From assembly GCF_000745125.1 (NCBI RefSeq), contig NZ_JQNF01000003.1, positions 186,001 through 250,000 of the forward strand: 64,000 nucleotides of DNA, in the 5' to 3' direction. Of the stretch, positions 1 to 64,000 are shown in pieces. The stretch is from Carnobacterium jeotgali MS3. Lineage in GTDB: Bacteria; Bacillota; Bacilli; Lactobacillales; Carnobacteriaceae. How positions within the stretch are numbered: the first letter of the stretch is position 1; every line of letters begins with the position of its first letter. The position numbers and the translations under genes were made by a program. A model generated the notes under the pieces. That model searched no databases and had not been told where the DNA came from. It saw nothing but the letters and a program-made list of their open reading frames with translations.

Positions 1-201
1 CTTTAAACCAGCAATCAATTTTTCTTTTTCTAAATCGATGCCATATTTCTGATTAAAAGCATCATGCAAAATTACTGCTCCTACATATGTACCACAAATT
101 CCTGGTTTAACAGCATTGATCCAATTTTTGTACTTTCTGAAACGGGCAGGTTTCAACCCAATCCATTTTTTAGGATAAGTCTGTTTTAGTTGCTTAGTCA
201 T
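1..201 (-). CDS. Hypothetical protein, 5' part only (runs off left edge)
   Basis: Sixty-seven codons are visible from an ATG at 199-201, preceded on the minus strand by a strong AAGGAGG ribosome-binding site. The frame stays open to the window edge. The N-terminus is basic (about ten Lys/Arg in the first 30 residues) and not obviously a signal peptide. Around residue 36 there is a Gly-Ile-Cys-Gly-Thr-Tyr stretch followed by a hydrophobic helix, faintly like the catalytic-Cys region of C39/papain-like peptidases. I do not recognise the family and do not assign a function. It lies downstream of the dihydrolipoamide dehydrogenase terminator, so it is probably a separate transcription unit. Confidence 0.6.
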   Translation of the reverse strand, partial: MTKQLKQTYPKKWIGLKPARFRKYKNWINAVKPGICGTYVGAVILHDAFNQKYGIDLEKEKLIAGLK

Positions 202-249
202 TATATCCTCCTTAGACTTCTACCATTTTTCTCTTTAACGTTATTTAAA

Positions 250-292
250 TACAAAAGAGCTTGAAAGTAAAGAAAATCCTTTACTTTCAAGC
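250..292 (-). terminator. Intrinsic terminator of dihydrolipoamide dehydrogenase
   Basis: A perfect 14-bp inverted repeat (arms 259-272 and 279-292, 6-nt loop) lies just after the pdhD stop. On the minus strand it is followed by a short T-rich run, as expected for a Rho-independent terminator. Confidence 0.85.
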
Positions 293-306
293 CCTTAGTT
301 TATCCT

Positions 307-1698
307 TTACATATGAATAGGTAATCCCATAGCTAATTCAGCTGTATCCATTACTGATTCAGCAAGCGATGGATGCGCATGTATGGTTAATGAAATATCT
401 TCAGCAACCATTTCTAATTCAATTGCTAGCGCTAATTCTGCAATAACATCTCCAGCACTTACCCCAATAACTTGTGCTCCAACAATTTTGTTTGTGTTTT
501 CTTCAGTGATCATACGGACAAACCCTTCAGTCGCATTTAATGATAATGCTCGTCCATTCCCTGCTAATGAGAATTTACTGACTTTGTATTCTTTGTTGCC
601 TTTTACTTCATCAGCAGCTAATCCTACTGTGGCGATTTCAGGTTCTGTATAAGCCGCAATCGGCATCGTTTTATAATTCACCACTGAATCTTTACCAGAA
701 ATAACTTCTGCTACGATCTTTGCATCATGACTTGCTTTGTGCGCAAACGCAGGTCCTGGAGTAATGTCTCCAATTGCATAAACACCTTCAACCCCCGTTC
801 TTAAAGAGTCATCAACATCAATTCTGCCAGTTTCTAACAATTTAACACCAACAGCTTCTAAATTCAATTTAGCTGTATTAGGCACTCGACCAGCAGAAAC
901 CAATACATAATCTGATTCAATTGTTTCTTCTTTCCCATTTTTTTCATAAGTGACGGTTACTACGTCATTTATTTGTGAAGATTTAGTAATATTTACGCCT
1001 TCGATAACGTCAACGCCTTTTTCAGCGTAACTTTTCTTAACTAATTTAACCATATCTTTGTCAAAGAAGTTGATGATACTGTCTTCTTTTTCAAGAATTG
1101 TTACTTTAGAACCAAAATTATTAAACGCAAATGCTAATTGAGTCGCAACATATCCGCCACCCACAATGACTAAACGTTTAGGAAGTTCAGTAATGTTCAA
1201 TCCGCCCGTTGTATCCACAATACGTCCGCCAAATGGGACTTCTGAGACTGCTAAAGGTGAACTCCCTGTAGCAATGACAACATTTTTAAATTCAAGTTTT
1301 TGAGATCCGTCTTTAGTTTCAACGGTTAACTGATTTTTATCTGTGAAGATAGCTGTTCCACGAATAATTTCCACTTTATTTTTTTTCAATAAGGCCTCAA
1401 CACCCTGTGTTAACCTGTTTACTACTTTTGTATCTTTCCAATTTTGCATTTTAGTAATATCCAATGTAACATTTGCTGTTGTAATTCCAAATGTTTCTGA
1501 ATGTTTCGCATTGTGAAAATGATGTCCAGCAGTAATCAATGCTTTTGAAGGGATGCAACCAACGTTTAAACAAACCCCACCAATAGACTCTTTTTCAATA
1601 ATAGTGACCTTCTGCCCTAGTTGCGCTGCTCTTATTGCTGCAACATAGCCTCCTGGTCCTGCTCCAATAATCACGGTTTCTTTTTGAATAGTTGCCAA
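307..1698 (-). CDS. pdhD: Dihydrolipoyl dehydrogenase (E3)
   Basis: 463-residue FAD-dependent disulfide oxidoreductase that reoxidises dihydrolipoamide in pyruvate or other 2-oxo-acid dehydrogenase complexes, passing electrons to NAD+. Visible motifs are the N-terminal GAGPGG FAD fold (about residues 12-17), the redox-active pair Cys43/Cys48 in GGVCLNVGCIPSK, a second dinucleotide fold (VGGGYV, near 180), the FAD motif YAIGD, and the C-terminal HAHPSLAE with the catalytic His-Glu dyad. The start must be TTG: an in-frame TGA lies four codons upstream and there is no other start, while AGAAGGAG sits about 10 nt before it. Length is normal. It has its own terminator and no E1 or E2 gene next to it, so it is not in the usual pdhABCD arrangement. 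It could serve pyruvate, branched-chain or acetoin dehydrogenase. Confidence 0.95.
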   Translation of the reverse strand: MATIQKETVIIGAGPGGYVAAIRAAQLGQKVTIIEKESIGGVCLNVGCIPSKALITAGHHFHNAKHSETFGITTANVTLDITKMQNWKDTKVVNRLTQGVEALLKKNKVEIIRGTAIFTDKNQLTVETKDGSQKLEFKNVVIATGSSPLAVSEVPFGGRIVDTTGGLNITELPKRLVIVGGGYVATQLAFAFNNFGSKVTILEKEDSIINFFDKDMVKLVKKSYAEKGVDVIEGVNITKSSQINDVVTVTYEKNGKEETIESDYVLVSAGRVPNTAKLNLEAVGVKLLETGRIDVDDSLRTGVEGVYAIGDITPGPAFAHKASHDAKIVAEVISGKDSVVNYKTMPIAAYTEPEIATVGLAADEVKGNKEYKVSKFSLAGNGRALSLNATEGFVRMITEENTNKIVGAQVIGVSAGDVIAELALAIELEMVAEDISLTIHAHPSLAESVMDTAELAMGLPIHM

Positions 1699-1890
1699 AT
1701 TAGGTCAACTCCTTCTTAGTATTTATCTATACTATTTCAACAAGTTAATAGCTAGATTCACATCTCTATTTTACTCGAAACAGTAGAATAATCCAAGAAA
1801 AACAACTAAGTATGTGAAGAAATATTCAAAAAAACCTAAAATTATTTCTTTTATAGTGCACTTGAATGTGAAGAACGCATCTACATTTGG

Positions 1891-2850
1891 TTAATCTAAT
1901 GATTCACTTCTTATTTTCCAAATATTAAAATAGATATAGGTCATTTTCCTAGCTAAAACACAGGATTTTTTAACCTTTTGACTACTGAGCTCATTTAATG
2001 AAAAATGATACAAATTTTGTTTAGCTTCTTTAATTTGCTGCCAATTTTTACTTTCTTCATTTAAAAGATGCATCAATAATTGAATGGAATAATTTACATA
2101 CTGTTCTTTTATAATCGAAACATCAAATTTTTCCACTTTCTTGGTTAATTCGATGATTTTCAATAGTGTTTTCGGACCAGATAGTTTTTCTTTTGTGAGT
2201 TCATTAAAAAAAGGCGCATGTTTATAAGCAATATAGTGATAATGCAAATTAGGATCATAGATAATTTTGTTACTCTTCAAAATACAATGAATGGACATCA
2301 ACAAATCTCCAAAAATATCCGCTGTTAAATCAAACTCAAGAGCAGGATCAGAACGAAATAAATCAATTGCGAATAGCTTGTTACACAAAAAACTTTGAAG
2401 TCTAAATTGTTCCGTTATTTTATTTAGCGCTTCTTCTTTTGTCCAAATCACTGTACTTGAAGCTTCAATTGCCATGTGGTCAGCTTTACCTAGTTCTTCT
2501 CCATAATTGGCTATGACTATATCGGCTTGATTCTTAATAATCGTTAATAAGAGCTTTTCAATCATAAGGTCATCTATTCGGTCAACAGGGTTAATAAAAC
2601 TAACAAATTCACCTTTAGCCATATGCAAACCCTTATCTAATGCCTCTGAAAGATTCTTCACCTTTTTATGAAAAACTTTAAAACGAGGATCCACTCGTGC
2701 AAAACGATCACATATCGCACCACTCAAGTCTGTGGATCCTTCATCAATTAAAATAATTTCAATATTTCGGTAGGATTGAAACCGCAAACTATTTAAACAA
2801 TGCCGCAATACTTTATCAACGTTGTAAACGGGAACAATGATTGACAACAT
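1891..2850 (-). CDS. Family 2 glycosyltransferase (last gene of polysaccharide cluster)
   Basis: 319 residues with a GT-A fold start (MLSIIVPVYNV) and the early EGSTD motif, typical of GT2 enzymes that move a sugar from a nucleotide donor to a lipid-linked acceptor at the inner membrane face. The usual acidic DXD patch is degenerate: near residue 88 the sequence reads FINPVDRID where relatives have DSDD, so metal binding or activity may be altered. The C-terminal half is helical and not diagnostic. It is the promoter-distal gene of the cluster, 85 bp after the CapD-like gene, with SD AAGGAGG 7 nt before its ATG. No convincing terminator was found between it and pdhD. The sugar specificity cannot be read. 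Confidence 0.85.
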   Translation of the reverse strand: MLSIIVPVYNVDKVLRHCLNSLRFQSYRNIEIILIDEGSTDLSGAICDRFARVDPRFKVFHKKVKNLSEALDKGLHMAKGEFVSFINPVDRIDDLMIEKLLLTIIKNQADIVIANYGEELGKADHMAIEASSTVIWTKEEALNKITEQFRLQSFLCNKLFAIDLFRSDPALEFDLTADIFGDLLMSIHCILKSNKIIYDPNLHYHYIAYKHAPFFNELTKEKLSGPKTLLKIIELTKKVEKFDVSIIKEQYVNYSIQLLMHLLNEESKNWQQIKEAKQNLYHFSLNELSSQKVKKSCVLARKMTYIYFNIWKIRSESLD

Positions 2851-2935
2851 AACTGCTCCTCCTTTCTCACTCCATCATGGATAATCAGTCTTGTCCATGT
2901 TCCCTTCCTAGATGTCACTATCCAACTAGTTGTTT

Positions 2936-4756
2936 TTACGCTGCTGCTTGATGCATTTTAGCAAAATAAATCAATTGTTCTTTTAAAGATGCTTCGCTAC
3001 AACCTTCTAACGTTTTCAAAAACACCATCACTTCTTCTAATGAACGCATCACTGCTTTTCCCACGAATATCTTATCGTATACTTTTTCACCAGTGTTTTC
3101 ACTAGCAATCAACAATTCTTCATAAAGCTTTTCTCCAGGACGAATGCCTGTTTCAATAACAGGTATTTCATCATCACTAAATCCGCTTAATTTGATTACT
3201 TTCTTAGCTAAATCAACGATTTTAACAGGGCTACCCATATCTAACACAAATATCTCTCCACCTTTTGCTAAAGTACCTGCTTGAATGACTAAACGACTGG
3301 CTTCTGGAATGGTCATAAAGTAACGTGTCATTCGAAAATCAGTCACAGTCACTGGACCTCCAGCTTTAATCTGTTCTTTGAATAATGGAACCACACTGCC
3401 ACGACTGCCTAACACATTTCCAAAACGGACAGCTGCAAAATTTGTTTGGCCTTTTTCATTCAAACTAGTCACGATCATTTCAGCGATCCGCTTTGTTGCA
3501 CCCATGACATTCGGTGGATTAACAGCTTTATCAGTAGAAATCATAATGAACGTTCCTACTTTAGCTGCTTTAGATGCTTCAGCAATATTTTTCGTGCCAT
3601 ACACGTTGTTTCTTAAGGCTTCAAATGTATTTGATTCCATCATTGGGACATGTTTGTGAGCAGCCGCATGATAAACAATGTCTGGTTTATACATTTCCAT
3701 AATATCAAACATTCTTTGGCGATTTTGTACGTCTGCTATAACAGGCACAATCTCTATTTTGCCAACATATTTTTTGTTCAATTCGCGATGGATCTGATAG
3801 ATAGAATTTTCACCATGTCCTAATAAAATGATTTTTTTTGGAGAAAAAATAGAGATAATGCGGCAAATTTCTGAGCCAATCGAGCCTCCAGCACCACTGA
3901 CTAAAATCGTTTTACCAAATAAATCTGCTGAAATTTGTTTAGTATCTAGAGTTACTTCTTCTCTGCCCAATAAATCGACAACATCAATTTCTCTGAAGCG
4001 GCTAACCGTTAACTTCCCATTCATCACATCTTCGATTGAAGGCATTAAATTTACCGGAAGATTGATTTTGTTACAAATTTCTAAAATTTGCTCTAGCTGT
4101 TTCGGCTTTAATGAAGGAATAGCTATCGTAATCTGCTCAACGCCTAATTTTTTTGTGTACATTGGAATGTCGGTTGCTTTTCCTAAAATTGGGATACCAT
4201 ATAGCCGCATACCGTGTTTAGTTTTATTATCATCTACAATACCTACTACTTTTATATCTGTTGACGTTTTCAAAATATTCTTGATAAACAAATTTCCGCC
4301 ATCTCCTGCACCAACGACTAACGTACGAATTTTTTTAGCCGTCTTTTTCTCAGGCGATAGACCTGTTTTATAGTCATGGAAAATTCTAAAAACGATATGT
4401 CCTCCACTGACTAATAATAAAGAGATCAGGTAAATCAATAAAATATACCTATAACTCATTTCAGCTAACAGTAAGATAGCAAGGGTCGTCGTTACTCCAA
4501 ATGATACTGTTATGGAAATAAAAATAATCAGCATGTCTTTGATACTGGTGTAGCGATAGAGAGTAGCACAGATACCAGAATAGCCCGCTAAAATGCTGTA
4601 ACCCGCTATTCCAAAAGCAACCATAAATACGTAAGAGGTCGTCGGGAGTGCTACATAAGGGTTTAAAAAGAAATAAGCTATCACGCCTGCTAAAAGGATT
4701 ACAGAACTATCTAATAACAGATACAGACTTTTTTTATTTAGAACCGTTCGAATCAT
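2936..4756 (-). CDS. CapD/PglF-type UDP-sugar 4,6-dehydratase, membrane-anchored
   Basis: 606 residues. Four predicted membrane helices occupy about residues 10-125. A CoA-binding-like Rossmann domain follows (VVGAGDGGN, near 150), then an extended SDR catalytic domain beginning SGAGGSIGSE (near 288). The active site is of the Ser-Met-Lys kind (STDKAVNPP then NVMGATKR), where Met replaces the usual Tyr. This is typical of PglF/CapD/FlaA1 dehydratases acting on UDP-GlcNAc. In this cluster it would make the UDP-4-keto-6-deoxy-GlcNAc substrate of the aminotransferase at 12401-13600. An upstream in-frame GTG exists, but AGGGG lies 8 nt before the ATG at 4756, so I use that start. Length fits the long membrane form. 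Confidence 0.9.
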   Translation of the reverse strand: MIRTVLNKKSLYLLLDSSVILLAGVIAYFFLNPYVALPTTSYVFMVAFGIAGYSILAGYSGICATLYRYTSIKDMLIIFISITVSFGVTTTLAILLLAEMSYRYILLIYLISLLLVSGGHIVFRIFHDYKTGLSPEKKTAKKIRTLVVGAGDGGNLFIKNILKTSTDIKVVGIVDDNKTKHGMRLYGIPILGKATDIPMYTKKLGVEQITIAIPSLKPKQLEQILEICNKINLPVNLMPSIEDVMNGKLTVSRFREIDVVDLLGREEVTLDTKQISADLFGKTILVSGAGGSIGSEICRIISIFSPKKIILLGHGENSIYQIHRELNKKYVGKIEIVPVIADVQNRQRMFDIMEMYKPDIVYHAAAHKHVPMMESNTFEALRNNVYGTKNIAEASKAAKVGTFIMISTDKAVNPPNVMGATKRIAEMIVTSLNEKGQTNFAAVRFGNVLGSRGSVVPLFKEQIKAGGPVTVTDFRMTRYFMTIPEASRLVIQAGTLAKGGEIFVLDMGSPVKIVDLAKKVIKLSGFSDDEIPVIETGIRPGEKLYEELLIASENTGEKVYDKIFVGKAVMRSLEEVMVFLKTLEGCSEASLKEQLIYFAKMHQAAA

Positions 4757-4825
4757 TTTAATCACCCCTAGTATTTTTTAAGTAAGAAATCGTTCACTTG
4801 ATTTAAAACCGTTAGCTAGTGCTTT

Positions 4826-5533
4826 CTAATTTTTGTCTTTAGCGTAATAACCTGCATTTATCCCTTTTATACGCTCTTTACTATTGAATATTGCTCCTAT
4901 AATATTGGCTTGCACTAAGTTTAAAAGTTCTTTAGCTTTTAAAATATCGCTTAGATCAGCTACTTCTTTTCGGATGACAAATACCGTACCGTCTGCTTTG
5001 TTTCCCATAACTTGTGCATCGGTTACGATATTGACAGGTGGCAAATCAAAAACAATCAAATCATACTCTTTTTTGACTAAGGCAATAAATTGCGTCATTC
5101 GTTGTGAAGCCAACAACTCTGAAGGATTAGGAGGTAAAACACCACTTGTCAGTAAACTTAAATTCTCCTGCCTTGTTTGGTGAACAAGATGGATTAGTTG
5201 GCTACCTTTAGTTGTTAAGATTTTCGTTAACCCCAGTTGATTTTTCACTTTAAATAACTTATGGAGTGAAGGATTTCGCATATCGGCATCTACAAGCAAC
5301 ACTTTTTTCCCTTGTGAAGCAAAGACAATAGCCAAATTAGCAGCAATCATTGATTTCCCTTCACCTTGTCTTGAAGAAGTTACCATCAATGTCTTTAATT
5401 CTTTATCAATCATTGAGAACTGAATATTGGTTCGAAGTGTTCTAAATTCTTCTGAAATAAATGAAGAAGGATTCGTTAAGGTAATTAAGTTTTTTCCTTC
5501 GTACGAATCATTATTTTTTCTGTTTTTAAACAT
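4826..5533 (-). CDS. CpsD/CapB-like BY-kinase (tyrosine autokinase)
   Basis: 235-residue cytoplasmic bacterial tyrosine kinase controlling polysaccharide chain length and export together with its membrane adaptor. Visible are the Walker A SSRQGEGKS (about residues 53-61), the Walker A' VLLVDADMRNP (78-88) and the Walker B-like LIVFDLPPV. The C-terminal tail, normally the phosphorylated Tyr cluster, has only two adjacent tyrosines (AGYYAKDKN), which is short for the family. It begins 2 nt after the Wzz-like gene with SD AGGAGGAG, so the two are probably translationally coupled. No cognate CpsB/YwqE-type phosphatase is in the cluster. The PHP protein at 52533-53324 is far away and of a different subfamily. 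Confidence 0.9.
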   Translation of the reverse strand: MFKNRKNNDSYEGKNLITLTNPSSFISEEFRTLRTNIQFSMIDKELKTLMVTSSRQGEGKSMIAANLAIVFASQGKKVLLVDADMRNPSLHKLFKVKNQLGLTKILTTKGSQLIHLVHQTRQENLSLLTSGVLPPNPSELLASQRMTQFIALVKKEYDLIVFDLPPVNIVTDAQVMGNKADGTVFVIRKEVADLSDILKAKELLNLVQANIIGAIFNSKERIKGINAGYYAKDKN

Positions 5534-5535
5534 GA

Positions 5536-6285
5536 TTAATCTCCTCCTAAAACTTTTTTAGAATGATTCGCTGGTACAGTGAATACGGGTTGTTTTTCTC
5601 CAACGAATCCTTCTTCTTTTGTCATCTCAGTAATGTTACCTAAATGTATCCAACCAAGTTTTTCAGTAATCATTCGTTCATCATGCACTTTTTTATCCAT
5701 CGTTTCTAGAATTATGGCTAGAATCAGCCCTACTAAAAACCCAACCAAGGCCCCTACGATTTGGTTTAACGTTAAATTAGGTGAAATCGAATCTGAATTC
5801 ACTTTTGCTTTTGAAAGAATCGCTACGTTTTCAACATTGATAATGTCGTTTATATTTTCTTGAAAGGTCGCAGCTACAAGATTAGCTATCTCTGCCGCAC
5901 GAGTTGGATCTGAATCCGTGACTTTTATACCAAATATTTGGGAATCATCTTGAGTGATGATATCAATTTTACTTTGCAGCTCAATTTCAGATAAATCAGT
6001 TCCTAGTTCATTGATCACCCTGTCAATTACAACAGGGTCTTCTATGATGTCTCGGTAAGTATTGATCATTTGAATATTCTTTTCGATTTCCCCTAACTCT
6101 ATAGATTGTGTGTTTGTATTTTTTCTACTAACTAGTAGCTGCGTTGTAGAAGTGTATTGAGGAATAAGTAAATAGTTTGTTAAGAGCGTTGTGAGTGCAA
6201 TTCCCATTAAAATTAACAGTGTAATTACCCACCAGCGTTTCTTTAATATTTTAAACAAGTCTACCATTCCAATCATCTTCATCAT
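5536..6285 (-). CDS. Wzz/CpsC-like polysaccharide co-polymerase (kinase adaptor)
   Basis: 249 residues. One transmembrane helix lies near the N-terminus, after the KKRWWVI motif. An extracytoplasmic domain of about 130 residues follows, then a second helix (GALVGFLVGLILAII) and a cytoplasmic tail of about 55 residues. This is the Gram-positive CpsC/YveK layout, which sets chain length and activates the BY-kinase encoded just downstream. A longer reading from 6312 exists, but GAGGAGG lies 8 nt before the ATG at 6283-6285, whereas the upstream ATG has no ribosome-binding site. The gene sits after the biosynthetic genes and not at the head of the operon as in most streptococcal cps loci. Confidence 0.88.
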   Translation of the reverse strand: MMKMIGMVDLFKILKKRWWVITLLILMGIALTTLLTNYLLIPQYTSTTQLLVSRKNTNTQSIELGEIEKNIQMINTYRDIIEDPVVIDRVINELGTDLSEIELQSKIDIITQDDSQIFGIKVTDSDPTRAAEIANLVAATFQENINDIINVENVAILSKAKVNSDSISPNLTLNQIVGALVGFLVGLILAIILETMDKKVHDERMITEKLGWIHLGNITEMTKEEGFVGEKQPVFTVPANHSKKVLGGD

Positions 6286-6330
6286 CTTATGTTCCTCCTC
6301 ATAATCGTTCATTTCAAAAAGTGACTAGTT

Positions 6331-7791
6331 CTAATTTTTGACTTTATATCTTTTTGAATGATAAAATTTCTCTTTTAACACTACAAAAAGATCCTTTAAG
6401 TAGGGGATTTTCAAAGCGACTGAGCAGCTGCCATACGTTACAGCTCCGATTACAATTTGGACTAATGTTGTTACAAAATTATCATCCATTCCATTGGTAG
6501 TCAGTTTGATCGTTCCGGCCATCGCTGCTGCCGAAACCACCATCTTAAAAATCAAACGACTATCAAATGTGAACTTATTCTGTTTGTTTAAATAAATCAG
6601 CCGGAATACCGTAACAAATGTTTCTACTATTAAACTTGTGATAACAGATCCTAAGACACCTAATAGTGGAATCAAGGTAAAATTCAACAAAATACTGATT
6701 GCTGCACCGCCAAAGGTAGAAAAAGCATAAATTTTTGTGTTTCCTCTAGGCAATAAATATTGATTACTAATAGCGATTCCAATCGGCATAATGATAATAA
6801 CGGGTGCGATAATAGGAACGAAAACCTTCAACACCTCGAAATCATTTCCAAAAAACCAAGGAACCAGCGTTGCTGCTAAGGCACTTACACCAAATGCTGC
6901 TGGTATAGAGATAAATAATTGAGCATGAATCAAGCTATGAAGGGTTTTATTTATTTCATCAATCTTATTTTTTGAAAACAAATTACTCATTTTTGGAAGC
7001 ATAACCAAATTAATGGTTGAGATCATTGTAATGATAATCGTGCTTAGATTAAGCGTATTTGTATAGATCCCAACAGCAGTTTGACTCTCTAAGACTCCTA
7101 AAATCGTTTTACTTAATGTCGTGTAAAAAATAACCGCTATTTGAGGGAAGAAATAAGCCACCATTGGGAACAAATGCCTCATCATTTGTTTAATAGGAAC
7201 AAACCTGAACGAGATTTTTTTATAGATAAATCCCCACATCACTAATTGTGAAAAAAGATTCCCTAAAGCTTGTAATAATAGATAGAGCGGTAGATCACTA
7301 TAATCTTTAATAAAAAAGACAATTCCAAAAAAGACAACTGTTTGAACAGCTAAATTGCTTAAACTGACTTTTTTAAAATCTTCCATTCCCATAAAGAACC
7401 ACGAGATATCAAACAATACAGCGATAATATGCAACGACTGAATAATGTAATATAGGAAGTCTCTGTGAAGAAAAACTACTACCACAACTGAATAAAGGAT
7501 GAACGAAATCGCAGTTGTCACTAATTTCAAACTAATTAATTCAGAAAACGTTTTGTTTAATTTTTCTTTATCTTCTCGAACCATTGCAATCTCGCGATTT
7601 CCATACAATGTGATACCTAAACCAGATAGTAAGATAAAATATTCGGCTATCGAATTGGTAAAGGAATAGATTCCGATACCATGAGCGCCCAACGCTTTAG
7701 AAATAATTGGAATGGTTACAATGGGCATTAAAATTCTGATACCTTGAAATAATGACTGATAAAATAAATTTTTCCCAACACTTGATGTCAT
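6331..7791 (-). CDS. wzx: Wzx-type polysaccharide flippase
   Basis: 486 residues, almost wholly hydrophobic, with about 12-14 membrane segments and an N-terminus typical of Wzx/RfbX (MTSSVGKNLFYQSL, then multi-helix repeats). Members of this MOP-superfamily family flip undecaprenyl-diphosphate-linked repeat units to the outer face of the membrane. It lies between a glycosyltransferase and the Wzz-like gene in the same orientation. SD GAGGTG precedes the ATG by 7 nt. With the Wzy-like gene at 9800 it defines a Wzy-dependent assembly route. Confidence 0.88.
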   Translation of the reverse strand: MTSSVGKNLFYQSLFQGIRILMPIVTIPIISKALGAHGIGIYSFTNSIAEYFILLSGLGITLYGNREIAMVREDKEKLNKTFSELISLKLVTTAISFILYSVVVVVFLHRDFLYYIIQSLHIIAVLFDISWFFMGMEDFKKVSLSNLAVQTVVFFGIVFFIKDYSDLPLYLLLQALGNLFSQLVMWGFIYKKISFRFVPIKQMMRHLFPMVAYFFPQIAVIFYTTLSKTILGVLESQTAVGIYTNTLNLSTIIITMISTINLVMLPKMSNLFSKNKIDEINKTLHSLIHAQLFISIPAAFGVSALAATLVPWFFGNDFEVLKVFVPIIAPVIIIMPIGIAISNQYLLPRGNTKIYAFSTFGGAAISILLNFTLIPLLGVLGSVITSLIVETFVTVFRLIYLNKQNKFTFDSRLIFKMVVSAAAMAGTIKLTTNGMDDNFVTTLVQIVIGAVTYGSCSVALKIPYLKDLFVVLKEKFYHSKRYKVKN

Positions 7792-7872
7792 TTTTAAGCA
7801 CCTCAGTTTTATTGACTTAGCCTTATTGAATAAAGACCCCTTTCATTAAATAATATCGTTTTTTTTGCCTGT

Positions 7873-8934
7873 TCAATCTCCTGTTATCTTTTTTAAGGCA
7901 AGAAATGTATGATGATAATTCTTACTGAATTGTATTTTAGCTCGCATAACTCTTAAGGCTAGATGGTATCTTGCATTTTTTAGCAAGAGAATCAATAACT
8001 GGATATGGTATTTTCTTTCCAATCCTGAATTTTCAGAAAATAACATTTCATGAATTTTGGGGTGTTGTATGATGAAGGCTACGTGTTGTTCTTTCTGATG
8101 ATTATCAAGGGGGCAATCTTCTAAAACTAAATTATTTAATTCTACATACAGTGTTCTCCAGTAAGCTAAACTAATTAAATCATGGTAAGTTTTATCCAGT
8201 TGCCAATACACCACTAATTTTTCAAAGTGTTCTGCAATATTGTATTCTAAAAGAAAGCGGTCTGGATGGTAACGATTGATTGCTGAACCCATTCGCGAAA
8301 CGTAATGATAATAAGGTATTTGATTAAAGTAAACGGACTCTAAATTTCGATAAACCAAATGATTGAACAACGCATCCTGACCGACTCTTTGGTCCGTAAA
8401 ACGGCAATTATTTTCAAGTAAATAAAGGTGTTTATACAGTTTGTTCCACAACACATTGGAATCTAAACCTTGAAATGCTCTGAAACTTTTTCTAAAATCC
8501 TCTTTTGTAGTTCCGACAGATAACGTTGGAAGCTGAGTAGTCCTTTTAATTTTTTTTCTTGAATTCATTTCTTCAAAATAATAACCAAATACGACCATAT
8601 TGGCTTGATTTTCCAATGCAATTTTCAAATTTTCTTCAATCAATTCAGCTTCTACGTAATCATCAGGATCAGAAAAATAAATGTACTCTCCAGTTGCTTG
8701 GTCAAGTCCAGCATTTCGAGCAAATCCAGAACCAGCATTTTCTTGATGAACGACTAATATACGGCTGTCTTTTCTTTGGAATTCATCACAAATACGGCCC
8801 GAACTATCTGTTGATCCGTCATTGACTAAAATTAATTCAAAGTCTTGATAAGTTTGGTCCAATAAACTTTGAATCGATTTCCCTAATGCATCAGCGACAT
8901 TGTAGATTGGCATAATAATAGACACAGCAACCAT
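7873..8934 (-). CDS. Family 2 glycosyltransferase
   Basis: 353 residues with a clear GT-A start (SIIMPIYNV), the NDGSTDSSG motif near residue 37, and an acidic SDPDD motif near 90 for the metal-nucleotide sugar. The following region (GQDALFNHLVYRN) is the conserved acceptor-side part of EpsJ/WfgS-like enzymes. It would add one sugar to the lipid-linked repeat unit on the cytoplasmic side. SD AAAGGAG is 7 nt before the ATG. It follows the next GT2 gene by 33 bp in the same transcript. Sugar specificity is unknown. Confidence 0.88.
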   Translation of the reverse strand: MVAVSIIMPIYNVADALGKSIQSLLDQTYQDFELILVNDGSTDSSGRICDEFQRKDSRILVVHQENAGSGFARNAGLDQATGEYIYFSDPDDYVEAELIEENLKIALENQANMVVFGYYFEEMNSRKKIKRTTQLPTLSVGTTKEDFRKSFRAFQGLDSNVLWNKLYKHLYLLENNCRFTDQRVGQDALFNHLVYRNLESVYFNQIPYYHYVSRMGSAINRYHPDRFLLEYNIAEHFEKLVVYWQLDKTYHDLISLAYWRTLYVELNNLVLEDCPLDNHQKEQHVAFIIQHPKIHEMLFSENSGLERKYHIQLLILLLKNARYHLALRVMRAKIQFSKNYHHTFLALKKITGD

Positions 8935-8967
8935 AGTAGTACTCCTTTCTTAAAAAAGATAATTTGT

Positions 8968-9798
8968 TTAAACAGTTGGGTGATTTGTTTCATCAAACTG
9001 GTTGCTTTCTAAACTTTCATGCCGGAACAACATGAGTACTTTTTGAGGGATCAAGCCTACAATTAATGGTTTGAGAACATACAGTAATCCTAGAGGCAGC
9101 AGTTTCATTTTTTTGAAACCGTCATACCGTACCTTAGCTTCATCCAATCTGTATTTGAATGCTCTCTTTTTAAAGGTTGTGCCATCTTCTCTGTAATTGA
9201 GTAAGATGTCTTGCATATTGTGGCCTTCATATCCCGCAGCGTATAATCGCATAAATAAGTCGTAATCTTCTGCTCTTAATGTCGCTTTTGAAACAGCATA
9301 ATTTCCAATTTGATTAAGAATTGCTTTTTTGATGATGATTGTTGGGTGAATAAACTGTGAACCAAACAAAAAATCTTTTTTAAACGGGTCACTTTTTGTT
9401 TTTCGTATTCCCCAAATGCCATTATCGTTAAATAGAAAAGCTTGGCTACCCACTAAAGCACATTCTGGATGTGATTCTAAATAACTCATTTGTTTTTCAA
9501 ATCTGTCTTTATGAGAAATATCATCTGCATCCATCCGTGCAATGTATTCGCCTTTTGAAATGGCGATACATCTATTTAAAGAGTAAGCTAGACCTTTATT
9601 CGTTTCATTTTGGATCAATCTTATTTTTTTCGGATAGTTTCGTACATATTCTTTTGCAATTTGTAAGGTGTTATCTTTTGAACCATCTTCACATAATATA
9701 ATTTCAAAAAATTCATATGATTGGTTTAGCAGTGAATCGATACTTTCTTTTAATGTTTTTTCACAGTTATAAATGCCCATTACAACGGATACTTTCAT
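8968..9798 (-). CDS. Family 2 glycosyltransferase
   Basis: 276 residues. GT2 hallmarks are SVVMGIYNCE at the start, CEDGSKDNT near residue 36 and the metal-binding MDADD near 93. A motif with DYDLFMRL (near 185) is typical of the EpsE/WaaV-like subgroup. The C-terminus ends with a hydrophobic stretch (LLYVLKPLIVGLIP) that may associate with the membrane. Its start lies 1 nt after the stop of the Wzy-like gene, so it is tightly coupled to it. SD AAAGGAG is present. It probably extends the repeat unit; the sugar cannot be read from sequence. Confidence 0.88.
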   Translation of the reverse strand: MKVSVVMGIYNCEKTLKESIDSLLNQSYEFFEIILCEDGSKDNTLQIAKEYVRNYPKKIRLIQNETNKGLAYSLNRCIAISKGEYIARMDADDISHKDRFEKQMSYLESHPECALVGSQAFLFNDNGIWGIRKTKSDPFKKDFLFGSQFIHPTIIIKKAILNQIGNYAVSKATLRAEDYDLFMRLYAAGYEGHNMQDILLNYREDGTTFKKRAFKYRLDEAKVRYDGFKKMKLLPLGLLYVLKPLIVGLIPQKVLMLFRHESLESNQFDETNHPTV

Positions 9799-9799
9799 G

Positions 9800-11089
9800 T
9801 TAATCTTCTCCTTTAAATGATTGTTTCAATGGACGGTTATATTTCGTTTGGAAGACGCTCATTCCTAGTACTAACCAAAAGATCCGGGCATTGTTTAATG
9901 ATATCGATACAGAAGCAATTAAAAAGATAATTAGAATATCTCGAATCATTTGTCTATTTTGATTCTCTTGGTCATTTTCAAAACTATTTTTCCTATTGTT
10001 GAGTAGAGTTGAACCGACATATAAAAAGAATAAAGCAGTCAACACAATTCCCCATTCTGCAGCAAGCTGAAGATAGGTGTTATGAGCAACATTTGGATTG
10101 TGAACAAATTGATTGGCAATTGGAATATAATTGCCTAATCCAATTCCTAGTAATGGAGCAGAATCTATCATGTGCATTGCCGTTTCCCAAACTTGCGTTC
10201 TTCCTGATCCGCCATCAGAAACGGCTGAAGAAAAATCAGTAAACAACAATTCTACTCTTGAAAAAATTGGGAATCGACTGACAATCAATGCCATCAATTC
10301 ATCCGTGTAGGTCAAAAGATTTCGAATGATCGCTGACACCCCTAAAACCAAAAAGAGTGAACTTACTACTTTTAAAGGAGTTGTTTTTTCCATTTTCACG
10401 AGTTTCCCTACCAAAAAGTATCCACTGTAAAGAGCGACTAAGATAATCGCTGACTTTGATCCAGAACTAATGATTGATAGAAGAATGATTCCGATTGCAC
10501 CAATTCGAATGACACTGTTTAGTGGTTTCATTCTTAACAAAATACTTAATGCACAACATTGAATCACTGCGAAAAAATTTGGATCATTCATAAAACCGAT
10601 CAACCGGCTTTCTCCAAATAACATGATTGAAGATAAATAAGGAATTGGAATAAACGAAATTAAAATACCAATGAAGCCAATTCCAACGGATCCGACTACA
10701 AACCCTTTTAGAAAAACTGCTGTTAATTTTAAGCGGGAAAGGTTAAAACCAATGGTGTAGTATAGGAAGACGACTAGCAGCTTGGTATAATCGATTAGAG
10801 TGGCTAATGGATCGGCTGCAATCATATATTGATTAGGAATGATGAATAAGGAGTGAAATAAAATAAGAATTGAAAAAGCGCTAAACACTATAATGTGCAT
10901 AAGAGGTAAACTTAGTTCTTGCTTCATAATCAAACTGATTACTAATCCTAGAACTAAAAAATCAGATAACGATAGGTTGATTCCAAATAACACATTTGAT
11001 TGATTTAAAAAGACAGACATCAAAAATACCGTCACCATTACTGTTGATGTCACTCGTTTTTTTTCTAACGTTAAAGAGTTTGCGACCAC
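9800..11089 (-). CDS. wzy: Wzy/O-antigen-ligase-like polysaccharide polymerase
   Basis: About 429 residues with some 11-12 membrane helices and a large extracytoplasmic loop (roughly residues 265-350). The loop contains GSGRTQVWETA and LGIGLGNY, the pattern of the O-antigen ligase/Wzy (Wzy_C) family. It would polymerise flipped repeat units on the outer face. The start is a GTG: SD GGAGG lies 8 nt before GTG at 11087-11089, while the longer TTG reading from 11104 overlaps that SD. It sits between the GT4 gene and a GT2 gene with almost no spacing, in the same operon. Confidence 0.82.
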   Translation of the reverse strand: MVANSLTLEKKRVTSTVMVTVFLMSVFLNQSNVLFGINLSLSDFLVLGLVISLIMKQELSLPLMHIIVFSAFSILILFHSLFIIPNQYMIAADPLATLIDYTKLLVVFLYYTIGFNLSRLKLTAVFLKGFVVGSVGIGFIGILISFIPIPYLSSIMLFGESRLIGFMNDPNFFAVIQCCALSILLRMKPLNSVIRIGAIGIILLSIISSGSKSAIILVALYSGYFLVGKLVKMEKTTPLKVVSSLFLVLGVSAIIRNLLTYTDELMALIVSRFPIFSRVELLFTDFSSAVSDGGSGRTQVWETAMHMIDSAPLLGIGLGNYIPIANQFVHNPNVAHNTYLQLAAEWGIVLTALFFLYVGSTLLNNRKNSFENDQENQNRQMIRDILIIFLIASVSISLNNARIFWLVLGMSVFQTKYNRPLKQSFKGED

Positions 11090-11128
11090 ACTTTTCACCT
11101 CCAATAAGACCCACTTTTTATAGGAAAC

Positions 11129-12346
11129 TCATTTGATCAATGCTTTTACTGTTTCTTTACTGTTGATGAGTGATGAATCTGGTGTGTAATTTACAATTTG
11201 ATAGATTTGAGTCATTTGGCTCATAACAGACTGAATGGAATACTTCTCAAGATAGTCTAAACTTTTCAGACCAAAGTCATCTCTTAAGCTATTAGAATGG
11301 TAAAGTATGTCTACATAACTAGCCAAACGTTCTTCATCTTCTAACCCTACTAGATAACCATTTTTACCGTGATGGATTAAATCACGATTTCCTCTGCAAT
11401 CAGTGGCTATGATTGGCAATCCTGTTCCCATAGCTTCTAGAATGTTTACCGGCAAGCCTTCTTGTTTAGAAGTAGAAAGGACGAGATCAGAGATACTCAT
11501 CAACTTATCAACATCTGACCTAAACCCAAGTAAAAATACATTTTTTTCTAAGTGTAAGTCTTTAATTTGTTGAGCATATTGCTCTCTTAATTCACCATCT
11601 CCAACCAACAATAACTTAACTTGTGGTAACGTTTGAACGACTCTTCCCATCATAGAGATAGCTAACTGTTGGTTTTTTCTTTTGCTCAATTCGCCAACAT
11701 ATATCAAAAGGAAATCTTCTTTCTCATACCCTTGTAAACTTCTTCGCTGATTTTTTAATTCTGTATCAATTGGCTTAAATATCGTTTTATTGATTCCTAC
11801 TCCATTAATTTTTTCAATTTTCTTAGCTCTAAAATGTTTATTTTGAGCTACATGATAATCTTCATCGTTGATTGTTATTAAACAATCGGTATACTTAGAT
11901 AACCACTTTTCAACTGAATAATACATCATCCAATTTTTCAATGGTGCCCCTTTGAAAAAATGAAACCCATGTGCAGTATAGATAATTTTAGTCGTTCTTT
12001 TTTGTGCTTCTCTGGCAGCAAGTCTGGCAAGAACTCCTCCAATTGGTGAATGACAATGAATAAACGCATAAGCTTCTCGATCAATAATTTGCTTGATTTC
12101 TTTATAGGCTTTATAGTTCATTACTTTAAAGGGATTACGATTTATAGCGATATCAAATACGGTTACACCTTGAAGTTGTAATTGATTTCTAAAACGATTA
12201 TTTCGTTCATTCGCTTCACTATTTTCATCTTTAAAATTTGCTAAAACATGAACTTCATACCCTTCTTTTTGCAACAAAGCTATATTCGGTCGATTAAAGC
12301 CTTCTATCATTGGAGAAATTGATGCTAAAATCAATACTTTATCCAT
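11129..12346 (-). CDS. Family 4 glycosyltransferase (EpsD-like)
   Basis: 405 residues in two Rossmann (GT-B) domains. The N-terminal domain starts MDKVLILASIS with a Gly/Asn acceptor loop. The C-terminal donor domain carries YVGELSKRKNQ (near 215), LLVGDG, and the nucleotide-sugar binding EGLPVNILEAMGTGLPIIA with its EX7E glutamates. Retaining GT4 enzymes of this EpsD/CapM kind often add the second sugar to the lipid carrier. The true start is the ATG at 12344-12346, with GGAGG 8 nt upstream. The longer TTG reading runs through that SD. It belongs to the same operon as its neighbours. Confidence 0.9.
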   Translation of the reverse strand: MDKVLILASISPMIEGFNRPNIALLQKEGYEVHVLANFKDENSEANERNNRFRNQLQLQGVTVFDIAINRNPFKVMNYKAYKEIKQIIDREAYAFIHCHSPIGGVLARLAAREAQKRTTKIIYTAHGFHFFKGAPLKNWMMYYSVEKWLSKYTDCLITINDEDYHVAQNKHFRAKKIEKINGVGINKTIFKPIDTELKNQRRSLQGYEKEDFLLIYVGELSKRKNQQLAISMMGRVVQTLPQVKLLLVGDGELREQYAQQIKDLHLEKNVFLLGFRSDVDKLMSISDLVLSTSKQEGLPVNILEAMGTGLPIIATDCRGNRDLIHHGKNGYLVGLEDEERLASYVDILYHSNSLRDDFGLKSLDYLEKYSIQSVMSQMTQIYQIVNYTPDSSLINSKETVKALIK

Positions 12347-12400
12347 AATTGAATCCTCCAAACCGTTAATTTACTAAAATCCTTTTATATTTTTATAGAT

Positions 12401-13600
12401 TTAAACTTGACTAGCAGGCACTTTATTCCGTAAAACGGGTGCTTGATCAACTGGTGAAAGGATTTTTTTCATCTGGTCGATAACTCTAAATTGATTTTCT
12501 TCCGTCATATTAGAGCCGGAAGGAATACAGATGCCCATCGCAAATAGTAATTCAGATACAGCAGGTGTTCTTTCATTATGTTTATAAAATTTCGTGCGTC
12601 TAAATAATGGTTGCATATGAAGAGGCTTCCATAAAAGACGCGTTTCAATATTTGCCTGGTTCATTTTGTCCATAAATTCAAAAGGAGTAACGTTCGTCAT
12701 AAATGGATCAATCACTAATGTTGTCAACCAGCGATTGGATTTCGATTGTTTGAGTTCAGGCATAAAATGAACTTCTTCAATGGAATTTAATTCACTGTAG
12801 TAGTTTTGAAAAATTTCTCTCCTTTTTTCAACTCGTTTATCCAAGACCTGTAATTGAGCTCTTCCAATTCCAGCCAACACATTGCTCATGCGGTAATTGT
12901 AGCCGACCAGTGAATGTTGGTAATAGGGTGCTGCATCTTTTGCTTGAGTTGCTAAGAAGAAAGCTTTATCTAACAATTCTTCATCATCACTAACAATTGC
13001 TCCTCCGCCAGAAGTAGTAATAATTTTATTGCCATTAAAAGAATAGATTCCAATTTTCCCAAATGTTCCACTTTTTTTATTTTTATACTCTGCACCTAAC
13101 GATTCTGCTGCATCCTCAATAATGGGAACACCAAACAAATCTGCAACGTTCAGTAATAGTTCCATATCAGCACTTTGTCCATAAAGATTTACAACAATAA
13201 TCGCTTTTGGCAAATGGTTGGCTTTACTTGCATCAAACAATGCACGTTCTAATGCTTGCGGTGACATGTTCCAACTGCTAGGTTCAGAATCGATAAACGT
13301 TAATTCAGCTCCTAAATACAATGCTGGATTAGCACTTGCAATAAAAGTAAAACTTGAACAGAACACGCTGTCTCCTGTTTCTATCCCTAAACAAGCAAGA
13401 GCTAAATGAATAGCTGCAGTACCAGAACTTGTTAACGAAGCTCCTTTTTTATTGGTATACCGAGCCAGTTCTAGTTCGAAATTAGTGACATTCGGACCTA
13501 AAGGAGCGATCCAGTTAGAATCAAACGCCTCTTTAATGTATAGTTGTTCCTTTCCAGACATATGTGGTGAAGATAATAAAATCCGCTCATGATTTATCAT
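12401..13600 (-). CDS. DegT/DnrJ/EryC1 sugar aminotransferase (PglE/EpsN-like)
   Basis: 399-residue PLP enzyme that transfers an amino group to the C4 keto position of a UDP-keto-sugar. SSGTAAIHLAL near residue 58 binds the phosphate. Asp163 in IEDAAESLGA pairs with the PLP nitrogen, and Lys192 in YSFNGNK is the Schiff-base lysine, followed by TTSGGGA. With the CapD/PglF-type dehydratase (2936-4756) it would give UDP-4-amino-4,6-dideoxy-GlcNAc. The usual partner acetyltransferase (PglD/EpsM, left-handed beta-helix) is not in the cluster. SD AGAAGGG lies 6 nt before the ATG. Length is normal for the family. Confidence 0.9.
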   Translation of the reverse strand: MINHERILLSSPHMSGKEQLYIKEAFDSNWIAPLGPNVTNFELELARYTNKKGASLTSSGTAAIHLALACLGIETGDSVFCSSFTFIASANPALYLGAELTFIDSEPSSWNMSPQALERALFDASKANHLPKAIIVVNLYGQSADMELLLNVADLFGVPIIEDAAESLGAEYKNKKSGTFGKIGIYSFNGNKIITTSGGGAIVSDDEELLDKAFFLATQAKDAAPYYQHSLVGYNYRMSNVLAGIGRAQLQVLDKRVEKRREIFQNYYSELNSIEEVHFMPELKQSKSNRWLTTLVIDPFMTNVTPFEFMDKMNQANIETRLLWKPLHMQPLFRRTKFYKHNERTPAVSELLFAMGICIPSGSNMTEENQFRVIDQMKKILSPVDQAPVLRNKVPASQV

Positions 13601-13672
13601 AGACTTCCCTTCTTCCTATCGCTTATTCCCATCAGATTTCATTTGAACCAGCGATGATTGTTTTTCAACTTA

Positions 13673-14392
13673 TTAGACTTTGAATTCTCTATTTTCTACT
13701 ATTGAACTAACTTCTAAAGGAATAGCATCAGGAAATAGTGGAGTGACGTTATCCAACACCTCCTCCTGTTTCCATTGCATTTTCCGGTATTCATCAAATG
13801 CGATAATATAATCAACTTCTTTTTCAACGATATCTGCTTTCATTAACACTTTTTTAATTGTTATCAAAACAATTTTTACATCAAAAAGAAATGAGCATTT
13901 TTCAACATACTCCACATCTAAAGCAAATCGCTCTTCCCAACTTAAGTTGTTGCGACCGTTAACTTGTGCCCATCCGCTGATACCGGGTTTAACATCATGA
14001 CGATGCAATTCTGTTTCGTTGTAACAAGGTAAATAATAAACAAGCAATGGTCTAGGACCGATAAAACTCATATCTCCTTTTAGAATATTGATGAGCTGAG
14101 GCAATTCATCTAGACTTAATTTCCGAATAAATTGTCCGATTTTTAACATGCGCTCATCATAAGATAGTTCTTTATTACCAATAGCTGTTGGGTTTTTCAT
14201 GCTTCGCAACTTATACATATTGAATATTTCATTGTCTTTTCCTACACGTTCTTGGATAAAGAAGATAGGGCCAGTAGGATCTTCTAGTTTTATTAAAATC
14301 CCTAAAATGAATAGAATGGGTAGAACCAATAGAAATAACATACCGGCAAAAATCCATTCAATAATTGACTTAACTGGATAATAATTTTTCAT
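13673..14392 (-). CDS. Undecaprenyl-phosphate sugar-phosphate transferase (PglC/EpsL-like)
   Basis: 239 residues. One membrane hairpin near residues 12-34 is followed by the catalytic domain of the small polyprenyl-phosphate hexose-1-phosphate transferases: KLRSMK, LSLDELPQLINIL, GPRPLL and KPGISGWAQVNGRN are all present. It starts repeat-unit synthesis by moving sugar-1-phosphate to undecaprenyl phosphate. It lacks the N-terminal four-helix domain of WbaP/CpsE and so belongs to the minimal group. Many of this group use diacetamido sugars, in keeping with the dehydratase and aminotransferase here. About 45 extra residues follow the core domain. It is the first gene of the eleven-gene run, with SD AGAGGTGAG. 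Confidence 0.9.
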   Translation of the reverse strand: MKNYYPVKSIIEWIFAGMLFLLVLPILFILGILIKLEDPTGPIFFIQERVGKDNEIFNMYKLRSMKNPTAIGNKELSYDERMLKIGQFIRKLSLDELPQLINILKGDMSFIGPRPLLVYYLPCYNETELHRHDVKPGISGWAQVNGRNNLSWEERFALDVEYVEKCSFLFDVKIVLITIKKVLMKADIVEKEVDYIIAFDEYRKMQWKQEEVLDNVTPLFPDAIPLEVSSIVENREFKV

Positions 14393-14730
14393 AGTGTTCT
14401 CACCTCTATTGTATTTTTAGTTATGTGTTAACTGCTTGTCAAAAATGAGAGAGGGTAGGACCTAAACTGTATTGAGGGAGGATTTTGCGAGGTTGAATGA
14501 GAGGCTCATTTTACGAGGGTGAATCATTTAGAAGTAAATTTTTTTACAAATAAACTCAATAAAGAAAATGGATTTTTTATAAGGATGACGCTTTAGAGGG
14601 ATAAAACTGAGGAATATTTAGCGAAAAAAGAGGTGTGAATCGTTTAAAATGAATTAACCTTTTTAATTTCTGTGATAGTGCGAGGATGGTGATACTTAAA
14701 TATAGTTCATTTCATTAGATCATCTTATTA
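14393..14730. other. Intergenic region before the polysaccharide operon
   Basis: 338 bp without a supportable gene. On the minus strand it holds a candidate promoter for the operon: TTGACA at 14437-14442, 17-nt spacer, then TAAAAA at 14414-14419, with an alternative TACAAT at 14408-14413. The distance to the ATG is short, so transcription would start almost at the Shine-Dalgarno. The rest is A/T- and purine-rich with several GAGGG runs; no ORF or strong hairpin was found. Confidence 0.4.
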
Positions 14731-15699
14731 TCAAGTTCTATACTTTGGAAAAAAGCTGGTTTCCATATCAAAATTGCCAAATACCTTTCGCAGTTGAATC
14801 AACTTTTCATAAATAATAGGATCATGTACTTTTTTTCCCACATAAAAAGGGTGCTCTCCGTGTCGTGCATAAGCTTTTTTATGCATATATATTCCATCTT
14901 CTCCTTTATGCCCACCGCCTAAAATATATTTTTCAATGCCTTTATCTTTTAACCACTCCATAACGGTTAATTGAATCAAAACTTCGGGATGATGATTGAA
15001 GAATTCTTTTAGAGTTCCTGCTAAGAAACCAAAAGCCCTTTCTTTGCCGAATAATACCAACGTTGCTGCAATAAGTTTTCCATCAATTGTAGCAAATACA
15101 TATAAAAATTGACCTTTCATCGTTTCGTGAATCTGTTCAAAGAAAGACTTTTTGAAATAATAATAAGCATCCGCCCCATTACGGTCCATCGTTGAATAAT
15201 ACATTTCTAGAAAATCATCAACACGTTCACCCGTCTGATCTAAACTGATTTCAACCCCTTTTTCTCTAGCTACTCTAGCATCTCGAAAAATCTTTTTACG
15301 TACATCTTCTTCTATCGGCAATTCTAAGTTTTTCACAATGGTATTGCCCACAAGTGAGACATCTCCATAAAAACAATCTCGTACTTGAGTATTTTCAAAA
15401 AGATCAAATCGAATAAATTCAGTGATGATATCATTTTTTTGACAATAATTGGAAAATGCCTCAAAATATCCTGCCAATAATCTTTCCTCATCTGTCGTTT
15501 CTTGAATAACCGGTCCGCCATAGCCGTAAGGTGTTACGATGTCAAAGAACTTTTTATTTTCTAGTTGAAAAGGAATCTCTCTTTTAATAAACATATTCTT
15601 TACTTTTCCATACTCATTTTCGAAGTCAAAAATAATTAATTCTCCATCTTCTATTGTTTCGTATAGCCTTCCATAAGGTTCAGTGAAATTAATTTCCAT
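14731..15699 (-). CDS. FemAB/GNAT-like acyl- or aminoacyltransferase
   Basis: 322 residues. The N-terminal half has the DYVTPYGYGGP-like motif (here DIVTPYGYGGP, near residue 50). The second half has the Acetyltransf_6/FemAB pattern, with KGQFLYVFATIDGKLIAAT near 193-211, FGFLAGT and YILGGGHKGEDG near 259-270. Relatives transfer acyl or aminoacyl groups to amino sugars or peptidoglycan peptides and are common near polysaccharide clusters. It lies directly upstream of the sugar-transferase gene in the same direction but is separated by 338 bp, so it probably has its own promoter. SD GAAGGAG is 8 nt before the ATG. It could acylate the 4-amino sugar made by this cluster in place of the missing PglD/EpsM; that is inference. 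Confidence 0.75.
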   Translation of the reverse strand: MEINFTEPYGRLYETIEDGELIIFDFENEYGKVKNMFIKREIPFQLENKKFFDIVTPYGYGGPVIQETTDEERLLAGYFEAFSNYCQKNDIITEFIRFDLFENTQVRDCFYGDVSLVGNTIVKNLELPIEEDVRKKIFRDARVAREKGVEISLDQTGERVDDFLEMYYSTMDRNGADAYYYFKKSFFEQIHETMKGQFLYVFATIDGKLIAATLVLFGKERAFGFLAGTLKEFFNHHPEVLIQLTVMEWLKDKGIEKYILGGGHKGEDGIYMHKKAYARHGEHPFYVGKKVHDPIIYEKLIQLRKVFGNFDMETSFFPKYRT

Positions 15700-16191
15700 A
15701 TAACATTCTCCTTCATATTTTTATAATTTTCTAAAAAAAGGCGACTTAAATAAACCTAAAACAATTCATTTTTTCTAAAAAAGTTTACAGCTTAATATGA
15801 AAAATGGGTACGGATAAATAGGATAAGTAACTACTATGGAGTGATACTGAAGGTGAGTGGGTAAAATTGGGTAAATTAAATAAAGATGTCTGGATATACT
15901 ACTTGAAAATTTGTCAAAACTAAAAGTGTATTGGCGGTCAGGATGACCTAGGATGAAACTGAGGGTCTTGCTTCAAGGAGGAAAAATAAGTACTATGTGA
16001 AAGCAGATTGTTTAAAAAATCCTGCTATTAATTGATACTCGAAGTATAACAACTATTAGTTGTAAGGGCTATCTTTTAGTTTAAAAAAAATTTTTTAAGT
16101 TTGGTTTGTGACGAAAATATGTACAACTCTATTAGAAAAGCCTAATAATAGGCAACCAGAGCTGTACATATAAATATAGTTGTTTTGAAAT
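15700..16191. other. Intergenic region without recognised genes
   Basis: About 490 A/T-rich bases between the FemAB-like gene and the Cys-rich gene. Apart from the hairpin at 16119-16169 and an A8T6 palindromic run near 16083-16096, I see no ORF of useful length, tRNA or repeated element. One GGAGG near 15980 is not followed by a usable reading frame. Confidence 0.5.
16119..16169 (-). terminator. Nested hairpin / terminator after the Cys-rich gene
   Basis: A 12-bp outer inverted repeat (arms 16119-16130 and 16158-16169, one G-U type mismatch) encloses a small hairpin with arms GCCTA/TAGGC at about 16139-16153, followed on the minus strand by TTTT. It fits a terminator for the gene ending at 16192. 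Confidence 0.6.
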
Positions 16192-16515
16192 TTAAGCGTA
16201 ATTACGACAAAGTTCTGCACATTCCAAACATACTTTAGCACATCTTTGACAGTGATCATGATCATGTTTCTCGCATTCTTTTCCGCAAGCTTGACAAATA
16301 GTGGCACATAAAGCAATAAGGTCAGCGGATAAAGAACTTTCTCTAGTAATAGCAGTTGAAGCAAAAGCACAAATGTCCGCACATTCTCGGTCTAATCGAA
16401 TACATTCTGCCATCATCTGAACATGATCTTCTTTTAGACAAGCATAAAAACATTCGTTGCACACACGCTGACACTCAAACATCTTTTCCGAAATCTTTAC
16501 TAATTGTTCTTGCAT
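16192..16515 (-). CDS. Cys-rich four-helix-bundle copper storage protein (Csp3-like, DUF326)
   Basis: 107 residues with 16 cysteines (15, 19, 22, 26, 38, 45, 49, 70, 74, 77, 81, 89, 92, 96, 99, 103). Most are spaced three or four apart so that they face the core of a four-helix bundle. This is the signature of the YhjQ/Csp3 family, which binds many Cu(I) ions through thiolates. A His/Asp-rich turn (KHDHDH, 83-88) could be an entry site. There is no signal peptide, so it is cytosolic as for Csp3. SD GGAGG lies 6 nt before the ATG. It is monocistronic, with its own promoter (16547-16575) and terminator. No copper ATPase or CopY/CsoR gene is adjacent. Confidence 0.88.
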   Translation of the reverse strand: MQEQLVKISEKMFECQRVCNECFYACLKEDHVQMMAECIRLDRECADICAFASTAITRESSLSADLIALCATICQACGKECEKHDHDHCQRCAKVCLECAELCRNYA

Positions 16516-16546
16516 ACCATCCCTCCTCGATTTTTAACACATCTAT

Positions 16547-16575
16547 AGTATAAGACTTTTAGAAAGTCCTATCAA
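16547..16575 (-). promoter_or_regulatory. Promoter of the copper-storage gene with palindrome in the spacer
   Basis: On the minus strand -35 TTGATA (16570-16575) and -10 TATACT (16547-16552) are separated by exactly 17 nt. The spacer holds a perfect inverted repeat GACTTT-CTA-AAAGTC (16554-16568). A dyad placed exactly between the two promoter hexamers is a good operator candidate, perhaps for a metal-responsive regulator. No known CopY box (TACAnnTGTA) is seen. Confidence 0.65.
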
Positions 16576-16612
16576 ATGATAAGGCTCTCTAACTCAACTA
16601 CATTTCTCGCCA

Positions 16613-16656
16613 TAAAAAAAAGGTCCATTACTTTTTTGCAATGAACCCTTTTTTGG
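16613..16656 (-). terminator. Terminator of the HAD phosphatase gene
   Basis: A stem with arms around 16621-16630 and 16640-16650 (two mismatches, about 10-nt loop) is flanked by A7 on the left and T6 on the right. On the minus strand it ends in a long T-run after the phosphatase stop. Confidence 0.75.
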
Positions 16657-16744
16657 TCTTTATACTGAGTATTGAAGTAGATTCCCTTGTCAAACCCCTT
16701 TAATTTAACTAGTTACCTACAGTTAAATACACCTTAAGAAAAAG

Positions 16745-17554
16745 TTAATTCAATGCCCATTCATAAATTGCATGTGCAACTCCATCTTCTTGATTTGATT
16801 TAGATACATATTTTGCCGTTAATTTAATAGAGTCAACAGCATTACCCATCGCTACGCTCGTACCCGCCACTTTCATCATATCTAAATCATTTTCTCCATC
16901 GCCGATAGCCATCACTTCATCCATTGAAAATCCGAGTTTCGTTGCTAATCCTGTCAATGCCTCACCTTTATTAGCACCTTGAGGTAACAATTCTAAAACA
17001 TAAGACAAACTTCGAATAGGGTAAAAATTTTCAGAAATAAATGCTGGCATAGAAGCCGCTAAATGATCTAGTTCTGTTTCTTCTGCAACATACATCGCTT
17101 TAAATATTGTCAATTCCTCAGGTAGTTCTTCTAATGGCAAATGCACAGCATCCATTCCCAATAAATCAGCATCGAATTGCAACATTTCAGTTTTTTTACC
17201 TGTATAATAGTAAGCTTTCTCGTCGAAATATGTAAAATTCATTTCGAACGGTTCAATGAGTTGTTCTGCTTTTTTCAATTGGCTATGGTCTAATTGGTGC
17301 GAATAAACAATTTCCCAATTGGTCGTTTTTTGAACAACTGTCCCATTTAAAGAAATCACATAATCTTCTTCATCTTTAGGCAAATCCAATTCTTCAAAAT
17401 AATCATAGACCGCATGTACTGGTCTGCCTGTACATAAAACAATCTTAATCCCTGCATTACTTGCTTCTTTGATTGCTTTTTTCACCTTATCCGTTACTAA
17501 ATGGTGTTCATTTAATAATGTTCCGTCCATATCAATTGCAATTAATTTGATCAA
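16745..17554 (-). CDS. Cof-type HAD-IIB phosphatase (YidA/YwpJ-like)
   Basis: 269 residues. The HAD motifs are IDMDGTL at residues 7-13 (nucleophile Asp8, acid/base Asp10), LCTGRP near 40, a Lys in the cap region, and GDGENDLDM near 218. The type IIB alpha/beta cap lies between motifs II and III. Family members dephosphorylate sugar phosphates, flavin or PLP phosphates with loose specificity. The start is TTG, with GGAGGAG 8 nt upstream; no ATG fits. It stands alone with its own terminator. The exact substrate cannot be told. Confidence 0.9.
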   Translation of the reverse strand: MIKLIAIDMDGTLLNEHHLVTDKVKKAIKEASNAGIKIVLCTGRPVHAVYDYFEELDLPKDEEDYVISLNGTVVQKTTNWEIVYSHQLDHSQLKKAEQLIEPFEMNFTYFDEKAYYYTGKKTEMLQFDADLLGMDAVHLPLEELPEELTIFKAMYVAEETELDHLAASMPAFISENFYPIRSLSYVLELLPQGANKGEALTGLATKLGFSMDEVMAIGDGENDLDMMKVAGTSVAMGNAVDSIKLTAKYVSKSNQEDGVAHAIYEWALN

Positions 17555-17605
17555 TTTTTTTACTCCTCCACTTACTTATTCATTATTCTAAACTTCGATC
17601 TTTTT

Positions 17606-17866
17606 TCATTGGTATTCTGTGTACTCAAAATCTACACCACTCAATGTTTGTTTCACCCACTGATTATGGGTCACTTCTTTTTTAGGCCCTGACAAATTTT
17701 CAATTGATTTTTCAATATCTAAACACGCATGATAAAAACGCTGAGCATCCTCTTCCAGTTTAAATTGAAACTCTTGAGCCAGCTCTTTTGAGTTTGCATA
17801 GTGCAGAACAACTTCGTTTTCATTTATATAAACACTAAAATAAGTGGAAATAATTCTTTTTTTCAC
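17606..17866 (-). CDS. Small hypothetical protein, 86 aa
   Basis: 86 residues with no family I recognise. The sequence begins with two beta-like strands (ISTYFSVYINENEVVLHY), then a helical, Glu/Lys-rich middle and a polar C-terminus ending FEYTEYQ. It has no membrane segment or signal. The start is GTG at 17864-17866 with AGGAG about 10 nt upstream. It lies 51 bp upstream of the HAD phosphatase in the same direction and may share its transcript. Confidence 0.65.
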   Translation of the reverse strand: MKKRIISTYFSVYINENEVVLHYANSKELAQEFQFKLEEDAQRFYHACLDIEKSIENLSGPKKEVTHNQWVKQTLSGVDFEYTEYQ

Positions 17867-17975
17867 TATAAGCCAACTCCTAACCTGCCTGAATTAATAG
17901 ATGATTGATTTACATTTATCATACCATTAATTCAAAAAAATCAGTAGGCTTGTTTCAAAGCTTCAGTCAAACGAA

Positions 17976-18027
17976 CTAAAAAAGAATGGAAATCAAGCTA
18001 CGAAAGGCTGTTTTCCATTCTTTTTAG
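17976..18027 (-). terminator. Terminator of the mup/mur operon
   Basis: A 15-16-bp near-perfect inverted repeat (arms about 17976-17992 and 18012-18027, 19-nt loop) lies 11 bp after the murR stop and ends in a T-run on the minus strand. Confidence 0.85.
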
Positions 18028-18037
18028 TTGACACTTT

Positions 18038-18895
18038 TCAATCAAATTTTTGGTTATACCGCTGAATGGCTGCTTTAGATTTCTCTAAATTGGTTACGGT
18101 CAAGTCGTAGTTTTTAGACGCATAGTCATAAAACAGAATATCGACAGCATACATCTGAGTCAATAACGAAATTGTCGCTCCACTTCTTAGAGGAGCTTCA
18201 TGAGCAAAAGCTGTTTTTAAGGCAATATCCGCTTCAAGACTTAGCGCATTCTCAGTATTATTTGTGAGTGCTACTGTTTTCAATCCAAGTTCTTTTGCCA
18301 TAATCATTAAAGCAAGAACTTCTTTCTTTTCACCGCTGTTTGAAACTCCAAAAAACACCGCATTCTCTCCGGCAACTGCCATTGATGTGACTAGCAAATG
18401 TTGATCAAGCGAACAAACAACTATTTTTCCCATTCGACTAAACTTTTGTTGAATATCAGAAGCAACAATATGAGAAGCCCCTAAACCATATAGATAAATA
18501 ATTGAACTCTCATGAAGCAATTCCGAAACACGCTCAATTTGTTTCGTATCCAATACGTTATTGGTTTCTTTAAAAAGATGATTCGTATTGATGAGCATTT
18601 TCTTTTTAACTTGTTCTAAATTCTCATCAGCTAAAATATCCGTGTATAAATTATCCTTGATGCCTTGGGAATCTGCCGACAATTGAAGTTTCAACTCCGT
18701 AAATCCTTTAATGCCAATCGAACGGCAAAAGCGAATCACTGCAGCCGAACTAGAACCAGCTTCAGTCGCTAGATCTGTTGCACTCATTTGAATAACCTTT
18801 ACTGGATCTCTAAGAATTGTTTCAGCTATCTTTTTTTCAGATTGTGGCAACGTAATTTTTTTCTCTCTAATCGTCAATAAGACATTATTCTGCAT
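18038..18895 (-). CDS. murR: MurR/RpiR-family regulator of MurNAc recovery
   Basis: 285 residues. The N-terminal RpiR helix-turn-helix (about 20-75; contains TDLATEAGSSSAAVIRFCR) is followed by a SIS sugar-phosphate domain with FFGVSNSGEKKEV near 185. In MurR proteins the SIS domain senses MurNAc-6-phosphate. It is the last gene of mupG-murQ-murP-murR, the same order as in Staphylococcus aureus. SD GGAGG lies 9 nt before the ATG at 18893-18895; the longer reading from 18925 has no SD. A paralogue lies at 61473-62324 beside anmK. Confidence 0.88.
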   Translation of the reverse strand: MQNNVLLTIREKKITLPQSEKKIAETILRDPVKVIQMSATDLATEAGSSSAAVIRFCRSIGIKGFTELKLQLSADSQGIKDNLYTDILADENLEQVKKKMLINTNHLFKETNNVLDTKQIERVSELLHESSIIYLYGLGASHIVASDIQQKFSRMGKIVVCSLDQHLLVTSMAVAGENAVFFGVSNSGEKKEVLALMIMAKELGLKTVALTNNTENALSLEADIALKTAFAHEAPLRSGATISLLTQMYAVDILFYDYASKNYDLTVTNLEKSKAAIQRYNQKFD

Positions 18896-19007
18896 AACCT
18901 GCGACCTCCGACTATTTGCATTCATTTATAAACTGAAAAAGGCATGCAAATCGCTAGACTCACATGCCTTTTAAACGCTACTGTTATTTTACAATGTACA
19001 AATCAGA

Positions 19008-20501
19008 TTAGTCAACAATAGTTTCTGCGTCGAATTCGTCTGCATCATAAGAAACTAGTTCAGTTGGTTCCATTGCTGATTTTGGAACTCCAAAGAAGTA
19101 AGTAGCTAAGAATCCACCAGCATAAGCAGCTAATAATCCAACTACATAACCCCACCATTTGCCGTTAGCAATTAATGGAATTAACGCTACTCCACTTGGT
19201 CCAATTGCAGTTGCACCAATTCCACCAAATAATCCGATAACAGCTCCACCGATACCGCCTCCAATACAAGCAGTGATGAATGGACGACCTAAAGGCAATG
19301 TTACCGCATAGATTAATGGTTCACCGATTCCTAAGATACCTACAGGCAATGAACCTTTGATCATGTTTGTTAATTGTTTGTTTTTACGACATTTTATCCA
19401 TAATGCGATTGAAGCTCCAACTTGCCCAGCTCCAGCCATAGCTAAGATCGGCAATAATAATGTCATTCCTTGAGTAGAGATCATTTCAATATGGATTGGT
19501 GTTAATACTTGGTGTAAACCAAACATAACCATTGGTAAGAACAATGCGCCTAATACGAAACCGGCGAAAGCTCCACCAACATTTAATACCCAAGTGATTG
19601 CTCCAACTAAGCTAGATGAAATGGCACCTGCGATTGGCATAATCAAGAAAATGGTTACTAAACCAATAGCCAATAAAGAAATGGTTGGTGTTACGATAAT
19701 ATCGATTGAATCTGGAACAACTTTACGCATGCTTTTTTCTACGATTGACAATAAGTAGACCGCTAAGATAACACCAATGATTCCACCTTGTCCAGCAGCC
19801 ATAGGGTCACCAGTAAAGATATTTGTTAAAGGTGCATCGACCAACATACCTGGAAGATAAATAATACCAGCAACAACCCCACCTAAACCTTCTGTAGCGC
19901 CAAATACCTTAGCAGCATTGATCCCTACATAGACGTTCAAGTAAGCAAATAATCCACTTTTAATAATGTTTAGGACTAAAACGATTGTTAGCCAATTTTC
20001 TCCAGTAAGTGTCTCAGCTGTAATCATGTTTTGGAAAATAGAAGCAATCCCACCAATGATCCCAGCTCCAACGAATGCTGGAATTAATGGAACAAAGATA
20101 TTTGCAATGTCTTTCAACACACGTTTAAAAGGTGTGTTATTTTTCTTTTTCAGTTCAGCTTTTTTTATAGCCGCTTGTTTTTCAGCTTCAGAACGACCAG
20201 AGTTTGTTGCAGTTGATTTTCCGGCTGGAATTTTATCGCCTAAACGAACACCTGCCATGCTTACCATTTCGTTCGCTACTTTGTTTACGGTACCAGGTCC
20301 TACAACAACTTGTAAGGTATCATCTTCTACAACACCCATAACTCCATCGATTTTTTTCAAACCATCAAAGTTTACTTTACCGTTATCCTTGATATCCATA
20401 CGAACACGAGTCATACAGTGAATAACAGAATCAACGTTCCCCATACCTCCAACTTGCTCATATATCTGTCTAGCCATGCGTTGCTCTTTTGTTTCAGCCA
20501 T
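19008..20501 (-). CDS. murP: PTS EIIBC, N-acetylmuramic acid / MurNAc-GlcNAc specific
   Basis: 497 residues. An EIIB domain of the glucose superfamily comes first, with the phosphorylated Cys29 in VIHCMTRVRM. An EIIC domain of about 10 membrane helices follows, with FGLHQVLTPIH near 335 and the sugar-site motif GIGEPLIYA near 405. There is no EIIA domain, so phosphate must come from a separate EIIA(Glc)-type protein, as for E. coli MurP and S. aureus. Position directly after murQ fixes the likely substrate as MurNAc or the disaccharide MurNAc-GlcNAc. SD TAGGAGGG precedes the ATG; the gene starts 18 bp after the murQ stop. Confidence 0.88.
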   Translation of the reverse strand: MAETKEQRMARQIYEQVGGMGNVDSVIHCMTRVRMDIKDNGKVNFDGLKKIDGVMGVVEDDTLQVVVGPGTVNKVANEMVSMAGVRLGDKIPAGKSTATNSGRSEAEKQAAIKKAELKKKNNTPFKRVLKDIANIFVPLIPAFVGAGIIGGIASIFQNMITAETLTGENWLTIVLVLNIIKSGLFAYLNVYVGINAAKVFGATEGLGGVVAGIIYLPGMLVDAPLTNIFTGDPMAAGQGGIIGVILAVYLLSIVEKSMRKVVPDSIDIIVTPTISLLAIGLVTIFLIMPIAGAISSSLVGAITWVLNVGGAFAGFVLGALFLPMVMFGLHQVLTPIHIEMISTQGMTLLLPILAMAGAGQVGASIALWIKCRKNKQLTNMIKGSLPVGILGIGEPLIYAVTLPLGRPFITACIGGGIGGAVIGLFGGIGATAIGPSGVALIPLIANGKWWGYVVGLLAAYAGGFLATYFFGVPKSAMEPTELVSYDADEFDAETIVD

Positions 20502-20519
20502 CTTTTTACCCTCCTAGTT

Positions 20520-21410
20520 TTATGCTAAGGTTTCACGAATGAACCCTTTCGCTTCTGTTAATTTTTGAGTTGCTGTTTCTTTATCTGAATGCGTTAAGAT
20601 CATAACAATTGCCAATTTCACTTGGTGGTCAGCAGCTGCAAATGTTTCGCTTGCTGTTTCATACGTACATTCTGTAGCTTGCATAATAATGCGTTTTGAA
20701 CGTTCTTCTAATTTTTCATTAGAGGGTTTTACGTCTACCATTAGATTTTGGTAAACTTTTCCAGAACCGATCATTGCGCCAGTTGACAACATATTTAAAA
20801 TCAATTTTTGAGCAGTTCCCGCTTTTAATCGTGTAGAACCCGTTAAGATTTCAGGACCAGCATCTACTTCAATCGGCATTTGAGCATATTGACTAATTTT
20901 AGCATCTTTGTTGCATGAGATTGTCGCTGTTTTTGCTCCAACTTTTGTTGCATATTCTAACCCACCGATAACATAAGGTGTACGTCCGCTTGCTGCGATT
21001 CCTACAACTACATCTTTATCAGTTAATTGAATAGCTTCTAAATCTTCAGCTCCAAGTGTTTTTGAATCTTCTGCCCCTTCAACTGCAACGGTCATAGCTT
21101 TCATTCCGCCTGCAATCAATCCTTGTACCATGCTTGGATCTACACTAAATGTTGGAACACACTCAGCTGCATCCAAGACACCTAAACGTCCGCTTGTTCC
21201 AGCACCCATATAAATTAAACGGCCGCCTTTACTGAATGAATCCGTGATTGTTTCTACAACTTTTGTGATCATTGGCAATGCTTCTTCAACGGCTAAAGCA
21301 ACTTTTTGATCTTCTTGATTCATTAGAGTCATTACTTCGCTTGTTGAAAGCTCATCTAAGTTCATCGTTTGTGTATTTCTCGTTTCGGTTGTTAATTTGT
21401 CTAAATTCAT
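20520..21410 (-). CDS. murQ: N-acetylmuramic acid 6-phosphate etherase
   Basis: 296 residues. MurQ cleaves the lactyl ether of MurNAc-6-phosphate, giving GlcNAc-6-phosphate and D-lactate in the cytosol. Motifs of the SIS-fold etherase are GAGTSGRLG near residue 68, AAECVPTF with the catalytic Glu just after, and IAASGRTPYV near 155. The ORF extends upstream to 21452, but AAAGAGG lies 8 nt before the ATG at 21408-21410, giving the normal family length and a start 4 bp after the mupG stop. Its substrate can come from MurP/MupG in this operon or from AnmK at 62378-63514. Confidence 0.95.
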   Translation of the reverse strand: MNLDKLTTETRNTQTMNLDELSTSEVMTLMNQEDQKVALAVEEALPMITKVVETITDSFSKGGRLIYMGAGTSGRLGVLDAAECVPTFSVDPSMVQGLIAGGMKAMTVAVEGAEDSKTLGAEDLEAIQLTDKDVVVGIAASGRTPYVIGGLEYATKVGAKTATISCNKDAKISQYAQMPIEVDAGPEILTGSTRLKAGTAQKLILNMLSTGAMIGSGKVYQNLMVDVKPSNEKLEERSKRIIMQATECTYETASETFAAADHQVKLAIVMILTHSDKETATQKLTEAKGFIRETLA

Positions 21411-21414
21411 TTTC

Positions 21415-22491
21415 TTAACCTCTTTCATTGTCTTGTATCGGTTGGAGTTCAAATAATTGGCCTTCTTGACAACAGTCGATCAAAGCTAGATCTTCTGGAA
21501 TAACGTGAGCCACAACATTTACCTTTTCATCTTTAGCTAAAGGGTGTTGTACTAGTTGAATTTCTCCCATATAGCGTCCATATAAACGGTTGTCTACTGT
21601 AACGCTTCCTTTTATTCGTTCTTGGCTGTATTGCGGTTCAATGTTCGGGATGGTTCTAAAGCGAGCATCAGCACTACGGATTACATCTCTTGCTGCGTCC
21701 CAACGATTTTGGTGTTTTCCTACGATGACAGATAAATAATCAGAACCTTCGATTCCCTTAATTGAAAATAATAACGTTTTCTTTTTAATGTAATAAAAAA
21801 ATTGCTTTTTCGTTCTGTCATCGATTGTTGGATCTCCAATGTAAACATCATCTACTTCGCACTCGTTTAACAATTCAATTGCACTAGCTAAAGGATGAAC
21901 TCCACGTTGCTTTTCTAACGTTGGCAACTGACAAAATAATGGGCCTCGTAATGTTTCATTTCCTGGAACAAAAGCCATTACGTTAAATCCTAGTGATTTT
22001 AACCAGTGATTTTTGTGTATAAACAACTTTTTATCTAATCCCGTTTCAGGACGCGGATAATAATTGTGCCACGCTTCCATTTGTTGGAAATTCGCATTGT
22101 ATTGCTTTAGTTCATCAATATCTGCTTGCGTAATCGTACTCGCATTAAGGGCCACTGTCATTGAACGGCTAACTTTAGCACTCACTTGATTCGTTATATG
22201 ATAATCCATTCTTAAACCAGTAATCCCGATAGCTAGCATTTCCTCAGGACGATCAAATGAAAAACCAATTTTATTCAAAGCTTCCCCTGAAATATCAATC
22301 ATCAACTGCATATCTAATTCTTGCGTCCATTGGCCTAACGTCTTCACTCTTGTTACATATTGTGAAACATCGTCTTCTGGAATATGCATAGAAGAAAATA
22401 CTCCTTCAAATCCGCTGTCTTTCATTGTCTGCAGATAGTTTTTTGTTTCACTTGTTAACTCATCTCCAAGAAAGACAGATACACCAAACAT
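21415..22491 (-). CDS. mupG: 6-phospho-N-acetylmuramidase MupG (DUF871)
   Basis: 358 residues with a TIM-barrel-like N-terminal domain (GVSVFLG start, FEGVFSSMHIPED near 33, DISGEALN near 70) and a small C-terminal beta domain. DUF871 proteins were shown in S. aureus to be MupG, the cytosolic glycosidase that hydrolyses MurNAc-6P-GlcNAc after PTS uptake. The operon order mupG-murQ-murP-murR is the same here. The start is the ATG at 22489-22491 with AAAGGAG 7 nt upstream; the ORF track-like longer reading from 22524 lacks an SD. It is the first gene of the operon. Confidence 0.9.
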   Translation of the reverse strand: MFGVSVFLGDELTSETKNYLQTMKDSGFEGVFSSMHIPEDDVSQYVTRVKTLGQWTQELDMQLMIDISGEALNKIGFSFDRPEEMLAIGITGLRMDYHITNQVSAKVSRSMTVALNASTITQADIDELKQYNANFQQMEAWHNYYPRPETGLDKKLFIHKNHWLKSLGFNVMAFVPGNETLRGPLFCQLPTLEKQRGVHPLASAIELLNECEVDDVYIGDPTIDDRTKKQFFYYIKKKTLLFSIKGIEGSDYLSVIVGKHQNRWDAARDVIRSADARFRTIPNIEPQYSQERIKGSVTVDNRLYGRYMGEIQLVQHPLAKDEKVNVVAHVIPEDLALIDCCQEGQLFELQPIQDNERG

Positions 22492-22522
22492 AGCACCACT
22501 CCTTTGAAATCGTTTTAATGAC

Positions 22523-22557
22523 ATGATTAATCATAACATGTTAAAATAAAATTTCAA
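22523..22557 (-). promoter_or_regulatory. Promoter and palindromic operator of the mupG operon
   Basis: On the minus strand -35 TTGAAA (22552-22557), a 16-nt spacer and -10 TATGAT (22530-22535) form a good promoter. The perfect 12-bp palindrome ATGATTAATCAT (22523-22534) overlaps the -10, a likely binding site for MurR. A one-mismatch cre-like site lies just downstream at 22504-22518, which may bring catabolite repression. Confidence 0.65.
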
Positions 22558-22773
22558 TAACTTTTTCTACTTTTTATAAAATTAGACCAATTATACATAA
22601 ATAAACGTTACATCAATATGTAAATTCACTTTTCAAATGTATACCTTTACATTACAGGCTATTTTCGTTATCTTTTTCTATTCTTTTTCGCTTTAAACCA
22701 TCTTAAAACAGCCCTTTTTCATTGCTCATTTTATGTTAGAATGAAATTATATTTCAACATAGGAGGAGTTTTT

Positions 22774-23397
22774 ATGCAACGACTATTTTTTGTACGCCAC
22801 GGAATGACTGAATACAATTTAGCAGATCGCGTTCAAGGTGGAGATATCGATTCCCCCTTACTGCCCCAAAGTTTGGAAGATGCAAAAAAAACGGGTATCT
22901 GTCTGAAAGATTATGGACTTCAGCAGATTATTGCTAGTCCGCAGAAACGAGCCGTCGAAACTGCTCATTTAATTACTTCACAATTTGACCAAGATTTTAC
23001 TACACATTACACAGATGATTTAAAGGAATTCGGTTATGGCTCATGGGAAGGATCCTCCATTCCACTTTGGCGTGAAACTTCACCAGATAGTTTTTATAAT
23101 TTACGTAATCGTCCTGATTTGTATGACCCTAGTAAATTTGGCGGAGAAACTTATCCGGAATTGATTGCTAGAGGAAGCCGAGCAATCCACCGCTCTATTG
23201 AGCAATTCCCTGAAAATGACTTGTTATTTGTTGGACATAGCATCACTTGGACAACAACACTTTTATCTTTAGTTGGAATGGATTTAAAAGACCTTCGTTC
23301 GCAAGAACCTCTGGCCAATACTAGCATTTCTGAATTAGGTTATGCTAAAGGAAAATTCATTTTAAATGCCTGGAATCAAACGGATCATTTACGGTAA
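22774..23397 (+). CDS. Histidine phosphatase family protein (phosphoglycerate-mutase-like)
   Basis: 207 residues. The catalytic RHG motif is at residues 8-10 (FFVRHGMTEYN). Partner residues are visible as SPQKRAVETA near 57, the acidic KEFGYGSWEG near 82, and the second His in LFVGHSITW near 150. Members are broad-range phosphatases of small phosphate esters. The start is the ATG at 22774 with AGGAGGAG 5 nt upstream; the longer reading from 22741 runs through this SD. It is monocistronic and divergent from mupG. Confidence 0.88.
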   Translation: MQRLFFVRHGMTEYNLADRVQGGDIDSPLLPQSLEDAKKTGICLKDYGLQQIIASPQKRAVETAHLITSQFDQDFTTHYTDDLKEFGYGSWEGSSIPLWRETSPDSFYNLRNRPDLYDPSKFGGETYPELIARGSRAIHRSIEQFPENDLLFVGHSITWTTTLLSLVGMDLKDLRSQEPLANTSISELGYAKGKFILNAWNQTDHLR

Positions 23398-23406
23398 AAC
23401 AACTCC

Positions 23407-23446
23407 AAAAAAAGAAGCTTAGCAATTATGCCAAGCTTCTTTTTTG
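23407..23446. terminator. Bidirectional terminator
   Basis: Inverted repeat with arms AAAAAAGAAGCTT and AAGCTTCTTTTTT and a 12-nt loop lies between the convergent histidine phosphatase and VanZ-family genes. T-runs on both strands suit termination in both directions. Confidence 0.85.
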
Positions 23447-23459
23447 AATAGTTCAATTT

Positions 23460-24080
23460 TCAACTATTTTCTACAACCTTATTTTTATTTCTATTTGACC
23501 GGAAAGCAACGAATAAAGTCTGCAACAAAATCCCTATCCCTGCACCGGAACTGTCAATGACCACATCACTTAACTGACCGCCTCTCCCGGGCACAACTAA
23601 TTGATGAATTTCATCTGAAAAAGCATAGCCCACACAAATCAGTAACCCAATTCCAAATGCTTTGACGCCTTTCAATCAACTGCTATTCAAAGCATTTTTT
23701 ACAAACACACCTAAAATTAAATAGATTAAAAAATGTGCGTTTTTACGTATAAAGTGATGTAGATCTACCGGAACAAGAGCATGACGCACATTAAGGGACA
23801 AGCTATACAATATAGCGGCTACAACGAGAATAAGGACTACTTCTTTTAATCCAATCCTGATTCCAAAACTTTTTAACTTAAAAATAACAACTCCAGCTAA
23901 ACCCATAAACAAAACAACCTGAACCACTTTAATGGCTTGAACACTGATTTCTAATATGCTATAGCTCAAATTCCAAGACTGTTGCTGAACTTGGTGAGAG
24001 AAATAAAAAATTAACCCCATCCATAACAGCACCACTAACCAAGACAAATATTTTGTTACTGTTTTATTTTTAAGAGTCAT
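23460..24080 (-). pseudogene. VanZ-family membrane protein interrupted by in-frame TGA
   Basis: One continuous frame encodes a VanZ-like protein of about 206 codons but contains a TGA at 23676-23678. Before the stop (23679-24080) there are four hydrophobic helices and the motif HHFIRKNAHF. Directly after it, in the same frame, come another helix and the family's core motif SDEIHQLVVPGRGG followed by a Gly-rich helix. Both halves are needed for the VanZ fold. The first part has a strong SD (GGGAGGTG); the second could only restart at the TTG right after the TGA and has no SD. Nonsense mutation, a sequencing error, or TGA read-through are the options; decay is most likely. VanZ relatives affect teicoplanin resistance or the cell envelope. 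Confidence 0.8.
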
Positions 24081-24202
24081 TTTCTCACCTCCCTCATAAC
24101 CAATTATTTTTAATACTCTTATTCACTTTATATGATTTTTTTAGTATACCCTTAAGATCTTGACAGTTCAATGGAAGTCTTTTAGGTTAACAGAAATTCG
24201 AG

Positions 24203-24241
24203 CTAAAAAAAGAAGCTGAAAAAATCAGCTTCTTTTTTTAG
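24203..24241 (-). terminator. Terminator overlapping the esterase stop codon
   Basis: A perfect 17-bp inverted repeat (arms 24203-24219 and 24225-24241, 5-nt loop) closes the beta-glucan operon. The last five codons and the TGA stop of the esterase lie in the right arm, so the ribosome finishes inside the hairpin sequence. Confidence 0.9.
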
Positions 24242-24986
24242 TTAAGATTTCCTGCATCCATTTTAATACATATTGGATTTCTTGGTCCCAAAATGCCCAG
24301 TTATGGTCTCCAGGCTTTTCAATAAATGTGCAATCGATAGAGGTCTCTTGGAGAGCCTCTTTAAACTTCAGGTTATCTTCATAAAGAAAATCTTCAGTAC
24401 CGCAAATTTGTAACATTACCGGTGTAACAGTCTCTTTTTCGATTTGTTTTAGCACAGCGTACATGTCATTTTCCGATCCTATAAAAGATTCTTTTGATTT
24501 AAATGCTGACTTAAAAAGCGTGTCTCTGATTGGCTCATCTTGCCATAATCTATAAGGATCTACAGCAGCTGACAAAGCAGCAACTCCCGCGATTTCAGTC
24601 GGATACGTTAACCCCCATTTTATTGCGCCATATCCACCCATAGATAGACCAGCCACAAAGGTCTCTTCACTATTATGAGAAATGTTAAATAAATTTTTCA
24701 TTTTCATAGGGAATTCTTTTGTTAAAAAGCTCCAATAATTTGCCCCCATGTACATATCTGAATAATAACTTATGTGCACTTGCGGCATAAAAATAGCTAT
24801 ATTATATTGTGACGCATACCGTACTATTGAAGAGTTATACACCCAACTAGAATCATCATCTGATAATCCATGTAAGAGGTACAAAACGGGATAAGGTCCT
24901 GTTCGTTCCTCTGGCAAAATAGCCTTATAAGAAATTGTAAATCCTAATTCTGAAGAATTGATTTGACCAGAAATAACACCCATCAT
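24225..24986 (-). CDS. Esterase D/EstA-like alpha/beta-hydrolase in the beta-glucan operon
   Basis: 253 residues of the putative-esterase (Esterase D / tributyrin esterase EstA) family. YLLHGLSDDDSSW near residue 36 forms the oxyanion region, GLSMGGYG near 122-129 holds the nucleophilic Ser, and the triad His is in PGDHNWAFWD near 228. There is no signal peptide, so it acts in the cytosol. It is the last gene of the operon, 15 bp after the LacI gene. AGGAGG precedes two adjacent ATGs (24984-24986 and 24981-24983); the second has the better spacing. By context it may remove acyl groups from imported glucooligosaccharides; this is inference. General short-chain esterase is the safe call. Confidence 0.85.
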   Translation of the reverse strand: MMGVISGQINSSELGFTISYKAILPEERTGPYPVLYLLHGLSDDDSSWVYNSSIVRYASQYNIAIFMPQVHISYYSDMYMGANYWSFLTKEFPMKMKNLFNISHNSEETFVAGLSMGGYGAIKWGLTYPTEIAGVAALSAAVDPYRLWQDEPIRDTLFKSAFKSKESFIGSENDMYAVLKQIEKETVTPVMLQICGTEDFLYEDNLKFKEALQETSIDCTFIEKPGDHNWAFWDQEIQYVLKWMQEILTKKRS

Positions 24987-25001
24987 TGTACCTCCTATTA
25001 T

Positions 25002-25955
25002 TTAGTAAGAGTGGTTTTTTACTAAAGTTGTTTTAAGAATTTGATCATTTACCGGTTTGTTTTTGATCAGATTAATTAATGACTGCGCTGCGATGGAACC
25101 CCATTTATGTTTTGAATAAGCAATCGTTGCTAACTTTGGTGTCATATAACGACTAACCAGTATGTTATCAAATCCAATCAGACGAATGTCTTTCCCAATT
25201 TCTAAATTAGTGTCTTTAAAATAATTGTACATTCCAATAGCCATCTCATCGTTAAAAGAAAATACAGAAACCGTTTCAGTCCATTTTTCATGAATGATTT
25301 TACCGATTCTCCGGCCTGATACCTCAGAAAAATCACCTTCTATTATTTCATAGCCTTGCTTATTTTTAGTCAATATCTCTATCGAAGCTTCCAAACGCTC
25401 ATGATTATCAAATGAATCAGACGGACCGGTAATTAAATAGACTAGCGTATTGTTTTTTTCTAATAAGGCTTCGATTGCTTGTTTAGCTCCAATTCGGTTA
25501 TCCACCAATACTCTGCGAATATTTTCATGCTTAATTTTACGGTCCAGTACCACCATTTTATGACCACGATTGGCGTACTCAATTAACTCATTATCTGGAA
25601 ATCCAGCATCTAAGATAATCGCTCCATCAATCATTCGCTCTGGTAAAAATAACCGAGAACGATCTCCCGAACAAACAATCATATCATAATTATTTTCTTT
25701 AGCTGTTCCCATAATGCCTTCCAACAAATCTCCATAGAAAGTACCGCCATAAGTTGCAAGATAAACGCCAATAATTTGAGTTTCTTTTTTACGAAGATTC
25801 CGACCTGCTCTATTTGGAATATAATTCATTTCGTTGGCAATTTTAATAATTTTTGCACGTGTTTTTTCAGTTACTTTAGAACTCCCATTTAGAGCATAAG
25901 ACACTGTGGAAATGGAGACATTTGCTGCTTTCGCGATATCTTTAATTCCTGCCAT
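25002..25955 (-). CDS. LacI-family regulator of the beta-1,2-glucan operon
   Basis: 317 residues. The N-terminal LacI helix-turn-helix (IKDIAKAANVSISTVSYALNG pattern, residues 4-24) has the hinge helix after it, then a periplasmic-binding-like sensor domain with IGFDNILVSRYM near 263. It sits inside the operon between the GH94 gene and the esterase. The two GAAACGTTTC palindromes at the operon promoter (34745-34754, 34801-34810) are the obvious operators. The inducer is probably a sophorooligosaccharide or sophorose. SD AGGG lies ahead of the ATG; spacing to GH94 is 76 bp. Confidence 0.9.
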   Translation of the reverse strand: MAGIKDIAKAANVSISTVSYALNGSSKVTEKTRAKIIKIANEMNYIPNRAGRNLRKKETQIIGVYLATYGGTFYGDLLEGIMGTAKENNYDMIVCSGDRSRLFLPERMIDGAIILDAGFPDNELIEYANRGHKMVVLDRKIKHENIRRVLVDNRIGAKQAIEALLEKNNTLVYLITGPSDSFDNHERLEASIEILTKNKQGYEIIEGDFSEVSGRRIGKIIHEKWTETVSVFSFNDEMAIGMYNYFKDTNLEIGKDIRLIGFDNILVSRYMTPKLATIAYSKHKWGSIAAQSLINLIKNKPVNDQILKTTLVKNHSY

Positions 25956-26031
25956 TTCTTTTCCCTACTCTCCACTCTTTAGCTATTTAATAGTATCAAT
26001 CATTTAGCAAAAAGACTAGTCTTATCTTTCA

Positions 26032-29000
26032 CTATAAATAAATATCCATACGGTTATTTGTTTCGTTCAATTTTTTTTCAACTTCTTCTTTAGTTACTAC
26101 ATATCCTCCTGAACGGTATCGATTCGAGTAACCATCTGTGAACACTGTTTTTTGATTAATTTCTAAATGAGGTGTTTCGTTTTTAAGATGGTAATAAATT
26201 TTTACAGGCTTATTGTAAAGTTCAAATGTAAAGACTAATCCATTTAATGAATCCGGCAATACAGGATCAATTGTTAAGCTTGTTTCAGTTGCACGAATAC
26301 CCAGAATATTCGAAATCAACTGGTTCATATAAATCCCTGGACCACTTGAATATATTCGCCATCCTCCTTTAACTTCAACTTCTCCATTTTTCAGCTTACT
26401 GAAATTTTCAGCTGCTTCATAACGTGTTTTGAAGTCTCCATCGGAACTGCTAAAATAAGCATTGCTTTGACGCAATTGCGCATTAGGAACAACTTTTTTT
26501 ATATTAATAGGGTTCACAATAGATAAGGCATCCCAAGCTTCATTTATTTTTCCAATGGTCGCCATCGCTTCAGCAAAACGGATGTGAGCATGAACGTACT
26601 GTAGTCCAACTTCACGACCAAAGTTCGCAGCTTGCTCAGCTCGTTTGAAGTACGTACTGACGCCTCCTTCATAGCGCGCAGGCTCACTCATAAGACGTAC
26701 ACCATCTGGATAGCTCAACTCATTTTTAATCAATTGATAATGTCGTTCAGCTTCTTCAGGAGTGAACAGCTCAGCAATCATGGATTGTTGCATAGGCAAT
26801 AAGCGATAATCAATACCCGTTCGTGTATCCGTTGGATGGACCATGAGTTCAACTTTATCTGGATTTTCCATAAATACAAAACCAGGAATCACATCTGTCG
26901 AAAGCATATATTTTTTGTAATCTGCTTCAAGGTCTTGATGCATCTCTTTCAACTCATTAGAAAAGTCTAAATCGTACGAATTTAAAACTTCAGCTAACTG
27001 TTTCAATGATTGATACATCAACGCAACAGTCCAGCTGCTGGCCATATGACTCTTCAAACGCTGATCATACGGTTGAAGAGTATCATCCCAATCACCATCA
27101 CCGTAACCGGGTAAACTTGTTCCCTCTAGTAAATGTTTTTGAATATAATCAATTGTTTTAACAATGTGTTCAAATACAGTAACAGACTGTTTAGTTTTAT
27201 CAAATGTCTTGCGGTCAGTATATGCAATTCGTTCATCTAAAAAGGCATAGTCATTTGAAGCTATTAAATAATCTCCTATTACTTTAAGCGGCCAGACAAT
27301 GATATCGCCATGACTTTCTTCTGCTTTCAAATGAGTGTATCGATCAAACATAAACCATTGTGGCCAATTTCCATCATCCGCAAATTGATTTGCAAACAAT
27401 ATTCGCAATAGTTCTTTAATACTAGCATAATTTTGAGTCGCCATGAAATATTCTGTTGGACCTTGCATAACGTCTCTAGTTCCCCAAGCGGCACCACCAT
27501 ATTGTTCTAGTCCATGAGGTACAAGATAGTGAACCAACATATTGTGCGTGTACCACCAAGCGAGTAAATTCACTCTATCCAACGAATGATTTTCAGTATC
27601 GATCGACAACTCAAATCCGTTCATTACTTGTTTAAAATAGTTCGTGTATTTTGAAACTTCCTCTTGAAAAGAACGACTAACAAATTCACTTTTTTCATTT
27701 TCTAAACTGCCTTGAATCGCAACTGTAAATTGAGAAGTTTTATCCATCTTTATTACAACTAGAGGACTCTCAGCATCTGATCCATTCTCCAAGAAAAAAC
27801 ACTCATCAGTAAGAGAAAAATCCACACCCTTAATCGTCATTGTATAGTTCAAATCAGGGTATAGGTCGTACATAGTCGATTGATTTTCAGGACGAAACTG
27901 TAGCTGATTTCCTTGCTTAGATAATGAATATGGTACTGTATTTTCACTTTCATTCATTGTTACTTGAGTGGTTAAAATGAAATCATAAGCTTTTCCTTTT
28001 TCACTCTCCACTTCTAAAAAGAGTTCAGGTCCTTCAACAGTTGTATAATTCTTAATTTTCAATACATCATCATGGATTTTGTAGTACCATATAGCATAAT
28101 TAAACCCCATTTCAAATGCACTTGGCATGGTTAAGAGAGAATAAACGCCTTCTGTTTCTACGTACAATCTTTGTCCAGCAGTTTTAGCACTATTTAATCC
28201 ATTCCGTACATTACTAATAAATTTGTTATTCGATGTATTTCCCATCACTACTTGAGAATTGAAAATACCATACATATAAGAAGTTGTTGTCAAAATACTT
28301 TCATCAACCGTTAATTGATTGCCACTAAACAAAATATGTCCATGAGGACGTTCCATCAATTCTTCTTTTTCTTTTAACACAACATGAGTTTTCTCCTGAG
28401 TGAAAAAGGATAACAACTTTCCTTCTTCATACTCTTCTTCTATTCGTTCTGGAAAATAGCTTTCAGTTTCTATTTTGGAAAAAGCTTTAGTCTGTAAAGG
28501 TTCACCGATAACAGCTGCTTTTTTCACCATTTCTACATCCGTAAATACTTCTTTTGATTGCTTAGCTTTTTCCCATAGTTGCTGGATTGTTTTTAATGCC
28601 ACCGGTTTTTTAATAGCTTCTGGGTGATCAAATGCTGTATAGCCATAAAATACAATAGATTGCTTACCGTTTAATACAAGTTGCTCAGATTGCAGAGCAC
28701 TATACGCCATTTCATATTGATAGACCTCATTTGCTAACTGCTTTTGGCTCAATATGGCAGGTTCATTTGTTGTTTTATAACTTTTTCCAAAAAATTGAAA
28801 CCCATCTGTTGAGTAACCCACTGTTTTACTCAATGCACCTTGTTGCAGATAAGGGTAGTTCCCTTTACTCTGTACTTGATTTTGACGGCTGCAAATCGTG
28901 TAACCCATTTCTTCTGATTCAAATACAGCATGGTCCAAGTATTGCGAGTTATAGGCTTCATTAGATTGAACAGTCCCTTTATCAGCTAAACCAATATCTT

Positions 29001-29361
29001 GACCGTAAACAAAATCTACTGTGACACCTAGTCCGTCCACTTCAACTTCCCAAAACCAAGCTTGTTTGACTAAAGAAAACGTAACGCTATAAGCAATGTC
29101 TTTCCAGTTCCCAGTCCAACGAATCTTATTTTCAGATTGTGAAAGTTGGCTAGTCGATTGTAAGCCAATCAATGGTGTGTAGGACACTTTATCCGCTTCG
29201 AATTTACGCAAATACAAATTCATAATAGAAGCGTCAATGGCACCAAGATTTAACTGATTCAACATAGTCCCATTTGCATTTAGTTCAAATAAATCACCGC
29301 TCATTTTAAACTGAGCGGTTAGTTCACCTTCATTTATACTGATCAATTGATTTTTAGTCAT
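26032..29361 (-). CDS. GH94 phosphorylase, 1,2-beta-oligoglucan phosphorylase-like
   Basis: 1109 residues. A large beta-sandwich N-terminal part is followed by an (alpha/alpha)6 barrel with GGAAWGTRDVMQG near residue 630, NWPQWFMFDRY near 668 and the general-acid motif GDGDWDDTLQP near 752. These are GH94 features. Size and neighbours (GH3, binding protein, two permeases, LacI) match the Listeria innocua Lin1839 locus, whose enzyme phosphorolyses beta-1,2-glucooligosaccharides (sophorooligosaccharides) to glucose-1-phosphate. It is cytosolic, with no signal peptide. It is much longer than cellobiose phosphorylase (about 810) and much shorter than cyclic glucan synthase (about 2800). SD GAGGG precedes the ATG. 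Substrate rests on family and context, not on a direct test. Confidence 0.82.
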   Translation of the reverse strand: MTKNQLISINEGELTAQFKMSGDLFELNANGTMLNQLNLGAIDASIMNLYLRKFEADKVSYTPLIGLQSTSQLSQSENKIRWTGNWKDIAYSVTFSLVKQAWFWEVEVDGLGVTVDFVYGQDIGLADKGTVQSNEAYNSQYLDHAVFESEEMGYTICSRQNQVQSKGNYPYLQQGALSKTVGYSTDGFQFFGKSYKTTNEPAILSQKQLANEVYQYEMAYSALQSEQLVLNGKQSIVFYGYTAFDHPEAIKKPVALKTIQQLWEKAKQSKEVFTDVEMVKKAAVIGEPLQTKAFSKIETESYFPERIEEEYEEGKLLSFFTQEKTHVVLKEKEELMERPHGHILFSGNQLTVDESILTTTSYMYGIFNSQVVMGNTSNNKFISNVRNGLNSAKTAGQRLYVETEGVYSLLTMPSAFEMGFNYAIWYYKIHDDVLKIKNYTTVEGPELFLEVESEKGKAYDFILTTQVTMNESENTVPYSLSKQGNQLQFRPENQSTMYDLYPDLNYTMTIKGVDFSLTDECFFLENGSDAESPLVVIKMDKTSQFTVAIQGSLENEKSEFVSRSFQEEVSKYTNYFKQVMNGFELSIDTENHSLDRVNLLAWWYTHNMLVHYLVPHGLEQYGGAAWGTRDVMQGPTEYFMATQNYASIKELLRILFANQFADDGNWPQWFMFDRYTHLKAEESHGDIIVWPLKVIGDYLIASNDYAFLDERIAYTDRKTFDKTKQSVTVFEHIVKTIDYIQKHLLEGTSLPGYGDGDWDDTLQPYDQRLKSHMASSWTVALMYQSLKQLAEVLNSYDLDFSNELKEMHQDLEADYKKYMLSTDVIPGFVFMENPDKVELMVHPTDTRTGIDYRLLPMQQSMIAELFTPEEAERHYQLIKNELSYPDGVRLMSEPARYEGGVSTYFKRAEQAANFGREVGLQYVHAHIRFAEAMATIGKINEAWDALSIVNPINIKKVVPNAQLRQSNAYFSSSDGDFKTRYEAAENFSKLKNGEVEVKGGWRIYSSGPGIYMNQLISNILGIRATETSLTIDPVLPDSLNGLVFTFELYNKPVKIYYHLKNETPHLEINQKTVFTDGYSNRYRSGGYVVTKEEVEKKLNETNNRMDIYL

Positions 29362-29380
29362 ATTTATCCCTCATCTTTAC

Positions 29381-31525
29381 CTATTTAGTCATTAATCTAA
29401 TGGTTTCACTTTGGACATTCTCACTGTCTGTACCCACCATGACTTTAAATGTCCCACTGTCGGTAGAAAAAGTGAGGTCAGAATGTACATAGCCTAATTC
29501 TTTAGCTGTTAACGTAAAGTTCACTTTTTTTTCTTCCTGTGGTTCTAAAGTAATTTTTTCAAAACCTTTTAATTCTTTTACCGGTCTGACAACTTTTCCG
29601 ACTTCATCTTGAACATACAATTGAACAATTTCAGATCCGGAAATCGTTCCGTCATTTTTAACAGTAACTCTCACCGTTACACTATCCTCTTTAGTGAATG
29701 TTGTGTGAGAAAGGCTAAGAGCAGAGTAAGAAAAATTCGTATAACTCAATCCAAATCCAAAAGGGAATAAAGGAGAATTTTCTACATCTAAATATTTGGA
29801 TAAGTATTTTTCAGCTTTATTTTCTTCGTTCATAGGTCTGCCGGTTTTGTCTTGGTTGTAGTAAATGGGAACTTGTCCTATGTTTCTTGGAAATGACATC
29901 GTTAATTTCCCAGAAGGATTTACTTCGCCAAATAATACATTTGCTAAAGCTGCTCCGCCTTCTGTTCCAGGGAACCAAGCTTCTATTAAAGCATCTACAT
30001 CATCCACTATGTCGGATAAATCTAAAGGTCTTCCATTAAATAAAGTTGCTACAACTGGTTTAGATAATTTACGAACCTCTTTTACTAATTCAATTTGGTT
30101 TCCTGGCAAAGTAACGGACGTTCGACTAGCTGCTTCCCCGCTCATTTCAGAAGTTTCACCAAGTGCGAGCACGAGCACATCTACATCCGCTAATTTTGCA
30201 TCAGCTGAATGATTTAGGATATCTGTTTCTTCTATTACAACTAACTGATCAGAAGAAACATGTTCCATCATACCTTCATAAAGTGAACGTGTTTCTGAAG
30301 TATCCCCTTTCCAAGACCATGATCCTAACAAGTCATTTGTTTGACTGTTTGGTCCGATCAAGGCGACTTTCATCTCTTTTTTCAAAGGCAAAATATCTTC
30401 ATTTTTTAACAATACCATCGATTGCTCTGCACTGATTCGTGCAACCTCACGATTTTCTTGACTGAAGACTTCTTGTTCTTCCTTTTGAGCATCTGCTCCG
30501 CGATAAGGATTTTCAAATAGACCTAAATCATTTTTCAACTCTAAAATACGTAAAACAGCTTCATCCAATTTTTGTTCATCCAATGTGCCACTTTCGATCA
30601 AACCATGCAACTCACTTGAGTAAGCAGCTGACATCATTTCAATATCAACTCCAGCTTCAAAAGCTAGTGTTCCGGCTTCTTTTAAATTCTCAGCAACTCC
30701 ATGTGCGATCAATTCGCCAATCGCGCCCCAGTCAGAAATGAGTACACCATCGAATCCCATTTCTTTACGCAGTACTTCATTCATTAACCAACTATTTCCC
30801 GTAGCAGGTATACCATCTACTGTGTTAAAAGCTGTCATGACCAAACGACTACCTTCATCAATAGCCGCTTTGTATGCTGGTAGATAATTTTCACGTAATT
30901 GACGTTCTGACATGTTGACCGTGTTGTATTCTCTTCCAGCAATAGGTGCTCCATATGCCGCGAAATGTTTCACACAAGCTGCCATCTTCGTCATATCCTC
31001 TTTAAGATTTGATCCTTGGTACCCTCGAACAAAAGCTCGTGCCATTTGTTGATTTAAATAAGCATCTTCTCCTGTTGACTCCATTACTCTTCCCCATCTT
31101 GCGTCCCTTACTAGGTCAACCATTGGTGAAAAAGTTACATGTAATCCTGATACAGACGATTCTCTTGCTGCAATTGAAGCTGTTTGTTCGACTAACTTAG
31201 AATCCCAAGAACTAGCCAAACCTAAAGGAATAGGAAAAATAGTCCGATAGCCGTGTACAATATCAGCCATGAATAACAAAGGTATTCCTAATCGGTTAGA
31301 TTGTAAATGCGACTGTTGAATAGCCTTTACTTGCTCAGCACCAGAAATTCCTAAAACGGAACCCACCGTCGTCATTTTTTCAGTTGTTAAACGCATATCG
31401 TTCATGGGACCTGTAATTTCATTTTCTGTTGTATTGTAAAAATCTGCTGATAGCTGAATCATTTGACCGATTTTTTCCTCAATTGTCATTTCGTTTACTA
31501 ATTCTTTTAATTTTATTGATTTCAT
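29381..31525 (-). CDS. GH3 beta-glucosidase (sophorose-active Lin1840-like)
   Basis: 714 residues in the usual GH3 order. The (beta/alpha)8 domain has KMAACVKHFAAYGAP near 180 and the nucleophile Asp in LISDWGAIGE near 262. The alpha/beta sandwich domain follows, then a C-terminal fibronectin-III-like domain (KNDGTISGSEIVQLYVQD near 625). There is no signal peptide, so it acts in the cytosol. In Listeria the GH3 enzyme next to the oligoglucan phosphorylase hydrolyses sophorose and short beta-1,2-glucans, the residue the phosphorylase leaves. It starts 21 bp after the permease stop with AAGGAGG, and the GH94 start follows its stop by 19 bp. Confidence 0.88.
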   Translation of the reverse strand: MKSIKLKELVNEMTIEEKIGQMIQLSADFYNTTENEITGPMNDMRLTTEKMTTVGSVLGISGAEQVKAIQQSHLQSNRLGIPLLFMADIVHGYRTIFPIPLGLASSWDSKLVEQTASIAARESSVSGLHVTFSPMVDLVRDARWGRVMESTGEDAYLNQQMARAFVRGYQGSNLKEDMTKMAACVKHFAAYGAPIAGREYNTVNMSERQLRENYLPAYKAAIDEGSRLVMTAFNTVDGIPATGNSWLMNEVLRKEMGFDGVLISDWGAIGELIAHGVAENLKEAGTLAFEAGVDIEMMSAAYSSELHGLIESGTLDEQKLDEAVLRILELKNDLGLFENPYRGADAQKEEQEVFSQENREVARISAEQSMVLLKNEDILPLKKEMKVALIGPNSQTNDLLGSWSWKGDTSETRSLYEGMMEHVSSDQLVVIEETDILNHSADAKLADVDVLVLALGETSEMSGEAASRTSVTLPGNQIELVKEVRKLSKPVVATLFNGRPLDLSDIVDDVDALIEAWFPGTEGGAALANVLFGEVNPSGKLTMSFPRNIGQVPIYYNQDKTGRPMNEENKAEKYLSKYLDVENSPLFPFGFGLSYTNFSYSALSLSHTTFTKEDSVTVRVTVKNDGTISGSEIVQLYVQDEVGKVVRPVKELKGFEKITLEPQEEKKVNFTLTAKELGYVHSDLTFSTDSGTFKVMVGTDSENVQSETIRLMTK

Positions 31526-31546
31526 AATATCCTCCTTAGAATGGTG

Positions 31547-32377
31547 TTATTTCAAACCTGAAACATTAAAGCCTTGTAAAATGTATTTCTGGAACGTTAA
31601 GAAAATAATGATAATCGGAACAACCATAAATGTTGCGCCAGCCATTTGTAACGCATAGTTATTGCCGTATTGGCCTTGTAGCAACTGCAAACCTACAGAA
31701 AGAGTATAGTATTTTTCGTCATTGGCAATAATTAATGGCCACATAAATGAATTCCAACCAGCAATAAATGTTAAAATACCTTGTACAGCTAAGATAGGTT
31801 TTGATAACGGAATAATAATGCGAGTGAAAATATAAAATTCGCTTGCCCCATCTAATCGAGCTGCTTCTAATAACTCATCCGAAATGGTAGACATAAATTG
31901 TCGGAATAGAAAAATACCATATGCTCCTACTAAACCTGGCAATACGATTCCGGCCAAGGTATTCGTCAATCCTAAGTTATTTAGAATCAAATATACGGGT
32001 ATCATGGTTACTTGACCCGGAATCATCATCGTTGCTAATATCATAATAAAAAGACTATTTCTTCCTTTAAAACGGTATTTGGCAAATCCATACCCTGCCA
32101 TAGCATTTAAAAACATCCCCCCGAAAGAAAAGGCTGTAATAATCAATGTATTTTTTAAATACACTCCAAAATTCATTTTTTCAAATAAATCAATAAAGTT
32201 TTGGAAAGTCCATTCTTTAGGTAGTAATCCTGATTCCATCGAAACGATTTCAGCATTTGTTTTAAATGAAGAAAGCATCATCCAAATAAACGGCGTAACC
32301 GCAATAATCCCACCTATAATTAAAATAACGCCCACAATCACTTTATTTCTCTTTTGTGCTTTTTTATAAGAATTCAT
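31547..32377 (-). CDS. Sugar ABC transporter permease (MalG type)
   Basis: 276 residues with six membrane helices and the EAA loop EAARLDGASEFYIFTRIIIPLSKP near 172-195, which docks on the ATPase. N-terminal basic residues place the terminus inside. It is of the CUT1 family, which imports oligosaccharides, and pairs with the MalF-type permease just upstream. No ATPase gene lies in the operon, so a shared MsmK/MsmX-type ATPase elsewhere must power it. SD AAAGGAG is present. The gene order (binding protein, MalF type, MalG type) is standard. Confidence 0.92.
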   Translation of the reverse strand: MNSYKKAQKRNKVIVGVILIIGGIIAVTPFIWMMLSSFKTNAEIVSMESGLLPKEWTFQNFIDLFEKMNFGVYLKNTLIITAFSFGGMFLNAMAGYGFAKYRFKGRNSLFIMILATMMIPGQVTMIPVYLILNNLGLTNTLAGIVLPGLVGAYGIFLFRQFMSTISDELLEAARLDGASEFYIFTRIIIPLSKPILAVQGILTFIAGWNSFMWPLIIANDEKYYTLSVGLQLLQGQYGNNYALQMAGATFMVVPIIIIFLTFQKYILQGFNVSGLK

Positions 32378-32397
32378 TTATTGTCTTCTCCTTTCAC

Positions 32398-33294
32398 TTA
32401 CATTTCATTTTCGTTATTCTTCAATTGCCCTCTAAGTTGGAATAAGGTAATTATGATAATGACAACAAACAAAATCAGTGATCCGGCAGCTGCATATCCA
32501 AACTCATTCAATTGGAACCCATTTCGGTATAAGAAGAGGGAAATACTTGTGGTGCTGTTTAATGGTCCACCTTCCGTCATAACAAATGGTTCTTCGAAGA
32601 ATTGTAACCAGCCGATAATAGTTGTCACACTGACAAAGAAGATAGAGAATTTAAGCATTGGTACGGTGATGTACCGTAATTGATTCCATTTTGAAGCACC
32701 ATCTAATTCAGCTGCTTCATAATATTCTGGTGGAATGCCCTGCAAAGCGGCTAAGAAAATCAACATATTGATTCCCGTCCCTCTCCATAGCGCCAAGATA
32801 ATCAATGAAAGTTTTGCCACAGCAGGATCTAGTAACCAAGAGACAGGTGCGATTCCGACCAAATCTAATATTTGGTTAAACAGTCCTATTGCAATATTGG
32901 GATTGTACAAAAAAGTCCATACAACTGATACTGCGACAATATTGGTTATAGAAGGAGAATAAAAAACTAATCTCATGAAAGAGAAAAATCTTCCATCTCC
33001 AACATTTATTAAAATTGCCAGTCCTAATGAGATAATCACGACTAAAGGAACGCCAATCACAACATAATATATAGTATTTCCAGCAGCTTTAATAAAAATT
33101 GGATCAGCTAAAATATTTTTATAGTTATCTATCCCAATGAAATTGACTCTGGACCAATCTGCTAATCCAGCTAGACTCAAATCTGTAAAGCTAATAAACA
33201 AAGCGATAAAAATTGGAAGAATAGAAAAGACTAAAAGCAAAATAATTGCGGGTGAAATAAAAAAATATGGAGCTTTTTTGTTTGCTGACTTCAT
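32398..33294 (-). CDS. Sugar ABC transporter permease (MalF type)
   Basis: 298 residues with six membrane helices and the EAA loop AAELDGASKWNQLRYITVPML near 205. A CUT1 permease partner of the MalG-type protein downstream (20 bp spacing). The longer reading from 33306 begins inside the AAAGGA Shine-Dalgarno, so the ATG at 33292-33294 is preferred. It lies 170 bp after the binding-protein gene, and a stem-loop in that gap probably lowers its transcript level relative to the binding protein. Confidence 0.9.
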   Translation of the reverse strand: MKSANKKAPYFFISPAIILLLVFSILPIFIALFISFTDLSLAGLADWSRVNFIGIDNYKNILADPIFIKAAGNTIYYVVIGVPLVVIISLGLAILINVGDGRFFSFMRLVFYSPSITNIVAVSVVWTFLYNPNIAIGLFNQILDLVGIAPVSWLLDPAVAKLSLIILALWRGTGINMLIFLAALQGIPPEYYEAAELDGASKWNQLRYITVPMLKFSIFFVSVTTIIGWLQFFEEPFVMTEGGPLNSTTSISLFLYRNGFQLNEFGYAAAGSLILFVVIIIITLFQLRGQLKNNENEM

Positions 33295-33378
33295 AACATT
33301 CTTCATCCTTTCTAAAACTAACTTATGTTACATAAAACCTGTTTGATATCATCCTGTGCGTTTTTATCAACAAAAACC

Positions 33379-33423
33379 CAGAAAAATAAATCAAGAACTA
33401 ATTCGTTTTTGATTATTTTTCTG
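33379..33423 (-). promoter_or_regulatory. Intercistronic stem-loop after the binding-protein gene
   Basis: Inverted repeat with arms 33379-33394 and 33409-33423 (one bulge, 14-nt loop). It lies between the binding-protein and permease genes and has no long T-run on the minus strand. Such hairpins partly stop transcription or protect the upstream mRNA end, so the binding protein is made in excess. Confidence 0.6.
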
Positions 33424-33465
33424 AATTTCTACATTGACTAACTGCTATATAAATAAACAGCTTAT

Positions 33466-34716
33466 TTATTGAAGCAGATTTTCTGTTTCGGCATTGAGTT
33501 CATCCATTTTGTCTTGAATGTCAGCTCCACCTAGGTAAATTTCTTCCCAATCTTCTAAATAACTTGCTGAGATTCTTTCGAATTCTGGAATCAAAGGCAT
33601 TGCTTCAGAATTTTCGAGTTGTTCACCAAATGTTGCAATGATTGGGTCTAATAATGCTTCATCTTCCCAAGCAACAGTAGCGGCTGGCAATGAGTTAGAA
33701 TTTTCAAAGAATGCCAATTGATTTTCAGGACGAGACAAGAACTCAATCAAAGCAACTGCATTCTCTTCATTTTCTGTTCCATTGAATACAGCTAAGTTAG
33801 CTCCACCAGTATTTGAAAGATTGTTTTCAGATCCTGCTGGCAATAAAGCTGTTGCCCATTTGCCTTCAATATCCGTTGTACTATCATTAATTGAATTGAT
33901 CATCCAAGGGCCACTGATAAACATGGGTACGATTCCATCGCCACCAAAAGTTTGTGAAATATCTAAGCCCAAGTCTTGTTTAGGAGATGAACCATTTTGC
34001 ATAAACGTATTTAAATAGTCAACTGTTTCTACAAAAGGTGCTTCATTAAAAACAGGTTTTCCATCTTCATCAAACAGCTCTGATCCATTTTGACGAGCAA
34101 ACATAAATGCAAATGATGGATCATTAGACTCTACTTGGAAACCATACATATCATCTCCACGTTTAGATAATTTTATAGCAGCATCTTCTAATTCTTCCCA
34201 ATCTTTTGGAGCTTCAGAATAGCCGACTTCTTCTAATAAGTCTGTCCGGTAATAAAGAGCTCTGGTTTCTGTATACCAAGGCACTCCGTAGTAAGCGTCA
34301 TCAAATTTTGTTGTAGCAACCGAACCTTCAAAAAAGTTTTCTGTTTTCAATGAATCTTCTGATTCAACATAAGAAGATATATCTTGCAAAGCTCCCGCAT
34401 CAACAAATTCAGCCATCCATGTTGTACCCATTTGAACAACATCTGGTCCATCACCTGAAGCAACTGCCGTTAATAATTTATCATGAGAGCTAGACCAAGG
34501 AATACTTTGAATATCAACTGTAATACCAGTTTCTTCAGTAAAATCATCTAAAATTGGTTGGATATGTTCATTTCCATCCCCCATGTACCAAAAAGTTACT
34601 GAATCACTTGATGCACTATCCTCCGATTCGTTGCTGCCACCTGAACAAGCCATCAATAAACCTGCTGAAGCTAACGTTAATGCCCCTAAAGCTGTTTTCT
34701 TATGCCATTTCTTCAT
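33466..34716 (-). CDS. Lipoprotein sugar-binding protein (sophorooligosaccharide-binding-like)
   Basis: 416 residues. Signal peptide with lipobox LLMAC and lipidated Cys24, a Ser/Glu-rich linker, then a family-1 extracellular solute-binding fold with WYMGDGNEH, GPDVVQMGTTW near 97 and YGVPWYTETRALYY near 143. It captures oligosaccharide at the outer face and delivers it to the two permeases. By analogy with Listeria Lin1841 the ligand is probably beta-1,2-glucooligosaccharides. SD GGGAGG is 10 nt before the ATG. It is the first gene of the operon, directly under the promoter at 34762-34790. Confidence 0.88.
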   Translation of the reverse strand: MKKWHKKTALGALTLASAGLLMACSGGSNESEDSASSDSVTFWYMGDGNEHIQPILDDFTEETGITVDIQSIPWSSSHDKLLTAVASGDGPDVVQMGTTWMAEFVDAGALQDISSYVESEDSLKTENFFEGSVATTKFDDAYYGVPWYTETRALYYRTDLLEEVGYSEAPKDWEELEDAAIKLSKRGDDMYGFQVESNDPSFAFMFARQNGSELFDEDGKPVFNEAPFVETVDYLNTFMQNGSSPKQDLGLDISQTFGGDGIVPMFISGPWMINSINDSTTDIEGKWATALLPAGSENNLSNTGGANLAVFNGTENEENAVALIEFLSRPENQLAFFENSNSLPAATVAWEDEALLDPIIATFGEQLENSEAMPLIPEFERISASYLEDWEEIYLGGADIQDKMDELNAETENLLQ

Positions 34717-34744
34717 TCTTTTATTCCTCCCTTTTTTTATTGGT

Positions 34745-34810
34745 GAAACGTTTCTATAACTAATATAAATCTCTTTTTAAAAAAATGCAAGCGTTTTATC
34801 GAAACGTTTC
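34745..34810 (-). promoter_or_regulatory. Promoter of the beta-glucan operon with two LacI operators and a cre
   Basis: Minus-strand -35 TTGCAT (34785-34790), 17-nt spacer and -10 TATATT (34762-34767). Two identical perfect palindromes GAAACGTTTC (34745-34754 and 34801-34810, 56 bp apart) flank the promoter, one at the start region and one upstream of -35, which would allow looping by the operon's LacI protein. ATGCAAGCGTTTTAT (34785-34799), one mismatch from the CcpA cre consensus, covers the -35. Confidence 0.8.
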
Positions 34811-34918
34811 TATTTGTTGAATAATATCCTATACACACTAGTAACAGTCCTAAGTTTCTATTCATTGTACTCTTTTTAAATAACGAATATTTTCCTATTT
34901 ATTTTTAAATCCCGCCGA

Positions 34919-34938
34919 TTGTAAAATTAAGCTAGACA
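34919..34938 (+). repeat. IS30 left inverted repeat
   Basis: 20-bp terminal repeat, 18/20 identical to the inverted right end at 35951-35970. Confidence 0.85.
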
Positions 34939-35007
34939 AATAAAAAAGCCATTCGTGGTACACTCAAAATGTATTTCCGACCAAAGAAAACATAGGAGTG
35001 ATCACGA

Positions 35008-35967
35008 ATGACCTACACCCATCTTACCACTGAAGAACTTGTAATGATAGAAGCTTATTTCCATCAAAAAATTTCTGTTTTGAAAATTGCCACCTACATT
35101 GGCCGTTCACGTCAGACGATTCATAACGTAGTTACTTTCCTAAGGAAAGGTTACACGGCTCTTGATTACTTTAAACAATACAAAGAAAATAAGAAGCGCT
35201 GCGGTAGACATCCTATTACCTTACCCAATGACCAACAAGAATATATTCAAAAGATGGTTGCTCAAGGATGGACTCCAGATGTGATTATTGGTCGTGCAGA
35301 AAGGTTCATCGCTTGTTCCTCACGCACCTTGTACCGACAGTTCAAACAAGGGCTCTTTGATCAAACAACTCTTCCTATGAAAGGAAAACGTAAACCAAAC
35401 GGTCATAAAGAAAAACGAGGGAAACAAGCTTTCAAAAGAAATATATCTGAAAGATTAACGGATTATCCTCAATTTGAAGACGAGTTTGGTCATCTAGAAG
35501 GAGACACTATTGTTGGCATTCATCATAAAAGTGCTGTAATCACATTGGTTGAACGGATTTCAAAAGCCATTATTACTTTGAAGCCCAATGGGCGTAAAGC
35601 ACAAGATGTTGAAGAAGCTATAAACAACTGGTTCCAATGTATTCCAAGAAATCTCTTCAAATCCATTACGTTTGATTGTGGAAAAGAGTTTTCCAACTGG
35701 AAAACCATTAGTAATCTAAATGATGTTGCTATTTACTTTGCTGATCCAGGAACTCCATCCCAGCGAGCTTTAAACGAGCATTCTAATGGACTGCTTCGAA
35801 AAGACGGTTTACCGAAAGAAATGGATTTTAACCAAGTTGATCAATCTTTTGTCTCTGCAGTCGCTTCAGTAAGAAATCAGATCCCAAGAAAATCTTTACA
35901 GTATCTGACACCGTTAGAAGTATTTTTAAATTACATTAATGAGTGGGAACTGTCTAACTTAATTTGA
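35008..35967 (+). CDS. IS30-family transposase
   Basis: 319 residues and intact. The N-terminal helix-turn-helix (HLTTEELVMIE, then ATYIGRSRQTIHN) binds the ends. The catalytic triad is visible with the exact DD(33)E spacing: Asp166 (EGDTIVG), Asp223 (TFDCGKEF) and Glu257 (NEHSNG). SD AGGAG lies before the ATG. The stop TGA lies inside the right inverted repeat, typical of compact IS elements. It appears able to transpose. Confidence 0.95.
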   Translation: MTYTHLTTEELVMIEAYFHQKISVLKIATYIGRSRQTIHNVVTFLRKGYTALDYFKQYKENKKRCGRHPITLPNDQQEYIQKMVAQGWTPDVIIGRAERFIACSSRTLYRQFKQGLFDQTTLPMKGKRKPNGHKEKRGKQAFKRNISERLTDYPQFEDEFGHLEGDTIVGIHHKSAVITLVERISKAIITLKPNGRKAQDVEEAINNWFQCIPRNLFKSITFDCGKEFSNWKTISNLNDVAIYFADPGTPSQRALNEHSNGLLRKDGLPKEMDFNQVDQSFVSAVASVRNQIPRKSLQYLTPLEVFLNYINEWELSNLI

Positions 35968-35970
35968 CAA
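35951..35970 (-). repeat. IS30 right inverted repeat
   Basis: 20-bp terminal repeat that pairs with 34919-34938; it overlaps the transposase stop. Confidence 0.85.
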
Positions 35971-36088
35971 ACGAAATCCGTTAATAGTAGAATGAAGGTG
36001 TTGAAACTTTATGAGCAATTTTACATTTTTCTTAATCATTCCCCACTATTAAAGAATTGAAAACTCTAAAAAAAAAAGAGGGATTATT

Positions 36089-37648
36089 ATGTATGAAGTA
36101 TTAGAAGCAAATGAACGTAGACGATTAAAGGTCCTTGAGTATCTTTATAGCCGTGATGATTGGATTCCTTTAAGAGAACTAGCCCAAAAGACAGGTAGTT
36201 CTGAGCGAATTTTAAAACAGGATATGATTCAATTGCGCGAATACTATTCTATTGAAGTTCTACAAACTTCTCATCGCGGTATCCGTTTTGTTTTTCCTCC
36301 CTATCAAAGTATTGATGGTATTTACCGTGCCATTTTAAAGGACAGTATTGCTTTTAATTTTATTGAAAAATTGTTTTATGATGATACCAAAACAGTTTTC
36401 GAATTAGCAGAAGAACTGTTCATTAGCTCGTCTACTTTATTTCGCATAATAAAAAAATTAAATGGTTCATTAAAAAAGTATTATGTCCAAATTCAAACAC
36501 ATCCTTGTAAAATGATTAGCGAAAACGAAGATACGATTCGTTACTTTTATCTTAATTACTTTTCAGAACGATATAGTAATCTTGAATGGCCACATAAGGC
36601 AATTAATCAAGAAATTTATGAACAATTGTTGTTTCTGATAATGAAAGAAAATAACATTAATATAGACCTAGCTGACTTTAGCCGCCTAAAACTATGGACT
36701 GTTATTTCTTTTGTACGTACTCAGCAAGGAAACTATACACAAATCGCCTCTTCAAATTATACAAAAATGATTCCAGATTTTTCTAAGTTCCACCCTGCCG
36801 TAGCTACGATTGAAAAGACATTAGGAATTTCATTAGACAAAGATTTTCTTGAGCAAGTATTTTCAGTCTTTATCAATAATGATTTTGTACTAACGTATGA
36901 TTCTTTACTGGAAGATGCACAAACTAATCCATTTATCGAAAAAAACATTTCTGTCCATCGTGATTTGCTTACTAACCTGTCTAATCACCTAAGGATTCCG
37001 ATACCAAATTTAAATCAGTTAATTAAAGAAATGTATAACATTACACATCTTGTTTTCAAGTCAAAATCAGGTCACTATTTGCCTTCTTTTATTTTATTTG
37101 ACCAAAAAAAATTCTTCATTCAATCGATTGAAGAGCTTTTTCCTGATTTTGTAAAAGAAGTTCTTACTACTTTAAAACGATATGAAAAAATAATGGAACT
37201 AACCTATAACGAATCAGCACGATACGAAATAATGTATACTTTGATTATCCATTGGGAACATCTGATACCAGAATTGTATAAACGAAAAGAAAAAGTTCAT
37301 CTTCTAATCGTAAGCAGTTTTGATCTTGAACATGCTAAAATGATCCAAGATTTGTTGCATCACTATTTCAAAGAAGACATTTACACTGAAATATATGAAG
37401 AGCCCATTTTTTCACTGAAAGACGTGAAAAAAAGGCCATACGATATTCTGGTGACAACATTCCCTATCCCATTAAAAAATATAGGTGAAGTAGGAAACTA
37501 CATTTGTATTCAAATCATGCCTACAAAACGAAATATGTATGCGCTTAGCGAAGAAATCGCACTGCGCTCCAAATTGAAGCATCATCCCACTAAAAAATCA
37601 TCAAAAAAATTCCGCTTAGTTTTAGAAGGGAAACCATTTACTCATTAA
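36089..37648 (+). CDS. Mga-like transcriptional regulator
   Basis: 519 residues. Two N-terminal winged helix-turn-helix motifs (about 18-60, and 100-125 with ELAEELFISSSTLFRIIKKL) match the HTH_Mga/Mga domain. A long helical middle resembles PRD-like domains, and a C-terminal EIIB-like fold (HLLIVSSFDLEHAKMI near 407) completes the Mga/AtxA layout. Such regulators often respond to PTS phosphorylation. SD GAGGG is 6 nt before the ATG. It has no obvious target next door: upstream is the IS30 element, downstream is the convergent ribose operon. IS insertion may have separated it from former partners. Confidence 0.82.
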   Translation: MYEVLEANERRRLKVLEYLYSRDDWIPLRELAQKTGSSERILKQDMIQLREYYSIEVLQTSHRGIRFVFPPYQSIDGIYRAILKDSIAFNFIEKLFYDDTKTVFELAEELFISSSTLFRIIKKLNGSLKKYYVQIQTHPCKMISENEDTIRYFYLNYFSERYSNLEWPHKAINQEIYEQLLFLIMKENNINIDLADFSRLKLWTVISFVRTQQGNYTQIASSNYTKMIPDFSKFHPAVATIEKTLGISLDKDFLEQVFSVFINNDFVLTYDSLLEDAQTNPFIEKNISVHRDLLTNLSNHLRIPIPNLNQLIKEMYNITHLVFKSKSGHYLPSFILFDQKKFFIQSIEELFPDFVKEVLTTLKRYEKIMELTYNESARYEIMYTLIIHWEHLIPELYKRKEKVHLLIVSSFDLEHAKMIQDLLHHYFKEDIYTEIYEEPIFSLKDVKKRPYDILVTTFPIPLKNIGEVGNYICIQIMPTKRNMYALSEEIALRSKLKHHPTKKSSKKFRLVLEGKPFTH

Positions 37649-37799
37649 TTTTTTTGAACGATACTTTTTAGTGTGGATAGATGAATTTAGTTCTTGCTTA
37701 ACATTCTGGAGGAATAGGAATACTTGTAGTCCTGTAAAATAGTCAACCCTATTTGATAAAGAGCTACTTTTTTTGGTCCAGTTACTTTCTTTGATAAAG

Positions 37800-37839
37800 C
37801 AAAAAAAGCTTGGACAAATTTGTCCAAGCTTTTTTTTTG
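37800..37839. terminator. Bidirectional terminator between Mga-like gene and rbsB
   Basis: A perfect 18-bp inverted repeat (37801-37818 with 37819-37836, essentially AAAAAAAGCTTGGACAAA and its complement) with A- and T-runs, between convergent genes. Confidence 0.88.
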
Positions 37840-37846
37840 CGTTTTA

Positions 37847-38785
37847 TTACTCTTCACTTTTAACCAATTCTAATGGTGAAGCAATGTATTCTTCAATTGT
37901 TTCGCCAGAGAAGTAATCAAAGGCTGCTTGCATAGCAAGTTTACCCATTTCTTCTGGTTGTTGTGCAACAGTTGCACTTAATCTGCCATCTTCAACAGCT
38001 TTGATCCCATCTTCTGTGCCATCAAAACCAACAACTTGAATTTCGCCTGTTTTTCCAGCAGATTGAATCGCTTCAATTGCCCCTAATGCCATTTCATCAT
38101 TTTGAGCAAAAACGGCTTGGATATCAGGGTTTGCTTGTAACATGTTTTCCATAACGGTTAATCCTTCAGCACGGTCAAAGTTAGCTGTTTGGCTATCTAA
38201 GACGTTTAATGATTTTTCAGCAACATTTGTGAATCCTTCGCCACGTTCTCGCGTTGCAGATGCTCCTGGGACACCTTCTAATTGAACGGTATTTACGTCT
38301 GTTCCTGAAATTTCTTCAATGTATTTAGCAGCCATTTCGCCACCTTCAACGTTATCAGAAGCCACTAAAGTTAAAACTTCTCCGCCATCACTTGAACGGT
38401 CAATTGTAATTACCGGTATACCTGCTGCATTTGCAGACTCAACAGCAGGTGTAATAGCTGCTGAATCAACTGGGTTGATTAATAGAATATCTACCCCTTG
38501 TTGAATCAAGTCGTCAATATCATTTGTTTGTTTAGCTGTGTCATCTTGAGCATCAACACTTTTCACTTTAGTGCCTTGTTCATCTGCTAAATCAGTAATC
38601 CCTTGTTCAAGTGAAACGAAAAACGGATTGTTCAATGTTGAAATTGAAACGCCCACAACCAATTCAGATGTATCTTTTTCTTCAACTGGGCCACTCTCTG
38701 TTTTGTTTTCCCCTTCCAAAGTTGCCGCCCCACATCCTGCAATAAATAAAGCTGCTGCTGTTGCTAATCCAATTAATTTTTTCAT
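37847..38785 (-). CDS. rbsB: Ribose ABC transporter substrate-binding lipoprotein
   Basis: 312 residues. The signal peptide has lipobox FIAGC with lipidated Cys18, then a type-I periplasmic-binding fold: VGVSISTLNNPFF near 44, DDLIQQGVDILLINPVD near 90 and VVGFDGTEDGIKAV near 245. It binds D-ribose outside and hands it to RbsC. It is the last gene of rbsRKDACB, the same order as Bacillus subtilis, 13 bp after rbsC, with SD AGGAGG. Confidence 0.95.
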   Translation of the reverse strand: MKKLIGLATAAALFIAGCGAATLEGENKTESGPVEEKDTSELVVGVSISTLNNPFFVSLEQGITDLADEQGTKVKSVDAQDDTAKQTNDIDDLIQQGVDILLINPVDSAAITPAVESANAAGIPVITIDRSSDGGEVLTLVASDNVEGGEMAAKYIEEISGTDVNTVQLEGVPGASATRERGEGFTNVAEKSLNVLDSQTANFDRAEGLTVMENMLQANPDIQAVFAQNDEMALGAIEAIQSAGKTGEIQVVGFDGTEDGIKAVEDGRLSATVAQQPEEMGKLAMQAAFDYFSGETIEEYIASPLELVKSEE

Positions 38786-38798
38786 CTTCTTATTCCTC

Positions 38799-39770
38799 CT
38801 ATTTTTTGTTTTTTCTGTCTAATAACACTGCGATGATAATAACAATACCCTTAACAACTTGTTGATAGAAACTTGAAATGCCCAACAAATTCATACCGTT
38901 GTTCAATGTTCCAATGATTAATGCCCCAATCAATGTCCCAACTAATCTTCCACGTCCACCTGATAAACTTGTTCCACCTAATACTACAGAAGCAATTGCA
39001 TCCATTTCATAAGATGTACCAGCAGTTGGTTGTGCAGAATCCAATCGAGAAGTAATAATGATACCTGCTAAAGAAGCCATTAATCCGGATAAAGCGTAAA
39101 TGCCTGTTTTGATGCGGTCGTTTTTAATACCTGCAATAAATGAAGCTTTTTCATTCCCTCCTATCGCAAATGTTTTTCTACCAAAAGTCATTTTGTGTAA
39201 CAGGATATACAATAAGATAAAACTGATAATCATCAACACTACTGGGAACGGAATACCTAATAAATAGCCACGTCCGACAAATTTGAAAATAAAGCTGTCA
39301 CCAATTCCCGTAATTGGATTTCCATCCGTATAAACCAGTGTTAACCCTCTATAAATAGTCATTGTTGCAAGAGTCGCAATAAAAGGAGCCATTTTACCTT
39401 TAGTAATTAACAATCCATTGACTGCTCCAAAAATTGTTCCCGTTAGTAAACTTAATACCATAGCTAGTATCGGATCTAAACCGGATGCAATTGCTCCAGC
39501 CATTAAAGCACTGCTTAACGCTAACGTTGATCCGACTGATAAATCGATTCCGCCTGTAATAATGACAAAGGTCATCCCAAAAGCGATTAACGCATTTGTT
39601 GAGACTTGTCTCAGCAGATTTAGTAGATTTGTTGGTGCAATAAAACTAGGGTTCACAATAGTTACCAAGATAATCAGCACGATAAGCGCTAGAAATGGAC
39701 CAAGTTTTCCAATATAATCTTTGGGACTTCCTTTTTTCTTTTCTGTTTTTACTGTATTTGTTTCTACCAT
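38799..39770 (-). CDS. rbsC: Ribose ABC transporter permease
   Basis: 323 residues with 8-10 membrane helices. Branched-chain/ribose permease motifs are visible: FVIITGGIDLSVGS near 63-76 and DAIASVVLGGTSLSGGRG near 245. The protein dimerises to form the pore. It begins 1 bp after the rbsA stop with SD GGGAGGG. Length is normal. Confidence 0.95.
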   Translation of the reverse strand: MVETNTVKTEKKKGSPKDYIGKLGPFLALIVLIILVTIVNPSFIAPTNLLNLLRQVSTNALIAFGMTFVIITGGIDLSVGSTLALSSALMAGAIASGLDPILAMVLSLLTGTIFGAVNGLLITKGKMAPFIATLATMTIYRGLTLVYTDGNPITGIGDSFIFKFVGRGYLLGIPFPVVLMIISFILLYILLHKMTFGRKTFAIGGNEKASFIAGIKNDRIKTGIYALSGLMASLAGIIITSRLDSAQPTAGTSYEMDAIASVVLGGTSLSGGRGRLVGTLIGALIIGTLNNGMNLLGISSFYQQVVKGIVIIIAVLLDRKNKK

Positions 39771-39771
39771 C

Positions 39772-41253
39772 TTAGTACCCTCCCGTTGCGAGTTTCATTA
39801 TTTTTTCTTCTGTTGCTTCTGTTTTGCTCAGTTCTCCGGCGACGTGACCTTCATGAATCACAATCACACGGTCGCTCACACCTAAGATTTCTGGTAAATC
39901 ACTGGATACCATAATGATGGCAACGCCTCTGTCGGCTAATTCATTCATCAATTGATAAATTTCACGTTTTGCTCCAACGTCGACTCCTCGTGTCGGTTCA
40001 TCTAAAATCAAGACTTTTGAACCAATTCCGATCCATTTAGCTAATACGACTTTTTGCTGATTTCCACCTGATAAACTAGAAACGCTGTCAAATTGGTTTT
40101 CTGCTTTAACATGCAACCGTTCCATCAATAATTGTGCAAAATCAATTTCGGCTTTTGTATCAATCAAACCTTTTTTACTAAACCCGTCAATCGATGGCAA
40201 ACTGATATTGTCACGAATAGAGTAATCTAAGATTAATCCTTCTTCTTTACGGTTTTCAGTTAAAAAACCGATGCCTTTTGAAATAGCTGTACTTGGACTC
40301 TTGATCGTTATTTTTTCACCTTCAAGGTAAATATCACCTTGATCCAGTTCATCGATTCCAAATATACTGCGCATGATTTCTGTTCTTCCTGCACCCATTA
40401 ACCCTGAAAAACCAACAATTTCACCAGATTTAACCGTAAAAGAAATATCTTTAAAACGATTTGCTTGCGTCAATCCTTTTGTTTCAAATACGACTTCTCC
40501 TATTTTTGAATGTTTCTTTGGATAATAGTCTTCCAAATCACGCCCAACCATTTTGCGCACCACTTCGTCATTTGTGGTTTCTTTTGTTAATGCTGTATCA
40601 ATCGATACGCCATCGCGCATAACCGTGATCCGGTCGCTGATTTTAAAAATTTCTTCCATTCGATGAGAGATATAAATAATAGCAACTTTTTTACTTTTTA
40701 ACGTATGAATGATTTTAAACAATACATCAATTTCTCTTTCAGTCAAAGCAGCTGTCGGCTCATCCATAATAATTACTTGAGCATTAGTCATTAAAGATTT
40801 GGCAATTTCAATCATTTGCTGTTGTCCTACAGAAAGTTGTTTAACGTCTTGATCCAAATCAATTTTGACACCTAAATCATCAAATGTCGCTTCAGCAAGC
40901 GTTCTCATTTCTTTTGTTTTGACCCAACCTAATGACGTTTTCAATTCTTTTCCGATAAACAAATTTTCTAGTACCGTCATTTCCGGCCACGTATTCATTT
41001 CTTGATGAATGAAACTGACCCCATGTTCTTCCGCTTCTTTTGGATTATCAAACCGTTTGTTTTCACCATTGATACTAATCTCGCCAGCGTCCGCTTTATG
41101 CAGCCCGGTCAAAATATTCATCAAAGTCGATTTTCCAGCGCCATTTTCGCCCATCAACGCATGAACTTCTCCAGCTTGAATATCAAAGTCAACTCCTCGA
41201 AGGACAGAGTTGCTGCCAAAACTTTTTCTAATGCCAGTCATTTTTACTTCCAT
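39772..41253 (-). CDS. rbsA: Ribose ABC transporter ATP-binding protein (two ABC domains)
   Basis: 493 residues with two tandem ATPase domains. The first has Walker A GENGAGKST near 35, signature LSVGQQQM and Walker B VIIMDEPTAAL. The second has a degenerate Walker A (GLMGAGRTE near 288) but good LSGGNQQKV and LILDEPTRGVD. This is typical of sugar-type CUT2 ATPases. A GTG three codons upstream exists, but GGAGG lies 8 nt before the ATG at 41251-41253. It lies between rbsD and rbsC. Confidence 0.95.
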   Translation of the reverse strand: MEVKMTGIRKSFGSNSVLRGVDFDIQAGEVHALMGENGAGKSTLMNILTGLHKADAGEISINGENKRFDNPKEAEEHGVSFIHQEMNTWPEMTVLENLFIGKELKTSLGWVKTKEMRTLAEATFDDLGVKIDLDQDVKQLSVGQQQMIEIAKSLMTNAQVIIMDEPTAALTEREIDVLFKIIHTLKSKKVAIIYISHRMEEIFKISDRITVMRDGVSIDTALTKETTNDEVVRKMVGRDLEDYYPKKHSKIGEVVFETKGLTQANRFKDISFTVKSGEIVGFSGLMGAGRTEIMRSIFGIDELDQGDIYLEGEKITIKSPSTAISKGIGFLTENRKEEGLILDYSIRDNISLPSIDGFSKKGLIDTKAEIDFAQLLMERLHVKAENQFDSVSSLSGGNQQKVVLAKWIGIGSKVLILDEPTRGVDVGAKREIYQLMNELADRGVAIIMVSSDLPEILGVSDRVIVIHEGHVAGELSKTEATEEKIMKLATGGY

Positions 41254-41265
41254 CTGATACACCTC

Positions 41266-41664
41266 CTAAAATAGAACACCTGATTGCAATATGATGTTGG
41301 AATACGGTGTTGCTTCACCTGTTCGAATAACAACTTTCACGTCTTTTAACTGTTGCTTAAATGCTTCATGACTTACATATGTGATGGCTTCATTGTCTTT
41401 CAATTCTGCTTTAACTGCTGCTAATTGTTTGGGATTTTGGTCTTTGATTTCTTCTGCTAAAACAACTGTTTCAACCTTCATATCACTTAAGACAACTTGT
41501 AAAACAGATAAGAAAGAAGGTTCAGATAAAAACAATGCTAAGTCGATCTTTTTCACTCCATCTGGTACAGGCAACCCTGCATCTCCAATCGCAATTTTAT
41601 CTGTATGCCCTAAATCTACTAATACTTTTGCAATGTCGCTATTTAATATTCCATGTTTTTTCAT
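41266..41664 (-). CDS. rbsD: D-ribose pyranase
   Basis: 132 residues. RbsD converts beta-pyranose ribose to the furanose form that RbsK needs. The conserved start KKHGILNSDIAKVL, catalytic His20 (VDLGH) and GDAGLPVP are present. The ATG at 41662-41664 has AAAGAGAG upstream; a GTG three codons earlier is less likely. It overlaps the end of rbsK by 26 bp, so translation is coupled. Confidence 0.95.
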   Translation of the reverse strand: MKKHGILNSDIAKVLVDLGHTDKIAIGDAGLPVPDGVKKIDLALFLSEPSFLSVLQVVLSDMKVETVVLAEEIKDQNPKQLAAVKAELKDNEAITYVSHEAFKQQLKDVKVVIRTGEATPYSNIILQSGVLF

Positions 41665-42544
41665 AATGTTCACTCTCTTTCATTTCTGCTAGCGTCGGCA
41701 TTCCACCTTGAGCGCCAAATTTTTGAATCGATAATGAAGCAGCTAAGTTTCCAAAACGAATACTAGCTTCCATATCCAAACCAGCCGTAAGGGCTACTGC
41801 AAAGGCTCCATTAAAGGTATCTCCTGCGCCTGTTGTGTCTATTGGATTTACCTTATAAGAAGAAATGTGTTTTTCACTCGTTCCATCATGGTAGTAAACC
41901 CCTTTAGAACCCATGGTCACAATCAATTGATTGGGGAATTTTGCTAATCCTTCAGAAATAGTCATTTCTGGAAAGAGTAAGTTAAACTCACTTTCATTGG
42001 GTGTCAAATACGTTGCTTTTTCTAAAACACTTTGGTTAACCTCTCTAGCAGGTGCTGGGTTATAGATGACTTTGATCTGTTGAGCAAAACAGAAGTCGAT
42101 AATTTTTTCAACGACTGCTTGCGGCAATTCGTTTTGCACAACCACAATGTCACTAGACTCGATTAATTCATTCAATTTTTCCATTCGATTGTTGTCGATT
42201 GCGTTGTTCGCACCTGGTATATAAACAATGGCATTATCTCCATCCACGATAGTGATATGAGCAGATCCAGATGGCACGTGTGTAACGGGTTCCACATAGT
42301 CCGTATGAATCTTATTTTTGGTCAAATTATGAATCAATTCTTTTCCGAATAGATCCGTTCCAACCGTTCCCGCCATATAAACCTCTCCACCTAAACGAGC
42401 ACTGGCTACAGCTTGATTGGCTCCTTTCCCGCCAAATGTAGTACTAAAATCATTCCCAGTAATGGTTTCTCCCACTTCAGGTCTTTTATCAGCAGTCACT
42501 ACAAAGTCTGTTGAAATGCTGCCTATCACTGCTATTTTACTCAT
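41639..42544 (-). CDS. rbsK: Ribokinase
   Basis: 301-residue PfkB-family kinase making ribose-5-phosphate. GGKGANQAVASARLGG near 38 is the sugar-binding signature and NPIDTTGAGDTFNGAF near 237 holds the anion hole and catalytic Asp. The start is the ATG in ATGAGTAA, which overlaps the rbsR stop by 8 nt; AAGGA lies 5 nt upstream. An ATG two codons earlier is too close to the SD. Confidence 0.95.
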   Translation of the reverse strand: MSKIAVIGSISTDFVVTADKRPEVGETITGNDFSTTFGGKGANQAVASARLGGEVYMAGTVGTDLFGKELIHNLTKNKIHTDYVEPVTHVPSGSAHITIVDGDNAIVYIPGANNAIDNNRMEKLNELIESSDIVVVQNELPQAVVEKIIDFCFAQQIKVIYNPAPAREVNQSVLEKATYLTPNESEFNLLFPEMTISEGLAKFPNQLIVTMGSKGVYYHDGTSEKHISSYKVNPIDTTGAGDTFNGAFAVALTAGLDMEASIRFGNLAASLSIQKFGAQGGMPTLAEMKESEHYEKTWNIK

Positions 42545-43520
42545 CTTCATCCTTCTCTCTGACTGATTCTCTAATTTTTAACGTTACAGGCAATTGAATG
42601 CGACTGTTTGCAACAAACCCTTTTTCAAGAATGTCACATAATAATAGTGCTCCCTTGAAGCCTATTTCATAGGCAGGTTGAGCGATAGTCGACAATCCAG
42701 GATACATCATTCTGCTAAACGGCATATCATCATAACCGATAATCTGAAATTCTTCTGGAATGCGGCGTCCTCTTTTAATCGCTTCTTTCATTACCGCTAG
42801 TGCGTAAACATCATTTGAAGCGATGACACTATCTGCCAAAGGAAAAGCTTCGAAGAATTGTTCCGCCGTTTGTTCTGCTAATTCAAATTTAAAACTTGGC
42901 GTTTGAAATAGTCCATATGCCAATTGATACTCTTTTAAAACTTTCTCGTTCCCAGCTAAGCGAATCGCAGAACTTGGAACTTCTTTTGGTCCTACCATGA
43001 TCACAATCTCTTTTGGATTTCTTTTTGCAATTGCTTCTGCAGCTAACATGCCACCAGTGTAATCATCGGAATGTACCGCAAAATCTCGATTACTTTCAAC
43101 CCGATCGAGCATAACAAAAGGCATATTTCTTAAGTCTTTTCCATCCCCTTTAACAGCAGAGATCACACCAGCTATGTTATTTTGTGCGAAAATCTTTAGG
43201 TATTCTTTTCCTTTTTCTTCATCATCTTCTACGTTACCTAACAACAGACTATATCCTCGTTGATTCACACCGTCTTCTACGCCTTTAGCCATCAAAGGGA
43301 AAAACGGGTTCGCAATATCGGGCAATAATAAACCAATCAACTTTGATTTCTTTTGATACAAAGAACGAGCCACTTCATTAGGATAAAAATTTAACTCTTT
43401 AACGGCTGCTTCTACTTTTATGCGCGTTGCTTCACTGACATAACCGCTATTGTTAAGCGCCCTAGATACAGTAGCAACTGATACACCTGCTAATTTTGCT
43501 ACTTCTTTTATTGTTGTCAT
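42537..43520 (-). CDS. rbsR: LacI-family ribose operon repressor
   Basis: 327 residues. The N-terminal helix-turn-helix (IKEVAKLAGVSVATVSRALNN pattern, residues 3-23) with the hinge helix is followed by a sugar-binding domain (IGYDDMPFSRMMYPGL near 260). It is the first gene of rbsRKDACB and so autoregulates the operon. The likely operator is the inverted repeat TTAAC-AC-GTTAA at 43572-43583 over the -10. SD GAGGA lies 6 nt before the ATG. Confidence 0.93.
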   Translation of the reverse strand: MTTIKEVAKLAGVSVATVSRALNNSGYVSEATRIKVEAAVKELNFYPNEVARSLYQKKSKLIGLLLPDIANPFFPLMAKGVEDGVNQRGYSLLLGNVEDDEEKGKEYLKIFAQNNIAGVISAVKGDGKDLRNMPFVMLDRVESNRDFAVHSDDYTGGMLAAEAIAKRNPKEIVIMVGPKEVPSSAIRLAGNEKVLKEYQLAYGLFQTPSFKFELAEQTAEQFFEAFPLADSVIASNDVYALAVMKEAIKRGRRIPEEFQIIGYDDMPFSRMMYPGLSTIAQPAYEIGFKGALLLCDILEKGFVANSRIQLPVTLKIRESVREKDEDE

Positions 43521-43568
43521 GTTATTCCTCGCTTATTTTCAAAGTAATGTGGAACCGATTACACACAT

Positions 43569-43606
43569 AGCTTAACACGTTAAAAAAATATATGCAAGCG
43601 TTTTCT
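43569..43606 (-). promoter_or_regulatory. rbs promoter with cre site and RbsR operator candidate
   Basis: Minus-strand -35 TTGCAT (43592-43597), 17-nt spacer, -10 TAAGCT (43569-43574). ATGCAAGCGTTTTCT (43592-43606) is a perfect match to the cre consensus WTGNAANCGNWNNCW and covers the -35, so CcpA would block RNA polymerase. TTAACACGTTAA (43572-43583) has 5-bp arms and is the best RbsR operator candidate. Confidence 0.78.
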
Positions 43607-43677
43607 AAATCTTTTTTTAAGCGCTATAACGTTTAAAAAATAGAGGTTACTAGAGTCTCCTTAGACCACATTGCAGC

Positions 43678-43713
43678 AAAAAAGCATTCAAAGAAAGAAT
43701 TGAATGCTTTTTT
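43678..43713 (-). terminator. Terminator of the DHFR-family gene
   Basis: A perfect 14-bp inverted repeat (43678-43691 and 43700-43713, 8-nt loop) with flanking A/T-runs lies 13 bp after the stop. Confidence 0.85.
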
Positions 43714-43726
43714 AACACGTATGAAC

Positions 43727-44248
43727 TTATCGCTTACTATACTTCAAAATTACGATTCCGTTGTCTACTATATTTTCTTCCAGTCTCAATTCAATAGGGG
43801 GATGACCACCGTAAAACAATGGTCTCCCTTCTCCTAAAATCACCGGAATTAATCCAATAATGTACTCATCAATACAATTTTCTTTTAAAAATGCATTCAC
43901 TAATTGGCCGCCGCCGAAAAGCATGATATCTTTTCCTGGCTTTTGCTGTTCTGCTTTAATCACTTCAACGATGTCATTTCCACAAAATTTAATGTTATCA
44001 TAATCATTAATGGTTGAATGAGTAGCTACATAGACAGTCTGATTTTTAAATTCTAAATGCATATCTTGCTCGTAGCATTTTTTCCCCATCACCACTATAT
44101 CAATTTTTTCCAAGAGCGTTTCATAGTTGTACTCATTATCTGTATTTAAAGAACTGTCTTCATACCCTTTAATCAACTCATAACTGCCATCTTCATTGGC
44201 AATAAAGCCATCTAAACTCATCGCTAAATTCATAATAATTTTTCTCAT
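43727..44248 (-). CDS. Dihydrofolate reductase family protein (RibD C-terminal-like)
   Basis: 173 residues of the YyaP/YwjB family, which has the RibD C-terminal/DHFR fold. MSLDGFIA near residue 10, a VVMGKKCYEQ segment near 52, LFGGGQLVNAFL near 112 and the end motif VILGEGRPLF are present. These are NADPH-binding proteins of unknown substrate and not the essential folate enzyme. SD AAGGAG is 9 nt before the ATG. It follows the VOC protein by 59 bp, perhaps in the same transcript. Confidence 0.85.
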   Translation of the reverse strand: MRKIIMNLAMSLDGFIANEDGSYELIKGYEDSSLNTDNEYNYETLLEKIDIVVMGKKCYEQDMHLEFKNQTVYVATHSTINDYDNIKFCGNDIVEVIKAEQQKPGKDIMLFGGGQLVNAFLKENCIDEYIIGLIPVILGEGRPLFYGGHPPIELRLEENIVDNGIVILKYSKR

Positions 44249-44307
44249 TGTACCAACTCCTTTTTAATAAAAAGCCGAACCTTATTAAATCCGATTAAGC
44301 ATTTAAC

Positions 44308-45189
44308 TTACCCTTTATAGGCTTTATCCAATTCAGCAAGATTAAATTTTTTCATTTTAAGAAACGCTTGCGTTACCCGTTGTAACTTTTCAGAATCTTT
44401 AGTTGTCATCAGCTCTTTCATCCGTGTAGGAACAATTTGCCACGACAGACCGTATTTATCTTTCAACCAGCCACACTGTTCCGCTTCAGGTACAAAAGAC
44501 AGCTTATCCCAGTAGTAATCGATTTCTTCTTGCGTATCACAATTCACCACAAAAGAAACGGCTTCGTTAAACGTAAATCCGTGTGCCATACCGCTGTCCA
44601 TTGCTACAAAGTTCTGACCTTCGAGATTAAACAGCCCATATTGAACCGTTCCAACCTGACTATTCTCATTACTCTCGCTATAATAATTGAGACCGTCAAT
44701 AGCCCCATTCGCAAATACAGACGTATAAAATTCCATCGCTTCTTTTGCTTTGCCGTATTGTTTATCTGTAAACAACAATGTTGGGGTAATTTTTTGCGAA
44801 ATCAATTGATCAGGCACATACAAAATTTGCCAAGAAAGGCCGTACCTATCTTCTGTCCAGCCATATCTCTCACTAAATGGATAGGCATCAAGTGGCATCA
44901 GAACGGAACCCTCATTTGACAATTCTTTCCATAGATGATCGACTTCTGCTATCGTGCTACAAATAACTTGGAGCGAAACGGCCGGTGTAAACTGAAATAT
45001 AGGACCGGCAGAAATAGACATGAACGATTGACCCGCCAGCGTAAACGTAACCGTTTCTGCCGTTCCTGAAGGAGTATCGTAAATTTTCACCTTACTGTCA
45101 ATAGAAGAATCTTCAAATAACGATGTGTAAAACTCAGCTGCTTCTCCTGCTGCTTGATCGTACCAAAAATGCGGAACAATTTTTTGCAT
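44308..45189 (-). CDS. Double VOC-domain protein (PhnB/glyoxalase-like)
   Basis: 293 residues made of two similar halves (about 1-135 and 137-290). Each begins with a PhnB-like motif (PHFWYDQAAGEAAEFYTSLF; and TLLFTDKQYGKAKEAMEFYTSVF split by short gaps) and ends with a DKYGLSWQI-type motif (DRYGLSWQIL near 115 and DKYGLSWQIV near 255). This is the 3-demethylubiquinone-methyltransferase-like VOC subfamily. Function is unknown; relatives include resistance and isomerase proteins. SD AGGAGG precedes the ATG. Confidence 0.85.
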   Translation of the reverse strand: MQKIVPHFWYDQAAGEAAEFYTSLFEDSSIDSKVKIYDTPSGTAETVTFTLAGQSFMSISAGPIFQFTPAVSLQVICSTIAEVDHLWKELSNEGSVLMPLDAYPFSERYGWTEDRYGLSWQILYVPDQLISQKITPTLLFTDKQYGKAKEAMEFYTSVFANGAIDGLNYYSESNENSQVGTVQYGLFNLEGQNFVAMDSGMAHGFTFNEAVSFVVNCDTQEEIDYYWDKLSFVPEAEQCGWLKDKYGLSWQIVPTRMKELMTTKDSEKLQRVTQAFLKMKKFNLAELDKAYKG

Positions 45190-45289
45190 GAACGTACCTC
45201 CTAATTACTTTTATTTAATTGAGTATACGTCACATATAGGTAAATGTAAAAGCATCTTACCCGTCATTTTCCAAGCTTAAAATCATTCT

Positions 45290-45620
45290 TTCAAGTAACG
45301 TAACGAGCCTTAGTTCGAGTAACTCAAAGTTACTTTTCATTTGAGTAGACGCAACAAGGCTCTGTTCAGGTAACTCAACATTACTTTTCATTTGAGTAGA
45401 CGCAACAAGGCTCTGTTCAGGTAACTCAACATTACTTTTCATTTGAGTAGACGCAACAAAGCTCTGTTCAGGTAACTCAAAGTTACTTTTCATTTGAGTA
45501 GACGCAACGAGCCTCTGTTCGGGTAACTCAACATTACTTTTCATTTGAGTAGACGCAACGAGCCTTAGTTCAGGTAACTCAAAGTTACTTTTCATTTGAG
45601 TAGACGCAACAAGGCTCTCC
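45290..45620 (-). repeat. 51-bp tandem repeat (minisatellite), possibly translated
   Basis: About six full 51-bp units plus a partial one. Each reads on the minus strand as a 17-residue unit of the form LVASTQMKSN[VF]ELPEQS with V/F and QS/QR/LR changes. Only this frame is open. A 128-codon ORF (45257-45643) spans it but would start at TTG with a poorly spaced SD (AAAGGAG 13 nt away), so translation is doubtful. Units differ at only a few bases, suggesting recent expansion. There are no spacers, so it is not CRISPR. It lies between the VOC gene and the ComK-like gene. Confidence 0.85.
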
Positions 45621-45901
45621 TGATAAGACAACCTTTTTACCAAATAGGAATGAGTGCTCCTTTGAATTCATTTTCAATAAATTGCTTGATTTTATCTTAT
45701 TGAAAAAATATTAATAAAGATTATATATTACCTCTAGCACACTATCTTTATTCATAAATCGTTGGAATTAAAGGAAACAAATTAAAAAACAATTATAATT
45801 TAATTACAAACACAAATTAATGGATGCCGCGTTAAATGATAACGTTTACAATGTTGATAGATTAACTTTTTACAATGAAGATTGGGAATGGAGACTGAAA
45901 A

Positions 45902-46813
45902 ATGAGAGAAAATTTTGAACGTAACCAGAATCTAGAATACTATGTTAATTGGAAAAATAATTATTATCAATTTAATGAAAAAAATTTCATTAAACAATCT
46001 GTTTCACATTTAAATGAAGTTTGTGAATCCCCTTATTATTATGAGACAACTTTCATTCGAAAAAGGCTTGACCCGATGTCAATTACAGATGATACTCTTT
46101 CTTCATTGCTTGCAGCTAGTTTCGAACAAAAGCATATTTTACTGGATTCAAAAACATTTTACATCAAAGATATTCGTGATGTTACAGATACACCTTTTAA
46201 TACTATCGTTTTTCAATTAGATGCACCGTCATTAAAAACAGAAGAAAGTTCACGCACCATCATGAATCGTTATTTCGCTCAACGGCCATTAGATTACAAC
46301 ACTATTCAATATTTTGGTAAGTGTCTAGGGTTTTATCATCGTTGTCCATTTGTTTCTGGGGATGAGATATTTGTACCTGAAAAAGGATCTGCCAATGATT
46401 CTACCAGTTGGTATGGAATTCATCACATCCTTTATGCTAATGAAGATAAAAAAACAAAATGTATGCACGTGCATTTTCGTGGACACCATGAATTACAACT
46501 AAATATATCCGCTCGTAGCTTTAACGAACAAGTCGATCGTTCAGCTATTCTTTTCGTTTATCAGCAATTTATTATTGATGAATTGGTTGGCCTTGGACAC
46601 TATGTACCAGAACCTTCCGTTATGACTGAACTAAATATCGTTCAACAACATCTAAAAAAATTTACTTTTACTATGGTCCTACACCCATTAGAAAAAATTC
46701 TATCTTACATTTCACATTATCGCGTGCAAGAAACGCTTGAAAAGGTCCTTGGAGAAGCGAATCCCTATATCGGAGAAATCAGAGATAACTTCAATTCAAA
46801 CTTTAAAAAATGA
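45902..46813 (+). CDS. ComK-like competence transcription factor, extended form
   Basis: 303 residues. The middle (about 130-235) follows the ComK pattern: an aromatic-Phe-Gly region (IQYFGKCLGFYHR), CPFVSGDEIFVPEKGS matching ComK's PIMV...IFLFPT, a Trp-x-x-x-HH turn (SWYGIHHI), an HFRGHHELQLNIS strand and SFNEQVDRSAI matching SFENQVYRTAW. ComK drives DNA-uptake genes in Bacillus by binding AT-rich K-boxes. This protein is about 110 residues longer than B. subtilis ComK, with extra N- and C-terminal segments. SD GGAG lies 8 nt before the ATG. It is convergent with a sigma factor gene. Assignment is by eye and needs a profile search. Confidence 0.6.
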   Translation: MRENFERNQNLEYYVNWKNNYYQFNEKNFIKQSVSHLNEVCESPYYYETTFIRKRLDPMSITDDTLSSLLAASFEQKHILLDSKTFYIKDIRDVTDTPFNTIVFQLDAPSLKTEESSRTIMNRYFAQRPLDYNTIQYFGKCLGFYHRCPFVSGDEIFVPEKGSANDSTSWYGIHHILYANEDKKTKCMHVHFRGHHELQLNISARSFNEQVDRSAILFVYQQFIIDELVGLGHYVPEPSVMTELNIVQQHLKKFTFTMVLHPLEKILSYISHYRVQETLEKVLGEANPYIGEIRDNFNSNFKK

Positions 46814-46838
46814 TTCTTGCCCTTTCAAATGGTTGGAT

Positions 46839-46883
46839 AACAAAAAAGATTAAGCTAGTTGATTTAGCTTAATCTTTTTTGTT
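46839..46883. terminator. Bidirectional terminator between ComK-like and sigma factor genes
   Basis: A perfect 19-bp inverted repeat (46839-46857 and 46865-46883, 7-nt loop) with A/T-runs at both ends, between convergent genes. Confidence 0.9.
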
Positions 46884-46907
46884 GGCTTCTTTTATTGGAT
46901 GAAATCT

Positions 46908-47453
46908 TTAATCTTTCAAAATAAGTAGGAAATGATTTAACTTTTCAGCAACTCTTTTTTTCCATTGGTAAACCGTTTTACGACTTACCCCTTGTTTTGT
47001 AGCAATTTCCGTAACCGATAACTGCTTAACAACCGCATCTAATAAATAAGCTTGTTCATTTTTAGTTAAAAGAGGCAACATTTCTTTTAATAAATCCATG
47101 TCTTGATAAGATTGTTCAAATGACAACTGCGTATCAGGCTGCTCCGTTGCCACCTCATCTGGCCAGGGCATTTCATAGTTCCATTTGCGCTGCTGTTTTC
47201 GTAATAAATCAAGCATATGCCACCGAACTTTTTTATAGGCGTAACCCGTAAATTGATAGAGAAAGGCCTCTTGCTCCAAATCTTCAGGAAATGTTTCGTA
47301 AGCTTCTACCAACTTTAACAATCCTTGTTGCACAAAATCATCGTAATCTGGATGTGATCGGTATACACCCAATTTTTTCAATGCTCCATGGACGATTCCT
47401 GCATGCTGATCAAAAAATGCTCGTTCTTTTTCTTCGCTCAATAATCTTATCAT
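46908..47453 (-). CDS. Sigma-70 family factor (SigH/ComX-like)
   Basis: 181 residues. Region 2 spans about 25-95 (DYDDFVQQGLLKLVEAY and FTGYAYKKVRWHMLDLLRKQQR), and region 4 about 125-175 with the helix-turn-helix SVTEIATKQGVSRKTVYQWKKR. There is no region 1 or 3, as in SigH/ComX alternative sigma factors that control late competence genes in Lactobacillales and staphylococci. SD AAGGA lies 11 nt before the ATG. It faces the ComK-like gene across a terminator. An ECF-like sigma is the alternative, but no anti-sigma gene is adjacent. Confidence 0.78.
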   Translation of the reverse strand: MIRLLSEEKERAFFDQHAGIVHGALKKLGVYRSHPDYDDFVQQGLLKLVEAYETFPEDLEQEAFLYQFTGYAYKKVRWHMLDLLRKQQRKWNYEMPWPDEVATEQPDTQLSFEQSYQDMDLLKEMLPLLTKNEQAYLLDAVVKQLSVTEIATKQGVSRKTVYQWKKRVAEKLNHFLLILKD

Positions 47454-47545
47454 CTGTTTTCAAATCCTTCGTTTTGTTGTTACAAGGCCTTGTACTCTTA
47501 CAGCATACCCACTTATCGCACACCCGACAACAAACCAAACAATGC

Positions 47546-47587
47546 AAAAAAGCTTCCAAACCCTCCCAATTCTGAGAGTTTGAAAGC
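47546..47587 (-). terminator. Terminator of the surface-protein gene
   Basis: A 14-bp inverted repeat with G-U pairs (arms about 47552-47565 and 47574-47587) is followed on the minus strand by TTTTTT, 13 bp after the stop at 47601. Confidence 0.8.
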
Positions 47588-47600
47588 AAAAGCTACTCGT

Positions 47601-48977
47601 TTAAAATTTGAATATAAAACCATTAATGATAATAAAAGCCGCAAGAACAATTAACAATGACCCTTTTGAAAGTTTCATTACATCTGTTTTTTCATCAATT
47701 ACTGGTTCATCACCAATTGAGGTCTTGTTGACTAGTTGGTTAGACTCTTCATTTGCTGACTTGCTCTCACTTGCCGTGCTGGATGAGCCTGCTTCATTTT
47801 TTTGCTTATCAGCCAAATCCGTTACTGCCTCTTCTTTATTTACAGCTGGATTAGGGTTTGTTAACGAATTAGTTGATTCTGTTTCTGCTAGGCTTTCTTC
47901 ATTTTCCGCAGGAATCTCTTCATCAATAATTGGATCAATTTCCTCTTCCACCAAATTTTCTTCAATAGTAAAGTTTCCAATTGAAAGATTTTCTTGGAGC
48001 AGTTTTTCTTTTGCTGCTATTGTTGCTTCTAACTTTTTAATAGTTTCTTTCAATACAGCATTTTTTTCCTGTATGGCTGTAACTTCTAATTCTTCAACTG
48101 ATTGTTCTTTGATTAGTTGTGCATTTAGTTCATTGATTTGTTTTTGCACCTTTTCTTTGTCCCATTCAATTACAAATTGGTTAAACAATTTATACGGGTT
48201 CCCGTTAGCATCTGAAGCACTGATGTACTCAATCACCCAATCGCCTATTAAATCAGGTGCTATCGCAGCAAATTTCTCTTCATACTCTTTTGTTTCTTCA
48301 TTATATGTTAAGGATAGTGTTAGCCGCTGGTCGGTTTTCTCATTATTTTCAATCGAAGAGCGGTAAACAACCGTTACATTAGTCAAGGCGACATTTTTGA
48401 TAGATTTCATACTAAATTGAAGTGTTTCACCAATCTTAACCGGTTTTGGTTCAACTTTGATTGATGGAAGATCTAGTACAGACGTTGGATGCGGAATTAC
48501 TTCAAAATCCCCTTGTTTTAGTTCTTCAATTTCGCTCGTTAAAGGAGTCGTTTCCAATACGTTTACACCTTTATTTTTATCGATTCCCACTGCTTTGGTG
48601 AACTGCCAAATGCCAACATTTGTGTCATTACCTGTTTTTAGTATGCCTTCGTAAAGTTTTTTTTCGCTATCATACGTTAAAGTAACGTCTACCTCTGTCT
48701 TTGTTTCACTAGAAAGATAGCTTAGAATAATTGTTTCATAATCATTCTCTTCCGGCAATGCTAACTTGAAAGAGACTTGCTCTCCAGCATGCACTTTTTT
48801 AGGTTCAATCATCAACTTATCGCTCACAACAATTTTATCCGCTGGAACCTCTTCTGTTGCTTCATTAGAAAAATCCGCGGCCGTAACGGATGGACTTTCC
48901 ACGTTAACAAAGAGCATTACACTTATAGCTATCAGCAATCGGATTAACTTCATTTTCATTTTATTTGTGTCTTCCAT
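47601..48977 (-). CDS. Membrane-anchored surface protein with two Ig-like repeats
   Basis: 458 residues. A signal peptide (MKLIRLLIAISVMLFVNV, cleavage near residue 33) leads into two related beta-rich domains, about 48-150 and 168-280. Each opens with a similar phrase (MIEPKKVHAGEQVSFKL; IKVEPKPVKIGETLQFSM) and ends with GIWQF or GDWVIEY. A coiled-coil (about 285-340) with Gln/Glu/Lys heptads follows, then an acidic linker, a Ser/Asn/Glu-rich stretch and a C-terminal helix (LLIVLAAFIIINGFIF). There is no LPXTG, so it is held by the helix. The ATG at codon 7 or 9 may be the real start; none has a strong SD. Function unknown. Confidence 0.75.
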   Translation of the reverse strand: MEDTNKMKMKLIRLLIAISVMLFVNVESPSVTAADFSNEATEEVPADKIVVSDKLMIEPKKVHAGEQVSFKLALPEENDYETIILSYLSSETKTEVDVTLTYDSEKKLYEGILKTGNDTNVGIWQFTKAVGIDKNKGVNVLETTPLTSEIEELKQGDFEVIPHPTSVLDLPSIKVEPKPVKIGETLQFSMKSIKNVALTNVTVVYRSSIENNEKTDQRLTLSLTYNEETKEYEEKFAAIAPDLIGDWVIEYISASDANGNPYKLFNQFVIEWDKEKVQKQINELNAQLIKEQSVEELEVTAIQEKNAVLKETIKKLEATIAAKEKLLQENLSIGNFTIEENLVEEEIDPIIDEEIPAENEESLAETESTNSLTNPNPAVNKEEAVTDLADKQKNEAGSSSTASESKSANEESNQLVNKTSIGDEPVIDEKTDVMKLSKGSLLIVLAAFIIINGFIFKF

Positions 48978-49161
48978 TCTTTTATGTACTCAATTTAAGC
49001 TCTTTAGTTAGTCTAACGCAATTATAAAGTTAATCAATCTTTTTAGGCTGTTTGACACCAAATAGACAAAATTAACCTACCAAGCTAGTACTCGTTAGGT
49101 TAATAAACCGTTTTTTAGACAAGCTAAAAGGGACCGAGCGATCCTTGAACCCCTTAGGCTA

Positions 49162-50643
49162 TTAACTAAATTGTCCATCCTCTTCTAATGCCTGGCCTAT
49201 CAGCAATAACCAATCTTCTCTGCCTTTTGGGGCGGTAAATTGTACTCCTAAAGGTAATCCACTGTCTGTTAAATGAACAGGCAAACTAATTGAAGGCTGA
49301 CCAGTTAAATTAGCTTGCATCCCAAATGGCGTTATCGCTAGGCTTTTATCAAACATATCCCAAATAATTTGCTGTTGCTGAGCCATCGAAAACTCCCCGA
49401 TATGGCGCATTTGGTCAAGAACGAACTCGTCTTGCCATTGAACACCGACTTCTGGAGCAGCATCTGCAGTAGCTGGCGTCAAATACAAATCATAGGTTTC
49501 ATTAAAGTCCGCCATCACTTCAGCTGCTTGGTCCCATGTCGCTAGCGTGTTGGAATAATTGGCAGCTGACGTAGATTTCCCAGCATTATACAGTACCCAA
49601 GTGCCCAATTCCATATCATCGATCGTCAAGGGTCGTTTCAGACTTTCTTCAATGCCTACCATCATAGCTGCCGTCTCACCAGAGTTCATCACATAGTACG
49701 ACTTCATTAATTTGATTCCATCAATGTCTGGCTTTTTCTCGGTCACTTGATGCCCATTCGCTTCAAGCCACTTGACCGTTTTCAATACCGCTCTTTTGGC
49801 TTCTTCGCTTACAGCTGTGCCAATTGGCGATTCAAGTGAGAACGCAACACGAAAAGTCTTTGGTTGCGCATAAAGGAGTGTCTTTAAATAACCTGGCTCA
49901 AATAAAGGTGTTTGAAAGGCCGCAGCCGGTTGCAAAACTTGTAACGTATCTAACATCGCAGCTGTATCCCGCATCGATTTGGTTAACGCAAAGCTTACAG
50001 ATGCTCCCTGCCAACTTCTCCCAACACCAGGACCAATTGGCGTACGCCCGCGAGTCGGTTTTAAACCCACTAATCCCGTAAAAGAAGCAGGAATACGAAT
50101 CGATCCACCACCATCACTTGCTCCAGCAATTGGCACCATTCCAGCCGCTACACTTGCTGAAGCTCCGCCACTCGAACCACCTGGTGTATGAGTTAGATTC
50201 CAAGGATTGCGTGCTGGTCCATAAAGTTCTGGTTCAGTAATATTTTTAAAGGCAAATTCGGGGACATTTGTCTGTCCAATTACTACAAAACCGGCTCTTT
50301 CCAAAGCTCTTACATAATGACTTGTTGTTTGAGCAACTGCCTCTTTTAACAAATAAGATCCCGAAGTATTAGGCTCTCCTGCTAAAGTTTGGCCTATCCC
50401 TTTTAGTAAAATCGGCACGCCTCCAAATACTTGATTAGAAAAATCACGTGTCTCCGCTTCAGCCAGTGCCTTTTCTTTTCGTATATGTGTCACTGCATTA
50501 AGTACTGGATTCTCTTTTTCAATGATTCGAAACGATTCTTCTATTAAATCTTTGACTGAGATTTTTTTATCTTGTACTTGCTTTGCATAATATAAGCCGT
50601 CTTTTGTTCGATCTAAACTTTCCACGTTATTCCCTCTTTTCAT
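49162..50643 (-). CDS. Amidase (amidase-signature family)
   Basis: 493 residues. The Ser-cisSer-Lys triad is visible: the Lys in PILLKGIGQT near 80, and the Gly/Ser-rich GGSSGGASASVAAG near 155-168 with the cis-Ser, followed by the nucleophile in GGGSIRIPASFTGLVG. It belongs to the GatA-like amidases that hydrolyse amides of unknown source. The C-terminal half is shorter than in GatA and no gatB or gatC is near, so it is not the tRNA amidotransferase. GAGGG lies 6 nt before a GTG at codon 7 (50625), a likely alternative start. It is monocistronic. Confidence 0.88.
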   Translation of the reverse strand: MKRGNNVESLDRTKDGLYYAKQVQDKKISVKDLIEESFRIIEKENPVLNAVTHIRKEKALAEAETRDFSNQVFGGVPILLKGIGQTLAGEPNTSGSYLLKEAVAQTTSHYVRALERAGFVVIGQTNVPEFAFKNITEPELYGPARNPWNLTHTPGGSSGGASASVAAGMVPIAGASDGGGSIRIPASFTGLVGLKPTRGRTPIGPGVGRSWQGASVSFALTKSMRDTAAMLDTLQVLQPAAAFQTPLFEPGYLKTLLYAQPKTFRVAFSLESPIGTAVSEEAKRAVLKTVKWLEANGHQVTEKKPDIDGIKLMKSYYVMNSGETAAMMVGIEESLKRPLTIDDMELGTWVLYNAGKSTSAANYSNTLATWDQAAEVMADFNETYDLYLTPATADAAPEVGVQWQDEFVLDQMRHIGEFSMAQQQQIIWDMFDKSLAITPFGMQANLTGQPSISLPVHLTDSGLPLGVQFTAPKGREDWLLLIGQALEEDGQFS

Positions 50644-51063
50644 TCATCTCTCTTTTTCTTAGTGTAGCACTGAAAAAAGAGAAACAGAACAATTCCGGGA
50701 GCAAATAGTTAAAAAAAAGATCTGTTGCTATCTTTCTTTTAAATTAAGTTGTTTATAAAAAACAATAATGTATTCAATAAAAAAACGATTCCTAAAAATG
50801 GAGTCGTTCACTTTTCAGCAATCATTCTTTTTGATGCAGTTCTCACTTAATAGCACTTGTTGTTCTTGTATAATTATTCTTTTTATACACTTAAAAAAGT
50901 ACTACAACCACTTACTTCTCCAAACGAAATGACCTTCTTTTGTCTTTGATTTAAAAAGATATTTTGATTTGTCATTTTTTGTTCATAATTCAATTACAGC
51001 TATTACTTTTTATGAATTTTTAATCTTTTTTTTGATTTTTCATGCTAAACTAATATGAATCAT
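50644..51063. other. A/T-rich intergenic region
   Basis: About 420 bp with no gene I can support. It holds the terminator at 50779-50808, which probably serves the broken gene at 51064-51355. Long T-runs on the plus strand around 50980-51050 look like low-complexity sequence. Confidence 0.5.
50779..50808 (-). terminator. Terminator downstream of the broken small gene
   Basis: Stem AACGA(CT)CC / GG(AA)TCGTT with a 7-nt loop, followed on the minus strand by seven T residues. Confidence 0.7.
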
Positions 51064-51355
51064 TTAAAGATTTACATTTAAATGAATCGTGTGAAGGATG
51101 TGGTCAACACCATTCTTCACAACAATGAACTGAATTTCTTTCGCTATCCAACTATTTAAATCATCAAATGCATAGTTGTTCTTACGCAATACCGTATCAA
51201 TTGGACAATCTAGTACACCATCGGCATTTATTAATACGTCGGAATTTTCTATCTCCAGTCGAATTGTCCTGTCTTTTCCCTTAACGATATAAAAATATTG
51301 TTTTTGTTGAAGAGATGTTGGTTTGGTTGATTCTTCTATGTTCGAAATACGTCAT
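51064..51355 (-). pseudogene. Small hypothetical gene with a +1 frameshift near its start
   Basis: A reading frame of about 92 codons ends at TAA 51064-51066 but has no start codon: an in-frame TGA lies just upstream. An ATG at 51353-51355 with SD AGGAAG is one frame off. Removing one base just after the second codon joins it to the long frame and gives a 96-residue protein starting M-T-I-S-N-I-E-E. The product would be mixed alpha/beta, with IVKGKDRTIRLEIENSD near 30 and LNSWIAKEIQFIVVK near 70. It has no signal or helix and I do not recognise a family. Either a recent frameshift or a sequencing error. It is divergent from the Rgg-type gene. Confidence 0.6.
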
Positions 51356-51498
51356 CCCTACTTCCTATAAACAATTTAATCGTTGGATTCGTTGGCTGAT
51401 CTCAACTTGAATCCTTTTCTTCAATAAGTATACCTAGTACACCTTGTTTTTTTACAAAAGGTTACAATAATAACAGGACTATTTTAGGAGGCTTTCAA

Positions 51499-52419
51499 AT
51501 GTTAGACATAAACGTTCCCATCGGCTCAACACTTAAGAAAATCAGAGAAAATAAAGGCTATACACAACAAGAAATTTCGGATCATAAAATGGCTCGTTCA
51601 ACTTACACCAAAGTTGAAAGTAATGATATTACCCCTACTCTTTCTAAATATCTTGCTATATTGGATCACATGGATATGTCTCATGAAGAGTTCATTTTCA
51701 TTTTAAATGACCGTAAATTAGGCGAAAAAGAAACGATTCTCCATTTATTTAAGCAATTAGAAAAAAATCTAACGCGTGAATCGGTCAACCAGATTATTGT
51801 TATGGGAGAAAAATTAGCCCAAGAACGTTACGATCAATTGACCTTAGATATTCTAAATGCTTGTCGCGGGTATGCGGTCTTATTAGCTGAACAAGATTTG
51901 ACTAAGGCTAAAGGTTATGCTCAAAACGTTTGGAAACGTATGGAAAATTTAGACAGCTGGTACTTAGCTGAATTGCATATTATCAATAGTATTTTGTACT
52001 TATTTGACAGTAATACAGCTGCTCTATTTACCGACCGAGCCTTAGAAACTTTAGCTCAATACCCCCATTTTGAAGAAGCAACAACGTTAAAAATCAATTT
52101 TCTGCTGCACGTAACGAACTTGCTTCTACTTGATAAAAAATACGAACAAGCGTTGTTTTACATCAAGCAACTGGAAGAAGAAAGTGTGCGCACAGAATCT
52201 CACATCATGTGGGCTATTGCATTGGTCCGCAAAGAAGTCTGTATGACAAAAACCGGTGACGTTTCTGAACCTGGGCTTATCAATCGCGCAATCGCCATTT
52301 TTGATAGTTTGAATAAACAAAACTTAAAAGAATTAGTTATCAAAGATCCTGAAAACTTTTTTAACCTTTACTCGAATTACCCTATTGATAAAATAGAAGC
52401 TGAAATCTTAGCGCATTAA
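51499..52419 (+). CDS. Rgg/GadR/MutR-type transcriptional regulator
   Basis: 306 residues. An N-terminal XRE helix-turn-helix (residues 9-63; KKIRENKGYTQQEIS, MARSTYTKVES) is followed by about 230 residues of helical TPR-like repeats, the layout of Rgg/RNPP regulators that bind short peptides. SD TAGGAGG precedes the ATG. I looked on both strands next to it for a small hydrophobic peptide gene and found none. It ends at its own terminator. The only divergent neighbour is the broken 96-residue gene, which could be a former target. Confidence 0.82.
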   Translation: MLDINVPIGSTLKKIRENKGYTQQEISDHKMARSTYTKVESNDITPTLSKYLAILDHMDMSHEEFIFILNDRKLGEKETILHLFKQLEKNLTRESVNQIIVMGEKLAQERYDQLTLDILNACRGYAVLLAEQDLTKAKGYAQNVWKRMENLDSWYLAELHIINSILYLFDSNTAALFTDRALETLAQYPHFEEATTLKINFLLHVTNLLLLDKKYEQALFYIKQLEEESVRTESHIMWAIALVRKEVCMTKTGDVSEPGLINRAIAIFDSLNKQNLKELVIKDPENFFNLYSNYPIDKIEAEILAH

Positions 52420-52435
52420 ACAGTAAGCTAGACTC

Positions 52436-52473
52436 AAAAAAACTGCCAATGAAAATTTATTGGCAGTTTTTTT
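52436..52473. terminator. Bidirectional terminator
   Basis: Inverted repeat AAAAACTGCCAAT / ATTGGCAGTTTTT (52438-52450 and 52459-52471) with an 8-nt loop between the convergent Rgg-type and PHP genes. Confidence 0.9.
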
Positions 52474-52532
52474 GTATTTAGTTACATCGATGTACTTTAT
52501 CGTTCACTTTCCATTTATCCCTTAATACGTAA

Positions 52533-53324
52533 TTATTTCCTCAATGAATCTAATGTCAATTCCTTCTGTTTTTGTTGTTCAAAAACCGTCACCTTAGAAA
52601 TGTTATACTTTTCCAACAATGTCATGGTCTCACCAAAATAAAACCCATAATAGTCGATCGAGTGTGCATCCGAGCCTAGCGAAAAAGAGGATCCGCCTAA
52701 TGCTAGATACCAGCTGATCATCTGCTCATAAAGAGCGACATTTCCGTATTGGTACATGCTGCGTGTATTTAATTCAAAAGCCATTTTGTTGTCAATGACT
52801 TTTTGCAAGACCGCTTTTAACACCTCTTGATAGTCTTGCAAGTCTTCTACCGAAACATCAAATAAGCGGATGCCATAGTCAAAATGACTGAGTACATTGG
52901 CTGTGGGAAAGTTCTCAAGTGCTTCCAGTAACAACGAAAAATACTCGTCCATCACGTCTTGAGCTTCTTTTTCTTTTACAACGGGCTGTAAAAAATCATA
53001 TTCACCATTCTGATGCACACTTAGCAACTGCACATCAAACTTTTTCCCCTTCAAGTAATCAGTAATCTGTTGATGGGAATCTTTGGTGTACCCAATTTCA
53101 ATACCTTTTCGGATCCGGTTGTCGTATTTAGTATTCAGCTGATCGATTCTATTGCTGTAGTCATCATAATTCAATACCGTATCTTGTCCGCCATTGTAGC
53201 AATCATTGAAATCTAAGTGCTCGGTTGTCACAATTGGGCCAGTTGTTTGCTTCAAATACGCCTCAAAGGTTTCAGACGCATCTGGTGAAAAATACGTGTG
53301 CATATGCTGATCATACATAACCAT
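52533..53324 (-). CDS. PHP-domain phosphoesterase (histidinol-phosphatase-like)
   Basis: 263 residues. Metal-binding motifs of the PHP superfamily are present: DQHMHTYFSPDA near 5-16, TTEHLDFND near 34, LSVHQNGEYDF near 103, LSHFDYGIRLF near 145 and LGSDAH near 217. Members cut phosphomonoesters with two or three metals. No his biosynthetic genes are near, so histidinol phosphate is only one possibility. It lies downstream of the organophosphorus-type ABC importer in the same direction but after that operon's terminator. SD GGAGGAG is 8 nt before the ATG. Confidence 0.85.
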   Translation of the reverse strand: MVMYDQHMHTYFSPDASETFEAYLKQTTGPIVTTEHLDFNDCYNGGQDTVLNYDDYSNRIDQLNTKYDNRIRKGIEIGYTKDSHQQITDYLKGKKFDVQLLSVHQNGEYDFLQPVVKEKEAQDVMDEYFSLLLEALENFPTANVLSHFDYGIRLFDVSVEDLQDYQEVLKAVLQKVIDNKMAFELNTRSMYQYGNVALYEQMISWYLALGGSSFSLGSDAHSIDYYGFYFGETMTLLEKYNISKVTVFEQQKQKELTLDSLRK

Positions 53325-53362
53325 TACTTGCTCTCCTCCTCTTTAACTAAAAAAGTATCCGT

Positions 53363-53395
53363 AAAAAACAGCTCGTGCAGCTGCTTTCACGAATA
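53363..53395 (-). terminator. Terminator of the ABC importer operon
   Basis: Stem CAGCT/AGCTG with a 5-nt loop followed on the minus strand by TTTTTT. A longer outer pairing (GTATTCGT with ACGGATAC) extends it to about 53355-53397. Confidence 0.75.
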
Positions 53396-53415
53396 CACGT
53401 TGCTTGTTTTATTCA

Positions 53416-54426
53416 TTATACTTCAAGGCAGTTGCGTTTTTCAAAGCTTAAATGAACCTCTTCGCCAACTTTAAATAAATTAAACGAGCGGTACAGTTCG
53501 TCGACTCGAAGGTTTACGCCTGAACAATCCACATAATAGCTTAAAATATTGCCGCTAGTCGATTGATCGACTACTTTACCAGCTAATGTATAGCGTTCTT
53601 CATCCTGTTCAAAAGGTGTTTTAGATGAATCAATCACTTCCGGACGAATCGCTATGTTAGCATCCTTTTTCATTCCAGAAAGTTGCTCAAATTGTTGCGG
53701 TGCCAAGACATTGTAGTTGCCCATAAAAGAAGCGACAAAATGCGTTTTGGGGTGTGTGTAAATTTCCGTTGGTTTACCCGACTGTTCCACTTTTCCTTGG
53801 TTCATAACATGAACCACATCAGATAGAATCATGGCTTCATCTTGATCGTGTGTAACAAAAATTGTTGTAATGTTCAGTTCTTTTTGGATCCGACGAATTT
53901 GTTTTTGCAGCGTCTTGCGTAACTGAGCATCGATAGCCGATAAAGGTTCATCTAGCAACAATACTTTAGGTTCATTCACAATCGCACGTGCTAAAGCTAC
54001 GCGTTGTTTTTGTCCACCAGATAATTCTTTTGGGTAAGTCGCTTCTTTCCCTTTCAAATCCACTATATCGATCATCCGGGCTACTTTTTCTTTAATGATC
54101 GTCTTATCTAGTTTTTTCATTTTCAGGCCAAAAGCAATGTTTTCTGATACCGTCATATTTGGAAAAAGCGAGTACTGCTGAAAGACCATGCCAATCTCAC
54201 GTTTTCCGGGTGGCAAATTAGTGATGTCTTTTCCATTGATGGTAATGGTGCCACTGTCCAAGCTTTCAAACCCGGCTAGCGAACGGAGCAAAGTCGATTT
54301 TCCACAGCCAGATGGACCTAGCAAGGTAACTAAATGCCCTTCTTCTATCGATAAGGTTAAATCTTTTAAAACTAAGTTTTCTCCGTCATAGGACTTCTTA
54401 ATATTTTTAAACTCGATATAACTCAT
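53416..54426 (-). CDS. ABC transporter ATP-binding protein (PotA/PhnT type)
   Basis: 336 residues. Walker A GPSGCGKSTLL near 37, Q-loop FQQYSLFPNMT near 85, signature LSGGQKQRVALA near 136, Walker B VLLLDEPLSAID near 158 and the H-loop THD are all intact. A C-terminal TOBE-like beta domain (about 240-336) is that of the Fe3+/putrescine/2-aminoethylphosphonate group. Its start overlaps the preceding permease by 20 bp. SD AAAGGAG is 10 nt upstream. Confidence 0.92.
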   Translation of the reverse strand: MSYIEFKNIKKSYDGENLVLKDLTLSIEEGHLVTLLGPSGCGKSTLLRSLAGFESLDSGTITINGKDITNLPPGKREIGMVFQQYSLFPNMTVSENIAFGLKMKKLDKTIIKEKVARMIDIVDLKGKEATYPKELSGGQKQRVALARAIVNEPKVLLLDEPLSAIDAQLRKTLQKQIRRIQKELNITTIFVTHDQDEAMILSDVVHVMNQGKVEQSGKPTEIYTHPKTHFVASFMGNYNVLAPQQFEQLSGMKKDANIAIRPEVIDSSKTPFEQDEERYTLAGKVVDQSTSGNILSYYVDCSGVNLRVDELYRSFNLFKVGEEVHLSFEKRNCLEV

Positions 54427-55273
54427 GATTCGTGTGCTCCTTTACTTTTGAATGACTGGTTTTGATTGCTTTAGCTGATTTTCGTTTGGATTTAGTATCT
54501 TTATTTAATTTGTTCACACCAAAAGACAAGATCAGCATCACAACGAACATGATTACGGATACTGCGCTAGCTGCATGCCCAGAAGATCCTCGAATCTCAT
54601 TCAAGAAAATCCCCATCGTTTTGTAGTAACTTCCTGCTAAAATATTGACTAATACAAAATCACCAAAAAGAATGCCTGTTGATAAGAGCATCGTAGCAAG
54701 CAGCCCTTTTGTGATACTTGGAACAACAATTCGAAAATACGCATACACTTTATTGGCACCTAAGATCTCAGCTGCTTCTAGAATAGGCATTACTTCAATC
54801 GTTACTAAAGCATTTTTGATGCCTTGGTACATGTAAGGCAATATAATGATGCAATACGCACTTGTTAAAAGCAAAATCCGATTAGATAAAATTCCGCCTC
54901 CGCCAGAGTAAAGCGATAGAATACTGACAGCCAGAATAACACCTTGGATGCCATAAGGAATTTTAGATAAAATATCTAAGTATTTATCTAGTTTTGGAAA
55001 ATAAACTTGGATGGCATACATAGCCAGCAACAATAAAATTAACAGAATAATAGTCGGTATAACGGCTATGACTACTGTCCGTAACAATACGGGCAAAATT
55101 TGATTCTCTCCAGTAAACAGTTCAGCGTAAAACGAGAACGTGAACCCTTTTGGGATGATACTAGTAAAGTCTCTGAACAGAGAATTCACCAATGTAGCAA
55201 TGAGTGGCAATACTAACACCAATGAGAGGACGAATAAGAGGACATTGTTAAACCAAGCGTGTTTTTTTTGCAT
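54407..55273 (-). CDS. ABC transporter permease (PhnV-like)
   Basis: 288 residues with six membrane helices and the EAA loop EAAEILGANKVYAYFRIVVPSITKG near 163-187. A basic C-terminal tail (KRKSAKAIKTSHSK) is cytoplasmic. It pairs with the other permease 1 bp upstream. SD AAGGAAGG precedes the ATG. It belongs to the spermidine/iron/phosphonate permease group (BPD_transp_1). Confidence 0.9.
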   Translation of the reverse strand: MQKKHAWFNNVLLFVLSLVLVLPLIATLVNSLFRDFTSIIPKGFTFSFYAELFTGENQILPVLLRTVVIAVIPTIILLILLLLAMYAIQVYFPKLDKYLDILSKIPYGIQGVILAVSILSLYSGGGGILSNRILLLTSAYCIIILPYMYQGIKNALVTIEVMPILEAAEILGANKVYAYFRIVVPSITKGLLATMLLSTGILFGDFVLVNILAGSYYKTMGIFLNEIRGSSGHAASAVSVIMFVVMLILSFGVNKLNKDTKSKRKSAKAIKTSHSKVKEHTNHELYRV

Positions 55274-55274
55274 G

Positions 55275-56123
55275 TTAGCCTTCCTTTCTCATTTTTTTCA
55301 ATAGATTGGTGCTGATGAGTGTCATCACACTCATCAAAAGCAATAAGATCACAGATAATGCACTGCCTAATTCGACTTGCTGCACAACATCTCCCGTAAA
55401 CATCGCCGAAATACGAATCGGTAGCAACGCATAATTATTGCCCATTAACGCGTATGGTGTGGCATAAGCGGCTAATGCATTTGAAAATAGCACTGAAAAC
55501 GTCCCAAAAATACTTGGCAGAACAATTGGAATGCCGACACGCATCCAAAAGCTGAAATTCGATGCATTTAACAACATTGCGGCTTCTTTATATTCCTGAT
55601 GAATCGCATCAAATGAGGGATACATTAACAAAGTTGCCAAAGGAATTTGAAAATAAATAAAGGTCAATAGAATACCTGTGCTGGAATACACATCAAAGTC
55701 AGCCAAGAAATCCACACCCATTTGCTGGCCAATCAAGACCAGTACGCCGGAATTTCCCAGTAGAATAATAAAAGCAAAAGCTAATTGAATGCCTTGAAAA
55801 TTAGATGTCATATTGATTAAGTTGATAAAAAATCGTTTTACTTTAGGTGTCGCATGATGAATGGCATAAGCTCCTATAACCGCAACGGCTAAACCAATCA
55901 GTGAAGAAAACACGGCAATCATCAAGCTGTTGCGAATCGACATCATGTAGTACTCGCTAGTAAAAATACTTGTAAAATGCTCAAGTGTAAAACCGGCCGT
56001 TTCAACGGGTTTCACACTATTGATCAAAATGCTGACCAATGGGAAGATCTCAAATAAAACGATCAATACCAGAAACGGCAGTAAAAAGACTAAATAACTT
56101 AAATTTTTTCTTTTGCTAGCCAC
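55275..56123 (-). CDS. ABC transporter permease (PhnU-like)
   Basis: 282 residues with six membrane helices and an EAA-type loop (KEAAMLLNASNFSFWMRVGIP near 178). The start is GTG at 56121-56123 with AAGGAGG 9 nt upstream. It is the first permease of the operon, 14 bp after the alkaline-phosphatase-superfamily gene. The pair of dissimilar permeases is usual for PhnUV/PotBC-type importers. Confidence 0.9.
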   Translation of the reverse strand: MASKRKNLSYLVFLLPFLVLIVLFEIFPLVSILINSVKPVETAGFTLEHFTSIFTSEYYMMSIRNSLMIAVFSSLIGLAVAVIGAYAIHHATPKVKRFFINLINMTSNFQGIQLAFAFIILLGNSGVLVLIGQQMGVDFLADFDVYSSTGILLTFIYFQIPLATLLMYPSFDAIHQEYKEAAMLLNASNFSFWMRVGIPIVLPSIFGTFSVLFSNALAAYATPYALMGNNYALLPIRISAMFTGDVVQQVELGSALSVILLLLMSVMTLISTNLLKKMRKEG

Positions 56124-56137
56124 GACCTTGTTCCTCC

Positions 56138-56947
56138 TTAAATAAATGTCAATTCTTGCATCGCGTCACTTTTCTCGATGCCCAATAAATGGCACAGTAA
56201 AGGAGCTAGCTGCAATTGAGGGACAAGCGTTTCTCGGAAATCACCAGCAGTGACTTTAGTAGAAAAGACGTATAAAGGAACCTTTCTTTCATCATCCGTT
56301 ACACCATTATGGGTAAAGTATTCATTCATACCATGATCAGCCGTCACAACGACTTGATACCCTTTTCCCAGCCAATCCATCAGATAATTGGACAAGATAG
56401 CATCCATTGTGACTGCTTTTTGCACGTACTCTTTACTTTGCGAACCAAATTTATGACCGGTATCGTCAATATTCATTGAATGGAGTAATGTATAATCCGT
56501 TTGTTTGTCCCGAATTAAAAAAGCACCATCCGCAATCAAATGACTGTCGGGGTAATGATCTTCATAATAAAACAACCCATTTTGAATGATGCGGTCCATG
56601 TCTAACTGAATGCGGTCAGTCATTGGATCAAATGGAGCCTTATTGTACAATTCACTCACCCAATGGTAACTTGCGGCTCCAGTCTTCAGCCCCGCTTCTT
56701 TTGCCAATTGGAACACGCTTTTTTCTGTCGAGCGACGAACAGTCCCATTTGAAACAATCCCATTTAAGTGTGCTGGCACACCCGTTTGGATCACTTCATA
56801 TAACGGTCGAGATTGTGCCGGCAATTCAGCTCTCACCGTATATGCCGCACATTGCTGGTTTTCAATCAAGTGTTCTAGAAAACCCATATACGTATGAGCT
56901 GTCCGCGCATTTAATCCATCTAGTACTACCAAAATTACCTTGTTCAT
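56138..56947 (-). CDS. Alkaline-phosphatase-superfamily hydrolase inside importer operon
   Basis: 269 residues. Metal and catalytic motifs of the type I phosphodiesterase / alkaline phosphatase superfamily are visible: LVVLDGLN at 6-13 (metal Asp), a nucleophile region QSRPLYEVIQTG near 46, LHSMNIDDTGHKFG near 158 (Asp and His ligands), and VTADHGMN near 200 (Asp-His). There is no signal peptide, so it works in the cytosol on an imported compound. Relatives include phosphonoacetate hydrolase and nucleotide pyrophosphatases. It lies between the binding protein and the permeases, which ties it to the transported substrate. The exact ester or phosphonate cannot be read. Confidence 0.8.
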   Translation of the reverse strand: MNKVILVVLDGLNARTAHTYMGFLEHLIENQQCAAYTVRAELPAQSRPLYEVIQTGVPAHLNGIVSNGTVRRSTEKSVFQLAKEAGLKTGAASYHWVSELYNKAPFDPMTDRIQLDMDRIIQNGLFYYEDHYPDSHLIADGAFLIRDKQTDYTLLHSMNIDDTGHKFGSQSKEYVQKAVTMDAILSNYLMDWLGKGYQVVVTADHGMNEYFTHNGVTDDERKVPLYVFSTKVTAGDFRETLVPQLQLAPLLCHLLGIEKSDAMQELTFI

Positions 56948-56971
56948 TTTCTAACACTCCAAACTTGTCGA

Positions 56972-58078
56972 CTACTGAATTTTTGTCAATACTTCTTCTT
57001 GCCATTTTTGGCCTAAACTAGCTGCCGCTTCATCCCAAGCTGCTTTGTCTTCGATTGGTTGAGCTGCACTGTATTGATCTGGATTGATCAATTTTTCTTG
57101 TACTTCTGCAGGCAGTTCTACTGATTCACGAATTGGACGAGCATAGCCTTTTGCTAAGTTGACTTGTCCTTCATCCGATAAAATGTATTCTCTTGCTAAA
57201 GCTGCCGCATGCGGGTTTGGCGCATAAGCATTGATAATCGTTGCATAGCCACTTTGAACCGTTCCGTCTTGTGGAATCGTTACGTCAAATGAAGCATTGG
57301 GATTGCTTGCTTCAATCGAATCCGCATAATTTAATGCGTTAAAGTCCCAGTAAATCCCGACTTCGATTTCTCCTGCTTCTAAACGTGCTAAATCCGTGTC
57401 TCCCATATCTAATCGACCTTGACTAGCTAATTCTGCAAAGAAAGCAATCCCTGAATCAAGATTGGTTTCATCTCCGCCATTTGCAATTGCTGCAGCTAAT
57501 ACCGCATTTTGAGCTTGAGTCGCTGCATTCACATCCCCTACACTTACTTTATAATCGCCTTCTAAGATATCCGCAAATGAAGTTGGTGCCTCTTTTACAG
57601 CATCTGTATTCGTGATGAATGAAATCGTTCCGGTATAACCAACGACCCAATCGCCATCATCGTCTTTTGCCCACTCAGGAACTTCATCCCAATAAGACGT
57701 TTTATATGGAATCGTTACCCCTTTTTCTTCCGCAATCGGACCAAACGATTGGCCTACGTCACCAATATCTTTCGTTGGATCATCTTTTTCAGCTTCAAAC
57801 AAAGCAATTTCTTCTGCTGAACTCATATCCGTATCTGCTTGAGTGATTTGATACTCTTCTTCGATTTCAGTCCACGTTTCGCCCCAGTTTGCCCACGTAT
57901 CAGGCATCCCAACAGACTGAATTTCACCTTCTTCAGTTGCTTTTGTTTGGATTTCTTCCATTGTTAATCCATTCAAATCGACTGCTTTTGTGTCGGTTGC
58001 TTCTCCTTCTGCTCCACATCCGGCAAGTAACGCTCCCGCTAATAATGTTGATACTAATCCTTTTTTAAATTGACTCAT
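56972..58078 (-). CDS. Lipoprotein solute-binding protein (Fe3+/phosphonate-type)
   Basis: 368 residues. Signal peptide with lipobox LLAGC and lipidated Cys21, followed by a family-1/6 binding fold: MPDTWANWGETW near 58, DIGDVGQSFGP near 101 and IYWDFNALNYADSI near 238. The fold is close to 2-aminoethylphosphonate, iron and spermidine binding proteins. There is no evident Tyr pair for iron. It is the first gene of the importer operon, with SD GAGGAGG, and is divergent from the Ldh-family gene. Confidence 0.88.
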   Translation of the reverse strand: MSQFKKGLVSTLLAGALLAGCGAEGEATDTKAVDLNGLTMEEIQTKATEEGEIQSVGMPDTWANWGETWTEIEEEYQITQADTDMSSAEEIALFEAEKDDPTKDIGDVGQSFGPIAEEKGVTIPYKTSYWDEVPEWAKDDDGDWVVGYTGTISFITNTDAVKEAPTSFADILEGDYKVSVGDVNAATQAQNAVLAAAIANGGDETNLDSGIAFFAELASQGRLDMGDTDLARLEAGEIEVGIYWDFNALNYADSIEASNPNASFDVTIPQDGTVQSGYATIINAYAPNPHAAALAREYILSDEGQVNLAKGYARPIRESVELPAEVQEKLINPDQYSAAQPIEDKAAWDEAAASLGQKWQEEVLTKIQ

Positions 58079-58390
58079 GTTTGTTTCCTCCTCAGTTAGA
58101 TAGGGATTTTATTGCCCTTTTTTGAAGTTGCATGTTTCTTTCAACAAAGATAGCTTAACAAGTTCATATGGATTTCAAATCAACTTCTTGTTAAATATGT
58201 GTAAACGACTAATGAGATTTGTAAAGCTTTTCCAAATTGGGAAGTTATCCGGCTAGGAATAATCTTTTTTAACCCTTCCAATAATTGAGTTGCGTCCTTT
58301 TTTGTGCTAGACTATAGGCGTTAAAGAAAACGTTTTCATTTATTTGTTTTTGTTCGTTTTTTCACAAAAAATATTAAGGAGGAAGTCACT
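58079..58390. other. Divergent regulatory region
   Basis: 312 bp between two divergent operons. It contains the plus-strand promoter and cre of the malate genes (58290-58339) and an inverted repeat TAACAAG/CTTGTTA at about 58156-58193 on the importer side. No convincing -35/-10 for the importer operon and no small gene was seen. Confidence 0.5.
58290..58339 (+). promoter_or_regulatory. Promoter of the malate genes with perfect cre
   Basis: Plus-strand -35 TTGCGT (58290-58295), 17-nt spacer and -10 TATAGG (58313-58318). AGAAAACGTTTTCAT (58325-58339) is a perfect cre on the complementary strand (WTGNAANCGNWNNCW). It lies just downstream of the start point, where CcpA acts as a roadblock. Confidence 0.72.
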
Positions 58391-59497
58391 ATGTCAAGTT
58401 TTGTTGAATGGAAATTTTTGACCGAGTTTGTTGAGAAAGCTTTTATGGCCTATGGAATACCTGAAGCAGATGCAAAAATCTGTACCGATGTTTTATTGCA
58501 GTCAGATAAAAAAGGAATTGAAAGTCATGGGGTAAATCGTTTTAAACCCATCTATATCGATCGAATCAAAGAAGGAATCCAGAATCCAATCACTGAATTT
58601 GAAATTGTACGTGAAACACCTACAACTGCTGTAGTCGATGGACATGACGGCATGGGACAAGTCATTGCCCACCGTTCGATGCAAATGGCCATTGATAAAG
58701 CTAAACAATATGGCATGGGCATGGTCGCAGTAAGGAATTCGACTCATTTTGGGATTGCCGGTTATTATACCGATATGGCGGCTGAAGCTGGCTGTATTGG
58801 CATGAGCGGAACGAACGCCAGACCTTCAATTGCTCCAACATTCAGTGTGCAAAATAAATTGGGTACGAATCCATTGACTGTCAGCTTTCCAACAGATGAA
58901 GCTTTTCCATTCACCTTAGACTGTGCTACTTCCATCATTCAACGAGGCAAAATCGAACTTTATGAACGTGAAGGCAAAGATACTCCTGCCGGTACAGTTA
59001 TTGCTCATGACGGCTCTACTATGACCGATTCTCCAACAATCTTGAAAGCTCTTCAATCTGGTGAAGCTGCTCTTGCTCCATTGGGTGGTATTGGAGAAAA
59101 TCTTTCCGGCTATAAAGGTTATGGCTACGCTACGATTGTGGAAGTTCTTTCGGCTGCTTTACAACAAGGTAATTTTTTGAGTATGCTGTCCGGAATTGGA
59201 GAAAACGGTGAAAAAATAAAATTCCATTTAGGTCACTTTTTCATTGCCATTGATACGGAAGCCTTTATGGGGCTAGAAAGCTTCAAGAAAACGACCGGCG
59301 ATATTATGCGTGAACTGCGAGCTGCCGAAAAAGCTCCCGGTGCTGAACGAATCTATACAGCTGGTGAAAAAGAATACTTGATTTGGCAAGAACGCAAAAA
59401 AACGGGTCTACCCGTTAGTGAACCCGTTCAAAAAGAACTGATTGCGATCCGCGATGATGCTGGATTGACCGATTACCGCTTCCCATTTGAACAGTAA
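58391..59497 (+). CDS. Ldh-family malate/L-lactate dehydrogenase
   Basis: 368 residues of the Ldh2/MdhD family, unrelated to classical LDH/MDH. NSTHFGIAGYYTDMA near 118 holds the catalytic His, SGTNARPSIAPTF near 142, and LDCATSIIQRGKIE near 178 binds NAD(P). The family oxidises malate, lactate, ureidoglycolate or 2,3-diketogulonate. Pairing with a malic enzyme 11 bp downstream favours malate. SD AAGGAGG precedes the ATG. Confidence 0.88.
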   Translation: MSSFVEWKFLTEFVEKAFMAYGIPEADAKICTDVLLQSDKKGIESHGVNRFKPIYIDRIKEGIQNPITEFEIVRETPTTAVVDGHDGMGQVIAHRSMQMAIDKAKQYGMGMVAVRNSTHFGIAGYYTDMAAEAGCIGMSGTNARPSIAPTFSVQNKLGTNPLTVSFPTDEAFPFTLDCATSIIQRGKIELYEREGKDTPAGTVIAHDGSTMTDSPTILKALQSGEAALAPLGGIGENLSGYKGYGYATIVEVLSAALQQGNFLSMLSGIGENGEKIKFHLGHFFIAIDTEAFMGLESFKKTTGDIMRELRAAEKAPGAERIYTAGEKEYLIWQERKKTGLPVSEPVQKELIAIRDDAGLTDYRFPFEQ

Positions 59498-59508
59498 GGG
59501 GGATAACC

Positions 59509-60681
59509 ATGGATAATAAAAAAGAAGCTCTAGCAAAACACTACGAATGGAATGGAAAAATTGAAATTACTAGCCGTGTCCCTCTCAATAGCCGAGAAGA
59601 TCTGGCCCTCGCGTATACTCCTGGAGTAGCCGAAGCTTGCTTAGCCATTGAAGATAACCCTGATAAAGCTTATGAACTGACACGTAAAAATAATCTAGTA
59701 GCGGTCATTACTAACGGAACTGCCGTGCTTGGATTGGGCGCCATTGGTCCGGCGGCGGCTATGCCGGTGATGGAAGGCAAATGCGTTTTGTTTAAATCCT
59801 TCGCCGATATCGATGCTTTTCCCATTTCCATCCAATCAAAAGACGTCGATACCATTGTGCAAACGATCGAACAAATCAGTGGGAGTTTTGGCGGCATCAA
59901 CCTCGAAGATATCGCAGCTCCTGAATGTTTTGAAGTTGAACGCCGCTTGAAAGCCTCACTGGATATCCCTGTTTTCCATGATGACCAACATGGAACTGCC
60001 ATCGTCGTTGCGGCCGGATTGATCAATGCCTTAAAATTAGTTGGCAAATCCTTTACCAGCATAAAAGTCGTTGTAAACGGAGCTGGTTCAGCCGGAATCG
60101 CTGTCGCAAAACACCTGTTAAATTTTGGTGTTAGGAACCTGATTTTGGCTGATAAACACGGTATTATTGCTAATGACACACCTAATCTAAACAATGAACA
60201 ACAACATATGACCAATGTAACCAACTTGACGAATCAGCATGGGGACTTGACCTTAGCTTTAAAAGATGCCGATGTCTTCATTGGCGTATCCGCTGCCCAT
60301 ATTCTCAAACCAGAGATGATTCAAAACATGAAAACTGATCCTATTATTTTTGCCATGGCCAATCCCGTTCCAGAAATTATGCCTGAACTGGCGGCTAAAG
60401 CTGGCGTTGCTGTCATAGGAACTGGGCGCAGTGATTTTCCTAATCAAGTCAATAACGTCTTAGCGTTTCCTGGAATTTTTAAAGGGGCTCTCAGCGTCCG
60501 AGCATCTGATATCAACGAAGCTATGAAAGTCGCAGCTTCTCATGCGATTGCTTCCTTGATTACTCCAGAAGAACTAAAAGCGGATTATGTGATTCCAGAT
60601 GCTTTAGACCCGCGAGTCTGCCCTGCCGTTGCTAAATCCGTACAAGAAGCTGCTATCAAGACCAGAGTCAATCGAATTTAA
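59509..60681 (+). CDS. NAD-dependent malic enzyme (short form)
   Basis: 390 residues. Decarboxylates malate to pyruvate with NAD(P). AYTPGVAEAC near 33, the catalytic Lys/Asp region (GKCVLFKSFADIDAFP near 92), FHDDQHGTAIV near 156 and the dinucleotide fold NGAGSAGIAVAKHL near 190 are all intact. It lacks the phosphotransacetylase-like domain of long forms. It follows the Ldh-family gene in one transcript and ends at a strong terminator. SD GGGGG lies 6 nt before the ATG. No malate transporter is adjacent. Confidence 0.93.
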   Translation: MDNKKEALAKHYEWNGKIEITSRVPLNSREDLALAYTPGVAEACLAIEDNPDKAYELTRKNNLVAVITNGTAVLGLGAIGPAAAMPVMEGKCVLFKSFADIDAFPISIQSKDVDTIVQTIEQISGSFGGINLEDIAAPECFEVERRLKASLDIPVFHDDQHGTAIVVAAGLINALKLVGKSFTSIKVVVNGAGSAGIAVAKHLLNFGVRNLILADKHGIIANDTPNLNNEQQHMTNVTNLTNQHGDLTLALKDADVFIGVSAAHILKPEMIQNMKTDPIIFAMANPVPEIMPELAAKAGVAVIGTGRSDFPNQVNNVLAFPGIFKGALSVRASDINEAMKVAASHAIASLITPEELKADYVIPDALDPRVCPAVAKSVQEAAIKTRVNRI

Positions 60682-60723
60682 CCAACTGTGAGCCATCAAT
60701 GAATTAGATTACTTTCCAAATAA

Positions 60724-60777
60724 ATAGACTGCTAACTGCCGCATATTAAATGGCCGTTAGCAGTCTATTCTTTTTTT
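60724..60777 (+). terminator. Terminator of the malate operon
   Basis: A 17-bp inverted repeat with one mismatch (60724-60740 and 60752-60768) followed by TTCTTTTTTT on the plus strand. Confidence 0.9.
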
Positions 60778-61060
60778 AATAAGTATCGCTTGTCCAGCCG
60801 TTTTCTTTATACGCATTGACCATATTTTTATTGTGTTCATCTGTCGCATAACTAATTTCTAGCGGTCTTAAATGAACACTATACGTATCTCCATTTTTTG
60901 TAACCTCGATTACTTCAATTTCATCAGGATCAACAAACATTGAATCTTTAATAAAATCGCCTTTTTGCGGAACTTCATTTGATTCATAAGCTTTTTGTAA
61001 AGTAATAGTCATTTCTTCTGGGCTTTTCACATTGATCTTTCGATAAAGGTTCATAGTCAT
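60776..61060 (-). CDS. Small hypothetical protein, 94 aa
   Basis: 94 residues, mixed alpha/beta, acidic middle (MFVDPDEIEVIEV near 42-54) and a polar C-terminus. No signal peptide or membrane helix. I do not recognise the family. GGAGG lies 7 nt before the ATG, so translation is likely. Its stop sits inside the T-run of the convergent malate terminator. A minus-strand extended -10 (TGTTATGAT) lies near 61094-61102. Confidence 0.7.
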   Translation of the reverse strand: MTMNLYRKINVKSPEEMTITLQKAYESNEVPQKGDFIKDSMFVDPDEIEVIEVTKNGDTYSVHLRPLEISYATDEHNKNMVNAYKENGWTSDTY

Positions 61061-61231
61061 TCTCTTTCCTCCAAATGTTCTGTCTTTAAGTGAATCATAA
61101 CATACCTTTAGAAACTCGACGAATAGAACGCCCAGGTTTCACACTAGAGATTTTAACCAATCCCTTCTTAAGTTTATTAGAAATGGTAATACTATTTTTA
61201 TGCGTACTCTAATAAAAAGGAGACAGAAATT

Positions 61232-61357
61232 ATGCTAGTCGTTAAAAATCGTAGCAAATCGAACTATTTATGTGCCATGGAAGCTTTAGATAAACGGATG
61301 ACACTTCCTAATGACGAAATTCCACATTACTCTTTCCCAAAAGAAAAACCTTTATAA
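61232..61357 (+). CDS. Small protein, 41 aa
   Basis: 41 codons from ATG 61232 to TAA 61357, with AAGGAG 9 nt upstream, a textbook spacing. The peptide is basic and Leu-rich at the start (MLVVKNRSKSNYL) and ends YSFPKEKPL; it has one Cys and no clear membrane helix. No family recognised. It lies alone between the 94-residue gene and the second MurR-like gene. Confidence 0.55.
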   Translation: MLVVKNRSKSNYLCAMEALDKRMTLPNDEIPHYSFPKEKPL

Positions 61358-61416
61358 GCTAGTCGAATTAAAGCTTATTGCGTCCACTCAAAATCAAAAA
61401 CCAGCTTGAGTTAATT

Positions 61417-61450
61417 TAACTAAGACTAACTAAGACTAACTAAGACTAAA
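61417..61450. repeat. 10-bp tandem repeat
   Basis: TAACTAAGAC repeated three times plus a partial unit, between the 41-residue ORF and the second MurR-like gene. Confidence 0.8.
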
Positions 61451-61472
61451 AAATACTGCTAATTGCTATTCA

Positions 61473-62324
61473 CTATCTCTTCTTATACTGATTCATTTCT
61501 TCTCTTGATTGTTTGATTCTTTCTGTCCCGGCTACATAGTTCTTAGACAAGAATGAGTAAAATAAAACATCAATTGCAATCAATTGTGCATGCAACGAAC
61601 TTGAGATGAATTGATTGTCAGATTCAATGGTTTTTACTGTTTGGATCGTATAGTCAGCTTTATTAGTTAAACTATTTTGGCCAAACTGTGTCAAACCAAC
61701 AGTTTTAAGAGCGTATTTTTTCGCTAATTTGATGAGCTCAATAATTTCCCTAGTTTCTCCTGAGTTAGAAATGCCAAAAAAGAGCGCATTTTTCGGAGCT
61801 GCGCCTAACATAGAGACCAATTGGTGATTATCGGTGGGACAAATAACAATTTTCCCTACTCTACTCCACTTCTGAACCATATTTTCAGCGATGATGCGCG
61901 AATTGCCAACTCCATAAACATAAACCATCGAAGCTGACTCAATCAATTCAATGACTCGTTCAATGTCAAATTCATTCATCAATGAAATGGTTTCTTCCAT
62001 TGACTTAAAAGCATTCGTCAGTAATTTGTTTTTAATTGTGCCAATCGTTTCTTCAGCTTCTATTTCTGCATAGCCAGATTCATCCACCGAAACAATTTCT
62101 GCAGATAAATTTACTTTTAATTTTGTAAAACCATTAACACCAATCCGATTGCACAACCGAATAACCGCCGTCGAATTCGACTCTGCAGCTATTCCTAACT
62201 GTGAAGTTGTCATTTTTATCGTTTCTTCTGGATAAGTTAATATGTACTCGCCGATTTTCCGTTCAGAATTAGGAAGATCATCAAGAACGCTTTTTATCCG
62301 GCCTAGAATATTATTTCCTACCAT
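61473..62324 (-). CDS. Second MurR/RpiR-family regulator (beside anmK)
   Basis: 283 residues. RpiR helix-turn-helix (about 10-75; SNSTAVIRLCNRIGVNGF) and a SIS sugar-phosphate domain with FFGISNSGETREI near 180. It is clearly a paralogue of the MurR at 18038-18895. It follows anmK by 53 bp in the same direction. MurNAc-6-phosphate or a related sugar phosphate is the likely effector. SD GAGGTG lies 7 nt before the ATG. Confidence 0.88.
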   Translation of the reverse strand: MVGNNILGRIKSVLDDLPNSERKIGEYILTYPEETIKMTTSQLGIAAESNSTAVIRLCNRIGVNGFTKLKVNLSAEIVSVDESGYAEIEAEETIGTIKNKLLTNAFKSMEETISLMNEFDIERVIELIESASMVYVYGVGNSRIIAENMVQKWSRVGKIVICPTDNHQLVSMLGAAPKNALFFGISNSGETREIIELIKLAKKYALKTVGLTQFGQNSLTNKADYTIQTVKTIESDNQFISSSLHAQLIAIDVLFYSFLSKNYVAGTERIKQSREEMNQYKKR

Positions 62325-62377
62325 GCTCTTTCACCTCGTATAATCAAAAGATACAGGAAAATTCCAAAGAAATCAAT

Positions 62378-63514
62378 CTAATGATAATACGTTATCTTTC
62401 CTAATATAACGGGTTTTCTTGCACCTGTCGCGCTCGGCACATTGCTTGGCAAATGATGAATGGTCTGGTGCGCTAAAATGGTCATCGCAATGGCTTCTTT
62501 TGCTTCAGAAGAAAAACCGACTTCTTCTTGAATAAGCACGTTAACATGAGGCAATTGCTCTTTGATCATTTGAACCAAAACAGCGTTATAACTTCCGCCA
62601 CCCCCAATAATCAAATCTGATTGGTCATCGACAAAGTCACAGATGTTTACCGCAATGGACTGCGCAGTAAATTGAGTAGCCGTTGCAATAAAATCATTTG
62701 GCGTTACCCTAGTCCCCCACTTTTTAATCAAAGCAGCCGTATACTCCACACCAAAATCTTCTCGTCCAGTTGTTTTAGGATACGGTCTTTCAATATATGG
62801 ATGAGCCATCATTTCACTTAACAAGCCTTGATTGACTTTGCCTTTAGCAGCGTATGCCCCACTTTCATCATACGCTTCTTGGTAAAAGTGTTGGCACAAT
62901 TCATCAATGATCATATTTCCAGGTCCTGTATCAAACGCTAGAACATCTTCCATCTGTGCTCCAGCAGGTATCACCGTCACATTTCCGATTCCACCGATAT
63001 TTTGCAATAAGCGCGTGCGCTTTGTATCGCGGTATAAGACAAATTCAGAATACGGTACGATTGGCGCACCTTGTCCTTTTACTGCCATATCACGGGTCCT
63101 GAAATCAGAAACGACCATGGACTTGGTTTCTTCTGCAATAACCGCTGATTCTCCAATTTGCAACGTTGAAGCTACTTGATGAGCCCCAGGTACCGGCAAA
63201 TGGTAGATTGTTTGACCATGTGAGGCTACAAAATCAACTTGTTCAAGTGGAAAAGCCGCTTTTTCACAAACGGCTTTAACGGCTTCACTAAAAACATACC
63301 CTAATTCTACATTCAAACTGCAGATTTTGTCGACTGAAGATGTTTCAACCGACAAGACCTCTTTAATTTTTTTAATGATGTCTTTTCCTAATGGATAAGT
63401 CGTAAATTCGACTAGCTTAACGGTTGTATCCGTATTGGTTCCATGAATCTCTACAAGCGCTGCATCGACGCCATCTAATGATGTACCCGACATAATTCCA
63501 ACTGCAAAGGTCAT
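62378..63514 (-). CDS. anmK: Anhydro-N-acetylmuramic acid kinase
   Basis: 378 residues of the ASKHA fold. GIMSGTSLDGVDAA at 7-20, SHGQTIYH near 98, IGGIGNVTVIP near 170, FDTGPGNMIID near 190 and LIIGGGGSYN near 300 are all present. AnmK opens the 1,6-anhydro ring and phosphorylates, giving MurNAc-6-phosphate for MurQ (20520-21410). 1,6-anhydroMurNAc comes from lytic transglycosylases, so the sugar may be scavenged from other bacteria. It lies 13 bp after the EIIA gene. SD GAGGTGAG precedes the ATG. Confidence 0.95.
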   Translation of the reverse strand: MTFAVGIMSGTSLDGVDAALVEIHGTNTDTTVKLVEFTTYPLGKDIIKKIKEVLSVETSSVDKICSLNVELGYVFSEAVKAVCEKAAFPLEQVDFVASHGQTIYHLPVPGAHQVASTLQIGESAVIAEETKSMVVSDFRTRDMAVKGQGAPIVPYSEFVLYRDTKRTRLLQNIGGIGNVTVIPAGAQMEDVLAFDTGPGNMIIDELCQHFYQEAYDESGAYAAKGKVNQGLLSEMMAHPYIERPYPKTTGREDFGVEYTAALIKKWGTRVTPNDFIATATQFTAQSIAVNICDFVDDQSDLIIGGGGSYNAVLVQMIKEQLPHVNVLIQEEVGFSSEAKEAIAMTILAHQTIHHLPSNVPSATGARKPVILGKITYYH

Positions 63515-63527
63515 TCTCTCACCTCAT

Positions 63528-63848
63528 TTATTTTTTTAAAGCGTTCAATTCTTTTTGCATTTCAATCATTTGCATAATCAAGGTTTGTTCCGCCATTGAC
63601 GTCATCAATTGGTCTTGCGCATGGATCAACAATAAGCTGATTTTGATGTCTTCTCCACGAATTTCATCTTGCACCAATTTCGTTTGAGTATTGTGAGCCA
63701 AGTTCATTTCTTTTTTGCACTCTTCCATCAATTGGTCACACTCTTCGTATAAACCAGCACGTGCTTTTTCTAGGGCTTCATACGCTAACGCACGCGCGTT
63801 TCCGCCATGCCCGATAATATCAAAAATAATCATTTCTAACTCTTCCAT
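63528..63848 (-). CDS. PTS EIIA, lactose/cellobiose family
   Basis: 106 residues, all helical. IIGHGGNARALAYEAL near 11-26 and LLIHAQDQLM near 73 (the phosphorylated His) are typical of LacF/CelC EIIA. It forms a trimer and passes phosphate to an EIIB. It lies 13 bp before anmK in one transcript and suggests that an anhydro-disaccharide or another beta-glycoside enters by a lactose-type PTS encoded beyond the right edge. GGGAG precedes the ATG by about 9 nt. Confidence 0.88.
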   Translation of the reverse strand: MEELEMIIFDIIGHGGNARALAYEALEKARAGLYEECDQLMEECKKEMNLAHNTQTKLVQDEIRGEDIKISLLLIHAQDQLMTSMAEQTLIMQMIEMQKELNALKK

Positions 63849-63862
63849 TTACTTCGTCTCCC

Positions 63863-64000
63863 TTAATTGCTTGTTTTTAGTTTGAATTGAAATTTTTGCC
63901 ATGGTTTCAAATAATCCAATAAGAATTGCTCTTCTTCCACTACATGTCCCACAATATTCGATTTGCCAGAGTTTTTCATTGGCTGCAAGGCGACTTGCAA
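63863..64000 (-). CDS. Hypothetical protein, 3' part only (runs off right edge)
   Basis: Forty-five sense codons and a TAA (63863-63865) are visible on the minus strand, 14 bp upstream of the EIIA gene. The tail reads hydrophilic (GKSNIVGHVVEEEQFL, then WQKFQFKLKTSN) without membrane helices, so it is unlikely to be the end of an EIIC. Small cytosolic proteins such as DUF3284 are often found in lactose-type PTS operons, but I cannot confirm this. Same operon as EIIA and anmK. Confidence 0.55.
   Translation of the reverse strand: MQVALQPMKNSGKSNIVGHVVEEEQFLLDYLKPWQKFQFKLKTSN

Follow-up and report, generated by a model that had tools for sequence, protein, structure and literature searches.

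Why does a gene for a ComK-like regulator adjoin one for a competence-type sigma factor in a lactic-type bacterium, and do the two act together? The two are usually treated as separate controls of DNA uptake, each belonging to different bacteria. Streptococcus and Lactococcus aside, little is understood, to our knowledge, of how lactic bacteria control competence. We analyzed the window, a 64,000-nucleotide stretch (G000:C3:186001-250000) of a 2.5 Mb genome, alongside the 18 genomes of its family and 395 sampled genomes of Lactobacillales. From sequence comparison, we give about even credence to a reading in which ComK and the sigma factor form one competence switch, kept as a module in many Lactobacillales, with the sigma factor reading the late com genes and ComK being the likeliest occupant of a palindrome at the sigma gene. 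The conserved ComK-sigma pair, with its single operator, would then be a concrete candidate for a master switch of natural transformation in many genera.

The ComK-family gene (45902-46813, plus strand) begins with ATG and encodes 303 residues, with sequence flanking the matched ComK part on both sides. Pfam's ComK profile, PF06338, matches this protein above its cut-off (1.1e-07; 32.1 bits against 22.3), so that a search proposed in the first-pass annotation bears out its assignment of a 303-residue ComK-like protein, coordinates and strand included. The match is partial, joining profile positions 84-144 of 152 to protein residues 157-218; the protein's best relatives align to profile positions 6-148. 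Within the family the cut-off is passed in 15 of 18 genomes, and the 19 homologues, paralogues included, are spread over 15 of the 18 and have stop-free open frames of 287-339 aa. An AlphaFold2 model, built from two sequences, reached a mean pLDDT of 34.8, too low for any reading of the fold. Searches of the PDB by sequence and by sequence profile found no solved ComK structure, and no homologue of the window's ComK was found on plasmids at E<=1e-3. Bacillus subtilis ComK belongs to the same protein family (PF06338) and acts with sigma-A through K-boxes, whereas the protein studied here is longer and K-boxes are not evident. The same genome carries a second, more distant ComK at C3:174008-174946, 57 kb away and outside the window (L001, L053), with a cre-like site of its own; comparable second copies occur in G009 and G011, where the only strong sigma match lies tens of kilobases off. 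Adjoining comK in the window is an open reading frame of 128 aa (45257-45643) that contains 5.9 copies of a 51-bp unit (45319-45618).

The sigma factor gene (46908-47453, minus strand) also begins with ATG and encodes 181 residues comprising regions 2 and 4. Sigma70_r2 matches above its Pfam cut-off and two region-4 models match, each below its own; the earlier description as a two-domain sigma factor of this length, strand and position therefore holds, with region 4 its weaker part. Among NCBIfam models the best is TIGR02937 (sigma70-ECF; 3e-20, residues 10-174), and none of the 25 best of its 52 matches is a SigH model. We take the Bacillus-type sigH neighbourhood to be the secE-nusG side, and none of the immediate neighbours here (a 458-aa open reading frame and amidase, RibD_C and 3-dmu-9_3-mt proteins) is of that type. 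A single-sequence search recovered the sigma factor in 14 of 18 family genomes; in such searches G001, G002 and G016 yielded neither ComK nor sigma and G003 yielded ComK only, and these four genomes give weak profile matches for sigma (E 4e-7 to 8e-5). A gene that by eye looks like recX recurs near the competence sigma gene at 30 loci in families f4, f8 and f9 (for example, L189).

What this sigma factor would read is suggested by the promoters of coiA, comEA, comGA and dprA. In many of the 18 genomes, comEA and comGA are preceded by a T-rich stretch and a sequence that reads T(A/G)C(G/A)NATA; the two resemble the T-rich stretch and TACGAATA-like -10 element that precede late com genes controlled by Streptococcus ComX/SigX. 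At a score of at least 7.5 and at -75 to -25, cin-box-like elements precede coiA in 15 of 18 genomes, comEA in 10, comGA in 6 and dprA in 6, a total at fixed score and position of 37 of 72 com promoters against 1 of 48 control genes. The controls, here as for the palindrome below, were all drawn from the window, hence from one genome, and some of them lie inside operons. When judged against shuffles (P<=0.05), the counts are 15, 13, 9 and 8 of 18, respectively, against 4 of 48 window genes; these are given as computed, and some cin-like sites were missed through a wrong start codon. At coiA of G001 and G002 the site is TTTTTACGAATAGT, which we take to be the streptococcal cin-box, and cin-like boxes are present too in G001, G002 and G016, genomes with only a weak sigma match. 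Judging by these elements, which the first-pass annotation had suggested looking for, the sigma factor looks functionally ComX/SigH-like, as had been proposed, and it would transcribe the late com genes directly through them. Such a sigma factor, together with the ComK profile match, makes the dual switch itself likely.

K-boxes (AAAAN5TTTT), the other element that had been suggested for a search before com genes, are not clearly enriched there: across the four genes in 18 genomes we counted 13 of 72, against about 7.8 expected from dinucleotide shuffles, with the highest count at coiA (6 of 18 against 2.4 expected). An enrichment apparent under mononucleotide shuffles was no longer clear under the dinucleotide expectation. 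This result bears on the function of ComK, not on its descent. In genus g1 (for example, L092 and L102), comEA carries a conserved ATTAAAG-N7-TTAAA shortly before the cin-like box, noticed by eye and a possible activator site; inspection by eye did not reveal it before coiA or comGA.

The two genes converge in the window. Between their stop codons, a scan for terminator-like sites found a single near-symmetric stem of 20 pairs (46838-46884) that could end transcription from both sides, in agreement with the first description of convergence across one terminator; the region holds four such sites, against 1.1 in shuffles. Of the 14 family genomes where the sigma factor turns up in a single-sequence search, 13 have ComK and sigma side by side, so their adjacency is not chance. 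The family includes Desemzia sp. RIT 804 (L020), and in G017 the two genes lie on one contig about 43 kb apart. Orientation varies by group, being convergent in g1 (6 of 6) and g4 (2 of 2) and divergent in g3 (5 of 5). In the Desemzia genome G015 (L052, L035), a second ComK is followed by a decayed, convergent sigma remnant, and the pair was thus probably duplicated there as a unit.

The pairing extends well beyond the family. A sigma profile matches 313 of the 395 sampled Lactobacillales genomes, and a diverse ComK profile of 44 members matches 208 of the 395, in 60 of 80 genera, at E<=1e-3; a narrower, family-based ComK profile matches 103 of 395, two of these being weak matches in f3. Counted from the list of matches, 34 of the 208 genomes fall in f7, which we infer is probably Listeriaceae, and none in f3, by the same naming probably Streptococcus. 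ComK has long been known in Listeriaceae, and we know of no ComK in streptococci. Taken singly, 29 of the 44 profile members match PF06338 (E<=0.01), so the wider ComK set is not profile drift alone; 15 of the 44 are without a Pfam match, and some of the 208 could be drift. With ComK in this many genomes, and commonly near the sigma gene, the first-pass view that a dual switch would be unusual in a lactic-type bacterium finds no support.

Of the 149 loci gathered, 40 were chosen for ComK by the family-based profile and 39 for its absence there, and one further batch with ComK status known. The counts on 146 leaders leave out L191 and L196, which lack a sigma open reading frame, L218, which lacks a start, and L258, which is a dummy stretch of 100 bases. 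In alignment A2, rows L053 and L054 start slightly upstream of the start codons. The loci were picked by hand rather than at random, going down the listed matches from the strongest and guided in part by ComK status. At 99 of the 146, the fetched stretch that carries sigma also contains a ComK open reading frame (E<1e-4), whatever its orientation (f8, 23 of 24; f9, 30 of 46; f4, 20 of 43; f6, 11 of 16; f1, 13 of 14; f2, 2 of 3). Two of the 99 pairs are several kilobases apart, about 7 kb in G201 and about 10 kb in G066. The genes are divergent in f8 (23 loci) and f4 (20) and in tandem at 16 of 30 loci in f9; together with the divergent pairs of g3, these arrangements show that convergence, as first described, is not a defining feature of the pair. 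When neighbouring genes were clustered by BLAST, no cluster other than sigma and ComK extended beyond three families; that of ComK reached five, over 87 loci.

The comK gene itself carries a candidate regulatory site. A cre-like box of presumed CcpA type, TGATAACGTTTACA (45837-45850, plus strand), lies before it and is perfect to the consensus used. In the family, TGWNANCGNTNNCA, which we take to be the cre consensus, occurs perfectly in 14 of 19 comK upstream regions, paralogues included, against 0.1% of shuffles, and within one mismatch in 18 of 19, against 4.4%. Through this site comK would be placed under carbon control, probably by CcpA. A likeness is found in Lactococcus lactis comX, which is controlled by CcpA, CodY and CovR and where cre boxes give carbon control over a competence master regulator and CcpA is reported to repress comX directly (PMC11244767); in that species control falls on comX, whereas the cre-like site studied here precedes comK.

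The sigma gene has a different upstream region. On the minus strand, we recognized by eye a sigma-A-type -35 element, TTGTCG (47525-47530), and a -10 element, TATGCT (47502-47507), which ends exactly 7 nt before a perfect palindrome, TACAAGGCCTTGTA (47481-47494), our proposed operator, at about +1; a ribosome binding site, AAGGA (47465-47469), can be read further downstream. This layout is conserved in 14 of 14 family genomes, as a TTG-type -35 element, 17-18 nt, a TANNCT -10 element, exactly 7 nt and TACAAGGCCTTGTA. The exact palindrome occurs once per genome in the 14 sigma-bearing genomes, always at the sigma promoter, and is absent from the other four; allowing one mismatch adds three sites (G009, G011 and G012), all away from the sigma gene. 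A promoter scan of the region returned 9 matches, against 9.1 expected in shuffles, and the putative sigma promoter rests on its conservation in the 14 relatives. On this reading, the sigma gene would be driven from a housekeeping-type promoter, and the palindrome, which has no spacer and sits at about +1, would serve as a DNA operator for a dimeric protein.

In other families, the symmetry of this element is better kept than its letters. Family f6 and part of f4 share the TACAAGGCCTTGTA core, and elsewhere the palindrome is mostly kept with its letters changed: with centres between -60 and -20, the 105 palindromes of 10 bp or more comprise 52 distinct strings; there are 44 distinct central 12-mers, in which each of the five inner positions shows every one of the four base pairs. 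A palindrome of at least 10 bp lies within 110 nt in 95 of 106 leaders, against 12.9% of shuffles. In the 75 nt before the sigma gene, one is present at 108 of 146 loci, whereas the controls have it in 4 of 48 (genes of the window) and 5 of 72 (com genes); some of those counted are probably chance or another element (the AT-rich ones and a second palindrome in f6). Where symmetry was required at pairs 3-6 alone, 81 of 107 candidate centres proved symmetric at both inner pairs as well; in shuffles, 53 of 664 candidate centres did, with the caveat that related genomes are not independent in this count. Selection on an RNA hairpin would leave the loop bases, which cannot pair, free to vary. That the symmetry extends to the centre therefore favours a DNA site bound by a dimeric protein over an RNA hairpin. 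A sigma palindrome with drifting letters and kept symmetry suggests a control switch that has not been described, and an operator family of this kind would be a natural experiment in protein-DNA co-evolution. Leaders of f6 (for example, L136, L138, L141-L143) contain a second palindrome, (A)GAAGATCTTC(T), between the first and the start codon. At loci of genus g33 in f4 (for example, L181, L189, L195), the sigma leader contains a longer interrupted repeat, GCATGCACAGGG...CCCTGCATC, which is perhaps a hairpin, and has no palindrome of at least 10 bp near the start.

Which protein would occupy this operator? Palindromes of at least 12 bp are present in 77 of 125 genomes with ComK and 3 of 21 without (P=7e-5), and those of at least 10 bp in 99 of 125 and 9 of 21 (P=0.001), an association that is confounded by phylogeny; within f4 it amounts to 14 of 29 against 3 of 14 (P=0.11). 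The sampled genomes without ComK in f8 (2 of 2) and f9 (4 of 4) have a palindrome, G127 among them with a weak local ComK match, and in genus g33 of f4 eight loci with ComK show no palindrome of at least 10 bp in 75 nt. In partial Mantel tests on 72 loci, palindrome difference followed ComK distance once sigma distance was accounted for (partial r 0.159, P=0.002) more than it followed sigma distance with ComK accounted for (partial r 0.085, P=0.09), which leans to ComK over sigma with a small effect. The position is more what one would expect of a repressor than of an activator, since a dimer bound there would have its centre at about +7. Because the association within f4 is not significant, palindromes occur without ComK in f8 and f9, and g33 has ComK without one, we name ComK as the binder tentatively, somewhat short of an even chance. 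As the likeliest candidate, the neighbouring ComK would by binding there set whether sigma is made. B. subtilis ComK binds a different motif. It is possible, if short of probable, that a ComK-type protein binds a single symmetric operator at the sigma start site across much of the order, and that operator and protein have co-diverged, the inner positions being rewritten several times with symmetry kept. If true, this would give ComK a DNA-binding mode and role unlike those of the AT-box activator known from Bacillus.

The palindrome might instead work as RNA, with a 5' hairpin or switch through which the sigma mRNA's translation is controlled, a role for which Staphylococcus aureus provides a precedent: a 13-base inverted repeat in the 5' UTR of sigH is reported to act as RNA that sequesters the ribosome binding site, limiting SigH production after transcription (PMC3486894). 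We consider this improbable here, where the palindrome has zero spacer and lies at the promoter, with symmetry reaching central bases that no hairpin loop could pair. Pairing of the right arm with the start-codon region was tested against mononucleotide shuffles in 84 of 106 leaders, those with a palindrome of at least 10 bp in 70 nt. At P<=0.05 it occurs in 0 of 14 leaders of the window's family, which rejects a helix hiding the ribosome binding site there, and in 1 of 15 in f6 and 0 of 12 in f8, yet it exceeds chance in part of f9 (16 of 33) and f4 (6 of 9). Since the right arm and the bases after it can pair with the start region in these last two families, a second RNA layer may exist in parts of both. 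Rfam gave no match at the sigma leaders of 13 loci; its three matches there all lie away from the leader and below gathering. An RNA-RNA duplex between two transcripts may be a further alternative.

Two other explanations retain a DNA element or the gene pair and part company over what they do. ComK and sigma might co-activate late com promoters, as in S. aureus, while an unrelated, unlinked regulator binds the palindrome; the 9 of 21 genomes that have palindromes of at least 10 bp without a ComK match are consistent with this, as is the g1 comEA element ahead of its cin-like box. We regard it as less likely than the preferred reading, for that element was not seen by eye before coiA or comGA, K-boxes are not clearly enriched, and no third gene accompanies the pair as a conserved neighbour across more than three families. 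Far less probable is that an ordinary ECF-type sigma factor happens to adjoin a ComK relic, as the leading place of TIGR02937 and the want of a SigH model in the top 25 of 52 NCBIfam matches might imply; against it stand the adjacency kept in 13 of 14 family genomes, the cin-box-like promoters of the com genes, and ComK frames that remain free of stops over 287-339 aa.

The preferred reading, ComK and sigma as one switch, has relatives among known systems, and S. aureus SigH with ComK1 already represents its kind. The genes for sigH and comK are presumably not adjacent in that species. Most of its com genes are reported to require SigH and ComK1 together (PMC10182052), and on this analogy ComK may also act beside sigma at the com promoters studied here. 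ComK2 of S. aureus is reported to be able to repress (PMC12491500); the likeness covers joint government of com genes by a sigma factor and ComK, and an inverted repeat before sigH (PMC10182052, PMC12491500, PMC3486894). In Lactobacillus sakei, sigH likewise encodes a sigma factor that activates com genes in a lactic bacterium, and the 2012 paper describing it states that Lactobacillales have no ComK homologue (PMC3364868), whereas here ComK adjoins sigma. Among the titles and abstract openings that we covered, none reports ComK in Lactobacillales other than Listeria, and adjacency, breadth and drifting operator are the parts that we did not find in print there. Streptococcus ComX is driven by ComE or ComR.

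In the strain studied here, the two parts of comGA lie on either side of a prophage-like insert, about 40 kb long (G000:C5, about 49.6-89.2 kb; L337-L339), that carries genes for a large serine-type integrase (phrog_95), an anti-repressor, Erf and a helicase loader. The DNA-uptake machinery of the strain therefore looks interrupted, in a manner reminiscent of the Listeria comK prophage.
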